Positions 1 to 64,000 of a stretch of 64,000 nt of DNA are shown one piece after another; position 1 is the stretch's first letter, and every line of letters begins with the position of its first letter. This DNA is from an uncultured bacterium (GTDB taxonomy: Bacteria > Verrucomicrobiota > Kiritimatiellia > PWTM01). The stretch is from the NCBI GenBank assembly GCA_937139365.1, contig CAKZPT010000066.1, positions 1 to 64,000 on the forward strand, given 5' to 3'. The position numbers and the translations under genes were made by a program. The notes beneath the pieces are model-generated. The model did no database searches and was not told the origin of the DNA. It saw nothing but the letters and a program-made list of their open reading frames with translations.

Positions 1-545
1 CCGAGAATCCACACAATGCCCGCCTCGCGATATCGCCGGCCCAGCCACTCGCCGTATGCGCGCGCGTTGTCCGCGGTGAAGATTTCGGGCCCATTGCCCC
101 ACTTTTTGTTTCACTTGTCGCCCCATGTCGGCAGCAGGCCGACGTAGAGGCGGCGCGCGTTGGCCTCCCTGACGACGAAGTCCACATGATCCGAGTAATC
201 GTTGTCCGGTCCGGGCCGTTCGTCCGGCCTGGCCGGATCGTTGTCCACCAACGGCCGGTAGCCGCGCACGTCCGCCGACAGGCCATCCAGTTCGGCCAGC
301 GCAACCGTCTGTATGGCGGTGAACCCCTGGCGGGCGCGTACGTCCAGGTAGTGGAGGGTCTCGGTCCGGTTAAGTGAGGCGATCAACTGCCACGCGGTGT
401 CGGCCAGCCAAAAAAATGGTCGACCGTTCTCGTACTGAAGGAACCGCCGGCTCTCGTGGACCTTCAGGGTCGGCGGCGGTGTGGCCATCGTGGTTGCGGC
501 CACCGCCGTCGCTATGATCCAACTGCACCCGCACTTTGCGGCCAT
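1..545 (-). pseudogene. DUF4038 (apiosidase-like) glycosidase, interrupted by in-frame TGA, runs off the left edge
   Basis: Starts at ATG 543-545 with a signal peptide (hydrophobic stretch ending near the [10 protein letters not shown] region). The mature part has the DUF4038 pattern: an F-x-W-L-A-D-T-A-W segment, then LLPTWGDK. Directly after GDK the frame hits TGA at 111-113. Reading on in the same frame restores typical family sequence ([12 protein letters not shown], then [19 protein letters not shown]) to the window edge. So one TGG-to-TGA type change splits an otherwise intact gene. TGA is used as an ordinary stop by many genes here, so recoding is unlikely. Expected role: secreted or periplasmic cleavage of plant-type glycosides. 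Family call from recognition, moderately sure; nonsense call from direct reading. Confidence 0.75.
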
Positions 546-613
546 GGTTTCGGCCTACTTTCCTTCGATGCCCGCGCCCACGGCGCTGGCCCGGTCCCGC
601 CCGCGCAGTTCGA

Positions 614-2251
614 TTACGCCCATCCCGGCAGGGGCGGGGAGACGGGTCCACCCGGGGGATCGAGCAACACCGTGTCCTCCCCGGGGCGGTCCGACGGCGC
701 CCAAGGGTAATCCAGCGAGTAATGAAGCCCGCGGCTCTCTCGTCGAAGCATGGCGCAGCGCACGATCAACTCCGCGACGGCCGCAATGTTCCGCAGCTCG
801 AGCACATCGGCGGTCACCAGGTATTGCTTGTAATACTGCCGGATTTCCAACCGCAGGTTCCGGATCCGGCGCAGCGCGCGCTCCAGCCGCTTGTTCGTGC
901 GCACGATCCCGACGTAATCCCACATGCAGATGCGCACCTCGTTCCAGTTGTGCTCGACCACGACCGCCTCGTCGCTGGGCACGGCGTCGCCGACGGCCCA
1001 GTCGGGGATCGGCACGGGCTCCGGCCGGCCGCGCTCCATCTCCGCGACGATTGCCTCCGCGGTATTCCGGGCACACACGACCGCCTCCAGCAGGGAATTG
1101 CTCGCCAGCCGATTGGCGCCGTGAAGACCCGTGCAGGCCACCTCGCCGACCGCGAACAAGTTCGGCAGCGCCGTCCGGCCATCCACGCTGGCCTCCAGGC
1201 CGCCGCAGCAATAATGGGCCGCCGGCACGACCGGGATACGGTCGCGGGCCATGTCGATGCCGAGCTTGAGGCAGCGGGCGTAGATGTTCGGAAAGCGGCG
1301 CATCAGAAAGTCGGCGGGCTTGTGGGTGATGTCGAGCCACACGCAGGGGTCGCCGCGGGTCTTCATCTCGTGATCGATGGCCCGGGCGACGATGTCGCGC
1401 GGGGCCAGCTCTCCACGCGGATCGTACCGGACCGCGAACGCCTCGCCGGCGCCGTTGAGCAGGCGCGCCCCCTCCCCTCGCACCGCCTCGCTGATCAGAA
1501 AGGACTTAGCGTCAGGATGGTAGAGGCAGGTCGGATGGAACTGGATGAACTCCATGTTCCGGACAGGCAGGCCGACCCGCCATCCGAGGGCGATGCCGTC
1601 GCCGGTGGCCACGTCGGGGTTGGTGGTGTATAGGTAGACCTTGCCCACCCCGCCGGTCGCCAACACGGTCCATCCCGCCCGGACGGCCAGGATTTCGCCC
1701 GTGCGCCGGTCCAGGAAATACGCCCCGACGCACCGGTTCGTTCCTGGCCGCTTCAACCAGCCCGTAGTCACCAGGTCGATGGCCATCCAGTGGGGCCGGA
1801 TGCTCACTCGAGGCTTGCGCCCCACCACGTCCAGCAGAACGTGGATCATTTCCTCGCCGGTGATGTCGCCCGCGTGCAGCACGCGCCGGCGCGAGTGTCC
1901 TCCTTCGCGGCCGAGGTCGTACTCCTCCCCCGATCCCTCTCGTCGTTCGAACCGAATGCCCAGCGACTCCAGCTCTCGGATGCGAGCCGGCCCGGCGGCC
2001 GCGATGGCCCGCACGACCTCCGGCCGACAGAGGCCGGCGCCCGCCGCCAGCGTATCCTCGATGTGGGACTCGACCGAGTCGTCCGGCGCGATCGCACACG
2101 CAATACCGCCCTGGGCATACCGCGTATTGCTCTCGCCCGCTTCGCGCTTCGTCGCCACCAGCACATCCGCGTGCAGGGACAGATGGTGCGCCGTCAGCAG
2201 GCCCGCCAGACCGCTGCCGATCACCAGCACATCGCAATCCACCGTCCGCAT
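614..2251 (-). CDS. nadB: L-aspartate oxidase NadB
   Basis: 545 residues, normal for the family. Oxidises L-aspartate to iminoaspartate, the first step of de novo NAD synthesis, in the cytoplasm with FAD. The N-terminus has the FAD-binding GSGLAGL loop (residues 12-18) and SNTRYAQGGIA. The middle has the HPTCLYHP substrate motif and the C-terminal half GEVACTGLHGANRLASNS, all typical of NadB rather than succinate dehydrogenase. It lies 7 bases after the stop of the upstream methyltransferase gene on the same strand. No Shine-Dalgarno sequence is visible, and a TATAGT hexamer ends 6 bases before the ATG, so it may also have its own (near-)leaderless start, although no good -35 is visible. nadA and nadC are not in the window. 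Confidence 0.95.
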   Translation of the reverse strand: MRTVDCDVLVIGSGLAGLLTAHHLSLHADVLVATKREAGESNTRYAQGGIACAIAPDDSVESHIEDTLAAGAGLCRPEVVRAIAAAGPARIRELESLGIRFERREGSGEEYDLGREGGHSRRRVLHAGDITGEEMIHVLLDVVGRKPRVSIRPHWMAIDLVTTGWLKRPGTNRCVGAYFLDRRTGEILAVRAGWTVLATGGVGKVYLYTTNPDVATGDGIALGWRVGLPVRNMEFIQFHPTCLYHPDAKSFLISEAVRGEGARLLNGAGEAFAVRYDPRGELAPRDIVARAIDHEMKTRGDPCVWLDITHKPADFLMRRFPNIYARCLKLGIDMARDRIPVVPAAHYCCGGLEASVDGRTALPNLFAVGEVACTGLHGANRLASNSLLEAVVCARNTAEAIVAEMERGRPEPVPIPDWAVGDAVPSDEAVVVEHNWNEVRICMWDYVGIVRTNKRLERALRRIRNLRLEIRQYYKQYLVTADVLELRNIAAVAELIVRCAMLRRESRGLHYSLDYPWAPSDRPGEDTVLLDPPGGPVSPPLPGWA

Positions 2252-2258
2252 GGCACCA

Positions 2259-3524
2259 CTATATCGGCCGTTCTGTCGCCGGGGAAGAAGGCGGCCCGCC
2301 GAGGGCGAACTCCAGCAGCCGACACTCGATGGGCCCGTTGTACACGGTCCGCCGCCGGTCGAGCCGCAGGCCGATGCGCCGGGCCAGCCGTAGGTGGCCG
2401 GTGATCACCACACCGCGCCCGCTCGGTCCGGCGCGGCGGAAGAACTCCCCGATTCGTCGGTACTCGGCCAGCAGCGCCGCCTCGTCCGCGCCCGTCCGCC
2501 GGCCGTACTCGGGGTTGACCACGATCCACGGCGCCGGGCCCGGCAAGGGCGTGCGATCGAGGTCCGCCACGACGATGCGCAGGTCCTCTGCAACGTCCGC
2601 CCGGCGGGCGTTGCGCCGCGCCGCCTCCACGGCCGCCGGATCGCGGTCGGCCGCGACGATCACCGCACGAACCGGTTGCACGGCCCGCCGGGCGGCATCG
2701 AGCTCGGCGCGCCACCGCTCTTCGTCGTGCGTTCGCAGGTGTCGAAAGGCGAACTTCCGTCGCAACAATCCTGGCGCGCGGCGAGCCGCGATCCAGGCCG
2801 CCTCGATCGCCAGCGTGCCGCTGCCGCACATCGGGTTCACCAGCGGCGCCCGTCCGTCCCAGCCGGAGGCGATCAGCAGGCCGGCCGCCAGCGTTTCGCG
2901 CAGGGGGGCCACGACCAGATCGCGCCGATAGCCGCGAAAACAGAGAGGTTCCCCCGTGGTATCGAGGTAGATACGGCAGAGCCGATCGGCCCATCGGACG
3001 AAGACGCAGGCGCCGTCGGGCTGCGGGCCGGAGTCCGGTCGTCGGCCCAGCCGCGAGCGCATACGGTCTGCGATGGCGTCCTTGCATTTCAGCGCAACCC
3101 ACCCGGCGGGCGGCCCGTTGCGGCCCGACCCGACAGCGGCGCGGACCATCAACGGCCGATCGGGCCTCAACAGATCCTCCCACCGTAGCGCCTGCACACC
3201 GCGGTATAGGTCCTCGGGCGAGGAGGCCCAGAACTCTCCCCACAGCCAAAGCACCCGGTGCGCCACCCGCAGCCGGAGATTCCACCGCGCGCACTCGTGC
3301 AGCGTCGCGAGGGTCGTCACGACGGTATCCCCCACCGAGAGGACCGGCACGCCGAGGGCGGCCAACTCCGAGGCCAGGGCGTCCTCCAGGCCGCGCGGGC
3401 AGGTGATGGCGGTCTCCGCGGCGCCGAACGGGCCATCCGCGGCCGCTTGACCCGCACCGGCGGGCTTCCGTATCGTGCCCGAAATGAGCCGTGTCCTCCT
3501 TCTCGCCGCGTTGTTTCTCGCCAC
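2259..3524 (-). CDS. THUMP-domain class I SAM-dependent rRNA methyltransferase (RlmL-like)
   Basis: 421 residues from GTG 3522-3524. N-terminal ferredoxin-like/THUMP region begins at TAITCPRGLEDALASEL; the C-terminal Rossmann methyltransferase has the NPMCGSGTLAIEAA SAM loop and a VVNPEYGRR motif in the position of the N-P-P-Y catalytic motif. This is the pattern of enzymes making N2-methylguanosine in 23S rRNA (RlmL N-terminal half, YpsC family). The start is awkward: GTG at 3524 is the only canonical codon before the domain and lies 40 bases inside the divergent lipoprotein gene. A strong AAGGAGGA sequence instead sits 9 bases before an ATT codon at 3483-3485, so initiation there (408 residues) is an alternative. 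Confidence 0.85.
   Translation of the reverse strand: MARNNAARRRTRLISGTIRKPAGAGQAAADGPFGAAETAITCPRGLEDALASELAALGVPVLSVGDTVVTTLATLHECARWNLRLRVAHRVLWLWGEFWASSPEDLYRGVQALRWEDLLRPDRPLMVRAAVGSGRNGPPAGWVALKCKDAIADRMRSRLGRRPDSGPQPDGACVFVRWADRLCRIYLDTTGEPLCFRGYRRDLVVAPLRETLAAGLLIASGWDGRAPLVNPMCGSGTLAIEAAWIAARRAPGLLRRKFAFRHLRTHDEERWRAELDAARRAVQPVRAVIVAADRDPAAVEAARRNARRADVAEDLRIVVADLDRTPLPGPAPWIVVNPEYGRRTGADEAALLAEYRRIGEFFRRAGPSGRGVVITGHLRLARRIGLRLDRRRTVYNGPIECRLLEFALGGPPSSPATERPI
3447..3476 (+). promoter_or_regulatory. sigma70-type promoter for the BamD-like gene, probably leaderless
   Basis: TTGACC (3447-3452), 18-base spacer, TATCGT (3471-3476), then 7 bases to the ATG at 3484. Transcription would start at about the ATG itself. 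There is no Shine-Dalgarno sequence before this ATG. The promoter lies inside the 5' end of the divergent methyltransferase gene. Confidence 0.55.
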
Positions 3525-4458
3525 CGGCGGAGCGGTGCGCGCCGGGGCCGAAGCCCCACCCTATCAGGAAACCCAGCGGCGAGAAAGTTGGTGGGCGAGC
3601 TTGTTCATGCGTCCGGCCAAGGGCACGCCGGCCCAGCAGTTGGCCCATGCGCGTGCCCTTCGCGACCGCGGATGGACGCGCAGCGCGGGCCGGGCGTACC
3701 GGGCTCTCGTCTCCACCTGGCCGGTGTCCGCCGAGGCGGTGACGGCCCAGTACGAGCGTGCGCGGCTGCTGGAGACCGGCGGCAACCTCAAGGAGGCGTT
3801 TGAGGAGTACCAGCTTCTCATCGACCGCTATCCCGGCCGCATCGACTTTGCGGACGTGCTGAGGCGGCAGGCGGCGATCGCAGACCGCATCGCCAACGCC
3901 CGTTCGATGTCCTGGCTCTTCGGAGGCTTCACCACGCCCGAGCGCGCATTGCCGTTCTACGGGCAGATCCTCACCAACGCCCCGGCGTGGGAGCACGCGC
4001 CCGCCGTCGCGTTGGCCATCGCGCGCATTCACGAAGAGAACGGCGAGCTGGCCCAGGCCGCCACCGCCTACGCCGATGTGCGGTTCCGCTACCCCACCTC
4101 CCCCGAGGCCGAGGAGGCCGCCGCCCGGCGCGTCGAATGCCTCTGGCGGATGACCGAGCACGCCCCCAACAACATCGCCGCGCTCGACGAAGCGTGGAGC
4201 GCGTCCGTGGATTTCCTCGCCCGCCATCCACAGTCGCCCCACGCCGCCAACGTGCGCGCCCGCCAGGAGGCCCTCTTCCGACGGCGCGCGGCTGCGGCGT
4301 ACGAGGCCGCGCGCTTTTACGACCGCCGCAAATCGTCCTCCGTCGTGGTGCGGGCCGCCTATGAACGCTTCCTCGCGCAGTTCCCCAACTCGCCGTGGTC
4401 CGAGCCGGTCCGCCGACGGCTGGCGGAGCTCGGCCGACCCAAGGAGCCGACGCCATGA
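3484..4458 (+). CDS. BamD/YbgF-like tetratricopeptide protein
   Basis: 324 residues from ATG 3484 (GTG 3475 is a possible earlier start). Short signal peptide (LLLAALFLATGGAVRAGA), then tetratricopeptide-like helical repeats: LVSTWPVSAEAVTAQYERARLLE, a FEEYQLLIDRYP unit, RFRYPTSPEAEEAA, and a last FLAQFPNSPWSEPVRRRL unit. The repeated (Y/F)P-x-S-x-x-A signature is that of outer-membrane assembly lipoprotein BamD/YfiO and related YbgF proteins. No clear lipobox cysteine is present, so it may be a soluble periplasmic relative. It overlaps the lptE-like gene by ATGA, indicating a shared envelope-assembly operon. The promoter directly upstream suggests a leaderless mRNA. Confidence 0.75.
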   Translation: MSRVLLLAALFLATGGAVRAGAEAPPYQETQRRESWWASLFMRPAKGTPAQQLAHARALRDRGWTRSAGRAYRALVSTWPVSAEAVTAQYERARLLETGGNLKEAFEEYQLLIDRYPGRIDFADVLRRQAAIADRIANARSMSWLFGGFTTPERALPFYGQILTNAPAWEHAPAVALAIARIHEENGELAQAATAYADVRFRYPTSPEAEEAAARRVECLWRMTEHAPNNIAALDEAWSASVDFLARHPQSPHAANVRARQEALFRRRAAAAYEAARFYDRRKSSSVVVRAAYERFLAQFPNSPWSEPVRRRLAELGRPKEPTP

Positions 4459-4973
4459 CCCGCCCTCCCCTCGTCTGCATCGCCGCGACGATCGCGGCGG
4501 CCATCGCCGCCGCCGGTTGCGCAGGCTACCGTCTCGGCTCCTCGCTGCCCCGCAACGTCCGCCGCATCCACGTGCCGATGTTTGAGAACCGCAGCTCTGA
4601 GCCGTTGATCGAGGCCGACCTCACCCGCGAAGTCGTCAACGCCATTCAGCGCGACGCGACGTTCGAGGTGATGCGACCCGATCAGCCCGCCGACGCGGAG
4701 TTGAAGGTCGCGATTCAGCAGTTCCTGCTGACGCCCGTGGGCTACGTGGCGGGACGCCACGGGCGGGCGGATACCTACCGGCTAACCGTCATCGCATCCT
4801 ATCAGCTGGTGCAGCGCGGGACCGGAAAGGTCCTCTCGCAGCATGCGCGCGTTCACGGCGACACCATCGCGCCGGTCGTGGGCGACCTCACGTCGAGCAA
4901 GCTCGCCGCGTTGCCCACGGCCGCGCAGGAGCTCGCCCGGGACATCGTGGACAAGATCACCGAAACGTGGTGA
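4455..4973 (+). CDS. lptE: LptE-like LPS-assembly lipoprotein
   Basis: 172 residues. N-terminal hydrophobic segment followed by a lipobox-like AAAGC-A, with Cys about residue 21 as the predicted lipidated residue, then GYRLGSSLP and VPMFENRS, the opening pattern of LptE family proteins. The rest has TREVVNAIQRDATFEV and a VGYVAG segment typical of the fold. LptE plugs the LptD channel that inserts lipopolysaccharide in the outer membrane. Start ATG overlaps the preceding stop (ATGA, 4455-4458), so translation is probably coupled. The C-terminus (ELARDIVDKITETW) is complete. This supports a Gram-negative envelope. Confidence 0.85.
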   Translation: MTRPPLVCIAATIAAAIAAAGCAGYRLGSSLPRNVRRIHVPMFENRSSEPLIEADLTREVVNAIQRDATFEVMRPDQPADAELKVAIQQFLLTPVGYVAGRHGRADTYRLTVIASYQLVQRGTGKVLSQHARVHGDTIAPVVGDLTSSKLAALPTAAQELARDIVDKITETW

Positions 4974-4999
4974 GCGCTTCGTCGTCGCGGAGAGGGGCC

Positions 5000-5314
5000 T
5001 CAGGCGGAAGGGGATGCCGGCTCCGGCGCAGCGGGCGCCGACGCCGCGGGCCCGGCGGAAACGGCTTTCATCCATCGGGCCATGCGGGACTTGCGGCGGT
5101 TGGCGTTGTTGCGCTTGATCACGCCCTTTTTCACCGCCTTATCGAGGGCGGACACATACCGGCGGTACTGCTCGGCGGCCTCGGCGGCGCCGGTCCGGGG
5201 CATCTCCAGCAGTGCCTTCCGAAGGTCCTTCAACTGCTTCCGTACGGCACGGTTGCGCAGCCGGGCCTTTTCCGCCTGCCGCATTCGTTTCGCGGCTCCC
5301 TTGATGTTCGGCAT
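5000..5314 (-). CDS. rpsT: 30S ribosomal protein S20
   Basis: 104 residues, a little longer than usual because of an Ala/Pro-rich tail. Opens with MPNIKGAAKRMRQAEKAR and contains VSALDKAVKKGVIKRNNANRRKSRM, the classic S20 core that binds the 5' domain of 16S rRNA. A GAGGA sequence lies 11 bases before the ATG. A good promoter (see 5390-5417) gives a leader of about 70 bases, long enough for the translational autoregulation known for S20 in other bacteria, which is inference here. Confidence 0.97.
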   Translation of the reverse strand: MPNIKGAAKRMRQAEKARLRNRAVRKQLKDLRKALLEMPRTGAAEAAEQYRRYVSALDKAVKKGVIKRNNANRRKSRMARWMKAVSAGPAASAPAAPEPASPSA

Positions 5315-5389
5315 GGGTCAATTGTCCTCGACGTCCGCCGGTTCCGGACCGCGGGTGCACCGTGGCATGACCGCACGGACGAAGCGGGG

Positions 5390-5417
5390 AGGATAGCGTC
5401 CTGAGGATGCGTGTCAA
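5390..5417 (-). promoter_or_regulatory. sigma70-type promoter for rpsT
   Basis: On the minus strand TTGACA (5412-5417) is followed after 16 bases by TATCCT (5390-5395). Predicted start near 5383, giving a leader of about 70 bases. The -35 overlaps the first codons of the divergent membrane-protein gene at 5407. Confidence 0.65.
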
Positions 5418-6150
5418 CCGCGCCGTGTCCCCCGCCCCGCGTCGGAGTGCGATCGGCACACCCGTGAGCCGGCCCATCAAGTTCCTGGCGGGTCTGGGGC
5501 TCCTTCCCCTTCTTGCGGCCGCCGCCGGGGCGGTGGCCGACGCCACGGCCGCGCTGGCGGAGCGGGAGCATGCCTTCCCTTCGCTGGTGTGGACGGTGGG
5601 AGGCGCGGTGGTGTGGCTGCTGTGCTACGCGTTGCTTCCCCGCCCCATGCGTGCCTACGTCCTCGGGCACGAACTGACGCACGTCCTCTGGACCTGGCTG
5701 CACGGCGGTCGCGCTTTCGGGCTGAGGGTCGGACGGCGCGGCGGAGAAGTCCGCGTGACCCGGTCCAACGTATGGGTCTCCCTCGCTCCCTATTTTTTTC
5801 CGTTTTACACGGCGCTCGTTGTCGTGGCCTGGGGCGCGGCGGACCTCGCCGGTCGGGCCACCGGCTGGAGGAACGTCGCCCTGGGGCTGGTCGGCCTGAC
5901 ATGGACGTTCCACGCCACCTTCACGATCGAGATGATGCAGGTGCGCCAGCCCGACCTCCGTGAACATGGTGTCTTGTTCTCCACGGTGATCATCCTTCTG
6001 GTCAATCTCGCCGGAGTGGGCGTCGCGCTTTCGTGGGTGGGCGGTCTGGGAGGGTTGTGGTGGCCGCAGCGGTTCGCCGCCCGTGTCGTCGCCGGTGCGG
6101 GCGCGGCCGCCACCGCGTTGCGGGCGATCGCGCAGGGGTTTTCGCTTTGA
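5407..6150 (+). CDS. integral membrane protein with HExxH motif (M50-like, unassigned)
   Basis: 247 residues with about five hydrophobic segments (near residues 25-45, 60-77, 110-135, 150-165 and 190-210). The motif H-E-L-T-H at residues 88-92 lies between segments, as in membrane zinc metalloproteases, and a second polar stretch near LTWTFHATFTIEMMQ could supply further ligands. I do not recognise a named family; similar proteins are described only as hypothetical membrane proteins. Protease activity is an inference from the motif. The first ATG has GGGGAGG about 14 bases upstream, so a slightly later start is possible. Single gene between divergent rpsT and tRNA-Gly. Confidence 0.7.
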   Translation: MRVNRAVSPAPRRSAIGTPVSRPIKFLAGLGLLPLLAAAAGAVADATAALAEREHAFPSLVWTVGGAVVWLLCYALLPRPMRAYVLGHELTHVLWTWLHGGRAFGLRVGRRGGEVRVTRSNVWVSLAPYFFPFYTALVVVAWGAADLAGRATGWRNVALGLVGLTWTFHATFTIEMMQVRQPDLREHGVLFSTVIILLVNLAGVGVALSWVGGLGGLWWPQRFAARVVAGAGAAATALRAIAQGFSL

Positions 6151-6175
6151 CCATCGCGGCTGCTGCAGATAAACT
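6147..6175 (+). promoter_or_regulatory. promoter of tRNA-Gly
   Basis: TTGACC (6147-6152), 17-base spacer, TAAACT (6170-6175). Predicted start near 6182, about 9 bases before the mature tRNA. The -35 begins at the stop codon of the preceding membrane-protein gene. Confidence 0.65.
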
Positions 6176-6190
6176 TGGTGCCCGGCCAGA

Positions 6191-6264
6191 GCGGGTGTAG
6201 CTCAACGGTAGAGCTCCAGCCTTCCAAGCTGGCTGTGACGGTTCGATTCCGTTCACCCGCTCCA
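6191..6264 (+). tRNA. tRNA-Gly (anticodon TCC), CCA encoded
   Basis: Acceptor GCGGGTG pairs with CACCCGC, followed by discriminator T and an encoded CCA. The anticodon stem CCAGC/GCTGG encloses loop CTTCCAA with anticodon TCC. The T arm carries GTTCGATTC. All cloverleaf arms close. Confidence 0.96.
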
Positions 6265-6302
6265 CCTCTCCGACCCCCTTGCCGACGCCCCACGCCGGGG
6301 GT

Positions 6303-7705
6303 ATGAAGCGTCCCATGCACCGGGCCACCGTTCTGTCTTCGCTCACCATGGCCGCCGTGGCAGCCGCGGAGATTGGACCGCGCTCTTCGACGGCACCGGC
6401 CTGTCCGGCTGGAGCGGTCCGCCGGACATCGCCAGCGTGAGGGACGCGGTCCTCGAGGTCGGCCCGGCCACCGGCCGCCTCGTTTGCGCGGGCGCGGCGG
6501 TTCTCACATTGACGGCCGACTTCGAGCTGACCGCCGAGCTGCAGACGGAAGCCGGGGCCGTGGCCGACCTTTGGATGGGGGCGACGGATGGGGAGGATCG
6601 CCCGGCCGTTAAGGTCAGGGTGGACAACCGTGCCGCTGCCGCCAGCCCCGCCACGGGCAGCTTGGCCGGCCTGCGCCAGATCCTTCCCCGGGTGGTCCGC
6701 GATGGCGAGTGGTTCATCCTTCGCTGCGAACGGCGCGCCGACCGGCTTCGCACCTGGGTCGATGGCGAACTCCTCGTCGATGCCTCCGAGGTCTCTTCGG
6801 TGCCCATCCGGGGAGACCTCCTGATCGAATTCCTCAGTGGAGGACCTCTGCGCGTCCGGCGCCTCGCCGTTCGCCCGCTGCCGTCTGCGGGCTCGCCACC
6901 CGGTCCTCTACCCGCGCCGGATCCCCGCATTCGTGCGCTCCATGCTGCCGGCTTCCCGGTGCTCAACCGCTACGTGCATCTGAAAGGCGGGCTCACGCTC
7001 GACCGCGCCCTGGAACTTTCCCGGGCTACGGGGATCGGGTATGGCATCGCAGTCAACGTCGGCCTCGGCTTTCCAACGACCAATTCTGCTGCCGTCCGCG
7101 CCTGGGCCGACGGGCTCCGGGGACGGCCGGTCTTCGTCGGGATGCAGGCAGAGGGGCGCGAGTGGACCCGCCTCGTGGACCTCGAGACGGCCGCCCGCTT
7201 CGGCTATGTGTTCACCGACGCCATGACCTGGAGTGACCGCGGCGGCCGCCGCATGCGCCTCTGGATGCCCGACGAGGTCGCCATTGGCGATCCGCAGGAG
7301 TTCATGGACACGCTGGTCGATCGGACGGTGGACATCCTCGAGACGGAGCCGATCGACATTTACGCCAATCCGACCTACCTGCCTGCCGTGCTGATGCCGG
7401 ACTACGACCGGCTCTGGACCGAAGACCGGATGCGGCGGGTGACCCGCGCCGCGGTCGCTCGCAATGTCGCCATCGAGATCAACGCCCGTCTTCGGTTACC
7501 CCGGCCCCCGTTCCTCAGGATGGCGAAGGCTGCCGGGGCAAAGTTTACGTTCGGCACCAACAACGCCGGAGCTGACGTGGGCGATTTGGGCTATTGCCTT
7601 GACATGGCCGCCGAGCTTGCCCTTGCGCCCTCCGACATGTTCGTTCCGATCCCCGGCCGCTCCGCCGCGTGTCGCCGTCTGGCCGAGGTCGGCGGCTCCC
7701 CTTGA
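6303..7705 (+). pseudogene. DUF1080 (3-keto-disaccharide hydrolase-like) plus PHP-like protein, frameshifted after the signal peptide
   Basis: A signal peptide starts at ATG 6303 (MKRPMHRATVLSSLTMAAVAAA) but its frame ends soon. The family domain opening, D-W-T-A-L-F-D-G-T-G-L-S-G-W-S-G, begins at about 6374 in another frame and continues to the stop at 7705. Losing one base near 6370-6373 explains this: restoring it joins signal peptide and domain. The only start in the domain frame is GTG 6437, which would cut off the conserved first strand. After the DUF1080 sandwich (to about 6890) comes a region starting VHLKGGLTLDRALELSRATGIGYGIAVN and containing EINARLR and FGTNNA, resembling PHP-type proteins found in Planctomycetes and Verrucomicrobia. 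Likely a secreted sugar-acting protein; either a real pseudogene or a sequence error. Confidence 0.75.
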
Positions 7706-7952
7706 TCAACCCTTGCGCCGCACGGCCTTGTCGCCTGCGCCTCACGAACAGACCGGGTGCGGCTAGACGTGACCGACGGTGTCGAGCGGGCGAGGTTCTG
7801 GGTGAACCCTGGCCGTTCGCTGCCCGAAGATCCCGACGCCGCGGTCGGTGGGCGAGCATGGCCGATCGACCGCGGCCTTGGCATGGCCAATTGAATCCGG
7901 ATTGGCGGCGGCTTGACCATTCATCCCTGCCTCGCCACTTTGGGGAAGCAAC
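7706..7952. other. intergenic region, 247 bases
   Basis: No gene, RNA or repeat is evident. A TTGACC sits at 7914-7919 but no convincing -10 follows at the right distance. The downstream mtnA start has a GGGGAA ribosome-binding sequence. Confidence 0.5.
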
Positions 7953-9074
7953 ATGTCCTCCTCGGTGCCCACGTGGACGCGCGTGCGATCCCTCTGGACG
8001 CACCCGACGGCTCCCGACTGCGTGCACGTCATTGACCAGCGGGCCCTGCCCCACCGACTGGAGATCGTGGAGCTGGCGACGGCCGACGACGCGGCTCGCG
8101 CGATATCCGACATGGTGGTTCGCGGCGCGCCGTTGATCGGCGTGGTGGCCGCCTGGGGGCTTGCGCTGGCGGCGCGAAGAGCGGCGCCCGGCTCCGCCGC
8201 CGGCGCGGTAGAGGAGGCGGCCGCGCGCCTGTGCGCCACCCGCCCCACGGCTCGCGACTTGTTTGTCGCCGTCGAACGGCAACTGGCGGTGTCGGCGGGA
8301 TGTCGCGATGACGCGGGCCGGCGCGAGGCCCTGGTCCGGTCCGCGTCCGCGTTTACCGAGGAGTCCGCCGCCGCATGCCGCCGCATCGGTCTCCACGGGC
8401 TCTCGATCGTCGAGGCGGCCGCCCGGAGGTCGCCGGCCCGTCCGCTGCGGATCATGACCCACTGCAACGCCGGCCGCCTCGGCTGCGTCGAACTGGGAAC
8501 GGCCACCGCCCCGATCTACCTCGCGCGCGCGCGAGGCCTCGACGTCTTCGTGTGGGTGTCGGAGACGCGACCGCGCAACCAGGGCGCGCTGACGTGCTGG
8601 GAGCTGGCCGAGGCGGGCGTCCCGCATGCGCTGGTCGTCGACAGCGCGGCCGGCCATTGGCTCCAGCGCGGCGAGGTGGACCTGGTGCTCGTGGGCGCGG
8701 ACCGCATCACGCGACGCGGGGACGCCGCCAATAAGATCGGCACGCTGCTGAAGGCCTTGGCCGCCCGCGACGCCGGCGTGCCCTTCCATGTGGCAGCGCC
8801 GTGGACGACCTTCGACCTGTCCATCGAGGATGGCGTGGCCGGCATTCCGATCGAGGAGCGCGCAGAGGCGGAGGTGCGGTTCGTCGAGGGGACCCTGAAC
8901 GGCGGCCGCGCGCGTGTGGCCGTGCATCCACATTCAACGCCGATCCGCAATCCCGCGTTCGACGTGACGCCTGCGCGCCTGATTACGGGCCTGATCACCG
9001 ACCGCGGCTGCTGCGCCGCCGCTGAGGGGGAAATCCTCCGCCTGGCACGCGAGGAATCTGGGTGGCCGTCGTGA
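7953..9074 (+). CDS. mtnA: S-methyl-5-thioribose-1-phosphate isomerase
   Basis: 373 residues, usual length about 350. Converts methylthioribose-1-phosphate to methylthioribulose-1-phosphate in recycling of the 5'-methylthioadenosine made by SAM-dependent reactions. Motifs: VVRGAPLIG near residue 50, ATRPTA, MTHCNAG with the catalytic-site cysteine, ETRPRNQG, and VGADRITRRGDAANKIGT with the active-site aspartate. These distinguish it from eIF2B-like proteins. GGGGAA lies a short distance before the ATG. Its stop overlaps the start of the next gene (GTGA), so the two are co-translated. Confidence 0.94.
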   Translation: MSSSVPTWTRVRSLWTHPTAPDCVHVIDQRALPHRLEIVELATADDAARAISDMVVRGAPLIGVVAAWGLALAARRAAPGSAAGAVEEAAARLCATRPTARDLFVAVERQLAVSAGCRDDAGRREALVRSASAFTEESAAACRRIGLHGLSIVEAAARRSPARPLRIMTHCNAGRLGCVELGTATAPIYLARARGLDVFVWVSETRPRNQGALTCWELAEAGVPHALVVDSAAGHWLQRGEVDLVLVGADRITRRGDAANKIGTLLKALAARDAGVPFHVAAPWTTFDLSIEDGVAGIPIEERAEAEVRFVEGTLNGGRARVAVHPHSTPIRNPAFDVTPARLITGLITDRGCCAAAEGEILRLAREESGWPS

Positions 9075-9724
9075 CGGTCCCCGCGCCATCTGAAGGTTCG
9101 GTGCGGTTTACGGCGAAGTGGACACCTGGCCCCCCGCCGGACCACCCACGTCTGGCCGAGCTCGACGCCTTGCGCACGCGGTTGTGGGACCGCGGCTGGC
9201 TCGGTGCCCTGCCGAACGGGGTCGGCTACGGCAACGTCAGTCTGCGAGTTTCCGGCGCGCCCACCTTCGTGATCACGGCCACCGGATCGGGGGCCTCCCG
9301 CCGCCTTGATCCTGGCGGCTATGTGCTGGTCCTGGCGGCCGATCCGGCCCGAAACACCGTCGTTTGTACGGGCCCGCGGGTCGCCTCGGCCGAGGCGATG
9401 AGCCATGCCGCCGTGTACGCGGCCGAGCCGAGGGCCGGATGCGTCATCCACATCCATGCGCGCGAATTCTGGGCCGCCGCGATCCGCGCCGGTACGCCGA
9501 CAACGCCGCCGGAGGCGGAGTACGGCACGCCTGCGATGGCGGAGGAGGTCGCACGGTTGGTTTCGACTCTGGCGGCACCCGCCGCGGCGATCGCAATGGC
9601 CGGCCACGAAGACGGGCTGCTGGCGTGCGGGCCGGATCCGGGCGCGGCCGAGGAGGTCCTGCTCGACTTGTGGAGACGGCTGGGGTTTGCCGGAGGCGAC
9701 CGCGAGCAGGCCACCGCCCCTTGA
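9071..9724 (+). CDS. class II aldolase/adducin family protein, probably acting on methylthioribulose-1-phosphate
   Basis: 217 residues from GTG 9071, which overlaps the mtnA stop (GTGA); GTG 9062 is an alternative. Class II aldolase signatures: GYGNVSLR, VITATGSG, ASAEAMSHAAVY, CVIHIHARE with the H-x-H zinc ligands, and a late AMAGHEDGL histidine. Coupling to mtnA points to the next step: either dehydration of methylthioribulose-1-phosphate (MtnB) or, in the anaerobic DHAP-shunt, aldol cleavage to dihydroxyacetone phosphate and methylthioacetaldehyde. With no mtnC, mtnD or mtnE nearby and an anaerobic lifestyle, the aldolase reading is more attractive, but sequence alone does not settle it. 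Confidence 0.8.
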   Translation: MTVPAPSEGSVRFTAKWTPGPPPDHPRLAELDALRTRLWDRGWLGALPNGVGYGNVSLRVSGAPTFVITATGSGASRRLDPGGYVLVLAADPARNTVVCTGPRVASAEAMSHAAVYAAEPRAGCVIHIHAREFWAAAIRAGTPTTPPEAEYGTPAMAEEVARLVSTLAAPAAAIAMAGHEDGLLACGPDPGAAEEVLLDLWRRLGFAGGDREQATAP

Positions 9725-9778
9725 TCTTCCGGTTTGCGAAAACGTCTGGCCGCCTGGCGCCCGGGCACCGGCGAGTCG

Positions 9779-9807
9779 TTGATGGAGGGGGATGGCCGGG
9801 GTATACT
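9779..9807 (+). promoter_or_regulatory. sigma70-type promoter, leaderless arrangement before GTG 9814
   Basis: TTGATG (9779-9784), exactly 17 bases, TATACT (9802-9807), then 6 bases to GTG 9814. Transcription would start on the GTG. No ribosome-binding sequence lies between. Confidence 0.6.
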
Positions 9808-9813
9808 GCGGAC

Positions 9814-10551
9814 GTGCGGCCGGTCCTGACCATGGGGCTGATTCTGGCGGGCGCCGTCTCCGCGGCGCCGACGCCGGGTTTCGAACGGTACAAGGTCATT
9901 CTGGACCGCCAACCGTTCGGGCTTGTGTTGTCCGCCGCCACGAATGCCGAGCCCGCGGCCCCCCCTCCCATTGTCGCGGGGCCGGGCGGCGAGGCGTTGG
10001 GGATGCGGGCAAGCAGCCTGGTCATGGTCGACGGGGAAGGCCCCCGAGTTGGGCTGGTCGATGTCAAAACGGGTCGCAGCCTGTACCTGATGCCCGGAGA
10101 GACGCAGGAGGGCATCCGGGTCGTATCGGCCGATTTCGACGCCGAGGAGGTCATCATTCAGCGCGGAGCTGAAATGGCCATTTTGAAACTCAAGGAGGCT
10201 GGCACGACCGAGAAGAGAATGCTCGGCGCGCTGACGGCTCCCCGCCCCGGGACCGATCCACGCCGCATTCTCGGCGGCGTCGCGCCGACCACTCCACCGG
10301 CGCCGGCGCCCACCACGCCGTCCGCGCCACCCGCGGCGCCGCGGCTGCAAGGCGCCGAGCTTGAGGCGCACCTTCGTAACTACCAGATGGAGGTGATCCG
10401 CAAAGGCCTGCCTCCCCTGCCCATTCCCCTGACGCCGGAGATGGATGCGCAGCTAGTGCAGGAAGGCGTCCTGCCGCCCCAGGGGACGACGGTCATCCAG
10501 GGGTCCGGCGCCCAGATCATCATCCAGCACCAGCCGCAGCCGGCACCCTGA
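9814..10551 (+). CDS. secreted/periplasmic protein, possibly GspC/PilP-like
   Basis: 245 residues from GTG 9814, with ATG 9832 as a shorter option. A signal peptide (VLTMGLILAGAVSAAP) is followed by GFERYKVILDRQPFG, which resembles the start of the GspC/PilP periplasmic domain, then strands around LVMVDGEGPRVGLVDVKTG and EGIRVVSADFDAEEVIIQRG. The C-terminal half is Pro/Ala-rich and ends in a QIIIQHQPQPAP tail. GspC-type proteins link the two membranes in type II secretion or pili. No other secretion genes are next to it, so this is a weak family guess. The promoter abuts the start codon. Confidence 0.6.
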   Translation: MRPVLTMGLILAGAVSAAPTPGFERYKVILDRQPFGLVLSAATNAEPAAPPPIVAGPGGEALGMRASSLVMVDGEGPRVGLVDVKTGRSLYLMPGETQEGIRVVSADFDAEEVIIQRGAEMAILKLKEAGTTEKRMLGALTAPRPGTDPRRILGGVAPTTPPAPAPTTPSAPPAAPRLQGAELEAHLRNYQMEVIRKGLPPLPIPLTPEMDAQLVQEGVLPPQGTTVIQGSGAQIIIQHQPQPAP

Positions 10552-10583
10552 ACGCTGCCGTACGCGGCGAGCGCCGATTTCGC

Positions 10584-10660
10584 GCACCCGTAGCGCAACT
10601 GGACAGAGCATCAGACTTCGGATCTGAGGGTTGCAGGTTCGAATCCTGCCGGGTGCGCCA
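10584..10660 (+). tRNA. tRNA-Arg (anticodon TCG), CCA encoded
   Basis: Acceptor GCACCCG pairs with CGGGTGC, discriminator G, encoded CCA. Anticodon stem TCAGA/TCTGA encloses CTTCGGA, anticodon TCG. T loop GTTCGAATC. Confidence 0.95.
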
Positions 10661-10848
10661 CCCCCCGCGGGGAGGACGGAATCCCCCGCGCGTCCCGTTC
10701 GATAGGCGGGCGTCGGCCGTCCGGGCGGCGTCTTTCGACCCCGCGGAAACCGTGCCACTCGCCAGTCCCTTCGTTTTTGTCTACCATGATGCGGCGTTTC
10801 GGCCTGCCCTCGACGGCATCGGGGAGAGGCGGACGGAGGACCTCCAGC

Positions 10849-13032
10849 ATGAGAGAGATCGGTGGAACACGTCAGGCGGCGGTGTCGGCGATCGTCAAGT
10901 ACCGCCCGCCCGAGCGCCCGTTTAACTTCCTCGAGAAGCCGGCCAAGGAGATTTTCGGGACCAATGTGTTCAGCGACGAGGTCATGCGCGAACGGCTGCC
11001 GAAACCGGTGTACCAGGCCCTTCGCCGGACGATCGAGGGCGGCGAACCGCTGGACATCAAGCTGGCCGACGCAGTCGCGGTCGCGATGCGCGACTGGGCG
11101 ATCGAGCGTGGGGCGACCCACTACGCCCACGTCTTTTTTCCGCTCACCGGCCAGACGGCCGAAAAACACGATTCCTTCCTGGAACCCGACGGCCGCGGCG
11201 GCGTGCTGGCGGAATTCTCCGGCAAGCAGCTCATCCGCGGCGAACCGGATGCCTCGAGCTTCCCATCCGGCGGGCTGCGCGCCACCTTCGAGGCGCGAGG
11301 CTACACGACGTGGGACGTCACCAGTCCGGCGTACATCCTCGAGAATCCCAACGGTACGACCCTCTGCATCCCGACGCTGTTTTCCTCGTGGACCGGCGAG
11401 GCCCTGGACAAGAAGACGCCGCTGCTCCGCTCGATCCAGGCCCTGAACCAGCAGGCCCAGCGAATCCTTGCGCTGTTCGGCCACCGTAGCCCCGGGCTGG
11501 TGCAGGCGACGGCGGGTCCGGAGCAGGAGTATTTCCTGATCGACCGGAATTTCTTCTTTGCGCGCCCCGACCTGCTCAACGCCGGGCGCACCCTGTTTGG
11601 CGCGCGCCCGCCGAAGGGCCAGGAACTCCAGGACCAGTATTTCGGAGCGATCCCCGACCGCGTGCTGGCCTGCATGCTTGAGACGGAGCACGAGCTATTC
11701 AAGCTCGGCGTGCCCGTAAAGACGCGCCACAACGAGGTGGCGCCGGCGCAATACGAGATCGCCCCGGTGTACGAGAACGCCAACGTCGCGGCCGATCACC
11801 AGCATCTGGTCATGCTGCAACTCCAGCGCGTGGCGCAGAAGTACGGCATGGCCTGCCTGCTCCACGAGAAGCCGTTCGCCGGCATCAACGGCTCCGGGAA
11901 GCACCTCAATTGGTCGCTCGCCACGCCGGCGCAGAACCTGCTGGACCCCGGCACGACGCCGCACGAGAACGCCCAGTTTCTGGTCTTCTGCGCGGCGGTC
12001 ATTCGCGCCGTCCATCGGCACGGCGACCTGTTGCGTGCCGTCGTGGCCTCGGCCGGCAACGACCACCGCCTTGGGGCCCACGAGGCCCCGCCGGCGATCA
12101 TCTCGGTGTTTCTGGGCCAGCAGCTCACGGACATCTTCGAGCAGATCCGCCGCGGGACGCTGCGCAGGACCCGCCGACCGGGATTTCTCAATGTGGGGGT
12201 CGACCTGCTGCCGCCGTTGCCAAAGGACGCCGGCGACCGTAACCGGACCAGCCCCTTCGCCTTCACCGGGAACAAGTTCGAGTTTCGTGCGGTCGGCGCC
12301 AGCCAGTCCGTCGCCGGAGCCCTTACTGCGCTCAACACGATCGTCGCGGAATCCCTGGACTACATTGCCACCCGGCTCGAGGCGGCGCCGAAGGATACCC
12401 CGGTGCGGTTCAGCGCGGCCGTGCAGCGAGTGCTGCAGGAGGTCATGCGGGAGAGCGCGCCGGTGATTTTCAACGGCGACAACTACTCCACCGAATGGCA
12501 TCGCGAGGCCGTCCGCCGCGGCTTGCCCAACCTTCAGAATACGGTGGACGCGTTGCCCGTCCTGGCCCAACCGGAGGTCGCGGAGATGTTCGAGCGGTAC
12601 GGCGTGCTCTCCCGCCGCGAGTTGCAGAGCCGGTACGAGGCGTACGTGGAACGGTATGTCCAGGACGTGCAGATCGAGGCGCGCCTGACGTGGCGGATCG
12701 CCAAGACTCAGATTTTCCCGGCCGCCGTGGCCTACGAGCATCGGCTGGCGTCCACTTCGCTTGCCCTGAAGAGCCTCGGGATGGAACACTGCACCACCGT
12801 CCTGGAGGAGTCGTCCGGCCTGCTGGCCCGCTTCCAAAAGACCCTGGTCGAGCTGGAGCGGCGAATCGGGGCGACGCCGACTGGAGCGGACATCGGGGCG
12901 GCCCGATATGCGCGGGACACACTGCTGCCGGCGATGGGGGAGGTGCGCAGGATTGCGGACGCGCTGGAATGCGTCGTCGCCGACGATCTCTGGCCGCTGC
13001 CGACCTATCAGGAAATGCTGTTCATCAAATAG
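10849..13032 (+). CDS. glnN: glutamine synthetase type III
   Basis: 727 residues from ATG 10849, chosen because GGAGGA lies 8 bases upstream; an earlier in-frame ATG at 10777 has no such site. Length and the core [17 protein letters not shown], the [21 protein letters not shown] segment, [28 protein letters not shown] and [11 protein letters not shown] are characteristic of the large type III enzyme, which forms a dodecamer and makes glutamine from glutamate, ammonia and ATP. Type III enzymes lack the adenylylation loop of type I. A second, type I enzyme (15169-16590) is in the same block, so ammonia assimilation is duplicated. Preceded by tRNA-Arg and followed closely by a methionine-pathway gene on the same strand. 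Confidence 0.96.
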
Positions 13033-13091
13033 GCGTTTCGCCTGCCGGGCGGCGACCTACCGGCCGGCGGGGGATTGGTTACGCGTAAGGC

Positions 13092-14930
13092 ATGTCGCTG
13101 ACCCGGACCCAGATCTCCGATCGTCTCGCCGCCGAAGTCCTGATCTTCGACGGGGCGATGGGCACGGAAATCTATAAGCGGCACTTCTTCCTGAACGCCT
13201 GCTACGACGCGCTGAGCCTTCAGTCGCCGGACACGATCCGCGCCATCCACCGCGACTACGCCGAGGCCGGCGCGGACGTCCTGACCACCAATTCCTTCGG
13301 TGCCAACGCCAACAAGCTGGCCGCGCACGGTCTGGCGGACAAGGTCGGCGACATCAACCTCGCCGCCGCACGCTTGGCGCGCGAGGTGGCCGGCCACCGC
13401 TGCTGGGTGGCGGGATCCGTCGGGCCCCTGGGCGAGGTCCCGTTCGGACGCGAACTGTCCGAGGACGAACGCACCTCGACCCTTTGCGAACAGATTTCGG
13501 CCCTGCGGGCCGGTGGCGTGGACTTCGTCCTGTTCGAGACCCTCGGCAGCCGGGCCGACGTGGAACGGGCCTGCCGCGCCATGCGCGCCTTTGCCGACAC
13601 GCCCTACATCGTCAGCCTGACGGTGGATCGGAACGGGGAATCCGGCCGCGGCGAACCGCTCGCCCTACTGCTGGGCCCGCTCGCCGGCGCCGCGGTGCCG
13701 CCGGTCGCCGTGGGCCTGAACTGCGGCCAGGGCCCGGAAAGCACCTTGGCCGCGCTGGAACTGCTGTTGCCGCTGACCGACCTCCCCGTGATCGTCCAGC
13801 CCAACGCCGGCACGCCGAAGCCGGTCGAGGGACGGATGATCTACATGACCAGCCCGGAGTACCTCGCCACCTTCGCCCAGCGGTATGTCCAGCTCGGCGC
13901 CCGGGGCGTGGGGGGGTGCTGCGGCACTGCGCCGGAGCACATTCGAGAGCTGGCCCGCAGCCTACGGCCATTGGCCCGCCGCCACGCCGCCGACCGGGCC
14001 CCCACCCTGTCCGAAACCCGCCCCCTGCCGGCGCGTCCTCCGACGGCGGGAAAATCGGACCTGGCCGACAAGCTCGCCGCACGGCGATGGGTCCGCTGCG
14101 TCGAGATCGCGCCGCCACGGGGCTGGGATCTCGGACCGACCCTGCGCTCCGCCCGTGCCTGCCGCGACGCCGGCGTGGATGCGATCAACGTCCCCGACGG
14201 CCCCCGCGCCAGCGCGCGCCTGTCCCCTTTTTTCACGGCCCTCTCCATCCAGCGCGAGGCCGGCATCGAGGCGATCCTCCATTTCTGCTGCCGCGACAAA
14301 AGCCTGCTCGCGATGCAGGCGGAGCTCCTCGGCTGCGCGGCCGCCGGGCTGCGCAACATCCTCTTCATCACCGGCGACCCGCCGCGGCTCGGCGATTTTC
14401 CGTTTTCCAGCGCCGTCTTCGACGCCGACTCCATCTCGATGGTCCGCATCCAGGATCATATGAACCGCGGCGTCGATATCGGCGGTCGTCCGTTGGACCC
14501 GCCCACCCGCACGCTGATCGGCGTCGGCGCGGACCCCAACGCGATCGACATGAACCGCGAGCTTCGCCGTCTTCGGGAGAAAGTGGAGGGAGGGGCCGAG
14601 TTCGTGATCACCCAGCCGGTGTTTGCGGTCGCCACGATGCAGCGTTTTCTCGAGGCCGTCGTGGACTTGTCCGTTCCCGTGATCGCCGGCATCTGGCCGC
14701 TGGCGAGCCTGCGCAACGCCGAGTTCATGCGCAACGAGGTCCCCGGCGTGGTCGTGCCCGACGAGGTGATGAGCCGGATGGCGGCGGCCCCCGACCGCGA
14801 AGCGCAACGCGGGGAGGGGGTGGCGATCGCCCGCGAGACGCTGGCCGCGCTGCGCCCGATGGTCGCCGGCGTACAGGTCAGCGCGCCGTTCGGCAACGTT
14901 CAGACCGCGATCGAGGTCCTGCGCGAGTGA
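13092..14930 (+). CDS. bifunctional homocysteine S-methyltransferase/5,10-methylenetetrahydrofolate reductase (YitJ-like)
   Basis: 612 residues. The N-terminal half (about 1-300) is the homocysteine methyltransferase barrel: FDGAMGTEIY, TTNSFGAN, a zinc cysteine in VGLNCGQG and the paired cysteines of GVGGCCGT. The C-terminal half (about 320-612) is the FAD-binding reductase barrel: FCCRDKS, GLRNILFITGDPP, LIGVGADPNA and FVITQPVF. The fusion makes 5-methyl-THF and presumably uses it or S-methylmethionine to methylate homocysteine, as in Bacillus YitJ. No strong Shine-Dalgarno sequence is seen; an AAGG is close to the ATG. No cobalamin-binding domain is present, so this is not complete MetH. 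Confidence 0.93.
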   Translation: MSLTRTQISDRLAAEVLIFDGAMGTEIYKRHFFLNACYDALSLQSPDTIRAIHRDYAEAGADVLTTNSFGANANKLAAHGLADKVGDINLAAARLAREVAGHRCWVAGSVGPLGEVPFGRELSEDERTSTLCEQISALRAGGVDFVLFETLGSRADVERACRAMRAFADTPYIVSLTVDRNGESGRGEPLALLLGPLAGAAVPPVAVGLNCGQGPESTLAALELLLPLTDLPVIVQPNAGTPKPVEGRMIYMTSPEYLATFAQRYVQLGARGVGGCCGTAPEHIRELARSLRPLARRHAADRAPTLSETRPLPARPPTAGKSDLADKLAARRWVRCVEIAPPRGWDLGPTLRSARACRDAGVDAINVPDGPRASARLSPFFTALSIQREAGIEAILHFCCRDKSLLAMQAELLGCAAAGLRNILFITGDPPRLGDFPFSSAVFDADSISMVRIQDHMNRGVDIGGRPLDPPTRTLIGVGADPNAIDMNRELRRLREKVEGGAEFVITQPVFAVATMQRFLEAVVDLSVPVIAGIWPLASLRNAEFMRNEVPGVVVPDEVMSRMAAAPDREAQRGEGVAIARETLAALRPMVAGVQVSAPFGNVQTAIEVLRE

Positions 14931-15119
14931 TCGCCTCCGCTCACATCGGCGTCCGCCGTCTCGGCCGGAGCCACCGCGGCACGATCCCCGGCGAGCGATC
15001 CTCAGGGGTTGGGGGACCGATTCCGCGCCGGCCGCCCCACTCGCGAAAGACCTGAGGAACCCGACCCGGGTCCAGGCAGATGAGGTTCACGCCCACCCTT
15101 TGCCGGCCCGAACGCAAGT

Positions 15120-15148
15120 CGGGGCCCCCGCGCGAGGCGGGGGCCCCG
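15120..15148. terminator. strong GC hairpin between convergent genes
   Basis: Twelve-base perfect stem (CGGGGCCCCCGC / GCGGGGGCCCCG) with a 5-base loop, 20 bases after the glnA stop on the minus strand and about 190 bases after the plus-strand gene. No T-run follows on either strand, so it is either a weak or factor-dependent terminator or an mRNA 3'-end stabiliser. Confidence 0.55.
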
Positions 15149-15168
15149 GTGGAGCGGGCCGGAAGGAC

Positions 15169-16590
15169 TCAGATGTCGAAATAGAGGACGAACTCGTACG
15201 GATGCGGCCGAAGTTCGAGGGCGGATACCTCGTTTTTCAGCTTGTAGCTGATCCAGGTCTCAATCACGTCCTCCGTAAACACGTCGCCCCGTAGCAGGAA
15301 GGCGTGATCCTTTTCGAGGTTGGCCAGCGCCTCGCGCAGCGAACCCGGCGCCTTCGGAACCCTGGACAGTTCCTCGGGCGGCAGGTCGTAGATGTCCTTG
15401 TCCAGCGGATCGCCGGGATGGATCTTGTTTTCGATGCCGTCCAGGATGGCCATCAGCATGGCCGAGAAAGCCAGGTAGGGGTTGCAGCTTGGGTCGGGGC
15501 AGCGGAACTCGACCCGCTTCGACTTGGGCGAGGTCGAGTACATCGGGATGCGGCACGCCGCGCTGCGGTTGCGTTGCGAGTAGGCAAGGTTCACCGGCGC
15601 CTCGAACCCCGGCACGAGCCGCTTGTAGCTGTTGGTCGTCGGGTTGGTGAACGCCAGCAGCGCGGGGGCGTGTTTCAGCAGACCTCCGATCGCGTAGAGC
15701 GCCGTGTCCGAAAGCCCCGCATAGCCGGTGCCGGCGAACAGGTTCCGGCCGCCCTTCCACAGCGACACGTGCGTGTGCATGCCGCTGCCGTTGTCGCCGA
15801 ACAACGGCTTGGGCATGAACGTGACGGTTTTGCCGTGGCGCACCGCGACGTTTTTCAGCACGTATTTGTATTTCAAGACCTTATCCGCCATCTCGACGAG
15901 CGGCGAGAAGGCGATCTCGATCTCCCCTTGGCCCGCCGTGGCGACCTCGTGGTGCTGCTTGCCGGTCTTCACCCCGATCGCCTCGAGCGTCAGCATCATC
16001 TCGCTGCGAATGTCCTGCAATTTATCCAGGGGCGGACAGGGGAAGTACCCCTCTTTGTAGCGGATCTTGTAGCCGAGGTTCGGGTTCTCGACCCGGCCCG
16101 TGTTCCAGCGGCCTTCGATCGAGTCGAGGTGGTAGTAGCCCTCGTGCTCGTTCTGGTCGCAGCGGACGTCGTCGAATATGAAGAATTCCGCCTCCGGGCC
16201 GAACAAGGCGGCGTCGGCGACGCCCGACCGGCGCAGGTAGGCTTCCGCCTTGCGGGCGATGTTGCGGGGATCGCGAGTGTAGTCCTCGCCGGTGATCGGA
16301 TCGCAGATGTTGCAGATCAACACTAGCGTCTTGTGGGTCGTGAACGGATCGACAAAGGCCGTGTCCGGAACCGGCTTCACCAGCATGTCGGACTCGTTGA
16401 TCGCCTGCCAGCCCCGGATGCTCGATCCGTCGAAGCCGAGCCCCTTCTCAAACGTCTCCTCGTCCAGCGCGTGCGCGGGGACCGAGAAATGCTGCCACAG
16501 ACCCGGGAAGTCCATGAACCGCAGGTCCACCACTTCCACCTGTTCCCGCGCGATGAATTCCAACACATCCTTTGCCGTCTTCTCGCTCAT
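15169..16590 (-). CDS. glnA: glutamine synthetase type I
   Basis: 473 residues from ATG 16588-16590, which has AGGAG 8 bases upstream. Signatures: FDGSSIRGW near residue 53, PEAEFFIFD (132-140), [12 protein letters not shown] (267-278), [13 protein letters not shown], and [20 protein letters not shown], where Tyr401 matches the adenylylated tyrosine of the GSI-beta class. Assimilates ammonia into glutamine. The adenylyltransferase gene glnE lies directly upstream on the same strand, 263 bases away, so covalent control is expected. A sigma54-like element and a palindrome lie in that gap. Confidence 0.97.
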
Positions 16591-16694
16591 CCGTGTGCTC
16601 CTGTCGCGCCCGGGAAAACCGACGCGGCTGCTCCGCCGCCGGGACTTCCGCATTTGCGGAGCCGCCGGTGTCCCTGAGGCGCGAGCTTGCCCTT

Positions 16695-16710
16695 AGCAGG
16701 CAACATGCCA
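16695..16710 (-). promoter_or_regulatory. sigma54-like -24/-12 element upstream of glnA
   Basis: Minus-strand TGGCATGTTGCCTGCT has the GG-N10-GC spacing and matches most defined positions of the sigma54 consensus TGGCACG-N4-TTGCW. It would start transcription near 16683, about 93 bases before the glnA ATG. It overlaps a palindrome, so part of the match could be coincidence; rpoN and an activator are not in the window. Confidence 0.45.
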
Positions 16711-16716
16711 TGTTGC
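16700..16716. repeat. 17-base perfect palindrome in the glnA upstream region
   Basis: GCAACATG, one base, CATGTTGC. It overlaps the putative -24 element of glnA and could be an operator for a dimeric regulator. A related CAACATG half-site occurs about 40 bases further upstream (near 16738). Confidence 0.6.
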
Positions 16717-16853
16717 ACAAGTTATTGTCGGATCTTCACAACATGCGCGTCGCCAACGTATTGCGAACATCGTCGGAACATGATTGTCTGAAAAAACGAT
16801 ACAAGAATGTCGCCTCAAAACTAAAGATCACAGATTTGTTCGTCCGCCTGGCC

Positions 16854-19800
16854 CTACAGGCGGCCAACCTGGTCTGCAAACAGGTCCCGAACCCGATGCA
16901 TGCGACGGGCGAGATCTTCGTAGAACTCGCTGGGAGACACTCCCCTGCCGGCGAGCCGGCGGGCCAGGGCCTCCCGCTCCGCCGCATCGGTGGGCAGGAC
17001 GTGAACCCGGCGGTCGTCCAGTATCTGCAGGGCGTGTTCGATCCGCCGGAAATGACTATAGTCGCTGGCCAGCGTCTCGGCCGTCGTTGCGTCCATCGCG
17101 CCGGCCAAGCGCAACCGTTCGATCGCGCCCAACGTGTTGCCCTCCGCCAGGTCCGGATGGTCGCGAAGGCCGGCGATCTGAAGGACCTGAACCAAAAACT
17201 CGATGTCCCGGATCCCGCCCGCGCCGTTTTTGAGGTCCGCCGCCGGATCTCCGCGCATGGCCACCTCGCGGATCGCCATCTCCCGCATGCGAACGGCCTC
17301 GGCCGCGACGGCGTGGGGATCGGCGCGTCGCGATACCGCCGCCATCAGTCGCTCGCGGACGCGGCCGCCGACCGCCAAATCGCCGGCGACGGGCCGAAGC
17401 TTGAGGAGGGCTTGCAATTCCCAGCCGGCGGCGTCGCGCTCGAAATACGCCTCGAGCGAAGACGCCCCATGGCACAGCCCGCCGGCGCGTCCGTGGGGGC
17501 GGAGCCGGAAATCCACGCGGTACACCCACCCCTCGTCGGTGTGGTCGGCCAAGAGCGCGCGAGTCCGCTCCATCAGTCGGGCCCATGTGCCGGCGTCGCC
17601 CTCCGCGCTGTCCTCGAACACCCCGAGGAGATCCACGTCGGAACTGTAGTTGAGCTCGATGCCGCCAAGTTTTCCGAGGGCCATCACGCAAAACGACGTC
17701 GGGCCTTCGGGGCCGAGTCCCTGTTCCATCGCCGCTCGACCGAGCGCCGCCCGGATGAGGGCATCCGCCAGCGCGGACAGCTCCGCCGCGATGTCCGGAA
17801 GGGGGGCTCGCAGGTACAGGTCCCGGATTCCGATCCGAAGCATTTCGCGGCGCCGGTGGAGGCGCAGCGCCGCCATCCATGCCTCCGCCGGCGCACCCGG
17901 AGGCGGGCGGCGGCCCAGCCAACGTTCCTCCATCTCCGCAGGCGGCAGGGCGCGGTGCAGGTCTCGCGGATCCGTGGCGGCCTCGAAGAACTCCGGATTC
18001 CGGTGGAGCGTGTCGGCGAGGAACTGACTCCTGGACAGGATGCCTAGCAAGACCTCGAGGCGACGCGGCTGGGACATCAACAGGTGAATGTGGCCCGCGG
18101 GGTCGGGCAGCGACGCGAACACGCGCTCCCAGTTGTTGAGGGTCATGTCGGGGTCGGGCTGTTCGCGTAGCACGTCCGCCGCCAGCACGGCCAGACGGGC
18201 GAACTCCTCCCGCCACATCCCCGTGCCCGACATCCGCCGCAGGTTCGTGAAGGCGCGCCGGACATCCTCCACTCCCGCCCCGCGGAGCACGCGCCACCGG
18301 AGCGATTCCGGCGGATCGGGCAACAGGATCAGGTCGGCCATCGTCCCCTCCCCCGGGCCGGGGAGGGCCCCAACGCCAAGGTGGCGCTCGACGAAGACCC
18401 GCACCGCCGCCGTGTGGGCCGCGAAGTCCATCCGCAGTTGCTGTTCCGCCGCCAGGTCGCCGCGGTCGGCGTACCCCATGCGCCGCGCCAGATGGACGAA
18501 TTCCAGCGAGCCGGCCTCGGGCAGGAAGAGGTCGCGGGCCGATCCGCGCAGCATCCTCAGTCCATTGATCAGGCGCCTTAGAAAATCGTATGCGCGGCGG
18601 AGCCGCGGCCCCTCGTCGGCACTCAGGATTCCTGCCCGTTCCAGCTCCTCCAGCGCCCGGTGCATCAGCGGCGTCCGGAGCGCCGGGTGCTCGCAGGCGT
18701 GGAGCACCTGCAGGATCTGGACCGTGTATTCGAGGTCCACCAGCGCGCCGGGGCTGAACTTCGCGTTGACCCCCCCAGCGCCCGCCTTTTCCGCGAACTG
18801 CCTGGCCCGCAGGTCACGTAACTCGTCCAGTCGGATTTCGCGCGCGCCGTACACGAACTCGTCCCGCAGCCGCTCGATCCGTGCGCCGAACTCCGGATCG
18901 CCGGCCACCACTCGCAGGCGCGTCAGCGCCAAGCGCTCGTAGGAGTGCGCGACGCCCCCAGGCCCGTAGTAGCGACAGAACTCCGCCAGACTGCACGCCG
19001 CCGGACCGGCGGTGCCGTGTGGCCGCAGCCGCAGGTCGACGTGGAAGATGCCTTCGCGCCTCGCCCGGATGAAACGGGCGGTTTCGAGCGCCATCTCCCC
19101 GAAAAACTCGCTGTTCTCGACCGGCCGGTCGCCGTCGGTCCGGCCCTGGTCGTCGTACAGGAATAACAGCTCGATGTCCGACGCGTAGCCGAGCGCGGCG
19201 CCGCCGAATTTGCCGAGGCCGGCCACCGCCCAGCGGGCTTCGATCCCGCCGACCGTGCGGGGGCGGCCGTGGCAGGACGCTAGCCGCTGGTGCACAATCC
19301 CTGCGGCCTCCCGGACCACGCATTCGGCCAGCGCCGTCAGGCGCTCCGACAGCCGCCACAACGGCGAGCCCGGGCGCAGAATGTGGTCGAGGTCGATCCG
19401 CAGGATCTCGCGGTCCTTGAACTCGTTCAGCCGCTCCCGCGCCTCCTCGTACGTCGCCGCGCCAGCCAGCGAGGCCCGCAGACGATCGGCGAGGGTCTTG
19501 GGCGGCTCGACGAGATGCCGGTTGCGGGAGGTCAGTAGCGGCAGCAGCGATTCGTATTGCAGCCGAAGGAAATCCTCCCACAGAAAATCGCTGGCCCCCA
19601 ACAGCCGGGCCAGATCGCTCATCGCGCGGGGACTGGACAACACCTCCAGCCAGCGGCCGCCTTCGGGCCAACGGACCACCTCCTGCGCCATTTGCTCGAA
19701 CCGCGACAGCGCCGCCGCCGGATCGGGCGCGCGGTCCAGAAAATAGGTGAACTGTTTCGTGAACAGCACCGACAGGCGGATCCCGTCCAGCCGCTCGGGA

Positions 19801-20564
19801 TCGCGAACCGGCCTCCCCGACAGGTCCACGAACTCTAGTTCGTCCTCGACCCTTCCACCCACGGTCCGGATGCGCACGCGCTCGATCGAAACGCCGTGGA
19901 GCGCAAGCGCCGCCGAGAGCGAATAGAGGAACCCCGGCGTGTCCTGGGCGACGACCCGCATCCGCGTGGCGTCGTCGTCAATGCAAAGTTCGATTTGAAC
20001 CGGATAGAGCTTGGGCAAGGGCATCGCAGGCCCCCGGGCCAGCCGTCGGGCGAACCACTCGTTGGCCAACCGCCGGGCCTGGTCGGCGCCGCCCGCCCCG
20101 CGCTCGAGCAGGCTGAGGGCCAGCGACAGGCGCCGCTCCGCCTCATCCCGCCACTCCTCCCACGGCGCGTCGGCAGGCGCCATTCCCGAAAACCGGTCGA
20201 TGATCCGCCGTCGAAGCTGGTCCGCCCCATCCGCCCTCTCCGCGGGCCGCGCGTAGGTGAACACATCGCCTGACGCGATCTCAAACCCGACGCCCGCCAA
20301 CACGCCGGCGATGATCGAGAACTCGCCGGGATGATCGAACGAAAGCACCGTGCATTCCACCATCCCGTCGGGCCGGCGGCGAAACCGGACGGCGGAAGAG
20401 CGCCCGGGGGTGAGGAGCGCCAGCGCCCGGACATGTTCGGCGATGTCTTCGGGCGAAAACGCCTCGAAATAATCGTCGTCCAGCCGGAGATAATGCTCGC
20501 GAACGACCTCGGCGGGAACGCCGGGGCATCGTTCGATCAGTTCCTGGAGGGCCGGCTTGGGCAT
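16854..20564 (-). CDS. glnE: GlnE-type glutamine synthetase adenylyltransferase/deadenylase with extra N-terminal ACT domains
   Basis: 1236 residues from ATG 20562-20564, against about 950 for E. coli GlnE. Two nucleotidyltransferase domains are present, each with its G-K-(F/L)-G-G...S-D-(I/V)-(E/D)-L motif: about residues 450-470 (LGKFGGAALGYASDIELLF) and 963-985 (LGKLGGIELNYSSDVDLLG), with RLRPHG further on in both. The extra first 280 residues contain two ACT-like segments: near 67-105 (MVECTVLSFDHPGEFSIIAG) and 200-235 (RMRVVAQDTPGFLYSLSAAL), like those at the end of GlnD. So amino-acid (glutamine?) sensing may be built into the modifying enzyme. Known role: attach AMP to, or remove it from, the glnA tyrosine. 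No glnB or glnD nearby. Confidence 0.9.
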   Translation of the reverse strand: MPKPALQELIERCPGVPAEVVREHYLRLDDDYFEAFSPEDIAEHVRALALLTPGRSSAVRFRRRPDGMVECTVLSFDHPGEFSIIAGVLAGVGFEIASGDVFTYARPAERADGADQLRRRIIDRFSGMAPADAPWEEWRDEAERRLSLALSLLERGAGGADQARRLANEWFARRLARGPAMPLPKLYPVQIELCIDDDATRMRVVAQDTPGFLYSLSAALALHGVSIERVRIRTVGGRVEDELEFVDLSGRPVRDPERLDGIRLSVLFTKQFTYFLDRAPDPAAALSRFEQMAQEVVRWPEGGRWLEVLSSPRAMSDLARLLGASDFLWEDFLRLQYESLLPLLTSRNRHLVEPPKTLADRLRASLAGAATYEEARERLNEFKDREILRIDLDHILRPGSPLWRLSERLTALAECVVREAAGIVHQRLASCHGRPRTVGGIEARWAVAGLGKFGGAALGYASDIELLFLYDDQGRTDGDRPVENSEFFGEMALETARFIRARREGIFHVDLRLRPHGTAGPAACSLAEFCRYYGPGGVAHSYERLALTRLRVVAGDPEFGARIERLRDEFVYGAREIRLDELRDLRARQFAEKAGAGGVNAKFSPGALVDLEYTVQILQVLHACEHPALRTPLMHRALEELERAGILSADEGPRLRRAYDFLRRLINGLRMLRGSARDLFLPEAGSLEFVHLARRMGYADRGDLAAEQQLRMDFAAHTAAVRVFVERHLGVGALPGPGEGTMADLILLPDPPESLRWRVLRGAGVEDVRRAFTNLRRMSGTGMWREEFARLAVLAADVLREQPDPDMTLNNWERVFASLPDPAGHIHLLMSQPRRLEVLLGILSRSQFLADTLHRNPEFFEAATDPRDLHRALPPAEMEERWLGRRPPPGAPAEAWMAALRLHRRREMLRIGIRDLYLRAPLPDIAAELSALADALIRAALGRAAMEQGLGPEGPTSFCVMALGKLGGIELNYSSDVDLLGVFEDSAEGDAGTWARLMERTRALLADHTDEGWVYRVDFRLRPHGRAGGLCHGASSLEAYFERDAAGWELQALLKLRPVAGDLAVGGRVRERLMAAVSRRADPHAVAAEAVRMREMAIREVAMRGDPAADLKNGAGGIRDIEFLVQVLQIAGLRDHPDLAEGNTLGAIERLRLAGAMDATTAETLASDYSHFRRIEHALQILDDRRVHVLPTDAAEREALARRLAGRGVSPSEFYEDLARRMHRVRDLFADQVGRL

Positions 20565-20628
20565 GCGGGCGGCCGCGGCGCCATTATGGCCGCGCCGGCC
20601 GGAGGGCCGCAAACCACCCCCACCCTCC

Positions 20629-21594
20629 CTACCCGAGCCTTCCCCTCCTTGCCGCCAAGACGAACCCTCCCGCCGCCATGAGCAGCAGCGCCGCGGCGCC
20701 GGGCTCTGGAATCGGCGCAAAAAAGATGGAACCGGGGTAAGACACCCCCGTCACATAGGGGGAACTTTGCATCGAGGTGATGCCGACGTCGCTGCGCCAG
20801 ACCTCGCCGGCCGCAAAATTGTTTGCGTACAAGCGTCCGTCCGGCCCGATGCGGATGCCCGTTGCCGACCCCGCACCCAGCGAACCGATCAGCGTCTCGC
20901 TGGACGGGTTCAATCCGCTTGACCACACGCCGGGCGTGTTCAACGTGAACGAGTACACCCTCGCGTCGCTCCCCACGGTCCGGCTCAGGAACACCCGGCC
21001 GTCGGCGCCGAATTCCACCTGCGACGCGATACCCGGCGTCGGCGGTCCGGAAAGAAACGTCGCCCACGTCGCCGTCGATAGGTCGTAGGCAAAGATCTGG
21101 CCGTCCGTGCTGTCCACCGCGTACAGGCGGCCGTCGGGACCGATCCGGACCCCGTCGGAAGTGTCGAGCCCCGTCGGACCGGGCAAGACCGTCCATGAGG
21201 CGTCGGCGAGCGAGACGCGGTAGAGGGTGGGGTGGCCGTAGCGCGCCGCGTAGAGGTGCGTCGCGTCCCGCGTCAAGTCCAGCAGATCCGGCACGCCGAT
21301 CGACGCGAAGATCGAGAACGTCATCCCATCGAGGCTGCGCCGGTAGATGGTGCCGTCGCCTCGGTTGACGTACAAACGACCGGCCGTGTCGGTGACCATG
21401 CCATCGGCGCCCGTTCCGACACCGCCGACCGGCGTATACGCCGGCGGCAGCCCCACCGGCGTGCCTGACGGCCCGCTGAAATCGTAGCCGCGAAGATTTC
21501 CCGTTCCATACTCGCTGACGAACATGATCACCTGAGCGCGGGCGCACATCGCCCCTGCGAGGCAGGCGAGACCGACGATAACGAAACGGCTCAT
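20629..21594 (-). CDS. secreted PEP-CTERM protein with beta-propeller repeats
   Basis: 321 residues from ATG 21592-21594, with GGAGA about 9 bases upstream. Signal peptide (VIVGLACLAGAMCARA), then repeated strands of the form (G)-x-D-G-R-L-Y-(A/V)-N/D (GADGMVTDTAGRLYVN, RIGPDGRLYAVD, EFGADGRVFLS, RIGPDGRLYANN), as in NHL/SMP-type propellers. The C-terminus is a PEP-CTERM sorting signal: IPEPG, a hydrophobic helix, then RRGR. Such proteins are cut and anchored by exosortase. No exosortase gene is in the window, but surface polysaccharide genes lie 8 kb away, the usual partner of this system. Confidence 0.88.
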   Translation of the reverse strand: MSRFVIVGLACLAGAMCARAQVIMFVSEYGTGNLRGYDFSGPSGTPVGLPPAYTPVGGVGTGADGMVTDTAGRLYVNRGDGTIYRRSLDGMTFSIFASIGVPDLLDLTRDATHLYAARYGHPTLYRVSLADASWTVLPGPTGLDTSDGVRIGPDGRLYAVDSTDGQIFAYDLSTATWATFLSGPPTPGIASQVEFGADGRVFLSRTVGSDARVYSFTLNTPGVWSSGLNPSSETLIGSLGAGSATGIRIGPDGRLYANNFAAGEVWRSDVGITSMQSSPYVTGVSYPGSIFFAPIPEPGAAALLLMAAGGFVLAARRGRLG

Positions 21595-21657
21595 ATTGCG
21601 CTCTCTCCAAAGTTCATCGCAATTTACGCGAGGTACGCCTTCATGCAATGTGAGAAT

Positions 21658-21686
21658 TTGATCAGCGCCCGCAGGGGCCGTACACT
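21658..21686 (+). promoter_or_regulatory. sigma70-type promoter for the MenA-like gene, leaderless arrangement
   Basis: TTGATC (21658-21663), 17 bases, TACACT (21681-21686), then 7 bases to ATG 21694. No ribosome-binding sequence precedes the ATG. Confidence 0.6.
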
Positions 21687-21693
21687 TCGGCAC

Positions 21694-22641
21694 ATGAGCT
21701 CAACGAACTTCGAGCCTATCAACGAACGGCCCGGCTGGGCCAAGCGATTGTTCTTTGCGTGCCGCCCCTGGAGCGCCCCGATCTCCACGGTTCCGGTGTT
21801 GATGGGCGCCGCGATCGCCGTCGCGATGGGGGCGCCGCTGCGATGGGGCCGCCTCGCCCTGACCCTGATCGGGGTCTGGCTCGCCCACGCTGCGGCCAAC
21901 CTGTTCAGCGACCTGTCGGATTACCGGCGGGGTCTGGACCGGGTCGTTTTGCCGGTCAGCGGGGGGCTGGCCCGGGGATGGCTCTCGGAGCGTCAGACCT
22001 TTCTCTTTGGCGTTGCGTGCTTGGTGGCGAGTGGCGCGATTGGTGTCTGGTTGGCCGCCCTGGCCGGGCCGCTGCCGTGTGTGGTGGCTGCGGCCGGTTT
22101 CGCGCTCGGCCTGGGCTACCCCGCGCTGAAACCTCGGGCCGGCGGCGACGCGGCGGTGTTCGCGGCGTTCGGGCCGCTGATCGCGCTGGGCACCTGGAGC
22201 GTGTTCACTGCGCGGTTTTCGTGGTTGCCGGTGTTGTGGACCTCCCCGTTTGGGCTCATCGTCATCGCGGTGCTCCACGCCAACAACTGGCGCGACATTA
22301 CCGCCGATCGAGCGCTGGGCATCCGCTCGGTGGCTGGCCTTCTGGGCGACCGCGGATCCCGTCGCTACTATGGCGCGCTGTTGTTTGGCGCCTACGCGCT
22401 GACGACCGTGATGATCGCCGTGCCGCGCATGGTTCCCGCGCTCGGCTGGCCCGCGATGCCGTGGACGTTCCTGCTCGTGTTCCTCACGCTGCCGCGGGCG
22501 GTTAAGTTGTGGCGCCGCGCCGTGCCCTGCGGGGAGGGTCCGCTCCCGCCTGCCCGTCTAACGCTCGACGCTTCGACGGCGGAGTTCATGACTCCGTTCG
22601 GCGCGACGAACGTCCTGGCGATTCTCCTGGCTGTTCTGTAG
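21694..22641 (+). CDS. MenA-like UbiA-family prenyltransferase
   Basis: 315 residues with about eight hydrophobic helices. The first Asp-rich motif is NLFSDLSDYRRGLD and the second DITADRALGIRSVAG, the pair that binds Mg-prenyl diphosphate in UbiA enzymes; the order and spacing resemble 1,4-dihydroxy-2-naphthoate polyprenyltransferase (menaquinone synthesis). Acts in the inner membrane. No other men genes are nearby, so the acceptor is not certain. The ATG 21694 follows a promoter with 7 bases between the -10 and the start codon. Converges with tatD, whose stop lies 6 bases beyond. Confidence 0.82.
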   Translation: MSSTNFEPINERPGWAKRLFFACRPWSAPISTVPVLMGAAIAVAMGAPLRWGRLALTLIGVWLAHAAANLFSDLSDYRRGLDRVVLPVSGGLARGWLSERQTFLFGVACLVASGAIGVWLAALAGPLPCVVAAAGFALGLGYPALKPRAGGDAAVFAAFGPLIALGTWSVFTARFSWLPVLWTSPFGLIVIAVLHANNWRDITADRALGIRSVAGLLGDRGSRRYYGALLFGAYALTTVMIAVPRMVPALGWPAMPWTFLLVFLTLPRAVKLWRRAVPCGEGPLPPARLTLDASTAEFMTPFGATNVLAILLAVL

Positions 22642-22647
22642 GCGGAG

Positions 22648-23424
22648 CTACCGGCCAAACAGCCGTTCGGCGTTCTCGAAGGTCACCTCCGTCACCTGCT
22701 CGGGCCGTTCGCCACGCGCGGCCGCTAGCGCCTCCACCACCAGATTCAGCCGCGCCGGCTCGTTGACCCGCCCCCGAAACGGAGGCGGCGACAGGTACGG
22801 GGCATCCGTCTCGACCAGCAGCCGGTCGACAGGCACGCATCGCGCGACGGCGCGCAGCCGTTCGGCGTTCGCAAAGCCCACGATTCCACTGAAGGAAATG
22901 TGCCAGCCGAGATCGAGCAGCGCGGCCGCGAACTCCGAATCGCCGGTAAAGCAATGGACCACGCCGATCCGAGCCGGATCCCCCCGCCAACGCCGGGCGT
23001 GGTCCCGCAATGCGGCCAGCGTGTCCGCCTCCGCCTCGCGCGAGTGGACGATCGTGGGCAGCCCCGCCTCGGCCGCCAGATCCAGCATGGCCGCGAACAG
23101 CGGCCGCTGACGGGCGGCGGTGCAGCTGTCGTGATGGTAATCGAGGCCGGTCTCCCCTACCGCGACGACGCCGGGAGACTGCAGGGCCTTGCGGATCGCC
23201 CCAAGATCCAGATCGCGCGCCGCCTGCGCGCGGTCCCATCCGACCGCCGCCCGAACTTGGGCCGGCCGGAGGGCCGCCAGTTCAAGCGCGGCCGCATTGC
23301 CCGAGGGGCACCCGCCGATGGCGACGATGTGCGTCACGCCCGCCGCCAGCGCCCGCTCGCATACAGCGAGCCGCTCTGTGAACGTCCAACCCTCGAAGTG
23401 GGCGTGCGAATCGTACAAGCGCAT
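22648..23424 (-). CDS. TatD family metal-dependent hydrolase
   Basis: 258 residues from ATG 23422-23424. Metal ligands in family order: DSHAHF (H-x-H), GETGLDYHHD (Glu), PTIVHSREA (His), GVVHCFTGD (His) and ETDAPYL (Asp). TatD proteins are Mg-dependent 3'-5' DNases/hydrolases in DNA repair and quality control. Length is normal. No strong Shine-Dalgarno; a weak TTGCGC-17-GAGAAT pair could start transcription shortly upstream. Two TTCCAA palindromes lie 87-133 bases upstream. Confidence 0.92.
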   Translation of the reverse strand: MRLYDSHAHFEGWTFTERLAVCERALAAGVTHIVAIGGCPSGNAAALELAALRPAQVRAAVGWDRAQAARDLDLGAIRKALQSPGVVAVGETGLDYHHDSCTAARQRPLFAAMLDLAAEAGLPTIVHSREAEADTLAALRDHARRWRGDPARIGVVHCFTGDSEFAAALLDLGWHISFSGIVGFANAERLRAVARCVPVDRLLVETDAPYLSPPPFRGRVNEPARLNLVVEALAAARGERPEQVTEVTFENAERLFGR

Positions 23425-23510
23425 GGCGGATCCGATCCGATCGAATTCTCCGCTCCGTCGGCAGCCCGCGCAAGAACGCGGCGTCCACCAAGGAGAATCT
23501 TGAGCAGGGC

Positions 23511-23557
23511 TTCCAATCCTTGGAAACAAAATCGCGCCCGTCTTCCAAACCTTGGAA
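23511..23557. repeat. two copies of a TTCCAA-N3-TTGGAA palindrome
   Basis: Copy 1 at 23511-23525 (centre TCC), copy 2 at 23543-23557 (centre ACC). Each is a perfect 6+6 inverted repeat with a 3-base centre; starts are 32 bases apart, close to three helical turns. The spacing on one DNA face suggests a protein-binding pair, though dispersed palindromes of this type could also be a genome-wide repeat. Confidence 0.6.
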
Positions 23558-23863
23558 AACCATCTTCCCCATCTTGTACTCGGCGTCGTTGTTCGGATGG
23601 ACGAGGTATTGGCTTTGCATGGCCACTGCCTCCCGTGGACCGCAACCACAATCCCAAGTTTTTGTACGGCGGTTGGGCAGAGCGGATAATGGCGGCCTTG
23701 GTTGGCCTTCCACCCACGGGCAAGGCCCAAGGCCACGCGGTTTTCACCTGCCGCTCCATCCGCGCATCGTGGTGGGCGAACGACTCGTCGAGATTATTAT
23801 TCTCCCCGCCAACCGCCCGACCCCGGACCGCGGCTGCCCGCTGGGGCAACGCCGCCGGAGGCC

Positions 23864-23891
23864 TTGACCGCGGCCGTGTCGCGACTAGAAT
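23864..23891 (+). promoter_or_regulatory. sigma70-type promoter with very short leader for the gene at 23903
   Basis: TTGACC (23864-23869), 16 bases, TAGAAT (23886-23891), then 11 bases to ATG 23903. Expected untranslated leader is only about 5 bases. Confidence 0.5.
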
Positions 23892-23902
23892 CGCGCCTCC
23901 TC

Positions 23903-26269
23903 ATGCACCGCGGCGCCGCCATTGTAATCGCCTTTCTCTTCGGGTGCGGCATTGTCGACGCCGACTCCCGCCCATCCTTCGTGTCGCCGGCATGGACGGC
24001 AAACAACGGCAGTCCGCCCGCCCGATTGGGGCCCGATGGCGTGCGATTTTCGCTCGATTTTCAGGGCGAGCGCGAGCGGTGCTTCTGGGACCTAAGCGGA
24101 ACATGGGACCTCTCCGCGGTCCGGTTGCTCGCCTTCGAGTTCACCTGCGACGCTCCCGAGAACGTCCGCGCGGCGATCGTCTATTTCGAGTGCGCCGGCG
24201 GCTGGCGACTGGCCGCACTGCCGATCCGCCGACCCGGCCGCCAGCGATGGTTTCTCGATGTTGGCCGTCTTGAGTCGGAAGGTCGTCCCGGTCCGCTTTC
24301 CTCCGTGAAGCGCGTTCGCCTCTCCTTTTGGCGGAACGGCCCGGGGTCGGCCGCGTTCGTGCTGCATGCCTGCGGCCCCGTGGATCCGCTCGTCGCCGTC
24401 CTTCAAGGAGAGGTCTCCCTGCCTGATGCCGGCGAACGCGCCTACGCGCGGAGGGTCAGCCAGCGCGTGGTCCGGTGGCTGGAGGCGATGGGGCTACCGG
24501 CAGTCCTTGTGCCCGAGGCCGAATTCCGCCCTACCACGGGCCTACGCGTTGCGATTCTCCCCTACAACTGGCTGCTTCCCGATCGTGTGTGGTCCTCGGT
24601 CCGCTCCTTCCGTGAGGGGGGCGGCCATCTTGTAGCTTGCTATTCGTCCGACGCGCGTCTGGCGGGGCTGATGGGCCTTCGCCTGGGCGCCTATCAGCGT
24701 CTGACCAACGGTTCGCAATGGAGCCATATCCGGTTTCTCGAGCCGTCCCGAATCCCATGGCCTGCGCAGATCGGACAGTTCACGCAGCATGCCCTTCCGG
24801 TCACGCCGGCGCGATCCGACGCACGGATCATCGCGCACTGGGCCGACGACTCCGGCCGCGCGCCGGTCCTGCCCGCCGTCGCGGTCAGCGACGCGGGATT
24901 TTGGATCACGCATGTCCCCAACAGCGATGACGGGCCGGGCAAACAGTGGATGTTGGCGGGGATGGTGGCGGAGCTGGCCCCCGAGGCCTGGCGTTGGATC
25001 GCCGACCACGCTCTGGTCGAGGCAGGGCGCATCGACTCGTTTCGCGATTTCGGCCATGCGGTGGACTCGATCCGGGCAACGTTGGGCCGCGTGCCGGACG
25101 GCGGGGTCGTCGGCGACCTTTTGGACCGCGCAACCGCCCTTCGAAACGAAGCTGCCCAGGCGGCGGCGAATGGACGCTGGACGGTGTTCGGGCAGCGGGT
25201 TCGCGATGTCCGGCGCGCTCTGACGGAGGCCTACGCCCGCATCCAGACGCCCCAGCCCGGAGAGCGGATCGGCATCTGGGATCATTCCGGCACCGGCCTT
25301 TACCCGGGCGACTGGAACCGCACGTGCGTTGAGTTGCGACGCGCCGGTGTCACGGACGTGTTCGTCAACGCGTTGTGGGCGGCGCAGGCGCACTATCCCA
25401 GCGACGTGGTGCCGGCCTCGTTCACCGCCCGGTCGCTCGGGGACCAACTGGACGCCAGCATCCGCGCCGCGCGGCGTCATGGTCTCCGGGTGCATCTATG
25501 GAAGGTATGCTGGAACCTCGAAGGGGCGACGCCGGAGGCCGTCGAGCGGCTCCGTCGGGCCGGCGCGCTGCAGTCCTCGCAGGACGGCCGCCCGATTGCC
25601 TGGCTTAACCCCGCCGTGTCGACCAACGCGGACCGGGAGCTGGCGGCCATCGTCGAGGCGGCCTCTCGGTACCCGCTCGACGGCATCCACCTCGACTACA
25701 TCCGCTGGCCGGAACGTCAGGCGTGCTTCGGTCCGGCGACGCGCAGCGCGTTCGAAGCCGCCACCGGCCGGCCGTGCCGGCGATGGCCCGCCGAGGTCGC
25801 AGACGGCGGGCCTCGATCGAACGAGTTCCGACGCTGGCGGGCCGGCGTGATCACGGACTTCGTCCGCCGTTGTCGACGGGAGCTGCAGCGGATCCGGCCG
25901 GATCTTCAGCTTTCGGCCGCCGTGTTTGCGGACCCCGCCGACTGTCCCGTGTCGGTCGGGCAGGACTGGCCGGCGTGGCTGCGCGAGGGACTGATGGATT
26001 TCGTCTGCCCGATGAACTACGACGAGAACCTGCACCGGTTCGCTGCCCGCTGCGCCGCCCACTTGGCCCTGCCCGGCGCCGTCGGGCGCATCTGGGAGGG
26101 GATCGGCGCGAGTGCGGGGGAATCCCAGCTTCTGGCCGACCAGGTGATCGAACAGGTCGTCGAGGCCCGCCGCAGGGGGGCAGCGGGGTTCGTTTTGTTT
26201 GACCTCAGCCCGACGGTTCGCGACCACGTGTTGCCGATGTTGCCGCTCGGCCTGACGCGGCCGCGATGA
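23903..26269 (+). CDS. family 10-like glycosyl hydrolase (DUF187/YngK-type), secreted
   Basis: 788 residues from ATG 23903 with signal peptide (GAAIVIAFLFGCGIVDA). Residues about 20-160 look like a carbohydrate-binding beta sandwich (WTANNGSPPARLGPDGVRF; FWDLSGTWDLSAV). A middle region has a ThuA-like flavour (VPEAEF...ILPYNWLLPDRVWSSVRSFREGGG). The C-terminal half is the hydrolase barrel: GIWDHSGTGLYPGDWNRT, VTDVFVNALW, GLRVHLWKVCWN, LDGIHLDYIRWP, MDFVCPMNYDEN. The H-L-D-Y-I-R-W-P and M-N-Y motifs fit the DUF187 family acting on peptidoglycan-like or other polysaccharides. A divergent gene from tatD with its own promoter. Confidence 0.82.
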   Translation: MHRGAAIVIAFLFGCGIVDADSRPSFVSPAWTANNGSPPARLGPDGVRFSLDFQGERERCFWDLSGTWDLSAVRLLAFEFTCDAPENVRAAIVYFECAGGWRLAALPIRRPGRQRWFLDVGRLESEGRPGPLSSVKRVRLSFWRNGPGSAAFVLHACGPVDPLVAVLQGEVSLPDAGERAYARRVSQRVVRWLEAMGLPAVLVPEAEFRPTTGLRVAILPYNWLLPDRVWSSVRSFREGGGHLVACYSSDARLAGLMGLRLGAYQRLTNGSQWSHIRFLEPSRIPWPAQIGQFTQHALPVTPARSDARIIAHWADDSGRAPVLPAVAVSDAGFWITHVPNSDDGPGKQWMLAGMVAELAPEAWRWIADHALVEAGRIDSFRDFGHAVDSIRATLGRVPDGGVVGDLLDRATALRNEAAQAAANGRWTVFGQRVRDVRRALTEAYARIQTPQPGERIGIWDHSGTGLYPGDWNRTCVELRRAGVTDVFVNALWAAQAHYPSDVVPASFTARSLGDQLDASIRAARRHGLRVHLWKVCWNLEGATPEAVERLRRAGALQSSQDGRPIAWLNPAVSTNADRELAAIVEAASRYPLDGIHLDYIRWPERQACFGPATRSAFEAATGRPCRRWPAEVADGGPRSNEFRRWRAGVITDFVRRCRRELQRIRPDLQLSAAVFADPADCPVSVGQDWPAWLREGLMDFVCPMNYDENLHRFAARCAAHLALPGAVGRIWEGIGASAGESQLLADQVIEQVVEARRRGAAGFVLFDLSPTVRDHVLPMLPLGLTRPR

Positions 26270-26372
26270 GCGCCACGCCGCGGCGTCGGTCCCGGCTTGC
26301 GGTGAACGACGGGACGACTAAAGTATCCACAGCACGGAACGCTGCGCAGGTGCGCGGCCCGGATCAACCACG

Positions 26373-27041
26373 ATGAGCTACTGGATCTTCATCCTGCCGG
26401 CGCTGTTGCTGGCGACCTTCGCGACGCTCCGCACGCAGTCCGTGTTCCGTCGATACTCGCGCGTGCGGGCGCGCAGCGGCTTAACGGGGGCCGAGGCCGC
26501 CGAGGCCCTCCTTCGCGCGCAGGGCGTGTGCGATGTCCGCATCGAGCGGTGGGGCGGATTTCTGACGGACCATTTCGATCCCGCCCGGAACGTGCTGCGG
26601 CTGTCGCCCGGGGTGCACGACTCCAACTCCTTGGCGGCCGTCGGCGTCGCCTGCCACGAAGCAGGTCACGCGCTGCAGCGGGCCTCGAACTACGCGCCGC
26701 TGTCGCTTCGGACGCAACTGGTGCCGGTCACGCAGATCGGAAGCCAATTGGCGTTTCCCGTGATCCTCGCCGGGCTCATGCTGGGGCGGCCGGGGCTCTT
26801 CCATCTGGGTCTGTTGCTCTTCGCGGCGGTGGTCGTGTTCACCCTGATCACGCTGCCGGTCGAGTGGAACGCCAGCTCGCGCGCGAAACGGCTGATGGTC
26901 GAATGCGGCATCGTCACGCCCGCCGAACAGCCCCATGCCGCGGCGGTGCTCGACGCGGCGTTTCTCACGTACGTGGCCTCGGCGGTGTCGTCCATCATGA
27001 CGTTGCTGTACTACCTCTCGCTCGGCTCCCGCCGTCGATGA
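26373..27041 (+). CDS. membrane zinc metallopeptidase (YugP family, Zn_peptidase_2)
   Basis: 222 residues, normal for the family. N-terminal membrane anchor, then the soluble part with TGAEAAEALLRAQGV and VACHEAGHALQ; H-E-A-G-H at residues 95-99 is the zinc site. Three C-terminal membrane helices follow, with the family motif LPVEWNASSRAKRLM between them. Physiological substrate unknown in the family. Possible promoter TTGCGG-16-TAAAGT lies about 55 bases upstream. Monocistronic. Confidence 0.9.
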   Translation: MSYWIFILPALLLATFATLRTQSVFRRYSRVRARSGLTGAEAAEALLRAQGVCDVRIERWGGFLTDHFDPARNVLRLSPGVHDSNSLAAVGVACHEAGHALQRASNYAPLSLRTQLVPVTQIGSQLAFPVILAGLMLGRPGLFHLGLLLFAAVVVFTLITLPVEWNASSRAKRLMVECGIVTPAEQPHAAAVLDAAFLTYVASAVSSIMTLLYYLSLGSRRR

Positions 27042-27087
27042 TCCCTCCGCAGGGGGCGTTCGACCGCGCCGCCGGCGCCGGGGCGAC

Positions 27088-28545
27088 TCACGGCGCGGAC
27101 CTCGATTGGGTGCCCTGCATCTGCGCCGCCAGCCAGGCCGGCGTCCACGCCAGGACGACACCCAGCGGAAACAGATACAGCTCATGGCAGGCGCCGGTTC
27201 GCCGCAAGGCGAGCGCCAGGCCGGCGAAGGTTACCGTGGACGCCACCCAGATGCCGAACCGCGCCGGCCGGCGTCCCAACGCGAGCAGGAACAGCGCCAA
27301 CACCGGCCCACTGAACATCCCCGCAAAGGTGTAGAACGCGCGGACCAGGTCTCCGATTCGCGCGACCTGGGTCGATGCCGCCGTTGCCAGCAGCCCCAAC
27401 CCCAGCGTGCCCCACCGGGCCGCCCGCATCCGCTGCGTTTCGGTACGGCAGAGCCTGCGCGGCCAGAGGTCGTTGAGCGCGACGGCGACGACCGAGCTCA
27501 GACCGGAATCCATGCTCGACATCGCAGCCGCGAAAATCGCCGCCAGCAGCAGCCCGCCGGCGACCGGCGGCATCCGGTGGGCGGCGAACCACGGCAGAAG
27601 CGCATCCGCCGGCACGCCCGCCGGCAATTCGCCGCCGAGGTGCGTCCGCAGCGCCAGACCCACGAACAGCAGCGCCGCGATCATCCCGACGTCGGTCGCT
27701 GCGTTGAACGCGACCGCGCGCGCCACTCCCCGGTCGCCCGACACGGCCAGCAGCCGTTGAACGGTCACCTGGTCTACGCCGTATTCATGTAGCAGGATGA
27801 AGACATAGGCGATCAGGACCGCCGGCGCATTCATCAGCCGGGGATCCCACCGCCAGTCGGCCAGCGAGCCCTTCGCGGCGGCCGCGGCCGCGGCCCCGAT
27901 CGCCTCCGGAACCGCGCCGTCACCCCCCGCCAGCGCAACCCCGATCCAAATCAGGCCGCCCACCATGACAGCGAACTGCACGGTGTCGGTCCACACCACC
28001 GCCGCCAGGCCGCCGAGGGCCGTGTAGAGCGTCGCCACGCCGCCGATTAGCGCGATCGAGGTCCCGAGGCCGAGGCCGGTCGCCGTGGACAGCGCCAGTG
28101 CGGGGGCGTACACGACCAAGCCCAACCAGCCCACGCGGGCGGCGACGAATAACGTCGCGGCCGCGTCCCGCGCCGCGCGCCCCATCCGCAACTCCAGAAA
28201 CTCGTACGAGGTCGTGACCCCGGCCCGCCGATAGGCCGGAAGAATGCGCCGCGCCAGCACGGGCGCCACCAGCACGCTGACCAACCCCACCAGCAGCAGG
28301 GAGAGGTTGCCGTTCCACGCCTGGGCAGGCACGCCCATGAACGTCACCGCGCTGGTGACGGAGGCGTACATGCTCATCGCCACGGCCGCCCACGGAAGCC
28401 GCCGGCCGGCGAGGAAAAACTCCGCCGTCGTCCGCTGCCGTTGCGCCGTCCGCAGGCCGATCGAGAGCAGTGCGGCGAGGTAGATTCCGATGACCGCCAG
28501 CCCCTCGGCCGGAAGGCCGGCCGTCTGCGCCTGCGCCGCGCCCAT
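27088..28545 (-). CDS. sodium:solute symporter family transporter
   Basis: 485 residues with about 13 membrane helices. Family motifs: F-F-L-A-G-R-R-L-P-W in the first loop (residues about 42-51), TAYTALGG-like segment LYTALGGLAAVVWTDTVQF, FAAAMSSMDSGLSSVV in the later helices. These fit the SSS (SLC5) family, inner-membrane uptake of a sugar, amino acid or other solute with sodium. Substrate cannot be told. Starts 12 bases after the stop of the outer-membrane barrel gene, so they are co-transcribed and may work together. Confidence 0.88.
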   Translation of the reverse strand: MGAAQAQTAGLPAEGLAVIGIYLAALLSIGLRTAQRQRTTAEFFLAGRRLPWAAVAMSMYASVTSAVTFMGVPAQAWNGNLSLLLVGLVSVLVAPVLARRILPAYRRAGVTTSYEFLELRMGRAARDAAATLFVAARVGWLGLVVYAPALALSTATGLGLGTSIALIGGVATLYTALGGLAAVVWTDTVQFAVMVGGLIWIGVALAGGDGAVPEAIGAAAAAAAKGSLADWRWDPRLMNAPAVLIAYVFILLHEYGVDQVTVQRLLAVSGDRGVARAVAFNAATDVGMIAALLFVGLALRTHLGGELPAGVPADALLPWFAAHRMPPVAGGLLLAAIFAAAMSSMDSGLSSVVAVALNDLWPRRLCRTETQRMRAARWGTLGLGLLATAASTQVARIGDLVRAFYTFAGMFSGPVLALFLLALGRRPARFGIWVASTVTFAGLALALRRTGACHELYLFPLGVVLAWTPAWLAAQMQGTQSRSAP

Positions 28546-28557
28546 CGCGCGCGCCGC

Positions 28558-29187
28558 TCAGAAGGCCAGCGAGAGGCCGACCCCCGCGTAGAACGACTGC
28601 ATGTCCACGTCCATCAGCGGCCCGCCGAGCGCCGAGGCGTCGCCCTTCATGAGGGGGAACTGGAACCCCACCCCGCAGGTCAGCCGGAGGTTGTCGGTCA
28701 GCGGCGCGCCGAATTCGAGGCCGAGGCGCACATTCACGGAATCGTCCACGGACGCGGTGTCGCTGGCTCCGCCGCGACTCACTGCGATCTCCGAGTCGCA
28801 GATCGCGTACTCGAGCGCCACCAGCGTCACCAACTCGCACCACCCCAGGTCGGCGGCGCGCAGATAGCCGGATAGACTCAGGGGATACACGCGCAGGTCG
28901 CCGTCGGCGTCCGCCGCCCAATTGCGCGCCCCGCCCCCGGCCACCCAATTTTCGTAGGCGATGCCGACGCCGACGCCTAAAATATCGCTCCACCAATGGC
29001 GGTAGCCGATCTCGATGCCGTAGGCGTAGTCGAAAACATCGAAGTCGCCCAGGCCGGGCGCATGGATCACCACTTCACCCGTCACCTCGTTCTGCCGCAT
29101 CCATGCCGGCGCCGTGGCGCCGTGGGCCGCCCCGCTCAGCACAGCCGCCGCGAGTGTCCCCGCCATCCATGCTTGAATGGTTCGCAT
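28558..29187 (-). CDS. outer-membrane beta-barrel protein
   Basis: 209 residues from ATG 29185-29187 with GAGGAG about 8 bases before. Signal peptide (MAGTLAAAVLSGAAHG). The mature part alternates polar and hydrophobic residues in strands such as DVFDYAYGIEIGYRHWW, GVGVGIAYENWV and VNVRLGLEFGAPL, and ends in aromatic F (YAGVGLSLAF), the outer-membrane insertion signature. Resembles small OmpA-like/opacity barrels with no named function. Lies 26 bases after the glycosyltransferase gene and before the symporter gene. Confidence 0.75.
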   Translation of the reverse strand: MRTIQAWMAGTLAAAVLSGAAHGATAPAWMRQNEVTGEVVIHAPGLGDFDVFDYAYGIEIGYRHWWSDILGVGVGIAYENWVAGGGARNWAADADGDLRVYPLSLSGYLRAADLGWCELVTLVALEYAICDSEIAVSRGGASDTASVDDSVNVRLGLEFGAPLTDNLRLTCGVGFQFPLMKGDASALGGPLMDVDMQSFYAGVGLSLAF

Positions 29188-29213
29188 CTTGCCGTCTCCT
29201 CGGGCCGGCTGGC

Positions 29214-30071
29214 TCAGGTTCGCCGGCCGCCGCCGGCATTATCGCCGGAGCGGGGCGGTTCGCAAGCCGCCGGCCGGGCGCCGACGGCCATGCGCCACAG
29301 GAACGCCGGGACGATGCGCAAATAGCGCGGCCCCAGCCGGCGCGGCTCCTGCAACAGGCGGTGGAGCCACTGGAGGCCGGAGCGTTTCATCCACGCCGGC
29401 GCGTCACGGCGGCGGCCCGACAACACGTCGAAGGCGGCCCCCACGCCAATCAGAACGCGACCCCTTCGCCCCGCCGCCGGATCGTGCGCCCCCTCCCTCC
29501 GAAGGTACTCGGCCATGAACCGTTCCTGCCGGGGCGTGCTCATTCCCACCCATACCAGCTCCGCGCCCGACCTCTCGACGACACCTTGGCAGGCCGCCCA
29601 CTCGCCCTCGGTCATCGGACGAAACGGCGGGGCCCAGCGGCCGGTAATCCTCACGCCCGGATGCCGCCGCTCCAACGCGAGCGCAAGTTCGTCGAGTAGA
29701 TCGTCCGTGCCCCCGAGAAGGCAATGCGCCACCGAGCCGTCGCGGGTCATCTCAAAGAGGCGCGACATCAGGTCGGGCCCGTATGCGCGGCTGACCCGTG
29801 GCCCCAAGCGACGACGCCCGATCCAGACCAGGGGCATCCCGTCGGGCACCGTCAGCAGCGAACGGTTGTGGATCGCCATCAGTTCGGGATCGCGCTGGGA
29901 TTCCATAACACCGTGAACACCAGTGACGCAGACGTGACCACGGCGCCCCCGTTGGACGGCGTCGAGGACGAAGCGAGCGGCCTCCTCTAGCCCCACGGCC
30001 GACACGCCGACCCCGAGGACATCGAAGCGTGGAGGGGCGGCCGACCCGCTTACAGCCGGAGGCCCTCTCAT
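29214..30071 (-). CDS. WecG/TagA/CpsF family glycosyltransferase
   Basis: 285 residues from ATG 30069-30071, which overlaps the upstream stop by ATGA. Signatures of GT26: FDVLGVGVSA near the start, VCVTGVHGVMESQRDPEL, SLLTVPDGMPLVWIGR, R-x-Y-G-P-D-L-M, CLLGGT, LVWVGMSTPRQERFM and LIGVGAAFDVLSG with W-M-K-R-S-G-L-Q-W-L near the end. These enzymes transfer a hexosamine or related sugar onto a lipid-linked sugar at the inner face of the membrane. Coupled to the initiating transferase, it probably adds the second sugar of a surface polysaccharide. Confidence 0.93.
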   Translation of the reverse strand: MRGPPAVSGSAAPPRFDVLGVGVSAVGLEEAARFVLDAVQRGRRGHVCVTGVHGVMESQRDPELMAIHNRSLLTVPDGMPLVWIGRRRLGPRVSRAYGPDLMSRLFEMTRDGSVAHCLLGGTDDLLDELALALERRHPGVRITGRWAPPFRPMTEGEWAACQGVVERSGAELVWVGMSTPRQERFMAEYLRREGAHDPAAGRRGRVLIGVGAAFDVLSGRRRDAPAWMKRSGLQWLHRLLQEPRRLGPRYLRIVPAFLWRMAVGARPAACEPPRSGDNAGGGRRT

Positions 30072-31459
30072 TGCGCGCCACGGCCGCGCAGGACCGCCCA
30101 CAACGTGCGGCTGAGGATCAACACGTCGAGCCAGATGGACCAGTTGCGGACATAGTAGCCATCCCAGCGTGCCAGCGCATCGGCGTCGGGTTCGCCGCGG
30201 CCGTAGATCTGCCATAGACCGGTGACGCCAGGCAGGACGCGCTCTCGAACTGCACGGGCCGCCGATGGCAGGTTGGCATGGTGTTCCTCCGGCAAGGGGC
30301 GAGGGCCGACCAACGCCATCTCGCCGCGCAGCACGTTCCACAATTGAGGGATCTCATCGAGCGACCTCCGTCGGAGCCAACGGCCGAGCGGCGTGACACG
30401 CCAGTCGTTGTGCAGCTTATGGCGGGCCGACCACTCCGCACGCAGGACCGGATCGCGTTCCAGCCGCTCTCGAAGCTGGGCCTCGGCATCGGGCACCATG
30501 GTCCGGAACTTCCACATCCGAAAGCACCGCCCGCCCCGCCCGACCCTCACTTGGCCGAAGAAAATCGGCCTGCGGTCCGACACCAGCAATGCGACGGCGA
30601 CCACCACCCCAACCGGCACCCACAACGGCGCCAAGGCGAGGACCAGAAGCAGGTCCCAGGCCCGCTTCAGCAGCCGGGCCCGCAGGTCGAGCAGGTTGTT
30701 CGTGATTTCGAGGCCGATCAACCCGTGGTAGTCGCCGGGCCGAACCCACAACGAGGGGGTATCCAGCAGGCCCGGCATCAGGACGACGGTCCGATAGCGG
30801 CTGAGGGGACCGTCCAGAAGGGCGGTGAGCTCGTCGGCGTCGAGGCGGTCGTCGGCTAGAAAGGCCACGTCCGTGCTGCCGTGGCTGTCCATCAGCCCGC
30901 CGAGCCGGGGCAGACCGGCCAGCGGTTCGGGGCTAAAGACGCCGACCGGCCGATAGCCGAGGGTGGGCTCCGCGCGCAGGGCTTCGACGGCTCGCCGCCC
31001 CAGATCGCCTCCACCGTAGACGACTGCCGGCACGCCCCACCAGGGGCGGGAGGCCGCCCAGTGGCGAGCCGCCTGGCGCGAGAGCGGCAGCGCGGCGGCC
31101 GCGGCCAGATAGGCGATGAAATAGGACCCCCGACTGGCGGCGCCGGACATGTCGCTGACAAACACGACCACGCCGGCCGCCGCGAACAGCAGTGCCAGCC
31201 ATATTTCGAGGCGGCGGATTTCGGCCACGGCGTTCAGGCCCCAGCCCGGCGCCAGACCCGCCCAGAGGGCGCCGATCCACCAGACGGGAATCACCAGCAG
31301 GCTGTATTTTAGCGACACCGGAGTGCCGGCCAGCCGCCACATCGCCACGTCGCCGATCAGCAACGCCGCCAGCAGCACGACGCCGTCGGCGGCCAGCAGC
31401 ACCGCCGCATTGCACGCGTACCGTCCCAGCCACCGCATGGCCTTCCCATCTTCCGGCAT
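30068..31459 (-). CDS. undecaprenyl-phosphate sugar phosphotransferase (WbaP-like)
   Basis: 463 residues from ATG 31459; ATG 31438 (MRWLGRY) with GGGAAGG upstream may be the real start. Four or five N-terminal helices, a Rossmann-like CoA_binding_3 segment (VPAVVYGGGDLGRRAVEAL), then the catalytic Bac_transf domain from about 265: LLKRAWDLLL, GQVRVGRGGRCFRMWKFRTM, LDEIPQLWNVLRGEMALVGPRPLP and a C-terminal PGVTGLWQIYGRG. Starts lipid-linked oligosaccharide synthesis by moving a sugar-1-phosphate onto undecaprenyl phosphate. Begins an operon with the TagA-type transferase. Confidence 0.92.
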   Translation of the reverse strand: MPEDGKAMRWLGRYACNAAVLLAADGVVLLAALLIGDVAMWRLAGTPVSLKYSLLVIPVWWIGALWAGLAPGWGLNAVAEIRRLEIWLALLFAAAGVVVFVSDMSGAASRGSYFIAYLAAAAALPLSRQAARHWAASRPWWGVPAVVYGGGDLGRRAVEALRAEPTLGYRPVGVFSPEPLAGLPRLGGLMDSHGSTDVAFLADDRLDADELTALLDGPLSRYRTVVLMPGLLDTPSLWVRPGDYHGLIGLEITNNLLDLRARLLKRAWDLLLVLALAPLWVPVGVVVAVALLVSDRRPIFFGQVRVGRGGRCFRMWKFRTMVPDAEAQLRERLERDPVLRAEWSARHKLHNDWRVTPLGRWLRRRSLDEIPQLWNVLRGEMALVGPRPLPEEHHANLPSAARAVRERVLPGVTGLWQIYGRGEPDADALARWDGYYVRNWSIWLDVLILSRTLWAVLRGRGAQ

Positions 31460-31572
31460 CGTCGCGGCAGTGTCCAGCGGCCGCTTGCAACGCGCGGAGG
31501 ACCACAGAACAATGCCTCGAGGCCGGCGCAGGCGGAACCGGAAGCTGCGCCGCCGTTGGGAGCGTCCCGGAC

Positions 31573-32562
31573 ATGGCGGAGACGGAGCGGACCCTGGTCA
31601 CCGGCGCCGGCGGCTACGTCGGCGGCGTGTTGGCCGCCGATTTACTTCGGCGGGGCGAGCGCGTGCGCGCGATGGTGCGCGACCACGCGCGGGCGGGCGA
31701 CCTCGAGCGACTCGGCGCCGAAATCGTCGAGGCTGACGTGCGCGATCCGGCCTCGCTCGCCCGCGCCGCCGCCGGCTGCGCCCGCGTCTACCACATCGCC
31801 GCCCTTTTCCGCCAAGCCGGCCTGCCCGAGCATGCGTACCACGAGGTCAACGCCGACGGCACCCGGCACATGCTCGAGGCCGCCATCGCCGCGGGGGTTC
31901 GGCGGTTCGTCCACTGCTCCACCGGCGGGGTCCTTGGCGACATCCGGCATCCGCCGGGCACGGAGACCTCGCCCTACAACCCCGGGGACGCCTACCAGCG
32001 CAGCAAGCTCGCGGGGGAGTTGATCGCAATGGATTATTTCCGCTCGGGGCGCATCCGGGGCGTCGTCATCCGTCCCGCGATGATCTACGGGCCCGGCGAC
32101 ACGCGAAACCTCAAGATGTTCCGGATGATCGCCCGACGGCGCTTCTTCTACGTCGGCCCGTGCAAGCACGTTCATTTCGTCGACGTGCGGGACCTGTCGC
32201 GGGCATTCCAGTTGGCGATGCAGCGCGAGGACCTGAACGCGGAGGTGTACATCATCGCCGGCGAGCGGGCCGTGCCGCTGAACGTGATGGCGGAAACCAT
32301 CGCGCGGCTTCTGGACGTGCCCCCCCCGCGATGGCGTCTGCCCGCGCGGCCGCTACAATGCCTCGGCTCGCTCTGCGAGGCCGTCTGCGCCCCCTTCGGT
32401 ATCCCGCCGCCGTTGTACCGGCGCCGCGTGGATTTCTTCACCAAGAACCGCCATTTTGACGCCTCCAAGGCGGCGCGGGACCTCGGATTCCGCCCCGCCC
32501 GTTCCTTCGAGGATGAAGTCGCCGACATCGTTCGATGGTACCGCGAACACGGCTGGCTCTGA
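31573..32562 (+). CDS. NAD-dependent epimerase/dehydratase (extended SDR)
   Basis: 329 residues from ATG 31573, with GGGAG before it. Nucleotide loop TGAGGYVGG (residues 10-18), Y-x-x-x-K catalytic pair in DAYQRSKLAGE, and the HCSTGGVLGD and RPAMIYGPGD strands. The pattern is close to HpnA and dihydroflavonol-4-reductase-like proteins acting on sugars or lipid-linked groups. Substrate unknown. Divergent from the polysaccharide operon; its 3' end overlaps the following pseudogene start by 28 bases. Confidence 0.88.
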   Translation: MAETERTLVTGAGGYVGGVLAADLLRRGERVRAMVRDHARAGDLERLGAEIVEADVRDPASLARAAAGCARVYHIAALFRQAGLPEHAYHEVNADGTRHMLEAAIAAGVRRFVHCSTGGVLGDIRHPPGTETSPYNPGDAYQRSKLAGELIAMDYFRSGRIRGVVIRPAMIYGPGDTRNLKMFRMIARRRFFYVGPCKHVHFVDVRDLSRAFQLAMQREDLNAEVYIIAGERAVPLNVMAETIARLLDVPPPRWRLPARPLQCLGSLCEAVCAPFGIPPPLYRRRVDFFTKNRHFDASKAARDLGFRPARSFEDEVADIVRWYREHGWL

Positions 32563-34026
32563 TCCTGCTGCCGGCGGCTGCAGCGTCGGCCGGGGACCGC
32601 CCGTTTGAAGTGCGCGTGGTGGACGCGGAGACGGGCCGGGGCATTCCCTGCGTCGAAATGCGCACCACGCACCAGGCGAGCTACTGGACCGACAGCGCTG
32701 GCCGGGCGGCCATCGACGAGCCGGAGCTGCTCTCCGGACGGCTGTTCCTATTTATCTCATCGCCGGGCTACGTCGGCCCCGCGACGGGTTCGGGATGGAA
32801 GGCTGCGCGTTTGACGCGGCGGCCGGCGGTCGGGCGGTGGTGCGGCTCGTGCGGACCAACGTCGCCGAGCGTCTGTATCGGGTCACGGTGCAGGGCGGTA
32901 CCGCGATTCGCAGCGGCTCGGCCATCCCGTCCCGCTGCCGGAGCCGCCCGTGCGCGGCGGCGTCGCCGGGCAGGACTCGGTTCAGGCCGTCGAGCACCGG
33001 GGCCGGCTGGTGTGGTTCTGGGGCGACATGTCGCGCGCGTTGCATCCGCTGGGAAATTTTCGGACCACAGGCGCGACGTCACGGCGCCCGGAAGAGGGCG
33101 GTCTTGATCCTGACGTCGGCGTGGACCTCGAGTACTTTACGGGATCCGACGGCTTCGCGCGGCCCATGGCGCCGGACTTCGGCGAAGGCATGGTGTGGGT
33201 GGACGGCGCATGCAGCGTGCCCGATGGCAACGGTCGGCCGCGGCTGGTTGTCCACTACGCGTGCATGAAGTGCCTTGACCGGCGGTTGGGCCACGTGCTG
33301 GCGGCGTTCGACGACGACGAACATCGGCTGCGAAAGCTCTTCGAGCTACCCGAGGTGGAGACCTGGCGCCACCCCGCCGGCCAGGCGACGGTTCATGGGG
33401 GCCGCGTTTTCTTCTGCCGCGGATTCGCCACCGTGCGCGTCGACGCCCGATACGAAAGCGTCACCAATCCCGCCGCATACGAGGCCTTCGCCTACGCGGA
33501 GGACGGCACGGCGGCGTGGGGCCGGCGGGGGCCGCCGGCGGACGACGAAATCGAGCGGCACCTGCTGCAGAATGGGCGTATCTCTGAAGACAGGGCCCGT
33601 TTTCAATCGCGTGACGAAAAGGGGAGACGTGTGCGGCCGCACGCCGGTTCGGTCCGGTGGAACCTGCACCGGCGGGCGTGGGTCGCGATCTTCGTCGAAT
33701 TCGGTGGGACGGCGTCGTTGTTGAGCGACGTGTGGTACGCCGAGGCGCCGGACCCGGCCGGCCCCTGGCGGCGGGCTGTTCGAATCGCCACGCACGGCCG
33801 GTATTCGTTCTACAACCCCGTGCATCACCTTTTCTTCGACCGCGAAGGTGGCCGGGTGATGTATTTCGAGGGCACGCTGTCCGAGACTTTCTCGGCGACC
33901 CAAACGCCCATCGCGCGGCACGACTACAACCAACTGATGTACCGGCTCGATCTGGCGCACCCGGCCATTGTGTCCGTATTCGGACCGGCGCCGGCCGCGG
34001 ATCAGCCGCACCGATTCCAACAGTAG
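32535..34026 (+). pseudogene. conserved secreted protein, broken by two single-base deletions
   Basis: Three successive frames give one continuous protein. Frame 1 from ATG 32535 has a signal peptide and a domain to SSPGYVGPA. At about 32782 the sequence continues one base out of step with DGFGMEGCAFDAAAGGRAVVRL...ERLYRVT. At about 32899 it shifts again to Y-R-D-S-Q-R-L-G-H-P-V-P-L and on through QDSVQAVEHRGRLVWFWGD, GLDPDVGVDLEYF to the stop at 34024-34026. Each junction needs one restored base. The protein resembles large proteins of Planctomycetes and Verrucomicrobia of unknown function with an N-terminal immunoglobulin-like part and a five-bladed-type C-terminal half. Ends overlap the convergent PurF-like gene by 25 bases. 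Confidence 0.75.
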
Positions 34027-35399
34027 GTGCAGATCCGGGTCAGCGGCAGCCCGATCGCGGCCGCCATATCCTCCAGCCGCTGGTACCGGACCGTCGTCAG
34101 GCCAAGGTCCGCGGCGATCCGGCGGCACATCGCGTCATAGAGTTCGGAGTCCGGATCCAGCGCCTCCGGCGGAACCTCCTCCGACTGCCCGGTGACGTCT
34201 TGTAGCACCCGCCGGGCGATCAGGTCCATTTCGCTCCGCGACCGGGAAAAATTCAGGAAAGGACATTCGAACAGCAGCGGCGGGCACGCGGGGCGCAAAT
34301 GGACCGCCCGGGCGCCGGCCTGGAATAGGCGGCCGATGGTGTCGCAGAGCTGGGTGCCCCGGACGATCGAATCCTCGCAGAACACGATGCGCTTGTTCCG
34401 AATCAACTCGGCGATGGGGATCAATTTCATTTTCGCGACGAGGCGGCGCGCACGCTCGTCCTGCGGCATGAAGCTGCGGGGCCACGTCGGTGTGTATTTG
34501 ACGAACGGGCGGCGATAGGGGATGCCCGCCTCGGCGGCATAGCCCAGGCCGTGGCCGACGCCGGAGTCCGGGATGCCGGCGACCTCGTCCACCTCGATGG
34601 TTTCCCGCCGGGCGAGGATCGCCCCGCTCCGATTGCGCATGTCCTCCACGTTTCGGCCCTCATAGGTCGAGGCTGGGTAGCCGAAATACACCCACAGGAA
34701 CGCACAGATGCGGCAGTCCGGCCGCGGCGAGGCCAGCGTCTCTGGCCCATCGACCGTCAGGCGGACGACCTCGCCGGGCCCCAGCTCCCGCACCGGTTCG
34801 AAACCGAGGTTGGGGAACGCGCACGTCTCCAGCGTGACGGCCCACGCATCCTCCCGCCGCCCCAGCACGACTGGCGTCCGTCCGCGGTAGTCCCGCGCTG
34901 CGTAGATCGCGTCCCGATGCAACAGCAGCAGGGAGCACGATCCCTCGACGCGTTGCTGTGCGAAGCGGATCCCCTCGTCGAACGAACCGCCTTCGTTGAT
35001 CAAGGTCGCCACCAGTTCCGTTGGGTTGACGTCGCCCCCACTCATTTCGGAAAAATGAGTTCGACGCTGGAAGGCGGCATGGCGCAGCTCCGCCGCGTTT
35101 CGGACCGCCCCCACCGTCACGATTGCATAGCATCCGAGATGGGAGCCGATCAGCAGCGGCTGGTCCTCCCAATCCGAGATGACGCCGATGCCCGACCGCC
35201 CACGGAACCGGCCCAAGTCGGGGTCGAACTTGGTGCGGAACGGGGCGTTCGTGATGTCGTGGATCGCCCGGTCGACCGCCGCCCCGTTCCATACGGCCAT
35301 CCCGCCGCGCATCGTGCCGAGGTGCGAGTGGTAGTCGGTGCCGTAAAACAGGTCGCCGACGCAGTCCGATTTGGACGCCACTCCGAAAAAACCGCTCAT
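34002..35399 (-). CDS. PurF-like amidophosphoribosyltransferase homologue lacking the N-terminal catalytic Cys
   Basis: 465 residues from ATG 35397-35399, with GGAGG 8 bases upstream; longer in-frame starts exist but add non-family sequence. N-terminal glutaminase-type fold (TDYHSHLGTMRGGMAVWNG, RSGIGVISD, GSCSLLLLH) and C-terminal phosphoribosyltransferase with IVFCEDSIVRGTQL binding PRPP. PurF normally starts M-C-G after which Cys attacks glutamine; here it is M-S-G. C-terminal CTYCWNRC fits ligands of the PurF iron-sulfur cluster. I recall Bacteroidota relatives starting M-G-G with the same body, so this is a subfamily. Could make phosphoribosylamine from ammonia, or do something else. Confidence 0.85.
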   Translation of the reverse strand: MSGFFGVASKSDCVGDLFYGTDYHSHLGTMRGGMAVWNGAAVDRAIHDITNAPFRTKFDPDLGRFRGRSGIGVISDWEDQPLLIGSHLGCYAIVTVGAVRNAAELRHAAFQRRTHFSEMSGGDVNPTELVATLINEGGSFDEGIRFAQQRVEGSCSLLLLHRDAIYAARDYRGRTPVVLGRREDAWAVTLETCAFPNLGFEPVRELGPGEVVRLTVDGPETLASPRPDCRICAFLWVYFGYPASTYEGRNVEDMRNRSGAILARRETIEVDEVAGIPDSGVGHGLGYAAEAGIPYRRPFVKYTPTWPRSFMPQDERARRLVAKMKLIPIAELIRNKRIVFCEDSIVRGTQLCDTIGRLFQAGARAVHLRPACPPLLFECPFLNFSRSRSEMDLIARRVLQDVTGQSEEVPPEALDPDSELYDAMCRRIAADLGLTTVRYQRLEDMAAAIGLPLTRICTYCWNRCG

Positions 35400-35646
35400 G
35401 TCCACGTCCTCCGGTTCGGCGTCGCCGCCGGGCCCGAAGGGTAGCCGGAGACTGAGGTCGGCCGCAAGAACGCCGCCGCCGCCTGAAGGCATCGCGTACG
35501 ACAGGCCGTCCGACTTTGCCTTGCCGCAAAGTACCGTGCAGGCCGGCTTTTCGCTCGATCTTTTGTCCGATGGAGGGTCTGCGAAGATGATCGCCACCGG
35601 CTGTGTCTCCGCATGTTGAGCTGTGCGGATCCTATGTTAGATTAAG

Positions 35647-37173
35647 GTGGTGCAAAAGATTTTTCGCCATTTTAGCCGGGCGGTTATCTATTTGGTGGTC
35701 ACCGACGCCCTAGCGTTTTTCGGGGCGTTCGGCGTGGCGATGAGGCTCCGGTTTCGCCCCTTCATCAACGTCATCGAGATCCGGACGGGCGAACTGATCC
35801 CGGAGGCCGCCTTCGTTGGGCTCTTGTCGCTGGTGGCCGTGCCCGCCGTCTTCCACGTCTTCCGGCTGTACCAGCGACGCGTGTGGTTCTCCCGGTCGTG
35901 GCACGCAATTCGCCTCGTCCAGGCGGTGGCCGCCATTCTCGCAGGTTATCTGATTCTGCAGTATCTGACCAAGTCTCCGATCATCGAGGAGTCGCGGCTG
36001 GTGATCCTGATGTGGGGTGGGTTCACGCTGGCCGCCACGGCCGTCAACCGGTTGGTCGTCTTCCCGCTGTTGCTGCACTGGGCGGCCTCTGGAGCGATGC
36101 ACCGGCGCATCGCGATCATCGGGATCAACGAGTTCAGCCGGAAGTTCGCCGCGGACATCCAGCGACAGAAGGACCGCTATCTGCTTTACGTGGTCGGCTT
36201 CGTGAGCGACCAGGTTCCCGCTGGCGAGGACGTGTTGCCCGGCGTCCCCTGCCTGGGGTCGCTTCACCGGCTGGAGCGCCTCGCGGAGCTCTACAACCTC
36301 GAAGGGGTGGTGTTGACGGCTGGCGACAGCTCCTACGAGGAGCTGATGGACTCGATCGAGCGCTGCGTGCAGGTGTTCGGGTGGGTCGACGTCCACACCG
36401 ACCGCACCGCCGGCTTGGCAAGAAGCTTGGACACCGACACCTATTTCGACATCCCTTTCCTCCGAATGCGCAGTCTCACAAAGAGGCCTTTCCAATTGTG
36501 GCCGAAACGTATGTTCGACCTCGTCGTTTCGGCCTCGGGAATCGTGGTCCTGTCGCCCCTTTTCCTGTTGATCGCCCTCCTGGTTAAGCTGACCTCGCCG
36601 GGGCCGGTGCTGTACGTCTCCGAACGCATCGGCCGCGGCGGGAAGCCTTTCAAGTTCTACAAGTTTCGCAGCATGGTCGTCGGCGCCGATAAGGACCACC
36701 GCCGCCTTGAGGATATTAAGAAGATCTATGCCAACGCCGAGGCCCCGGCTCCGACCAAGATCGTCAACCGGGCCCTGCTGACGCCGATCGGAGGTTTCCT
36801 CCGGAAGTGGGCCCTGGACGAGCTGCCGCAGCTCTTCAACGTCTTGAAAGGCGAGATGTCGCTTGTGGGGCCGCGCCCGCTGCCGAAAGAGGAGTACGAC
36901 GCCCAAGATCCTTGGCAGAGGCTTCGATACGAGGCCTTGCCTGGGTGTACGGGACTGTGGAAAGTCTACGCCAGCCGCCAGACGGCGATGACCTGCGGCC
37001 ACTCGGTGTTGTACGACATCTATTACGCCCGCAACGCAAATCTTCTGCTGGACATCGTGATCCTCGCGCGGACCGCATGGATCATTCTCGCCGGCCTGGC
37101 GGATGGAGTTCCCGCGCCGCCCGAGGTCGCGACGCCCTCCGCGGAGAAACAGCCCGCGGACACTCAGCCATAG
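35647..37173 (+). CDS. exopolysaccharide polyprenyl glycosylphosphotransferase (WcaJ-like)
   Basis: 508 residues from GTG 35647. Four N-terminal helices, a Rossmann-like middle (RRIAIIGINEFSRKFAADIQ, then VVLTAGDSSYEELMDSIERC), a fifth helix after LWPKRMFDLVVSASG, and the catalytic domain ISERIGRGGKPFKFYKFRSM-type, LDELPQLFNVLKGEMSLVGPRPLP and PGCTGLWKVYASRQT. Second initiating transferase of the window, attaching a sugar-1-phosphate to undecaprenyl phosphate. The upstream region has TATGTT 8 bases before the GTG and no Shine-Dalgarno, so a leaderless start is possible but the -35 is poor. Convergent overlap of 10 bases with the DegT gene. Confidence 0.9.
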   Translation: MVQKIFRHFSRAVIYLVVTDALAFFGAFGVAMRLRFRPFINVIEIRTGELIPEAAFVGLLSLVAVPAVFHVFRLYQRRVWFSRSWHAIRLVQAVAAILAGYLILQYLTKSPIIEESRLVILMWGGFTLAATAVNRLVVFPLLLHWAASGAMHRRIAIIGINEFSRKFAADIQRQKDRYLLYVVGFVSDQVPAGEDVLPGVPCLGSLHRLERLAELYNLEGVVLTAGDSSYEELMDSIERCVQVFGWVDVHTDRTAGLARSLDTDTYFDIPFLRMRSLTKRPFQLWPKRMFDLVVSASGIVVLSPLFLLIALLVKLTSPGPVLYVSERIGRGGKPFKFYKFRSMVVGADKDHRRLEDIKKIYANAEAPAPTKIVNRALLTPIGGFLRKWALDELPQLFNVLKGEMSLVGPRPLPKEEYDAQDPWQRLRYEALPGCTGLWKVYASRQTAMTCGHSVLYDIYYARNANLLLDIVILARTAWIILAGLADGVPAPPEVATPSAEKQPADTQP

Positions 37174-38273
37174 AACTCACGGACCGCCGACACGACTCGG
37201 GCGATCTGCTCCTCCGACATTTCCGGATAGATCGGCAGCGAAATCACCTCGCGGGCCACGCGCTCCGCCACCGGGAACTGACCCGCCCGCCACCCCGCGC
37301 CGGCGTAGGCGGGTTGAAGGTGGATCGGGCAGGGATAGTGGATCAGCGCCCCGATGCCGCGCGTTCGAAGGTGGTCGAGCAGCGCGTCGCGGCGCGATGT
37401 GCGCACCACGTAGAGGTGCCAGACGCTCTCCGCGTCCGCGGGTTCGGCCGGCAGGAGCAGGTCCCCCACCCCGCGTAGCGCGTCCGTGTACGCCGCGGCG
37501 ATCTGGCGTCGGGCGGCGTTCCATTCGTCCAGATGGCGCAATTTGACCGACAGGATCGCCGCCTGTAGGGTGTCCAGCCGGCTGTTCTCCCCCAGTTCGT
37601 CGTGGCGGTACTTCACCGTCGATCCGTAGTTACGCAGCCGTGCGACACGGTCGGCCAGCGCCGCCTCGTTCGTCGTTACCGCACCGCCGTCACCCGCCGC
37701 GCCGAGGTTTTTGCCGGGATAAAAACTGAACGCTGCGATCCGGCCGAGCGATCCGCAGGGGCGGCCCCGGTAGCGGGCGCCGTGCGCCTGCGCCGCGTCC
37801 TCGAGCACCGCCCAGCCCCGCCGGGCGGCCAGTTCGAGAATCGGATCCATGTCCGCCGGCCGCCCGTACAGGTGCACCGGGATCACCGCTCGCGTGCGCG
37901 GCCCGGCCGCCTCCTCCAGCCGCCGGGGATCGAGGTTGAAGCTCGCCTCGTCGATGTCGACCAGCGCCGGCTGTGCGCCGACCGCGCTGACCGCCAGCGC
38001 CGTCGCGATGAACGTGTGGGCGGGGACGATGACCGTGTCGCCGGGACCCACGTCGAGAGCGCGGAGCGCCAGCTTGAGCGCATCGAGGCCGGAGGCCACG
38101 CCGATGGCTCGCCGGCACCCGCAGTACGCCGCGAAGGCGGCCTCGAACTCCTCGAGGGCCCGGCCCAGAATGAAGTCGCCTCGACCCAGGACCTCCCGAA
38201 TCCTCGGCTCGGCCTCCCGGCCAATGACCGCCCACTGCGCTGCAAGATCCACCAGCGGAATGTTGATGTCCAT
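37164..38273 (-). CDS. DegT/DnrJ/EryC1/StrS family sugar aminotransferase
   Basis: 369 residues. PLP enzyme placing an amino group on a nucleotide-sugar keto group. FALLING landmarks: GVASGLDALKLAL near residue 58, IVPAHTFIATALAVSAVGAQPALVDID, AVIPVHLYGRPADMD, EDAAQAHGARYRG and SFYPGKNLGAAGDGG, whose lysine forms the PLP Schiff base. C-terminal HYPCPIHLQPAY and ISLPIYPEM match nucleotide-sugar aminotransferases. Own promoter at 38318-38346. Adjacent to EPS genes, so it likely makes an amino sugar for the surface polysaccharide. Confidence 0.92.
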   Translation of the reverse strand: MDINIPLVDLAAQWAVIGREAEPRIREVLGRGDFILGRALEEFEAAFAAYCGCRRAIGVASGLDALKLALRALDVGPGDTVIVPAHTFIATALAVSAVGAQPALVDIDEASFNLDPRRLEEAAGPRTRAVIPVHLYGRPADMDPILELAARRGWAVLEDAAQAHGARYRGRPCGSLGRIAAFSFYPGKNLGAAGDGGAVTTNEAALADRVARLRNYGSTVKYRHDELGENSRLDTLQAAILSVKLRHLDEWNAARRQIAAAYTDALRGVGDLLLPAEPADAESVWHLYVVRTSRRDALLDHLRTRGIGALIHYPCPIHLQPAYAGAGWRAGQFPVAERVAREVISLPIYPEMSEEQIARVVSAVREFYG

Positions 38274-38317
38274 GGTCTGTCGCCCTTGCCCCCGCCGCCC
38301 CCACGGCCTAGCTCCGC

Positions 38318-38346
38318 ACTGTACGGAAACGCCGTCGGCGCTTCAA
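38318..38346 (-). promoter_or_regulatory. sigma70-type promoter for the DegT gene
   Basis: On the minus strand TTGAAG (38341-38346), 17 bases, TACAGT (38318-38323). Predicted start near 38311, giving a leader of about 38 bases before ATG 38273. Confidence 0.6.
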
Positions 38347-38372
38347 CGTCGCACACCCGCGGGCGCCGCGCC

Positions 38373-38401
38373 TTGGAGGGGCCTGCCGACGCTGATATAA
38401 G
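38373..38401 (+). promoter_or_regulatory. sigma70-type promoter, leaderless arrangement before ATG 38408
   Basis: TTGGAG (38373-38378), exactly 17 bases, TATAAG (38396-38401), then 6 bases to ATG 38408. An AAGG overlapping the -10 is the only Shine-Dalgarno-like sequence. Divergent from the DegT promoter, whose -35 lies 27 bases away. Confidence 0.6.
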
Positions 38402-38407
38402 GGCGCC

Positions 38408-39514
38408 ATGTTGCTATCCACCACGCTGCGACTGTTCCTCGACGGGATCGGACGGCGAGAGGAATATGAGTACTATCTTCGCAAGTTCCAGTCCGCGCCG
38501 GGCACATGTTTTGCCGCGATCGTGCCGGACGACGCGGCGATGGAGGAGTCGGCCGAGGCCATCGCGTTCGATCTGCAGTTTTTGCTTCGGCTGGAGCTCG
38601 TCCCGCTCGTGGTGCTGTGCGGGGCGCCCGCGCCGGCCGCGGCCGAGGTGCTGACGCGGGCCCTGCCGGGGGCGCGCCAGGCTGACTTCTCCGATCCTGA
38701 CCGAATCGAGGTCTTGCTGCGCGAGTCGCGGGCCGGTCGCGTCCCGCTCCTGATCGTCGCGCCGGACCGCGCTCGGCTCGCGGTCCTTCGGCCCCTGGTG
38801 CCCGCGGTCGTTCGACGAATCCAGTGGCTGCGCGCGCGCGGCCCCTACCGCGACCTGCAAGGCCGGAGCGTGCCGCTGCACTTGCTGCGCGGCTCGAACG
38901 ACCACACGCTGGGGGCCGCTGACCGCATGGACGAAAGCCTCGCCGTCGCGGAGGAACTGCTGGAGGTCGATCCCACCCTCCATTTCTGCGTCGCCTCGCC
39001 GCTGGATCTGCTGGCCGAGCTGTTCACCGTTCGCGGCAAAGGCACCGCCGTGCGCCGGGGCAGCGTGATCGTGCACGCGGCGGCTCTCGACCAGGTGGAC
39101 GCGTGCCGGTTGACGGCGCTGCTGGAATCGGCCTTCGGCCGCCGGCTGGCGCGGCCGGAGACGCTGGCGCTGGCCAGCGACATCTACGTCGAGCGGGACT
39201 ACCGGGGGGCGGCCTTGCTCGAGCCGCACCCCGCCGGCCGATACCTGTCGAAGTTCGCCGTCGGCACGGAGGCCCGCGGCGAGGGGCTGGCGCACGAGCT
39301 ATGGAGCATCGTACGGCGCGAGCATCCCTCGCTATTCTGGCGGTCGCGGCCCGAGAACCCCGTCAACGGCTGGTACGACCAACAGGCGGAGGGACGGCTA
39401 CGTGGCCCCGACTGGCACATTTTTTGGCGCGGCGTTCAGCCGGAGGACATCCCCTCCGTGATCGAGTACTGCCGCGCCCGGCGGCCCGATTTCGAGCCGC
39501 CCGCCGCGGACTGA
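38408..39514 (+). CDS. N-acetylglutamate synthase-like protein with DUF619 (NAT) acetyltransferase domain
   Basis: 368 residues. Residues about 1-215 resemble a degenerate amino-acid kinase fold (VPLVVLCGAPAPAA, LAVAEELLEVDP, LLAELFTVRGKGTAVRRG); about 220-355 is an acetyltransferase domain with YLSKFAVGTEARGEGLAHELW and FWRSRPENPVNGWYDQQAEG, the signature of the DUF619 (PF04768) NAT domain of fungal/vertebrate NAGS and Xanthomonas NAGS-kinase. Family role: acetyl-CoA plus glutamate to N-acetylglutamate, first step of arginine synthesis. No other arg genes here. Promoter with 6 bases between -10 and ATG. Confidence 0.8.
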   Translation: MLLSTTLRLFLDGIGRREEYEYYLRKFQSAPGTCFAAIVPDDAAMEESAEAIAFDLQFLLRLELVPLVVLCGAPAPAAAEVLTRALPGARQADFSDPDRIEVLLRESRAGRVPLLIVAPDRARLAVLRPLVPAVVRRIQWLRARGPYRDLQGRSVPLHLLRGSNDHTLGAADRMDESLAVAEELLEVDPTLHFCVASPLDLLAELFTVRGKGTAVRRGSVIVHAAALDQVDACRLTALLESAFGRRLARPETLALASDIYVERDYRGAALLEPHPAGRYLSKFAVGTEARGEGLAHELWSIVRREHPSLFWRSRPENPVNGWYDQQAEGRLRGPDWHIFWRGVQPEDIPSVIEYCRARRPDFEPPAAD

Positions 39515-39541
39515 CGACGCCCCCGCCCTCGCAGCGGCGGC

Positions 39542-41293
39542 TCACCGAGCGTACAGCGGCCGGCGCCGATAATGGGTGTGCAGCAACGCGTGGGCCCGAG
39601 GACTCAACGGCGCGCCTAGATACTCCGCGTAGAGTTTTTGGATGTAGGGGTTTTGGTGGGAACAACGTTTGGTGCTCATCGCGTCGTCCTGGTAGATTCC
39701 CGACGCGCGGCGGCGCCGGACCTCGTCGTCCGCCCCGTACGGCTGCCCGCCGCCCCCGACGCAGCCTCCACGGCAGGCCATCACCTCGATGAAGTGGTAA
39801 GCCGGTTCCCCACCCGACCTCCGGCTCGCGCGCACTCGATCGAGGACCGTCTCGATGTTGTTCATCGAGTGCGCCGCGGCGACCCGGATCTCGCGGCCGG
39901 CGATGGTTAACGCGGCGTCCTTCACCCCTTCGAGGCCCCGGACGGGCAGGAAATTGACGTCCTCGAGTTCGCGTTTGGTGATCAAGTAGTGGGCTGTCCG
40001 GAGGGCGGCCTCCATCACCCCGCCGGTCGCCCCGAAGATCGTGCCGGCGCCGGTGTAGTAACCGAGGATCGTGTCTGCCTCCTCGTCTGGCAGCTCGACG
40101 AAGTCGATCCCACATTCCTTGACCATCCGCGCCAGTTCCCGGGTGGTGAGGGAGACGTTCACGTAAGGTCGTTCGCCGTCGAACATCTCCCGGGACCGGA
40201 TGATCTCGAACTTTTTGGCCGTGCACGGCATAATCGAGACCATGTAGATTTTGGCCGGATCGATGCCCATTTTTTCCGCGTAGTAGGTCTTGGCCATCGC
40301 GGCGAGCATCGCATGGGGCGACTTGGCCGTGGAAAAGTTTTCGATGAAGTCCGGCGCGTATTTCTCCATGTAGTCCGTCCACGCCGGACAACAGCTGGTG
40401 ATCAGCGGCAGCGGGCCGCGACCGTGCACGAACCGTTGCACAAACTCGCTCGCCTCCTCCATGATCGTGAGATCCGCGCCGAAATTCGTGTCGAAGACCG
40501 CCTTGAATCCGAGCCGGCGGAGGGCGGCGTAGGTCTTCCCGGTGAGCACGGTGCCCGGCTCGTAGCCGAACGCCTCGCCGATGGCCACGCGCACGGACGG
40601 CGCGATCTGGACGACGCAGTGCAGATCGGGATTCTGCAGCGCGCGCCAGACGCGGTCGGTCTCGTCGTGCTCGTAGATCGCCCCCACGGGGCAGTGCGCG
40701 CTGCACTGGCCGCAGCGGATGCAGGGGCTCTCGGCCAGCTTGATGTCGCCCGTCGGCGCCAGCCGCGTCCCCTCCCCTCGCCCGACGAACTCCAACGCCC
40801 AAACGTTCTGCATCTGCTGACAGACGATCGCGCAGCGTCCGCACTTGACGCACTTCTCCGGATGCAGCACCACCGCCTTCGTCGAGTCGTCCTCCGGGAG
40901 GTGGGCGACCCTTGACTCGTAGCGGACCTGCCGGATGCCGAAGTCCGCCGCCAGTCGCTGCAGCTCGCAGTTCCCGTTGCGAGGACAGCGCAGGCAGTCG
41001 TTCGGATGGGTGGAGAGGATCAGCTCGAGCACCGACTTGCGCACGTGGACGATCTCGGGATCGTGGGTGACGATTTTCATTCCGTCTTCGACCGGGGTCG
41101 CGCAGGCGCGAAGCATCTTCCCCGCCCCGGCGACCTTCACCACGCAGATTCCGCAGGCCGCCCAGGCGGGCAGGTCGGGGTGGTAGCACAGCCGCGGCAC
41201 ACGGATCCCGACCTGCTGCGCGGCCTGCAGGATCGTCGCGCCCGCGTCCGTCTCGAACTCGATCCCGTTGATCTCGATCTTGACCTTGCTCAT
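39542..41293 (-). CDS. hydA: [FeFe] hydrogenase catalytic subunit (HydA/HndD, group A, NADH-dependent bifurcating type)
   Basis: 583 residues from ATG 41291-41293. N-terminal [2Fe-2S] domain with Cys36, 47, 50 and 64; His-Cys3 cluster region H96, C100, C103, C109; two [4Fe-4S] sets at C148-C158 and C191-C201; and the H-cluster domain with TSCCPAW (299-305), MPCTAKK (355-361) and MACRGGC (505-511). Both cysteines of TSCC are present, so proton transfer and cluster ligation look intact. In the trimeric type this subunit makes H2 with electrons drawn together from NADH and reduced ferredoxin. Last gene of the operon 44578-39542. Confidence 0.96.
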   Translation of the reverse strand: MSKVKIEINGIEFETDAGATILQAAQQVGIRVPRLCYHPDLPAWAACGICVVKVAGAGKMLRACATPVEDGMKIVTHDPEIVHVRKSVLELILSTHPNDCLRCPRNGNCELQRLAADFGIRQVRYESRVAHLPEDDSTKAVVLHPEKCVKCGRCAIVCQQMQNVWALEFVGRGEGTRLAPTGDIKLAESPCIRCGQCSAHCPVGAIYEHDETDRVWRALQNPDLHCVVQIAPSVRVAIGEAFGYEPGTVLTGKTYAALRRLGFKAVFDTNFGADLTIMEEASEFVQRFVHGRGPLPLITSCCPAWTDYMEKYAPDFIENFSTAKSPHAMLAAMAKTYYAEKMGIDPAKIYMVSIMPCTAKKFEIIRSREMFDGERPYVNVSLTTRELARMVKECGIDFVELPDEEADTILGYYTGAGTIFGATGGVMEAALRTAHYLITKRELEDVNFLPVRGLEGVKDAALTIAGREIRVAAAHSMNNIETVLDRVRASRRSGGEPAYHFIEVMACRGGCVGGGGQPYGADDEVRRRRASGIYQDDAMSTKRCSHQNPYIQKLYAEYLGAPLSPRAHALLHTHYRRRPLYAR

Positions 41294-41303
41294 CGTCTGC
41301 CCC

Positions 41304-43088
41304 TCACGCCCGCAGCACCGCGCCGAACTTGCATGCCTCGTAGCACTCGCCGCACTTGATGCAGCGGGTCGCATCGATTACGTGCGCCTTCCGGCGCTCC
41401 CCGCTGATGCAGTTGACCGGGCAGCGCCGCGCGCACAGCGTGCAGCCGATGCACTTGTCCGGCAGGATTGAATACGTCACCAGGGCCTTGCACCGCCCCG
41501 ACGGGCATCGGCGATCCTTGATGTGGATCCGGTATTCCTCGCCGAAGTGCCGTAGCGACGACAGCACCGGGTTCGGCGCCGTCTGGCCCAGCCCGCACAG
41601 CGACGCCTTTTGCATCGCGTGCGCAACGGCGTGAAGCTGTTCGATGTCGGCCACCGAGCCCCGCCCCTCGGTGATCTTCGTTAGCAGGTTGTACATGGTC
41701 CGCCCGCCGATCCGGCACGGCGCGCATTTACCGCACGACTCGTCCACCGTGAACTCGAGGTAAAACTTGTTGACGTCGACGATGCAATCGTCCTCGTCCA
41801 TCACGATCAGCCCGCCGGAGCCCATGATCGAGCCCAGCTCCGCCAGGGACTCGTAGTCGATCGGCGTGTCGAGGTACGCTTCGGGGATCACCCCGCCGGA
41901 CGGTCCGCCGGTCTGCGCCGCCTTGAACCGACGCCCGCCCTTGATGCCGCCGCCGATGTCGAAGATGATTTCCCGGAGCGTCGTGCCCATCGGCACCTCG
42001 ATCAGCCCCGAGTTGTTCACCTTGCCGGTCAGCGCGAAGACCTTCGTGCCCTTCGAGGTCGGCGTGCCGATCGAGCCGAACCAGTCTCCACCCTTCAGCA
42101 GGATCACGGGGATGTTCGCAAGCGTCTCGACGTTGTTGATCACCGTGGGCTTTCCCCACAGGCCGCGGACCGCCGGGTAGGGCGGGCGCGGAACCGGCAT
42201 GCCCCGCCGCCCCTCGATCGATGCGATCAGCGCCGTCTCTTCGCCGCAGACGAACGCCCCGGCGCCGAGGCGCAGCTCGACGTCGAAGTCGAACCCGCTG
42301 CCGAGGATGTCCCGTCCCAGCAGCCCTGCCTCCCGCGCCTGCCGGATCGCGATCTCAAGCCGGCGGATCGCCAACGGATACTCCGCCCGGATGTAGATGT
42401 AGCCCTGCTGCGCGCCGACCGTCCGCCCCGCGATCGCCATCGCCTCGAGGATCGAGTGCGGATCCCCCTCCAGTGTGCTGCGATCCATGTACGCGCCGGG
42501 GTCGCCCTCGTCCGCGTTGCAGATGATGTACTTGGGGTTGGCCGGCGCCTCCTTTGAGAAGACCCACTTTTTCCACGTCGGGTAGCCAGCGCCGCCGCGC
42601 CCCCGCAAGCCGGACTTCCGCAGCTCTTCGATCACGTCGTCCGGCGTCATTTCGAAGAGCGCCCTCTCGAGCCCCGCGTAGCCTTCGCGCGCGATGTACT
42701 CTCGGATGTTCTCGGGGTCGATTACGCCGCAGTTGCGCAACACGATTCGGAACTGCTTCTGATAGAACGGCAGCTCGGCCGCCGCCCCCGCGGCGCGCCC
42801 GGGGGCACGGTAGAGCAGTCGCTGCACCGGCCGCCCTTTCGCCAGGTGCTCCTCGACGATTTCCTCCGCGTCCTCCGGCTTGACCTGCGCGTAGAAGTGG
42901 TCGCCCGGCAGTACCTTTACGACCGGCCCCTGCGCGCAGAACCCGAAGCAGCCCGTGCGGACCACCTGCACCGAGCCCTCCAGGCCCCGGGCGCGAACGC
43001 CCGCCTGCAACCGCCGAACGATCTCGGCGCTCCGACAGGACTCGCACGCCGTCCCCGCGCACACCAACACGTATTGGGAATAGGCCAT
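41304..43088 (-). CDS. hydB: NuoF-like hydrogenase subunit HydB/HndC (NADH-, FMN- and Fe-S-binding)
   Basis: 594 residues. N-terminal thioredoxin-like [2Fe-2S] domain (CAGTACESC at 11-19, TGCFGFC); central NADH/FMN domain with LRGRGGAGYPTWKKW, CNADEGDPGAYMDR and LRLGAGAFVCGEETAL; ESCGKCAPCRIGG supplying the N3-type cluster; and a C-terminal ferredoxin tail with CIGCTLCARRCP and CIKCGECYEACK. This is the flavin site of electron bifurcation, passing NADH electrons onward to HydA. Ends 10 bases before hydA. Confidence 0.96.
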   Translation of the reverse strand: MAYSQYVLVCAGTACESCRSAEIVRRLQAGVRARGLEGSVQVVRTGCFGFCAQGPVVKVLPGDHFYAQVKPEDAEEIVEEHLAKGRPVQRLLYRAPGRAAGAAAELPFYQKQFRIVLRNCGVIDPENIREYIAREGYAGLERALFEMTPDDVIEELRKSGLRGRGGAGYPTWKKWVFSKEAPANPKYIICNADEGDPGAYMDRSTLEGDPHSILEAMAIAGRTVGAQQGYIYIRAEYPLAIRRLEIAIRQAREAGLLGRDILGSGFDFDVELRLGAGAFVCGEETALIASIEGRRGMPVPRPPYPAVRGLWGKPTVINNVETLANIPVILLKGGDWFGSIGTPTSKGTKVFALTGKVNNSGLIEVPMGTTLREIIFDIGGGIKGGRRFKAAQTGGPSGGVIPEAYLDTPIDYESLAELGSIMGSGGLIVMDEDDCIVDVNKFYLEFTVDESCGKCAPCRIGGRTMYNLLTKITEGRGSVADIEQLHAVAHAMQKASLCGLGQTAPNPVLSSLRHFGEEYRIHIKDRRCPSGRCKALVTYSILPDKCIGCTLCARRCPVNCISGERRKAHVIDATRCIKCGECYEACKFGAVLRA

Positions 43089-43097
43089 GGGACAACC

Positions 43098-43505
43098 TCA
43101 CCGCCCCGCGCCGAGACCGGCGGCGATGTCCGGCGCCGGCCGGTCGTGGATGTGGTCGCTGACCAGGCTCCGGCCGATGATGTGCTCCTCGACGATCCGC
43201 CGGGCCACCTCCGGCGTTACCTTGCCGTAGATCATCGGCGGCATACCCGGGACCCGCACCTCGACCGTCGGCTCCGAATGGCACAGGCCCATGCAGCCCG
43301 TCTGCCGGACGGTGACGTTCACCAATCCGCGCCGGTTCAGCTCCTCCACCAGAGCGTCCAGCGTCGCCCGCGCCCCGGCCGCCAGTCCGCACGTCCCCAA
43401 ACCCACCACGACGTCCCCCCCGCCCGCGTCCGACTCGCGCCGAGCTATCTCGGCCCTCGCGCGCTCCCGCAACTCCCGCAATTCCGCCAACGTCAATTTC
43501 CCCAT
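43098..43505 (-). CDS. hndB: HndB-like thioredoxin-fold [2Fe-2S] ferredoxin subunit
   Basis: 135 residues from ATG 43503-43505. Opens with MGKLTLAELRELRER, a helical arm typical of HndB, then VGLGTCGLAAGARATLDAL and QTGCMGLCHSEPTVEV, giving four Cys for one [2Fe-2S] cluster, and a C-terminal RIVEEHIIGRSL helix. Start ATG lies 13 bases inside the end of the upstream ATPase gene, so translation is coupled. Supplies an additional electron-entry cluster in tetrameric NAD(P)-linked [FeFe] hydrogenases. Confidence 0.9.
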   Translation of the reverse strand: MGKLTLAELRELRERARAEIARRESDAGGGDVVVGLGTCGLAAGARATLDALVEELNRRGLVNVTVRQTGCMGLCHSEPTVEVRVPGMPPMIYGKVTPEVARRIVEEHIIGRSLVSDHIHDRPAPDIAAGLGAGR

Positions 43506-44074
43506 CGCACCTGTCCTCCGGGCCCGGATGCACCGTGCCTCATCAAGTCGGCCTCGGCCGCATCCACGTGGCTCCGCAACCGTTTCCATCCGCCTGCGCC
43601 TGAGTGCTGGCCATCTCCGGCCCAATCGAGATTGCACACCGAGTACTCGCGGCCGTCCCTCGCCCGTCGCACGCGCAGCGCAACGCCGCGCTCCAGCGCC
43701 CGCGTCAAGGCCATCGTGATCGCCCCCGCCCAGTCGCCCGACGGCGGTGCGTCGACGTGCCGGGTGTCCACCGACCAGCACACGCTCGTTCCCCGGCCTG
43801 GCTCCGAGGAGACGTCAAAGCGTCCACCCGTCGCCCGGATCGTCTGTTCCAGCAGGGGGAGTCCGAAATGCGCCCGGCGCCCCCGGCGGCCCGAGGAGGC
43901 CAGCGCATCCCGGGCCCCCTGCCGCGCCGCCGGGTCCATGCCGGGCCCGTCGTCGGCCACGCACATCTCCACCCACGGCCCGCGCTCGACGATCTCCACC
44001 ACGACGGCCGTCGCGCCGGCCTCGACCGCGTTCGCCACGGGCTCGAGGAGCCAGTCGCTCAACGTTGCGTGCAT
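43493..44074 (-). CDS. HATPase-type ATP-binding protein in the hydrogenase operon
   Basis: 193 residues. Contains the GHKL ATP site: N-box around LEPVANAVEAGAT, G1 CVADDGPGMD, G2 FGLPLLEQTI and RGTSVCWSVD. It lacks a histidine phosphoacceptor domain and any membrane segment, so it looks like a stand-alone anti-sigma-type or unconventional kinase domain. Its start overlaps the NuoE-like stop by one base (TGATG) and its end overlaps the HndB start. ATPases of this kind are placed next to hydrogenase genes in several anaerobes, with unknown function. Possible regulator of hydrogenase synthesis or assembly; this is inference. Confidence 0.8.
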   Translation of the reverse strand: MHATLSDWLLEPVANAVEAGATAVVVEIVERGPWVEMCVADDGPGMDPAARQGARDALASSGRRGRRAHFGLPLLEQTIRATGGRFDVSSEPGRGTSVCWSVDTRHVDAPPSGDWAGAITMALTRALERGVALRVRRARDGREYSVCNLDWAGDGQHSGAGGWKRLRSHVDAAEADLMRHGASGPGGQVRWGN

Positions 44075-44578
44075 CAGCCGCCTCGATGTTTTGCGATGAT
44101 CCCGGCCAACTGGTCCTTCGTCAGTCGGCCGTATACCTCGCCATCGACCGTGAGGACCGGCGCCAGGCCGCAGCAACCCACGCACCGAACCGCCTCGATC
44201 GAAAACTCGCCATCCGCCGTCGTCTGGTTCAACCCGATCCCCAGGATTGTCTCCAGCTCCTTGATCAGGTCCTCCCCACCCTTCAAATAGCAGGCCGTGC
44301 CCATGCACACTGCGATCTGGTGGCGTCCCGGCTTCCGCAGCTTAAAGAAGTGATAGAAGGTGATCACTCCATAAATCTTCGCCAGCGGAACGTCCAAGCG
44401 CGCCGCCACCTCGAACGCGACGTCGCGCGGCACGTAGCCGTAGTACTCCTGCACCCGGTGCAGCACCATGATCAAGTTGCCCGGTTTGTCCTTCCATTCC
44501 TCGATGAATGCCGAAATCCCGTCCGGCAACTCGATCGAGCGTTCCGGCAATGCCGTGACCTCTGTATCCGCGCCCATA
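44074..44578 (-). CDS. hydC: NuoE-like hydrogenase subunit HydC/HndA
   Basis: 167 residues from ATG 44576-44578 (AAGGG upstream); ATG 44614 would add 12 residues. [2Fe-2S] thioredoxin-like fold: LIMVLHRVQEYYGYVPRDV, AKIYGVITFYHFFKL, then CMGTACYLKGG and VRCVGCCGLAPV supplying the four cysteines. Electron carrier between the NuoF-like flavin subunit and the rest. First gene of the hydrogenase operon, divergent from rex, with a promoter at 44649-44676. Confidence 0.93.
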
Positions 44579-44648
44579 TGAATGCACCCTTGCGCTCTGA
44601 ATGATTCCACCATTGTGGGACCTGCCTCGGGCACAAAATCAGGGGCCA

Positions 44649-44676
44649 AGTGTAGCACGAGTTTCGACGCAGTCAA
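44649..44676 (-). promoter_or_regulatory. promoter of the hydrogenase operon
   Basis: Minus strand TTGACT (44671-44676), 16 bases, TACACT (44649-44654). Start near 44642, giving a leader of about 64 bases to ATG 44578. The region between this and rex also holds TTGTG/CACAA half-sites reminiscent of Rex operators, with non-standard spacing. Confidence 0.6.
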
Positions 44677-44727
44677 TCATGCCCCGGCACAAATAAAACA
44701 AAGGATTGCCCGTCTCACGTTACGCCT

Positions 44728-44745
44728 GTCACGAAACGTCTTGAC
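44728..44745. promoter_or_regulatory. imperfect palindrome over the rex -35, possible operator
   Basis: GTCACGAAACGTCTTGAC, with 12 of 18 positions symmetric (GTCA...TGAC). It overlaps the -35 of the rex promoter, so it could be bound by Rex or another dimer. It is not the classical Rex consensus. Confidence 0.25.
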
Positions 44746-44768
44746 TCAAGCACATAAAACTGTATCGT
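44741..44768 (+). promoter_or_regulatory. sigma70-type promoter for rex
   Basis: TTGACT (44741-44746), 16 bases, TATCGT (44763-44768). Start near 44775, about 22 bases before ATG 44797; AGGAG lies in this leader. Confidence 0.65.
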
Positions 44769-44796
44769 CCAGTCGAAAAGTGACAGGAGTCTGTCC

Positions 44797-45438
44797 ATGG
44801 GTGCCACGAAGGAAGTGGTCGTCCGGTTGACGAAATACAAGAACGTGCTCGAAAAACTTCGTTCGCTCGGTTTCGTCAAGGTCTTTTCCGACAATCTGGC
44901 CGACGCTGTGGGCGTATCTCCCGCTCTCGTGCGCAAGGACTTTTCGGTGTTCGGCCTGACGGGCAAGAAACGGGCGGGTTATCAGGTGGAGGAGTTGATC
45001 GCCCGCCTGAACCACATCCTCGGCGTGGACGAGGTTCAGCGCGTCATCGTGGTCGGGTGCGGGAAGATCGGCACGGCCCTGATGCGTTATCGCGGTTTCG
45101 CGCGCGAACGCATCCGCGTAATTGCGGGCTTCGACGTGGATCCCGCCAAGGTCGACCCCAACGCGCCGATCCCGATTCGCGACATCAACGAGCTTCCCTA
45201 CGTGGTGAAAAGCGAGAAGGTCCGCGTGGCGATCCTCGCCGTGCCGGAGACGGCCGCCGCCCAGGTGGCGGAGATGCTGGTGTCGGCCGGCATCAAGGGG
45301 ATCCTCAACTTCGCGCCGATTCTGCTGAAAGGCAGTCGCGACGTCGTCGTCCAGAACATCAACATCGCGCTGGAGCTGGAGAATCTGTTCTGTCTCCTCC
45401 GCTTCGCCGAAGAACACCCGGAGGAGGAACGCCCGTGA
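44797..45438 (+). CDS. rex: redox-sensing transcriptional repressor Rex
   Basis: 213 residues from ATG 44797 with AGGAG about 8 bases upstream. N-terminal winged helix with VSPALVRKDFSVFG recognition region; C-terminal NAD-binding Rossmann fold with VIVVGCGKIGTAL and GFDVDP. Rex senses NADH/NAD and represses fermentation and hydrogenase genes when NAD is abundant. It is divergent from the hydrogenase operon and overlaps the next gene by GTGA, the head of a four-gene coupled chain. Confidence 0.95.
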   Translation: MGATKEVVVRLTKYKNVLEKLRSLGFVKVFSDNLADAVGVSPALVRKDFSVFGLTGKKRAGYQVEELIARLNHILGVDEVQRVIVVGCGKIGTALMRYRGFARERIRVIAGFDVDPAKVDPNAPIPIRDINELPYVVKSEKVRVAILAVPETAAAQVAEMLVSAGIKGILNFAPILLKGSRDVVVQNINIALELENLFCLLRFAEEHPEEERP

Positions 45439-45776
45439 CCCTGGAGCAGGCCGCCCGGGCGCTTTCGGCCGAATGGGTCCACCCCGGTCCGGCCGGCGCC
45501 GCCACCCGTTCGCTGAGGGGCGTGGTCGCGACCGACTTGATGAGCGACCTGCTGGTCGCCGACCGCCACGGCCATCTCGTGCTGACCTCCCTGGCGTCGG
45601 ATCAGGTGATCCGGACGGCCGACATCGTCGGCGCTCCCGCCGTCGTCGTCGTCAACGGAAAACCTCTGCCGGCCGGAATGGTGGATCTCGCCCGGGAGCT
45701 CGGGGTCGCGCTGCTTCGCTCGACGCTGCCGATGTACGAGGCCTGCGTCGCGGTCGCGCGCGCGGCGGGCCCCTGA
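45435..45776 (+). CDS. DRTGG-like domain protein
   Basis: 113 residues from GTG 45435 (GTGA overlap with rex). Opens with TLEQAARALSAEWV, then VATDLMSDLLVADRHGHLVLTSLASDQVIRTADIVGAPAVVVVNG and RELGVALLRSTLPMYEAC, the pattern of small DRTGG proteins found beside hydrogenase and PHP genes. Fold is probably a small alpha/beta sensor; ligand unknown. Second gene of the rex chain. Confidence 0.75.
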   Translation: MTLEQAARALSAEWVHPGPAGAATRSLRGVVATDLMSDLLVADRHGHLVLTSLASDQVIRTADIVGAPAVVVVNGKPLPAGMVDLARELGVALLRSTLPMYEACVAVARAAGP

Positions 45777-45793
45777 GGGCGCCTCCGCCCGCC

Positions 45794-46720
45794 ATGAGCG
45801 TGCTGCCGATCAACTCCGACCAGCCGCCGCTGGTCCTGCAGGACCTATTGTTCAAGCTCAAGGTCCGCGACGTGATGACGACCGACGTGATCACCGTCCG
45901 CCGGGCCGATACGATGCGGTACGCGCAGGCCCTGATGAAGACCCATCGCATCACGGGCGTCCCGGTGGCCGAACAGGGCCGCCTGTACGGCATCGTCAGC
46001 ATGGACGACATCATCACCGCGCTGGAGACCGGCGCCATGGACCGGCCGGTGGAGGAGCGCATGACGACGCGCGTAGTCGTGCTGGAGGCGGATATGCCGC
46101 TCTCGTTCGGCGCCTCCTATTTCGAAAAGTACCGCTTCGGCCGGTTCCCGGTGCTGGACCGCGACCACCGCCTCTGCGGCATTCTGGCCAGTCGCGACAT
46201 CTCCGCGTCGCTGCTGATCGAACTCTACAAGGAATACTGCCGGCTCGAGGCCCGCGTTCCCCCCCTGGCAGTCCGCGCGGAGCCCGCCCGATCGATCCAC
46301 ATCCGGGTGCACCGCTACGACTTCGAAAACGCTGGCAAGGGGGCCCATGAGATCAAGAAGACCCTCGCGGCGATGGGCGTGGAGCCGGCCCACATTCGGC
46401 GGGCCTCCATCGCCGCGTACGAGCTGGAGATGAACCTCGTTGTGCATTCGTTCGGCGGGGTCCTACGCGCGAACATCGGCCCCGGCGAGGTGGTCGTCAA
46501 GGCGTGCGATGACGGACCCGGCATCGCCGACGTGGAGCTGGCCCTACAGGATGGGTTTTCGACCGCCAACGACTGGGTCCGTTCGCTCGGCTTCGGCGCG
46601 GGCATGGGGCTGGGCAACGTGCGCCGGGTCGCCGACGAGTTTTCGATCCAGTCCTCCGCCGGCGCAGGCACGTCCGTCCGCGCCGTCGTTCGCTGGCCCG
46701 CGGCCGGAGGCGCCCCATGA
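45794..46720 (+). CDS. CBS-domain pair fused to an HATPase (anti-sigma-like) domain
   Basis: 308 residues from ATG 45794. Residues about 20-140 are two CBS repeats (VRDVMTTDVITVRRADTMRYA...GIVSMDDII; RMTTRVVVLEADM...GILASRDIS) that bind adenine nucleotides. About 155-305 is a GHKL ATPase of the serine/threonine anti-sigma type: AAYELEMNLVVHSFGG N-box, CDDGPGIAD G1, GAGMGLGNVRRV G2 and AGTSVRAVV. Such fusions appear next to NADH-dependent hydrogenases; likely reports adenylate state, function unproven. Overlaps the next gene by ATGA. Confidence 0.85.
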   Translation: MSVLPINSDQPPLVLQDLLFKLKVRDVMTTDVITVRRADTMRYAQALMKTHRITGVPVAEQGRLYGIVSMDDIITALETGAMDRPVEERMTTRVVVLEADMPLSFGASYFEKYRFGRFPVLDRDHRLCGILASRDISASLLIELYKEYCRLEARVPPLAVRAEPARSIHIRVHRYDFENAGKGAHEIKKTLAAMGVEPAHIRRASIAAYELEMNLVVHSFGGVLRANIGPGEVVVKACDDGPGIADVELALQDGFSTANDWVRSLGFGAGMGLGNVRRVADEFSIQSSAGAGTSVRAVVRWPAAGGAP

Positions 46721-47067
46721 AGGTGCGCGACCTCGCGGCGCTGTCGCCGGGCGCCGAATGGGTCGTCGTCGGTTTGCCCGACGAGCCCATCGCCGGGGCC
46801 TACACGTCGGACATGCTCAGCGACGTCCTCGCCCATGCCCCGCCGGGCGGGGTGCTGATTACCATCCAAGCTCACCGGAATACGGTCGCCGTCGCAATGC
46901 ACAGGGGGCTTCGCGCCATCGTATTGGCCCACCACCGGCCCGTTCCCCGGGACATGGCCGAGGCCGCCCAGGCCGAGGGCATCGCGATCCTGCGCGCCCC
47001 GGCCGACCAGTACACCCTGTCGTGGCGCCTTCACGAGCATCTGCGCGACGAGGGCGTCGTCAGGTGA
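46717..47067 (+). CDS. second DRTGG-like domain protein
   Basis: 116 residues, starting in the ATGA overlap with the CBS-ATPase stop. Pattern MKVRDLAALSPGAEWVVVG, GAYTSDMLSDVLAHAPPGGVLITIQ, AVAMHRGLRAIVLAHHRPV and EGIAILRAPADQYTLSWRL parallels the first DRTGG protein, suggesting an ancient duplication with a shared fold. Ligand unknown. Coupled by GTGA to the PHP gene. Confidence 0.75.
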   Translation: MKVRDLAALSPGAEWVVVGLPDEPIAGAYTSDMLSDVLAHAPPGGVLITIQAHRNTVAVAMHRGLRAIVLAHHRPVPRDMAEAAQAEGIAILRAPADQYTLSWRLHEHLRDEGVVR

Positions 47068-47861
47068 CCTCCCCGGCCTCATCGCCCACGTCGCTGCGAC
47101 GGCTCCGTTTCGATCTCCACCTTCATTCCTGCCTCTCGCCCTGCGGCGCGCTCGACATGTCCCCCGCGTTCATCGCCGCCCGGTGCCGTCGGTTGGGCAT
47201 CCATGTGGCGGCGCTGGCCGATCACAACACCGCCCGCAATGCGCCGGCCTTCGCCGAGGCCTCCCGCGAGCAGCACCTTCATCCACTGTTCGGTGCGGAG
47301 GTGACCACGGCCGAGGAGCTCCATGTGCTGGCCCTTTTTGACGATCCGAATGCCGCGCTCGCTTTTGGCGAATGGGTGTACGGCCGCCTCCCGTTGGTTC
47401 CCTGCCGGCCGGAGGCGATGGGCGATCAACCGGTCGTCAACGCACGGGACGAAATCGTGGACACGGTACCCTTGTACTTGGGCTCCGCCACCGACCTCCC
47501 ATTGACGGATCTCGGCGCGGAGATCCGGCGCCGGGGCGGCCTGTTCATCCCCTCTCACGTGGACCGTCCCGTGCACAGCCTCACCTCACAACTCGGGCGG
47601 ATCCCCGACCTTCCTTACGACGCCGTGGAAGTCGGACCGGCGTACGACCCGGTGGCCGACCCCTTGCGGCTTCGCGGACGGTGGGCGATGATCCGCTCGA
47701 GCGATGCTCATCATCCCGGACAGATCGGATGCGGATGGACCCTCCTGTCCGTGAGCGATCTCTCCGTCGCGGAGATTCGCGCGGCGTTCCGCCGTCTCGC
47801 GGTCGTCCAGCGTCGCTCGCCCCAGGCCGGATTGGGCCCGCGAATCCCGCCGCTGCGCTGA
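47064..47861 (+). CDS. PHP-domain metal-dependent phosphoesterase
   Basis: 265 residues from GTG 47064 (GTGA overlap). Metal-binding motifs in order: DLHLHSCLSPCG (H-x-H), ALADHNTARNAP (D-H), FGAEVTT, FIPSHVDRP and IRSSDAHHP, as in PHP phosphoesterases such as RNase AM (YciV)-like and hydrogenase-linked PHP proteins. Probably a trinuclear-metal phosphodiesterase or phosphatase. Last gene of the rex chain. Confidence 0.88.
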   Translation: MTSPASSPTSLRRLRFDLHLHSCLSPCGALDMSPAFIAARCRRLGIHVAALADHNTARNAPAFAEASREQHLHPLFGAEVTTAEELHVLALFDDPNAALAFGEWVYGRLPLVPCRPEAMGDQPVVNARDEIVDTVPLYLGSATDLPLTDLGAEIRRRGGLFIPSHVDRPVHSLTSQLGRIPDLPYDAVEVGPAYDPVADPLRLRGRWAMIRSSDAHHPGQIGCGWTLLSVSDLSVAEIRAAFRRLAVVQRRSPQAGLGPRIPPLR

Positions 47862-47997
47862 AGTCATCCCTCGCATGGCGTGCCGGCGCCTCAGCAGGGC
47901 GGCGCCGATCAACCTATTCCCCGGATTGCAGCGCCGGCGCCGCGCCCGCCGCCCGCCCAATGGACCGCGGATGTTGCACCCCGTCGGTGCGCCGGGA

Positions 47998-48843
47998 ATG
48001 GAGGGAGCCACGGGCGATGAAACGGCCGTCCGGGTGTTGTTCCTTTGCACCGGGAATTCCTGCCGAAGCCAGATGGCCGAAGGCTGGGCGCGTGCGCTGA
48101 AAGGCGAGACGATCGAACCGTATTCGGCCGGAATCGAGGCGCACGGACTCAATCCGTTGGCCATCCGTGTCATGGCGGAGGCCGGCGTCGACATCCGTGC
48201 TCAGAGATCGAAGACCGTGGAGGCGGTCAGGGATGTTTCGTTCGACTACGTCGTGACGGTTTGCGGCCGCGCGAACGAGACCTGCCCTGCGTGGTTGAGC
48301 GGCAAGGCCAGGGTCATGCATGTCGGCTTCGACGATCCGCCGTCGTTGGCCAGGAACGCCCCGACGGAGGAGCAGGCGCTATCCCCCTACCGACGAGTGC
48401 GCGATGAAATCCGCGCATTCATCGAACGGCTTCCGGGCGCGCTGGGCGGCCCGCCGGATGCCACTCCTCCGAGGCCCGGCCAGGTTGCCCTTGACGACGG
48501 TCCACCCACTTTCGCGCTGAGACCGGCACGATGCCCCGAGGGTGAAGCCCTCTCGCGGGCCGTGGCAGGGATCTGCGTGAGATGTTCCAGGCTGGCGCCG
48601 GGCGGTCGCGCGGGATTGGGTGCCTCGTGTCTCGATCGCAGGCAGCGTCCGGAACTTGGCCGCGAACGATGTGTGGCAAACGCCCGCGGAATAAAGATGG
48701 TCGGGGCGACGGGATTTGAACCCGTGACCTCTTGCACCCCAAGCAAGCGCGCTAGCCAGTCTGCGCCACGCCCCGATGAAAAATGCGGGAAAAATGCTAA
48801 CACGCGACGAAGCAGGGGGTCAAATGCGCGGCCCGGCGCATGA
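47998..48843 (+). CDS. arsC: thioredoxin-dependent arsenate reductase ArsC, reading frame runs on past the normal end
   Basis: From ATG 47998 (GGAGGG is just inside). Residues 12-150 are a complete low-molecular-weight phosphatase fold: LFLCTGNSCRSQMAEGW (P-loop, Cys17), SAGIEAHGL, and VVTVCGRANETCPAW with the second and third catalytic cysteines of Trx-linked ArsC. Normal family members end about here (RRVRDEIRAFIERL). No stop follows; the frame continues about 130 codons to 48843, through non-coding sequence and antisense to tRNA-Pro. The tail is Arg/Pro-rich and not protein-like, so the native stop has been lost or the region is altered. Reduces arsenate to arsenite. Confidence 0.8.
   Translation: MEGATGDETAVRVLFLCTGNSCRSQMAEGWARALKGETIEPYSAGIEAHGLNPLAIRVMAEAGVDIRAQRSKTVEAVRDVSFDYVVTVCGRANETCPAWLSGKARVMHVGFDDPPSLARNAPTEEQALSPYRRVRDEIRAFIERLPGALGGPPDATPPRPGQVALDDGPPTFALRPARCPEGEALSRAVAGICVRCSRLAPGGRAGLGASCLDRRQRPELGRERCVANARGIKMVGATGFEPVTSCTPSKRASQSAPRPDEKCGKNANTRRSRGSNARPGA
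48698..48775 (-). tRNA. tRNA-Pro (anticodon GGG), CCA encoded
   Basis: Acceptor CGGGGCG pairs with CGCCCCG, discriminator A, encoded CCA at 48698-48700. The 5' C-starting acceptor is typical of tRNA-Pro. Anticodon stem CTTGC/GCAAG with loop TTGGGGT. Read-through arsC frame crosses it on the other strand. Confidence 0.96.
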
Positions 48844-49153
48844 TCGCTCCGGGGAGGCGTTCCCGAGCGGGATTCCGCCAGAAGCCCCTTCCGAACTTGG
48901 CCACCGACACTTCGCGGAAGCCGTGCGTCTCCACGTCGGCCGAACCGCCACCGGCACCATCACCGGCGCCAGCCGATGACAGCGGCAGTGCGTCCGGACG
49001 CGCTCGTGCCAGTTCGGCAGGCATACCGGCAACCCGGGCCGTCCGCGGAGGGCAGAAGGTTCGTCCCGAAACAACCGAAAGGGCCGTCTGCCGGCATCGG
49101 GGATACTCCAGCGTTCAGCGGAATGGCCGAGAGGTCTGTGCGGTGCGCAAGCT
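48776..49153. other. 378-base region between tRNA-Pro and tmRNA genes
   Basis: Holds the tRNA-Pro promoter at 48794-48823. I see no supportable gene; reading frames here have the composition of non-coding sequence. No clear tmRNA terminator with a T-run on the minus strand. Confidence 0.5.
48794..48823 (-). promoter_or_regulatory. promoter of tRNA-Pro
   Basis: Minus strand TTGACC (48818-48823), 18 bases, TAGCAT (48794-48799); start near 48787, 12 bases before the tRNA. Confidence 0.6.
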
Positions 49154-49504
49154 TGGTGGAGGCGGGGGGAATCGAACCCCCGTCCGCACGGTCGTCACTC
49201 CGGCCTCTACGCGCGTAGTTCGTCTTTGCGTCTCGCCTCCCGCACTGCCGGCGAACAGGCCATGCGGGACGCCAGCGGCCACGTAATGGTCTCGCCCCTC
49301 GCCCCGGCCACCCGGGTCTGGGGCCAGCCTGCACAACCGTTCGACCCGCTCAGCAGGCGTCGGCGGCGAACGTCGCGGACTCAGGCCGCGAGAGCCAGCT
49401 CTTCGTTGGCTGTTGTGTTGTTCCCGGATGATTTACGAGGCCAACCGGGGTCCTCGGCGCGCCACCGGAACTCCGAGCCGCACGTCGAAACCAAGATCGC
49501 CCCC
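49154..49504 (-). ncRNA. ssrA: transfer-messenger RNA (tmRNA)
   Basis: 351 nt. 5' end GGGGGCGATCTTGGTTTCGACG is the tmRNA signature; the 3' end has a T-arm with GGTTCGATTCC and acceptor CGCCTCC pairing with GGGGGCG, then A and encoded CCA. The tag reading frame ends at TGA 49381-49383 and reads back GNNTTANEELALAA, an A-L-A-A tail as in most tags; the exact resume codon (GGG is my best guess) is uncertain. Rescues stalled ribosomes with SmpB, which is not in the window. Two-piece structure is not indicated. Confidence 0.95.
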
Positions 49505-49559
49505 GACGTCTACGGCGGAATCCTCTCCGTTCGTTTCCGGACGGCCTTCCGAGGGGAAT

Positions 49560-50381
49560 CTACCCCGACTCGCTCGGTGCTTCAAGGCCTCTGCCAACCT
49601 CGATCCGAAGGCCGTCCCACGGGATCCCCACCCCTTCAGGTAAGATCCGGCGCGTCGCCTCATGCTCCAGCCGATGGCAGATGTGGGTGATGTACGCGCG
49701 TCGCGCACCGACGACCGCCATCGCCGCCAGCGATTCGGACAGGCTGAAGTGGGTCGGATGGGGTTCGGGACGTAACCCGTCCAGGATCAACAGGTCGATC
49801 CCCCGCAGCCGTTCGATGGTCGCGATCGGCAGGCCGTTGCAATCGGGAAAATAGCCGACGCGGCCGCCGTCGGCCTCGACCAAGAACCCGTGGATGTCCA
49901 GCGACCCGTGGCGGCACGGCAGCGGCGTGACGGAAAGACCTCCCACACGGATGGGCCGTCCGCTGTCGAATTCGAACAGCTCGATGCGGGGACACGTGGG
50001 ACCGGGCGGGCCCGGGTCGAATACGTACGCGAACGATCGCCGCACCGCGGCCAGCGACTCCGCCGAGCCCCAAACGGGGACCGCGCCGCCCTGAAGCTCG
50101 TTGATCCGCCGCAGGTCGTCGATGCCGAGGATGTGGTCCGCATGACCGTGCGTCAGAAACACCGCGTCCACCCGCCGCAGATTGGCCGAGAGAGCCTGGA
50201 TGCGGAACTCCGGCCCGACGTCGAACAAGGCCGCGTTACCGTCGGCGGATTGGACATAGAGGCTGCTCCGCGTCCGCCGATTTCGCGGATCCGGGGAGCG
50301 ACAGACGTCGCAGTCGCAGCCGATAACCGGAACGCCGTGCGAGGTCCCGGTGCCGAGGAACGTCACCTGCACGCCGGCCAT
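49560..50381 (-). CDS. MBL-fold metallohydrolase (PhnP-like)
   Basis: 273 residues from ATG 50379-50381, with GGAGGAG before it. Motifs: FLGTGTSHGVPVIGCDCDVC opening with extra cysteines that in PhnP bind a structural zinc, FLTHGHADHILGIDDLR (metal H-x-H-x-D-H), LPCRHGSLDIHGF, YFPDCNG and HICHRLEHE. Phosphodiesterase on cyclic phosphates or related small molecules is likely. Overlaps rsmA's 3' end by 19 bases, so it is translated from the same mRNA. Confidence 0.85.
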   Translation of the reverse strand: MAGVQVTFLGTGTSHGVPVIGCDCDVCRSPDPRNRRTRSSLYVQSADGNAALFDVGPEFRIQALSANLRRVDAVFLTHGHADHILGIDDLRRINELQGGAVPVWGSAESLAAVRRSFAYVFDPGPPGPTCPRIELFEFDSGRPIRVGGLSVTPLPCRHGSLDIHGFLVEADGGRVGYFPDCNGLPIATIERLRGIDLLILDGLRPEPHPTHFSLSESLAAMAVVGARRAYITHICHRLEHEATRRILPEGVGIPWDGLRIEVGRGLEAPSESG

Positions 50382-51232
50382 TCTCCTCCCTTTGGTTTGC
50401 CGCCGTGCAAAGCGTTGAAGAGGCGGGTCCATGCCGCCACATCCAGCGCCTCCGGCCGCGCGACGGGATCCACACCGGTCGCCCGAAGCCAGGTCCGTCC
50501 GTCCGTCGCCGAGCCGACCGGGATCGCACCCGCCCGATGCAGCGCGTTCCAGAGTTGCTTGCGCCGGCCGCCAAACACCGCCTTCAGAAACTCGCGAAAC
50601 GCGACCGGTTCCACCGGTTCCCCCAACGGCAGATCGCGCCGGGTTAGCCGCAACAGCGTTGAGGTGACGTCCGGCGCCGGATGGAAACAACTGGCCGGAA
50701 TAGTCCGCAGCGCCTCGATCACAAAACGCCGCTGGGCGATCACCGAGAGCAGGCCGCGGCTGCGGCTGCCCGGCGGCGCCGCGAGACGCGCCGCGACCTC
50801 GCGCTGCAGCGTGACGACGATGCAGGAGGGCGGATCCGCCATCTCAAAGATTCGCATGAGGATCCTCGTCCCCGCAGAGTATGGCAGGTTGGAGACCAGG
50901 ATATCCGACGGGCCGAGATCGGCCTGCAACGCGTCCCCGAGGACGAGCTCCAGCGGCGGATGATCCCCGAGACGCGCCCGCAGCAACTCCCAGAGCCGTC
51001 GGTCTTTCTCCACCGCCCGTACCCTGGCACCCCGCGCGAGCAGTTCCTCCGTCAACGCACCGCACCCCGGACCGATTTCGAGCACGCGGTCGCCCGCGCG
51101 GACGCCGGAGGCGTCCACGATAAGCCGCGCGATGTTGCCGTCCACCAGAAAATTCTGGCCGAGCACGGAAGACGGCCGGATGCCCTGTTCCGCCAGCCAG
51201 CGGCGCACCTCGGTAGGGCGCGTGGCCTTCAT
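50363..51232 (-). CDS. rsmA: 16S rRNA dimethyladenosine transferase
   Basis: 289 residues from ATG 51230-51232, overlapping the pdxA stop by one base (TGATG). N-terminal SVLGQNFL, then VLEIGPGCGALTEELL SAM loop, EKDRRL, LGDALQ and catalytic NLPYSAG, all classic KsgA. Dimethylates two adenines near the 3' end of 16S rRNA late in 30S assembly. Order surA-pdxA-rsmA is conserved in many Gram-negatives. Confidence 0.94.
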   Translation of the reverse strand: MKATRPTEVRRWLAEQGIRPSSVLGQNFLVDGNIARLIVDASGVRAGDRVLEIGPGCGALTEELLARGARVRAVEKDRRLWELLRARLGDHPPLELVLGDALQADLGPSDILVSNLPYSAGTRILMRIFEMADPPSCIVVTLQREVAARLAAPPGSRSRGLLSVIAQRRFVIEALRTIPASCFHPAPDVTSTLLRLTRRDLPLGEPVEPVAFREFLKAVFGGRRKQLWNALHRAGAIPVGSATDGRTWLRATGVDPVARPEALDVAAWTRLFNALHGGKPKGGEWPACR

Positions 51233-52233
51233 CACGACGGTGATGCCCATGGATTCGGCCGGCGCGCCAGGGTCGCGGCCAGCCGAATCGCCGCCGCCAT
51301 GGAGCCGGCCCGCGCGCATCCACGGCCCGCGATGTCCATGGCTGTGCCGTGATCGGGAGAGGTGCGAACGAACGGCAGGCCGAGGGTCAGGTTGACGCCC
51401 TCGTCCATCGCCACGGTCTTCAGCGGCCCCAGCCCCTGGTCGTGGTACATGGCGATCACCATGGCAAACCGCCGCCGGAGCGCCGCATGAAACACCGAAT
51501 CGGCGGACCAGGGGCCCGAGACGGGGAGGCCGGCCCGGCGGGCTGCGCGGATCGCGGGAGCGATCACGTCGACTTCCTCGCGACCCAGGGCGCCGCCGTC
51601 GCCTGCGTGGGGGTTGAGACCACAGACCGCGATCTCGCCGCGCAGGCGCAGCCACCGGAGGGCACAGGTGGCCAGCCGAAACGCCGACCGCAGGGCGGAC
51701 CGAGTGATGGCGGGGGGCACGTCGCGCAACGGCAGGTGCCGGGTCACCAGCAGTACCCGCAACCGGCCACCGCACAGGAGCATCCCCACCTCGCCGACCT
51801 TGCACAGTCGGGCCAGCAACTCCGTGTGGCCGGGCGCGCCAATCTCAGCCAATGCCCACGCCTCCTTGGAGATCGGCCCCGTGACAACGCCCGACCACCA
51901 CCGGCGCCGCCATCCCTCCACAGCCGCCTCTACCCAGGCGGCGGAAGCCCGGCCGGCGTCCACCGCGACCTGGCCAGGCCGAAGACGGACGCTAGGCACG
52001 CCGGGTGGCGCCCAAACGGCGACGCGGTCGGCGTGGATGGCGTCCGGCTCAGTGACCTCCTGCGGAAGAGGAAGACGAAGGCGACGTGCCGTGGCGGCAA
52101 CCACGTCGAACTGGCCGACGAGAGTGAGGCGCAGCCCGTCGGGCCAGGGAGTCATGTTCAACGCCTTCAGCGCGATCTCCGGCCCGATGCCGTTGGCATC
52201 GCCCAGCGTGAGCGCAAGACGGACAGGGGACAT
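51232..52233 (-). CDS. pdxA: 4-hydroxythreonine-4-phosphate dehydrogenase
   Basis: 333 residues from ATG 52231-52233 (ATG 52242 possible). Motifs: LALTLGDANGIGPEIALKAL near the start, VTGPISKEAW, APGHTELLA (metal), GLNPHAGD and YHDQGLGPLKTV with the zinc histidine, and GTSPDHGTA-like RTSPDHGTAMDIAG. NAD-dependent step of DXP-linked pyridoxal phosphate synthesis. Fourth cistron of the leuB operon. Confidence 0.94.
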   Translation of the reverse strand: MSPVRLALTLGDANGIGPEIALKALNMTPWPDGLRLTLVGQFDVVAATARRLRLPLPQEVTEPDAIHADRVAVWAPPGVPSVRLRPGQVAVDAGRASAAWVEAAVEGWRRRWWSGVVTGPISKEAWALAEIGAPGHTELLARLCKVGEVGMLLCGGRLRVLLVTRHLPLRDVPPAITRSALRSAFRLATCALRWLRLRGEIAVCGLNPHAGDGGALGREEVDVIAPAIRAARRAGLPVSGPWSADSVFHAALRRRFAMVIAMYHDQGLGPLKTVAMDEGVNLTLGLPFVRTSPDHGTAMDIAGRGCARAGSMAAAIRLAATLARRPNPWASPS

Positions 52234-52246
52234 GACGCTCAATCGC

Positions 52247-53230
52247 TTAGGGGCGCGATTCCTGCACCACGCGCACGTAATGGCGCAGACGCAGGTCGCT
52301 CAGCCAGGCCTCCAGCCGTCGCTGCGTGGCGTCGCGGAGCAGTTCCTTTTCCAACTCGCCGGCGACCCTCTCGAACGATAGAACGTGCGCCTCGCGGCGG
52401 CCCTCAAGGGCAAGGATGTGAAACTCCTCGCCGACTTCCACCACGAGGCTGATCTGGCCAGGGGTCATTTGGGCGACCATAGCAGCCAGCTCCGGCCGAA
52501 GCTCCGATGGCCGACGCCAGCCGAGGTCCCCTCCCTCGACGGCTGCAGGGCCCTCGGAGACCTCGCGCGCGACGGCCTCAAAGGACTCGCCCCGCAGCAC
52601 CCGCTCGCGAGCGGTCTCCGCGAGTTTCCGGCGCGCGGCAGCCTCGGCGTCGGACTTTCCTCTGCGTATGGCGATCAGACGCGCGCGGACCTGTTCCGGC
52701 TGACGGTAGGATTCGAGCCGGGCCTCGTAGGCCGCTCTGACCTCGGCGGGCGACACGGAGACGCGGTCCGTTACCTCCTGCCGCCGCAGCAGCATCACCC
52801 TCAGGTCGCCGCGGATCTGGTCCCGGTATTCGGCATACAACAGGCCGTCTGCGGCCAACGCCGCGAGAAACGCGGTCCGGTCACCGGCGAATCGTTCCCG
52901 CACGATCTGGTTGATCTGCGCGTCGAGAGCCTGGTCTGGCAGATCCAGCTTGCGACGTTCGGCCTCGGCGAGGATGAGTTCGCGCTCGATCAGCGCTTTC
53001 AGCCCCTCCCGGTAGTTGCGATCAAGCGCCTTCTCCAGCTCGACGCCTGAAAGGTGGCGGGCGGCCTGGCGGTCCGCCTGCAGAACGTAGCGTAGCACAT
53101 CGCTGATCAGGATGGAGCGATCGTTGACAAAGGCGGCGTGGCCGTCGAGGACCACCGTCTCCCCCACGGCTGCAGCGGCCCGGACCGCGACGGCGACAAC
53201 GACCGGAATCCAGCGGTTCACGCCGGGCAT
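52247..53230 (-). CDS. surA: SurA-like periplasmic peptidyl-prolyl isomerase/chaperone
   Basis: 327 residues. Signal peptide (PVVVAVAVRAAAAVG), a SurA N-terminal helical region (ILISDVLRYV; NYREGLKALIERELILAEAERR), then a parvulin domain near residues 180-280 (ARLIAIRRG, GESFEAVAREVSEGPAAVEGGDLGW, MVAQMTPGQISLVVEVGEEFHILALEGRRE). Escorts outer-membrane proteins through the periplasm. Shorter than E. coli SurA because only one parvulin domain is seen. Placed before pdxA-rsmA as in E. coli. Confidence 0.85.
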   Translation of the reverse strand: MPGVNRWIPVVVAVAVRAAAAVGETVVLDGHAAFVNDRSILISDVLRYVLQADRQAARHLSGVELEKALDRNYREGLKALIERELILAEAERRKLDLPDQALDAQINQIVRERFAGDRTAFLAALAADGLLYAEYRDQIRGDLRVMLLRRQEVTDRVSVSPAEVRAAYEARLESYRQPEQVRARLIAIRRGKSDAEAAARRKLAETARERVLRGESFEAVAREVSEGPAAVEGGDLGWRRPSELRPELAAMVAQMTPGQISLVVEVGEEFHILALEGRREAHVLSFERVAGELEKELLRDATQRRLEAWLSDLRLRHYVRVVQESRP

Positions 53231-53240
53231 TTTCCGCGCA

Positions 53241-54077
53241 TCACTGGGCCTTTTTCAAACCGGCCGCCGATCCCGACAGCTCGCTGCCGGGTACGTCGTC
53301 ATCCACGAACATGCGAACGTAATCGACCTCGAAGCGGGCCCGAGTCATAGCCTCGTCAATGCCCTTCTGCCCGCCCCACGTCCCGCCGATCGCGAGGTTG
53401 ATCAGAGGATACTGCGGGGCGTCGTACGGCCATGCGTCGATGTCGGCCGCGGGCTCCCGGCGGAACACGAACCGTTCAACGCCATCCACCTCGAACCGGA
53501 CGTGGTCGGGCCGGACGTCGACGGCGTAGACGTGGAAGTCGCGGGAGACGCCCGGCAGGCGGAACTTTGCGCTCTTATGGGTGCCGAGCCGGTGGTTGTA
53601 GCGGCCGGTGTGGACGGTGGTGTGGATGACATCGGGATCGAAGCCGACAAACTCCATGATGTCGATTTCACCCCGCCGGGGCCAGGGCAAGGGCGGCTCG
53701 TGCACGCCCATCGTCCACAGAGCAGGCCACACGCCGCGGCCTTCGGGGAGTTTCGCGCGGGTCTCGATGCGGCCGTACCGGAGGTGCAGCCGCCCCAGCG
53801 TGATCAGGCTGGCCGACGTCCACTCGCTGCCTTTCCATGGCTCGCGACGCGCCTCGATCACCAACCGGCCGTTCTCCACACGCGCGTTTTCCGGGCGGTT
53901 GCGGGTGTAGAACTGCGCCTCACGGTTGCGGACCTTGCCTTCCTCGTAGTCCCATACGGCCGGATCGGGGCGGCCGTCGCGATCGAATTCGTCACACCAC
54001 GCCAGCCGCCATCCTGCGCCGGCCGGAACAACAACGGAAACTGCGGCGGCCACCATCCAACGAATGTATCCGAACAT
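53241..54077 (-). CDS. secreted family 16 glycoside hydrolase (laminarinase-like)
   Basis: 278 residues from ATG 54075-54077. Signal peptide (WMVAAAVSVVVPAGAG). Beta-sandwich with WRLAWCDEFD near the start, catalytic G-E137-I-D139-I-M-E142 with nucleophile and acid, LPEGRGVWPALWTMG, and FHVYAVDVRPDHV. This pattern hits 1,3-beta-glucanases such as laminarin hydrolases. It lies in the middle of a housekeeping operon between asd and surA, 10 bases before surA. Confidence 0.93.
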   Translation of the reverse strand: MFGYIRWMVAAAVSVVVPAGAGWRLAWCDEFDRDGRPDPAVWDYEEGKVRNREAQFYTRNRPENARVENGRLVIEARREPWKGSEWTSASLITLGRLHLRYGRIETRAKLPEGRGVWPALWTMGVHEPPLPWPRRGEIDIMEFVGFDPDVIHTTVHTGRYNHRLGTHKSAKFRLPGVSRDFHVYAVDVRPDHVRFEVDGVERFVFRREPAADIDAWPYDAPQYPLINLAIGGTWGGQKGIDEAMTRARFEVDYVRMFVDDDVPGSELSGSAAGLKKAQ

Positions 54078-54129
54078 AGCCACCCCCCCGTTCGCGCTCA
54101 CGGCGGCGACGAGTCCTTGCACGCGCGAC

Positions 54130-55149
54130 TCAGCGCAACCCGCGGCGGATCATCTCCTCGGCGATCTGGATGGCATTCTGGGCCGCGCCCTTCCAGATGT
54201 TGTCGCCGCTGCACCACAGGGCCAGACCGTTCTCCGCGCTGGGGTCACGCCGGATGCGTCCGACGAGCACCTCATAGCGGCCCGAGGCCGCGATCGGCAT
54301 TGGGTACACGGCCTTCGCCGGGTCGTCCGCGACCTCCACCCCCGGCGCGGTGGCGAGCAGCCGGCGCGCCTCGGCCGGATCCAAGGGGCGATGGAACTCC
54401 GCATGGATCGCGATGCTGTGGCCGTTGAAGACCGGCACCCGGACGCAGGTGGTGCTGATGCGGATCGAGGAATCGCCCAGAATCTTGTGCGTCTCCCGGC
54501 GCATCTTCACCTCCTCGGTGCTTTCGCCGGAGTCGTCCTTGAACGAGCCTACGGACGGCAGCAGGTTGAAGGCGATCCGGTGCGGGTAGACCTCGGGCGC
54601 TAGTGTCCGGCCCTCGGCCCATGCGCGCACTTGCAAGTCGAGCTCGCGAACGGCGGCGCTGCCGGTCCCGGAGACCGCCTGGTACGTGCAGGCGATGAAC
54701 CGCCGCAGAACCGCCGCGCGGTGGAGGGCGGCCAGCGGCATCAACGCGATGATCGTGCTGCAGTTCGGATTGGCGATAAAGCCCTGGTGGGACGCGAGGG
54801 CGTCGGCGTTGATCTCCGGCACCACCAGCGGGACCCGAGGGTCCATCCGGAAATCGTCGCCGTTGTCGATGACGATTGCGCCGCGGCGCACGGCCTCCCA
54901 ACCCAACGTCTGCGACGCGCCCTTGTCGCCCTCCGTGCCGGCGAAGAACGCGAAGTCCACCCCGTCGAATTCCTCTGCGGAGGCCGCGCGCACCTCGTAG
55001 GCAACGCCATCGATCGTCTCCGTCCGCGGTCGGCGGGCCAGCACCTTCAGCGACCGCACCGGAAATTTACGCGCCGCCAGGAGCCGAATCATTTCCGTCC
55101 CAACCGCGCCGACCCCGACCACCGCAACGCTGTATGCGCGACCGCTCAT
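54130..55149 (-). CDS. asd: aspartate-semialdehyde dehydrogenase
   Basis: 339 residues from ATG 55147-55149, picked because AGGAGG sits 7 bases upstream (an in-frame earlier ATG overlaps leuB). NADPH loop VVGVGAVGTEM, catalytic Cys in NPNCSTI, and SGTGSAAVREL. Reduces aspartyl phosphate to the semialdehyde for lysine, diaminopimelate, threonine and methionine. 18 bases inside the leuB end region (leuB stop at 55167). Confidence 0.95.
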   Translation of the reverse strand: MSGRAYSVAVVGVGAVGTEMIRLLAARKFPVRSLKVLARRPRTETIDGVAYEVRAASAEEFDGVDFAFFAGTEGDKGASQTLGWEAVRRGAIVIDNGDDFRMDPRVPLVVPEINADALASHQGFIANPNCSTIIALMPLAALHRAAVLRRFIACTYQAVSGTGSAAVRELDLQVRAWAEGRTLAPEVYPHRIAFNLLPSVGSFKDDSGESTEEVKMRRETHKILGDSSIRISTTCVRVPVFNGHSIAIHAEFHRPLDPAEARRLLATAPGVEVADDPAKAVYPMPIAASGRYEVLVGRIRRDPSAENGLALWCSGDNIWKGAAQNAIQIAEEMIRRGLR

Positions 55150-55166
55150 TTCGTCATCCTCCTGCC

Positions 55167-56243
55167 TCACGCGGCGCTTCCGGCCGCGACGTGTTCAACC
55201 ACCATGTCGCCCACTTCCGTCGTGCCGTAACCCATCCGCCCAGCGGCCAGGCTCTTCAGCTTCCGGGCGATGACATGCATCACGGCCTGTTCGACGGCCT
55301 CGGCCGCGCGCTCCTCGCCCACGTGCTTGAGCAACATGCCGCCCGCACAGATCGCGGCCAGGGGATTGATCACGTTTTGGCCCGTGTACTTCGGCGCCGA
55401 CCCGCCGATCGGCTCGAACATGCTGACGCCTTCGGGGTTGATGTTGCCACCGGCCGCGATCCCCATCCCGCCCTGCGTGATGGCCGCCAGGTCGGTGATG
55501 ATGTCTCCGAACATGTTCCCGGTGACGATCACGTCAAACCACTCCGGGTTCTTCACCATCCACATGCACGTCGCGTCCACGTGGTAGTATTCGCGCTTCA
55601 CGTCGGGGAACTCCCGCGCGCCCATCTCGTGAAACGCCCGCTCCCAGAGGTCATAGATATACGTCAGCACGTTGGTTTTGCCGCAAAGCGCGAGGGTCTT
55701 GCGCGGACGGCGTCGGGCCAGCTGAAAAGCATAACGGAGGCAGCGGTCCACCTGGTGCCGCGTGTAGACGCTGGTCTGGATGGCGACCTCGTGGGGCGTG
55801 CCGCGCATGCTGAACCCGCCCGCCCCGCAGTACAGGTCGCCGGTGTTCTCACGAACGACCACGTAGTCGATGTGCTCCGGCCCCTTGTCCTTCAGGGGGC
55901 ACTCGACGCCGGGGTAAAGCTTCACGGGCCGCAGATTGATATACTGGTCGAACTCAAACCGGATGCGCAACAGAATACCTTTCTCCAAGATGCCTGGCTT
56001 GACGTCCGGGTGTCCGATCGCGCCCAGCAGGATCGCGTCAAATCTCCGCAGCGCATTGAGGTCGGAGTCCGTCAGCAGCTCCCCCGTGCGCAGATAGCGC
56101 TCCCCGCCGAAATCAAAATCCTGAAGGTCGAGTTTGAAAGCGAACCGGCCGGCGGCGGCCTTCAGGACCTTGACCGCCTCGCGGACCACCTCCGGCCCCG
56201 TGCCGTCGCCGCCGATCACCGCGATTTTGTACGTCCGACTCAT
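55167..56243 (-). CDS. leuB: 3-isopropylmalate dehydrogenase
   Basis: 358 residues from ATG 56243 with GGAGAG just before. NAD-dependent beta-decarboxylating dehydrogenase: [34 protein letters not shown], the [30 protein letters not shown] helix and [16 protein letters not shown]. Oxidises isopropylmalate to the leucine precursor. Tartrate or homoisocitrate dehydrogenases are alternative subfamilies. First gene of the long minus-strand operon; promoter at 56292-56319. Confidence 0.9.
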
Positions 56244-56291
56244 CTACGCTCTCCGCCCCCGACGTCGCTGGGCACGCCGGGAGGGCGGTTT

Positions 56292-56319
56292 ATTCTACGG
56301 CCGGCCTCGCCCCACGCAA
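56292..56319 (-). promoter_or_regulatory. promoter of the leuB operon
   Basis: Minus strand TTGCGT (56314-56319), 16 bases, TAGAAT (56292-56297), about 42-base leader. Confidence 0.55.
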
Positions 56320-56367
56320 GCCGGTCTTTCGGCCGCCCTCGAGGCGGATGGCGATCCAGACGGGGGA

Positions 56368-57444
56368 TCAACCGGCGGTGGGGGCTTCCCCCATCCCGCA
56401 TGGCTTCCCAGACCGGCCCGCCGGCCGCCGGGCCGACCGGACATCGTCGCGCGGTGCGCGGCCGTACCGGCGGCGGTAGAGCGTGGCAAAGTACTGGCTA
56501 CTCGAAAAACCGCAGTCCAACGCGATCTCCGTGATCGAACGCCCTTTTGGCTCACCGAGAAGCTCGCAGGCCCGCTCGAGGCGCCGGCGGATCAGAAACT
56601 GCACCGGTGACAGGCCGGTCAGTTGCCGGACATAGAACGCAAACCGGGTCCGTCGGAGCCCCGCCGACTCGGCCAGCCGGCCCAGTGTCCAGGGTTGGTC
56701 CAGCGAGGCGACCACCTCAGCGAGCACCATGGCCACCGTACGCTCCGCACGGGTCAGCGAAAGCTTCTCCGGCACGTTCTGGCCCCTCAACAGATCGAGC
56801 GTGTCCACAAGAAGCCCGTTGATCTCCAGCGCCAGCCGGCTGGCCACTGCGCGACCGCTCGCCTCCCCTCCGACCAGCCGTCCGATCCTCTCAAAACGCC
56901 CCCCCAGCACCGGAGCCGACCACACCGGCCGTTCGCAGCAACGCAGACGGCGGGTCAATTCGCCGAGGTCGTCCGGCGACAACGCCACCCATGTCGGCCA
57001 TCGCCAGGGCTGGTGCGGGCGCCGCACGCCGACGTCCAGGATCAGCCAATGGAGCCGCCCTGCGGTGACCCGCGGTAGACCGACCCGGTGCGGCTGCCAT
57101 GGGCGCGTAACCGTCAGCGCGCCGGCTTCAAGCGCGTAACGTCGGCGGCCGACGCCAAAGCCCAGACGTCCCCGCTCGAGGTAGGTCAACTCCACTCCCT
57201 CGTTTCGATGTTCCAGGAGACCCCACGACTGGTCGCGCCCCGCGTCCCAGAAACCAATGCTGCGCACGCCGGGCAGGATTCCCGCTGGCAACGGCCGGCC
57301 CGGATAGGGCGCGCGGGCCAGCGCAGCCAGCCGCACCTCCCCACGGCGCATCGCCGCCGCCAATGGCGTGCAGGTGTCGGCGAGGTACGTGCGCGATGGC
57401 TCGATAAAGGCCGCCGGCCTGTTCCGCCCGAAGGAATCATCCAT
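56368..57444 (-). CDS. AraC family transcriptional regulator
   Basis: 358 residues from ATG 57442-57444 (TTG 57450 possible). N-terminal cupin-like arabinose-sensing domain (LEHRNEGVELTYLERGRLGFGVGRRRYALEAGALTVTRPWQPH). C-terminal helix-turn-helix pair: TLGRLAESAGLRRTRFAFYVRQLTG and ITEIALDCGFSSSQYFATLYRRRYG. Upstream is a divergent sugar isomerase gene, so it probably controls sugar catabolism; the ligand is unknown. Confidence 0.9.
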   Translation of the reverse strand: MDDSFGRNRPAAFIEPSRTYLADTCTPLAAAMRRGEVRLAALARAPYPGRPLPAGILPGVRSIGFWDAGRDQSWGLLEHRNEGVELTYLERGRLGFGVGRRRYALEAGALTVTRPWQPHRVGLPRVTAGRLHWLILDVGVRRPHQPWRWPTWVALSPDDLGELTRRLRCCERPVWSAPVLGGRFERIGRLVGGEASGRAVASRLALEINGLLVDTLDLLRGQNVPEKLSLTRAERTVAMVLAEVVASLDQPWTLGRLAESAGLRRTRFAFYVRQLTGLSPVQFLIRRRLERACELLGEPKGRSITEIALDCGFSSSQYFATLYRRRYGRAPRDDVRSARRPAGRSGKPCGMGEAPTAG

Positions 57445-57562
57445 GTTCAATTTTCACCACTGGCGATTTTTGGAAGACAACCTCGTGCGGACGGCCGATT
57501 ATCGCGTGCGTGTCACAGGGCCGGGCCGACGGGCAGCTCGGCACCTGGGCCGGAGGTCGGAC

Positions 57563-58396
57563 ATGGCGCGACTGGCGATCGGAGTGAATCTGGAATTCGT
57601 CCGGCACGATGACAAGCCGTTCGAATGGGGTGCACGGAAGGCGGCGGAGCTCGGGTTCGAGTACATCGAGCCGATGGTGCATTGGGGCCGCGAGCTGCTG
57701 AGCGAGGCCGGCTATTTCCACAGCGTCTCGATGCTCGACGACCCTTTCCGTGTCCGACGGGCCTGCGCAGCGGCCGGCGTGAAGCTGTCCGGTTTCAGCG
57801 CCCACACGCCACTGTGCCAACCGGAGATCGGTGTCGAATACCTGAAGCAGGCCATCCGGTTCGCCGCGGAATGCGGCGCGGCGGTCGTCAACACCGACGA
57901 GGGCCCCAAACCGGCGTGGACTACGGAGGCCGAGGACCATGTCCTGATGCGGTACACCCTTTGCGAATCGGCCCGCGTCGCCGAACCGCGCGGCATCCGG
58001 ATCGGACTGGAACCCCACCCGCAATACAGCCGGACACCCGAGGGACTGGACCGCATCCAAGGGCGGGTCGACAGCCCCGCCCTAGGCATCAACTTCGACA
58101 CGGGCAACAGCTACCTGGCCGGGCAGGATCCGTACGCCTGGCTGGAACGGGTCGTGGGGCGGCTGGTCCACCTGCATGCCAAGGACATCTCCCTGCGGCA
58201 ATCGGAGGCGGAGCGCGGCAAGGTGGCGGGCACGCCCGTTGGGTGTGCCTGCGGCGATGGGGTGATCGACTGGGACCGCGTCGCAACGATCTGCCGACGG
58301 GCGCCGGTGGAGGTGTTGGTGCTCTCGGTAGAGTGCGGCACCGTGGATCAGGCCGCCCGCAGCATCGAGCACTTGAGGAAGGTACTGGCGGCGTGA
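57563..58396 (+). CDS. sugar phosphate isomerase/epimerase (xylose isomerase-like TIM barrel)
   Basis: 277 residues from ATG 57563 with GGAGGT 6 bases upstream. AP endonuclease 2-type barrel: FEYIEPMVHWG, GFSAHTPLC, GLEPHPQ and LGINFDTGNSYLAGQDP, LVHLHAKDI and CACGDGVIDW. Glu and His residues of the metal site are in place. Pairs with the following Gfo/Idh/MocA oxidoreductase, as in inositol or sugar oxidation gene pairs; substrate unknown. Divergent from araC-type regulator. Confidence 0.88.
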   Translation: MARLAIGVNLEFVRHDDKPFEWGARKAAELGFEYIEPMVHWGRELLSEAGYFHSVSMLDDPFRVRRACAAAGVKLSGFSAHTPLCQPEIGVEYLKQAIRFAAECGAAVVNTDEGPKPAWTTEAEDHVLMRYTLCESARVAEPRGIRIGLEPHPQYSRTPEGLDRIQGRVDSPALGINFDTGNSYLAGQDPYAWLERVVGRLVHLHAKDISLRQSEAERGKVAGTPVGCACGDGVIDWDRVATICRRAPVEVLVLSVECGTVDQAARSIEHLRKVLAA

Positions 58397-58528
58397 ACTC
58401 GCGCACCCCGCCGGTTGCTTGATCGCTGTGGGCCGGACCGGCGAACGGGTCAGCCCGTCCGGAGGACCATGATTACGCGGGGCGAGGATGTGAGGGTGCG
58501 ATGCGGCCGGACGGCCGGGAGGTAAGCC

Positions 58529-59866
58529 ATGCGAAACCATGAAGACATCGGACGGCGGCATTTTCTGCGGGGGATCGCAGCGGCCGGCGCCGCTGCGGCA
58601 TTTCCCGCCATTGTCCCCTCCTCCGCGCTAGGCAACGCGGCAAGGGCGGCTCCGTCGGGGCGCGTAGGGGTGGCGTTGATTTCCTGCGGCGAGCGCGCAG
58701 GCTACGCGGCGCGCTATCACGGCCACGCAAAGGCGGAGATTGTCGCCGTCTGCGATCCCGTCCAGGAACGACGTGAGAAGGCCGCTCGGCAGTACGGTTG
58801 CCCTGCGATCCGGGACTTCCGCGACGCGTTGGCGCGGAAGGACGTGGATGCGGTGCACATTTCGACGCCAGACCATTGGCACGTGCCGATCGCGCTGATG
58901 GCCGCCGCGGCGGGGAAGGACATGTACATCGAGAAGCCGCTGGGCCTGTGCATCGAGCAATGCCTGGCGGCCCGCGTGATCGTGGATCGACACCGCCGAA
59001 TCGTCCAGTATGGCGCGCAGCAGCGCTCCCTGCAGCACGTCCGAATGGGCCTCGAATTGGCGTTGAACGGCCACATCGGCCGGATCCGCGAACTCTTTGC
59101 GTGGGCACCGCAGGGGGAGTCCGGCGGCAGCGCAGAGCCCGTGCTGCCCGTCCCGCCGGGTTTCGACTACGACCTTTGGCTTGGCCCGGCCCCGCAGGCG
59201 CCGTTTTGCGCCGACCGATGTCTGGGCCGGGGACCGCGAAAGGGCATCTATCACATCCACGACTACTCTATCGGCTTTATCGCCGGCTGGGGCGCCCACC
59301 CGATGGACATGCTTCAATGGTGGGCTGATCACGCCGGTCGTCGCGAAATCCCCGTCCGGTATGAGGGCTCGGGGGCGCTCCCCCTCCATGGCCTCTTCAA
59401 CACCGTGACGCACTGGGACGTCCGAGCCGTATACGCCGACGGCCTGCCTCTACGTTTCATGGACGGCGGGACGGCGGCGCGACTTCGCCCCCACCCGGGT
59501 GTCGAAGGCGACCACGGCACGCTGCTCGTCGGCGAAGAGGGGTGGATCCGCGTGTCCCGCAACGGATGGATGACTTCGCCGCGGTCTCTCATGCAGAGGG
59601 GGCGCGACCCGGGCGAGCGGCGGCTGGAGGTCAGCCCCGACCAAATCGACAATTTCGTGGATGGGGTGCTGTCGCGACGCACGCCGGTGGATGACCTGCA
59701 CTCCGCCATCCGTTCTGACCTCGCCTGCCACCTGTCGGAAATCGCCGTGCGGACCGGCCGCCCCATCCGGTGGGACCCAATCCGCGAAGTTATCGCGGAC
59801 GACGCGGACGCTGCCCGCCTCATGCGCCGCGCCATGCGGGAGCCGTGGGGTCTGCCTTCCCTATGA
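58529..59866 (+). CDS. Gfo/Idh/MocA family oxidoreductase with Tat signal
   Basis: 445 residues from ATG 58529 with GGGAGGT upstream. Twin-arginine signal GRRHFLRGIAAAG and Ala-rich stretch to about 35. The Rossmann strand reads VGVALISCGERAG, where most family members have G-x-G-x-x-G. Then AVCDP, DAVHISTPDHWHVPIALMAAAAGKDMYIEKPLG with the family E-K-P and H residues, and GWGAHPMDMLQWW. NAD(P)-dependent sugar oxidoreductase, probably exported. Coenzyme binding in this variant is less certain. Confidence 0.88.
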   Translation: MRNHEDIGRRHFLRGIAAAGAAAAFPAIVPSSALGNAARAAPSGRVGVALISCGERAGYAARYHGHAKAEIVAVCDPVQERREKAARQYGCPAIRDFRDALARKDVDAVHISTPDHWHVPIALMAAAAGKDMYIEKPLGLCIEQCLAARVIVDRHRRIVQYGAQQRSLQHVRMGLELALNGHIGRIRELFAWAPQGESGGSAEPVLPVPPGFDYDLWLGPAPQAPFCADRCLGRGPRKGIYHIHDYSIGFIAGWGAHPMDMLQWWADHAGRREIPVRYEGSGALPLHGLFNTVTHWDVRAVYADGLPLRFMDGGTAARLRPHPGVEGDHGTLLVGEEGWIRVSRNGWMTSPRSLMQRGRDPGERRLEVSPDQIDNFVDGVLSRRTPVDDLHSAIRSDLACHLSEIAVRTGRPIRWDPIREVIADDADAARLMRRAMREPWGLPSL

Positions 59867-60277
59867 TTGGGGCGAGACCCACAAACTGGGTCCGCCGTCC
59901 GCCTGTCAAAGGGGCGATTCGGGGAGTGGTGGTTTCGCCAACCGGCGGAGGCGTATCGGCGTCGCCAAGAGTGGCCCGGAGATCGGCGTGCGGCGCGTCG
60001 ACCCTCTCGGCCAGATGCGGGCACCGCGGACCGTTTCGCCTCACGACGCCGTCGAGCGCCAGAAACCCTGGCGCGCCATGATTGGCCGAAACCGCGGGAG
60101 GAACCGCCTTCCCCTCCCCGACCGCCGTTGCCGCGCGTGCACAAATCGCGCCGCCCGTGGCGGCGCTGTTTCACACGTTGGGCCGAATGCCTGGCACGAT
60201 CCTGCTATAGGTGCGTGCCGGCTCTGCCGCGGAATCCGTTCTTGTCAACCAGCGGTGGCTCCCGTACATTCGCCCGC
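59867..60277. other. 411-base intergenic region
   Basis: No supportable gene or RNA. It carries the promoter of the FrhB-like gene near its right end. Open frames here are Arg/Pro-rich and without family sequence. Confidence 0.5.
60242..60270 (+). promoter_or_regulatory. sigma70-type promoter, leaderless arrangement before GTG 60278
   Basis: TTGTCA (60242-60247), 17 bases, TACATT (60265-60270), then 7 bases to GTG 60278. No ribosome-binding sequence between. Confidence 0.6.
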
Positions 60278-61675
60278 GTGGGCGGACCGAGCGACCACTT
60301 CGCGGGCGACCCCTACCGCAATGCGGACGGGATCCGTCGGGTCGTTCGCGAGGGGCTGTGTCACCGTTGCGGGGCCTGCATCGGCCTGTGTCCGGTCGGC
60401 ACGTTCACCATTCGTGATGGCTACCCCTACCCCGTCGGCGAATGCATTCGCTGCAACATCTGCGTGCGGGTGTGCTCCGGCCTCGAGGTGGACTACCCCG
60501 CCCTTGGCCGCCTTGTCCACGGCGAGGGCTACCGTTTCGGCCCGCTGACCGGGCCGACGCGGAGCGTGTGGATTGCCCATGCGACCGACCGCGCCATTCG
60601 CGCAGGCGGCGCCAGCGGCGGCGTGGCGACCGGCGCGCTCGCCCACTGGCTTCGGCGGGGCGAGATCCGCGGCGCGATCGTGACGGCCGCCGATCCCAAC
60701 GAGCCGGCCCGCGGCACGGGCTTCGTCGCCCGCACCGTCGAGGAGCTTGGCCGCACGCAGCAGTCCCGGTACACAACCGCGCCGAGTTTCGCCGCGCTCG
60801 CACAGATTCGGGACGAAGACGGCCCCTTCGCCGCCGTCGGCCTCCCCTGCCAGATCCATTCCTTGCGCAAGCGGCAGGCGATGGACCCCCGATGGATCTC
60901 CCGCGTCCCGATCGTCATCGGTCTTCTCTGTCACTACAACCTGCCATGGGAGGTCGTCCGGCTGACGGCCGAGCTCTTTGCGCCGCCCGGCGCTCATCCG
61001 GTGCGTTGCTTCTCCCGCCAGAAGGACGATCGCGGCTGGCCATGCAACACTATGGAGATCCACTACAGCGACGGAAGCGTTCGCCGGAGTCCGTTTTCGC
61101 CCGCGGCAACGTTCAACGTGATCTCCCGTGTAGCGCCGCTTGGTCGATGCCTGTTTTGCTTCGACGCCTGCGCCGAATTCGCGGATTTCTCCGTCGGCGA
61201 CCCATGGATCCGAGGTCCCGACGGCAGATGGAAGTATCATTCGTCCGAGGGCTTCACGCTGGTCTTCATCCAGACCGAACAGGGCGAGCGGCTGTGGCGG
61301 CGGCTGCTGGAGGAGGGCGCGATCGAGGGATTCCAGATTCCCTTTGAGGAATTCCTCGAGAATGGCCAACGCGACATGATCGTCGAAAAAAAGGAGCGGA
61401 CGGCGCTCCGCGTTCGCGTCTGCCGCGCGCTGGGCCGGCCCGTCCCGCGGTACCCGGTTGCACTCCCGCGTACCTCCCCCCGGCAGCTTGTCAGGGAGCT
61501 GCTGTTCTGGGTGACGAGACTGAACACCGTCTCGCAGCGCTGGCAGCGCCTTTTGTTGCGAATCGGCTTCGGTCCGCTTGGTCAATGGCTGTTGCGGCGC
61601 CGGGAGCAAGGACGCGAGCGCGTTGCTCGGCGTCGCGCGCAACGGAAAGCTGGCGCGGCCGCCCCCCGCCGGTGA
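60278..61675 (+). CDS. FrhB/coenzyme F420 hydrogenase beta-subunit family iron-sulfur protein
   Basis: 465 residues from GTG 60278; upstream frame sequence lacks family character. N-terminal two-cluster ferredoxin: C-H-R-C-G-A-C-I-G-L-C-P and C-I-R-C-N-I-C-V-R-V-C. FrhB core: GGASGGVATGALAHWL, VGLPCQIHSLRKRQ and GRCLFCFDACAEFADFSVGDPW. The C-terminal 60 residues are a Arg-rich helix. Family members oxidoreduce flavins, F420 or polysaccharide pyruvyl precursors; PVC genomes usually lack F420, so a role in polysaccharide or ferredoxin-linked chemistry is possible. Confidence 0.85.
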   Translation: MGGPSDHFAGDPYRNADGIRRVVREGLCHRCGACIGLCPVGTFTIRDGYPYPVGECIRCNICVRVCSGLEVDYPALGRLVHGEGYRFGPLTGPTRSVWIAHATDRAIRAGGASGGVATGALAHWLRRGEIRGAIVTAADPNEPARGTGFVARTVEELGRTQQSRYTTAPSFAALAQIRDEDGPFAAVGLPCQIHSLRKRQAMDPRWISRVPIVIGLLCHYNLPWEVVRLTAELFAPPGAHPVRCFSRQKDDRGWPCNTMEIHYSDGSVRRSPFSPAATFNVISRVAPLGRCLFCFDACAEFADFSVGDPWIRGPDGRWKYHSSEGFTLVFIQTEQGERLWRRLLEEGAIEGFQIPFEEFLENGQRDMIVEKKERTALRVRVCRALGRPVPRYPVALPRTSPRQLVRELLFWVTRLNTVSQRWQRLLLRIGFGPLGQWLLRRREQGRERVARRRAQRKAGAAAPRR

Positions 61676-61691
61676 TGCCGCCGGGTCGCGT

Positions 61692-61859
61692 TCAGCCAGC
61701 CCACTGCGACGGCCGCCGCAGGGCCGCGAGCACGGTCGGACGGAGCCGCGCGAACCGCGCTCCCGCCGGCATCGCGCGGCGCCAGCGCACGGCGGGACTC
61801 GGCCATATCCAGCTCGCCGCGGTGGTGGCCGCCGCCTGAACGAACTTGCGCCGCTTCAT
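61692..61859 (-). CDS. 55-residue Tat-signal protein, unassigned
   Basis: Starts ATG 61857-61859 in an ATGA overlap with the amrS stop, which argues for a real coupled gene. Tat-like opening K-R-R-K-F-V-Q-A-A-A, then Arg-rich mature sequence ending RRPSQWAG. Nothing more to infer function; short Tat-type proteins next to amrS genes are worth comparing. Confidence 0.55.
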   Translation of the reverse strand: MKRRKFVQAAATTAASWIWPSPAVRWRRAMPAGARFARLRPTVLAALRRPSQWAG

Positions 61860-62842
61860 CGCCACACCCCCGCCACGGTCTCCGCACAGTACCCGCACGC
61901 CCCGCCCACGATGCGATTCTCCAGCACCGAAAAGCGGAACCGCCGCACCACCGCCCGCCGGCAGGCTGGGCAGAAGGTCGTTTCGCCGTCGGGGATCCGG
62001 ACGTTGCCGGCGTACACGTATCGCAGCCCCTCGGCCAGCCCGATCTCGCGGGCCCGAGAGAGCGCGTCGGGGGGAGTCGGGGGCAGGTGCCGCAACCGGT
62101 ACTGCGGGTAAAACGCCGAGTAGTGCAGCGGGGTGTCCGGCCCCAGAACCCCGTGCACCCAGGCCGCCACTCTCCGGAGGTCCTCGTCCGAATCGTTCAG
62201 TGTGGGGATGACGAGGTTGGTGACCTCCACCCACACGCCCAGCGACTTCATCAATTCGATCGCGCGGAGGATCGGCGCCAGCTCTCCGTCGCACACGTCG
62301 CGGTACCGCGCCTCGCTCATGAACTTCAAGTCGATGTTCGCGGCGTCCATGACGGAGGCCAGCTCGCGCGCGGGCGCCTCGTTAAGGTAAGCCGCCGTGA
62401 CCAGGACACTGCGTACGCCGGCGGTCCGCGCCAACCGGGCGGTGTCGAGCGTGTACTCATACCAACACACCGGCTCGGTGTAGGTGAAGGCGATCGCAGG
62501 GCAACCCTCGCGGCGCGCCAGCCCGACGACCGCCGGGGGCAGGAGAGCGGCCGCATCCACGTCCTCCGGGTTGGCCTGGGAAATCTCCCAGTTCTGGCAG
62601 TTCTTGCAGTGAAGGTTGCAGCCCGCCGTCGCCAGCGAAAGGATCGGTGTCCCCGGCAGGAAGTGGAACAGCGGCTTTTTTTCCATCGGATCCACGTGCA
62701 CCGCGCACGGGAACCCGTAGGTCAACGCGACAAGCCGCCCATCGAGATTCGCCCGGATGCGGCAGTCACCCCGCTCCCCCGGCCCGAGATGGCACTCGCG
62801 CGGGCAGAGCTCGCAGACCACGATGGCCCGTTTATCCCGCAC
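61856..62842 (-). CDS. amrS: AmmeMemoRadiSam system radical SAM enzyme
   Basis: 328 residues from GTG 62840-62842. N-terminal cysteine pattern CELCPRECHLGPGERGDC, then the radical SAM motif C-N-L-H-C-K-N-C-Q-N-W; YTEPVCWYEYTLDT and NIDLKFMSEARY follow, and FCPACRRAVV with CGYC at the end, matching AmrS. Its product chemistry is not settled; usual partners AmrA and AmrB (Memo-like) are not here. TATGTT lies 6 bases before the GTG, a possible leaderless start, with a weak -35. Confidence 0.92.
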   Translation of the reverse strand: MRDKRAIVVCELCPRECHLGPGERGDCRIRANLDGRLVALTYGFPCAVHVDPMEKKPLFHFLPGTPILSLATAGCNLHCKNCQNWEISQANPEDVDAAALLPPAVVGLARREGCPAIAFTYTEPVCWYEYTLDTARLARTAGVRSVLVTAAYLNEAPARELASVMDAANIDLKFMSEARYRDVCDGELAPILRAIELMKSLGVWVEVTNLVIPTLNDSDEDLRRVAAWVHGVLGPDTPLHYSAFYPQYRLRHLPPTPPDALSRAREIGLAEGLRYVYAGNVRIPDGETTFCPACRRAVVRRFRFSVLENRIVGGACGYCAETVAGVWR

Positions 62843-62920
62843 GCTAGCAACATACCTCTACCCCTCCCCGTGCGCCACCCATGCACCCCCTGGTCCGATG
62901 GCCGCGGAGAAGGGGTTGCC

Positions 62921-63583
62921 TCAGGCGTCCTGGAGAAGTTGCCGCGCGTCGAGATGAGGACCCGGAAACAGTTCGGTCAGCGGCGCCGAGGGCCTGCCCT
63001 GAAACAGACCGGCCGCGGCCTCGAAGCCCTCCCGCGGGTAATCCAGCGCCCCCGTCAGCCGCCCGGTGGCGGTGTCCACCACCACAAAACGGAGGTGGCC
63101 CGGCCCCCCGGCCTCCCCCGCGTAATACAAGCGGCAGGCGGCCGGGTCGGCGCGCGACGGATTGCGAGAGTGGATCATGTACTTGACGTACTCGATCAGC
63201 CGGGGATCCAATCCCGCTTCGCAGACGAGGATGCGTTCCACCAGTTCGCGGCGCTCGTACGCCAGATGCATCCGGAAATCGGGGGCCGCGGCCGCGCACG
63301 ACGACTCCATGGCCCGGAATTGCTCCGCGACCTCCTCCTTCCGGTTCGCGCCGTCCGGCACCCACCAGACCGCGAACCGCCGCCCGGGATCGAGGTAGAA
63401 GACCGGCGTATCGATGCGGAAACGCCAGTGGCAGGCGTCGCACTCCACGACGTTCAGCCGATCGGCGAAGATTGCATCGCGCAACTCCGGCTCGTCCGCC
63501 GCGTGGATCACCTCCCGGACCTCGACGCGCATCGGCTCGCCGCATTTCGGACAACGGATGTCGTGCAGACGGGTGCGACTCAT
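62921..63583 (-). CDS. CpXC domain protein
   Basis: 220 residues from ATG 63581-63583; ATG 63601 would add six. Opens with IRCPKCGEPMRVEVREVIHAADEPEL and VVECDACHWRFRID, the two C-x-x-C pairs of the CpXC zinc-ribbon-like domain. The rest (FYLDPGRRFAVWW, MHLAYERRELVERILVCEAGLDPRLIEYVKYMI) matches the family's larger body. Function unknown. Upstream of amrS on the same strand, 79 bases between. Confidence 0.85.
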   Translation of the reverse strand: MSRTRLHDIRCPKCGEPMRVEVREVIHAADEPELRDAIFADRLNVVECDACHWRFRIDTPVFYLDPGRRFAVWWVPDGANRKEEVAEQFRAMESSCAAAAPDFRMHLAYERRELVERILVCEAGLDPRLIEYVKYMIHSRNPSRADPAACRLYYAGEAGGPGHLRFVVVDTATGRLTGALDYPREGFEAAAGLFQGRPSAPLTELFPGPHLDARQLLQDA

Positions 63584-63673
63584 CCCCTCATGATCCGCCA
63601 TCCGTCCCCGCGCGCCAAGCCCCATGGCCTCGGTGGTCGCAGGCATACCGCTGTTCGTCTACCATCGGGATCC

Positions 63674-64000
63674 ATGAACGCCCCCGTCAGCCGCTGGCCC
63701 GGCCAGGCCCCGCCGTCCGTGACGGTCAATGGGGAATCCGTTGCGCCGGAGCGCCTTCGGGAGTCGCTCGACGAGCTTTTGGCCCGCTACCGGGAACACC
63801 TGCCGCCCGCGGAGATCGAGGCATCGCTGCCGGCCATTCGGGAGGACGCCCTCCAGAACGCCATCGAACGCACTCTCCTCCTCCAGACGGCGCGCAAGGT
63901 CTTGTCTTCACGCGAACTGGCCGAGGCCGTGACCGAGGCCCGGCGGCACGTCGAACCGATGCTGGGGCCTGCCGCTGCCGACGGCTCCCACGATCCGCTC
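63674..64000 (+). CDS. SurA-like N-terminal domain protein, cut by the window edge
   Basis: Open from ATG 63674 to the last base, 109 codons. SVTVNGESVAPERLRESLDELLARYREHLPPAEIEASLPAIREDALQNAIERTLLLQTARK is the SurA/PpiC N-terminal helical pattern (an N-G-x-x-V start and the A-L-x-x-x-I-x-R-x-L-L repeat). A parvulin domain would be expected beyond the window. No signal peptide is visible, so it may be cytosolic. TACCAT lies 8 bases before the ATG with no Shine-Dalgarno. Confidence 0.7.
   Translation, partial: MNAPVSRWPGQAPPSVTVNGESVAPERLRESLDELLARYREHLPPAEIEASLPAIREDALQNAIERTLLLQTARKVLSSRELAEAVTEARRHVEPMLGPAAADGSHDPL

Follow-up and report, generated by a model that had tools for sequence, protein, structure and literature searches.

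Sigma-70-type promoters set at the start codon point to leaderless or near-leaderless mRNAs in a genome of the class Kiritimatiellia

Our results indicate that, in this genome, ordinary sigma-70-type promoters set at the start codon very probably give rise to leaderless or near-leaderless mRNAs and to translation independent of Shine-Dalgarno (SD) sequences for about 9-13% of the genes that stand first in their transcription units. The evidence is a strong, frame-dependent enrichment of -10 boxes just ahead of start codons, the independent presence of -35 elements at the proper spacing, and the conservation of individual promoter/start arrangements in related genomes.

Promoter/start pairs in the window

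Six genes in the window (the whole stretch of 64,000 nucleotides analysed, contig 66 of the assembly) had been singled out in a sequence-only reading as having a -35/-10 pair directly ahead of the start codon. All six pairs are indeed present at those starts:

60242-60280, plus strand: promoter of an FrhB/FdhB-like gene; -35 TTGTCA at 60242-60247, -10 TACATT at 60265-60270, gap of 7 nt, GTG at 60278
3447-3486, plus strand: promoter of a TPR secreted-protein gene; -35 TTGACC at 3447-3452, -10 TATCGT at 3471-3476, gap of 7 nt, ATG at 3484
9779-9816, plus strand: promoter of the gene starting at 9814; -35 TTGATG at 9779-9784, -10 TATACT at 9802-9807, gap of 6 nt, GTG at 9814
21658-21696, plus strand: promoter of a UbiA prenyltransferase gene; -35 TTGATC at 21658-21663, -10 TACACT at 21681-21686, gap of 7 nt, ATG at 21694
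38373-38410, plus strand: promoter of a NAT-domain (N-acetylglutamate synthase type) gene; -35 TTGGAG at 38373-38378, -10 TATAAG at 38396-38401, gap of 6 nt, ATG at 38408
23864-23905, plus strand: promoter of a GHL10 glycosyl-hydrolase-like gene; -35 TTGACC at 23864-23869, -10 TAGAAT at 23886-23891, gap of 11 nt, ATG at 23903

The spacer between the -35 and -10 elements is 18 nt at 3484, 17 nt at 9814, 21694, 38408 and 60278, and 16 nt at 23903. The gap of 6-7 nt claimed for the first five genes was measured as such at 3484, 9814, 21694, 38408 and 60278, and the 5-base leader proposed for 23903 agrees with its gap of 11 nt, which leaves about 5 nt. The product of the 60278 gene matches Pfam PF04432/PF04422; the 9814 gene has no Pfam match.

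The same reading had described these genes as devoid of an SD sequence apart from a weak one at 38408, and this also holds. A scan for SD tetramers found none at 9814, 23903, 38408 and 60278; the ortholog script found no SD at 3484, and none is visible in the sequence ahead of 21694. The only SD-like sequence upstream of 38408 is AAGGG. As for the four genes said to possess good SD sites, glnA (16590, minus strand), asd (55149, minus strand) and rex (44797, plus strand) have SD tetramers, and glnN, whose start is most likely 10849, lies behind GGAGG. The latter gene (10849-13032) encodes a second, divergent glutamine-synthetase-like protein of about 727 residues; it is glnN-like, and its matches to the NCBIfam glutamine synthetase models are far below the cut-offs.

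The window holds leaderless candidates beyond those listed earlier, for example at 35650 (plus strand) and 54056 (minus strand):

35616-35652, plus strand: candidate at a bacterial sugar transferase gene (PF02397); TTGAGC-16-TAGATT, gap of 6 nt, GTG at 35650
54054-54068, minus strand: candidate at a GH16 gene (PF00722); -10 TACATT at 54063-54068, gap of 6 nt, ATG at 54056
62842 (minus strand), 2251 (minus strand) and 5407 (plus strand): other candidate leaderless starts

A good -35 match is absent at 54056, which makes it a weak candidate, and single members of this kind may be chance matches. At 5407 and 62842 an SD-like tetramer is also present, leaving both ambiguous.

Genome-wide enrichment and its alternatives

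The genome-wide analysis covered 1.48 Mb of the 2.82-Mb assembly, or about half of it. The RpoB protein of this genome is 72-75% identical to entries labelled Kiritimatiellaeota, Lentisphaerae and Verrucomicrobia. Genes were called with our own simple caller, which uses a periodic Markov model and ignores the upstream sequence when choosing a start. We then counted ATG/GTG codons at each distance from TANNNT boxes near gene starts, separately for the right frame and for the two wrong ones. Among 622 first genes, 75 boxes are followed by an in-frame ATG or GTG at a gap of 6-8 nt (26 at 6 nt, 31 at 7 nt and 18 at 8 nt), compared with about 21 expected from the background at distances 10-30. The 367 operon-internal genes have only four boxes at these gaps. 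Thus, the narrow gap of 6-7 nt proposed earlier is right for the five listed genes but not for the genome as a whole, where the peak extends over 6-8 nt and has a shoulder at 9.

Loose hexamers do, of course, turn up by chance in a GC-rich genome, and with 9 cases per wrong frame at gaps 6-8, about 9 chance cases are to be expected per 622 genes. However, when only the called starts are considered, 38 boxes are observed against 4.4 +/- 2.2 in dinucleotide-preserving shuffles (Poisson p of about 7e-23), and the spacing is kept in relatives, so that chance matching is an extremely improbable account of the peak. The sequence-only reading had proposed this comparison with shuffles and named a lack of enrichment across the genome as grounds for rejecting its idea; the enrichment came out strong, dependent on frame and limited to first genes.

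The same pipeline was applied to samples of 200 kb from other genomes. There is no peak in the E. coli K-12 sample (11 vs 9-14), while a peak is seen in plasmid 1 of Deinococcus deserti (14 vs 2-4) and in a genome of the same genus, G001 (9 vs 1-2.4). Since the peak is weaker in G029, a more distant member of the class (10 vs 2.5-5), the extent of leaderless promoters across Kiritimatiellia is uncertain.

The start-proximal boxes were chosen blind to the -35 region. Nevertheless, 44% of them have TTG upstream at a spacing of 16-18 nt, as against 3% of TANNNT boxes inside genes, and TTG at spacings outside 15-18 accompanies just 0-7% of the start-proximal boxes. Therefore, these boxes are sigma-70-type promoters of the form TTG-16/18-TANNNT. 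One might suppose instead that an A/T-rich box serves translation, as a site for ribosomal protein S1 would, and it has been pointed out that A/T bias near the -10 position can reflect S1 sites (PMC5397173). Both the properly spaced TTG and the TANNNT shape of the boxes speak against this idea, as does their absence from operon-internal genes, which need translation signals too; we regard it as very improbable.

Another possibility is that the promoters are real but are followed by an ATG or GTG that does not serve as the start, translation beginning downstream, behind a normal leader. Indeed, for some genes the coding-score caller chose a codon beyond the leaderless one, as in the UbiA gene (21796). 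On the other hand, 75 of the codons at gap 6-8 share the frame of the gene, compared with 9 in each wrong frame, the NAT protein is conserved from exactly that methionine in six genomes, and in-frame downstream starts led by an SD are no commoner than in controls (9% vs 12%). A general misplacement of start codons is accordingly unlikely, distinctly so. Thus, none of the three alternatives (chance matches, misassigned start codons, an A/T-rich signal other than a promoter) survived testing as a general explanation.

How common are the start-codon promoters? The excess of promoter scores over background corresponds to about 9-13% of all first genes; for genes transcribed divergently the figure is about 15-19%. 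Of all genes whose context could be used, 7% are simple leaderless candidates. The earlier suggestion that this genome uses leaderless mRNAs on a real scale is fair at this level, which is under that of Deinococcus.

At sigma-70 promoters, RNA polymerase normally starts 6-8 nt past the -10 box. With the box 6-8 nt away from the codon, the first nucleotide of the transcript would be expected to coincide with the first base (A or G) of the start codon or to lie no more than about 3 nt from it. Being leaderless or nearly so, such mRNAs would be translated without SD pairing; by analogy, the 70S ribosome, or the 30S subunit with initiator tRNA, presumably binds the 5'-terminal AUG or GUG directly. 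This mode would operate beside SD-dependent initiation of operon-internal genes. For any one gene, a leadered mRNA may in addition arise from another promoter farther upstream.

SD sequences are found at 4% of leaderless-candidate starts, a rate kept low in part because the -10 box overlaps the SD position, compared with 24% of the other first genes and 49% of operon-internal genes (13% in the control region). A search with the Rfam model for 16S rRNA was negative for this assembly, which is 97% complete, and for two genomes of the same genus. The anti-SD was therefore examined in five relatives, one of them, G003, of the same genus; the 3' end of the 16S rRNA keeps CACCTCCTTT in all. Common SD sequences at operon-internal genes and an anti-SD retained in relatives therefore indicate an organism with both modes of initiation.

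Conservation in related genomes

The clearest footprint is that of the TPR gene at 3484. The promoter and the gap of 6-8 nt are present in 9/9 genomes of the family, representing six genera, in the form TTGACC-17/18-TATYGT (with TAGGCT instead in one genome), and none of the nine has an SD. The N-termini of the encoded proteins are signal-peptide-like from that ATG, though diverged in sequence. For the FrhB/FdhB-like gene at 60278, the five best orthologs in the family (the present genome, G000, together with G001, G002, G003 and G006) have TTG-16/17-TANNNT with a gap of 7-8 nt leading to an in-frame ATG or GTG and have no SD; two copies of greater divergence have, respectively, a gap of 5 and no box. 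At the NAT gene (38408), TATAAG, TATAAA or TATATA lies 5-7 nt ahead of the same ATG in 6/6 genomes, and the proteins read MLLSTTLRL from exactly that codon. The -10 sequence of this gene (38396-38401 in the window) is TATAAG in four genomes, hence not TANNNT, and is preceded by GTGACA in two; its sixth base is conserved, yet unusual for a sigma-70 box.

The remaining three genes show looser spacing. At 9814, a TA box is located 5-9 nt ahead of the start in 7/9 family genomes, the present one included. Relatives of the GHL10 gene at 23903 have TTGAC-16-TA boxes with a gap of 9 in G001, G002 and G003 and of 7 in G004. In relatives of both genes the promoter is thus kept with gaps of up to 9, corresponding to leaders of 0-3 nt. 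Where the gap is 8-11, as among the relatives of 9814 and 23903, the mRNA would have a short leader instead of being leaderless in the strict sense, and 23903 itself represents a conserved very short leader rather than a strictly leaderless start. Conservation is weakest for the UbiA gene at 21694: G003 has a similar TTGACA-16-TACCAT with a gap of 9, and G006 and G008 look similar by eye, whereas the arrangement was not seen in G001 or G002.

Because these six genes were the selection of the sequence-only reading, unselected reciprocal best hits were also compared, using 200 kb of a genome of the same genus. A leaderless candidate was found in both orthologs in 4 cases, in our genome only in 3, in the other only in 3 and in neither in 63, a significant coincidence (Fisher p = 0.001). 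It is conceivable, although we put this forward tentatively and would not bet on it, that in Kiritimatiellia the leaderless expression of particular genes is of old standing, kept across genera (3484, 60278, 38408) while the sequences diverged, which would suggest selection for SD-independent translation.

Relation to known leaderless systems

The view that leaderless mRNAs are mostly described in Actinobacteria, Deinococcus and archaea, voiced in the earlier reading, is out of date. Zheng et al. (2011) detected leaderless genes in 207/953 bacterial genomes (PMC3160421), and the figure cited in the StartLink paper is that 21.6% of bacterial species are predicted to use them (PMC9581028). Cappable-seq gave leaderless shares of start sites of 10% for Akkermansia muciniphila, 15% for Bifidobacterium pseudolongum and 0.4% for E. 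coli (PMC4782308). A. muciniphila is a close parallel to our case in that it belongs to Verrucomicrobiota in the broad sense, uses a -35/-10 promoter and has about 10% of such sites, against 9-13% of first genes here; however, it is of another class, and its leaderless starts were measured, whereas ours are predicted.

Zheng et al. also described TA-led genes, in which a TA-like signal lies about 10 bp before the start in some genes, beside SD-led ones (PMC3160421). The features of that class recur here: a -10 hexamer above chance about 10-14 nt before the start, a -35 partner, restriction to first genes and lack of an SD. What differs is that the groups listed in that study omit Verrucomicrobia/Kiritimatiellia, and that the -35 element, the frame control and the ortholog footprints are added here. 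As in our genome, leaderless and SD initiation are mixed in D. deserti and Mycobacterium tuberculosis, but a higher gene fraction is reported for both (cited in PMC9581028, PMC3898074). Moreover, none of the 14 boxes in our D. deserti sample has TTG at 16-18 nt, compared with 32/75 here.

A literature search for leaderless expression in Kiritimatiellia gave no direct report for the class. Thus, the phenomenon itself is known, including in one relative within the phylum, while the novelty lies in the clade and in the footprints among orthologs. With the orthologs as evidence, the range of leaderless expression now takes in a class most of whose members are uncultured. Where leaderless promoters have long been conserved, the genes behind them lend themselves to the question of why a bacterium whose anti-SD works should keep part of its genes leaderless.

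There is a practical side as well: leaderless genes are prone to start misannotation, and gene callers that rely on SD sequences may misplace starts in this genome. Our own caller chose starts other than 3484 and 21694 at those two genes. In the case of UbiA (21694-21796), the start set by coding score alone is 102 nt too far downstream.
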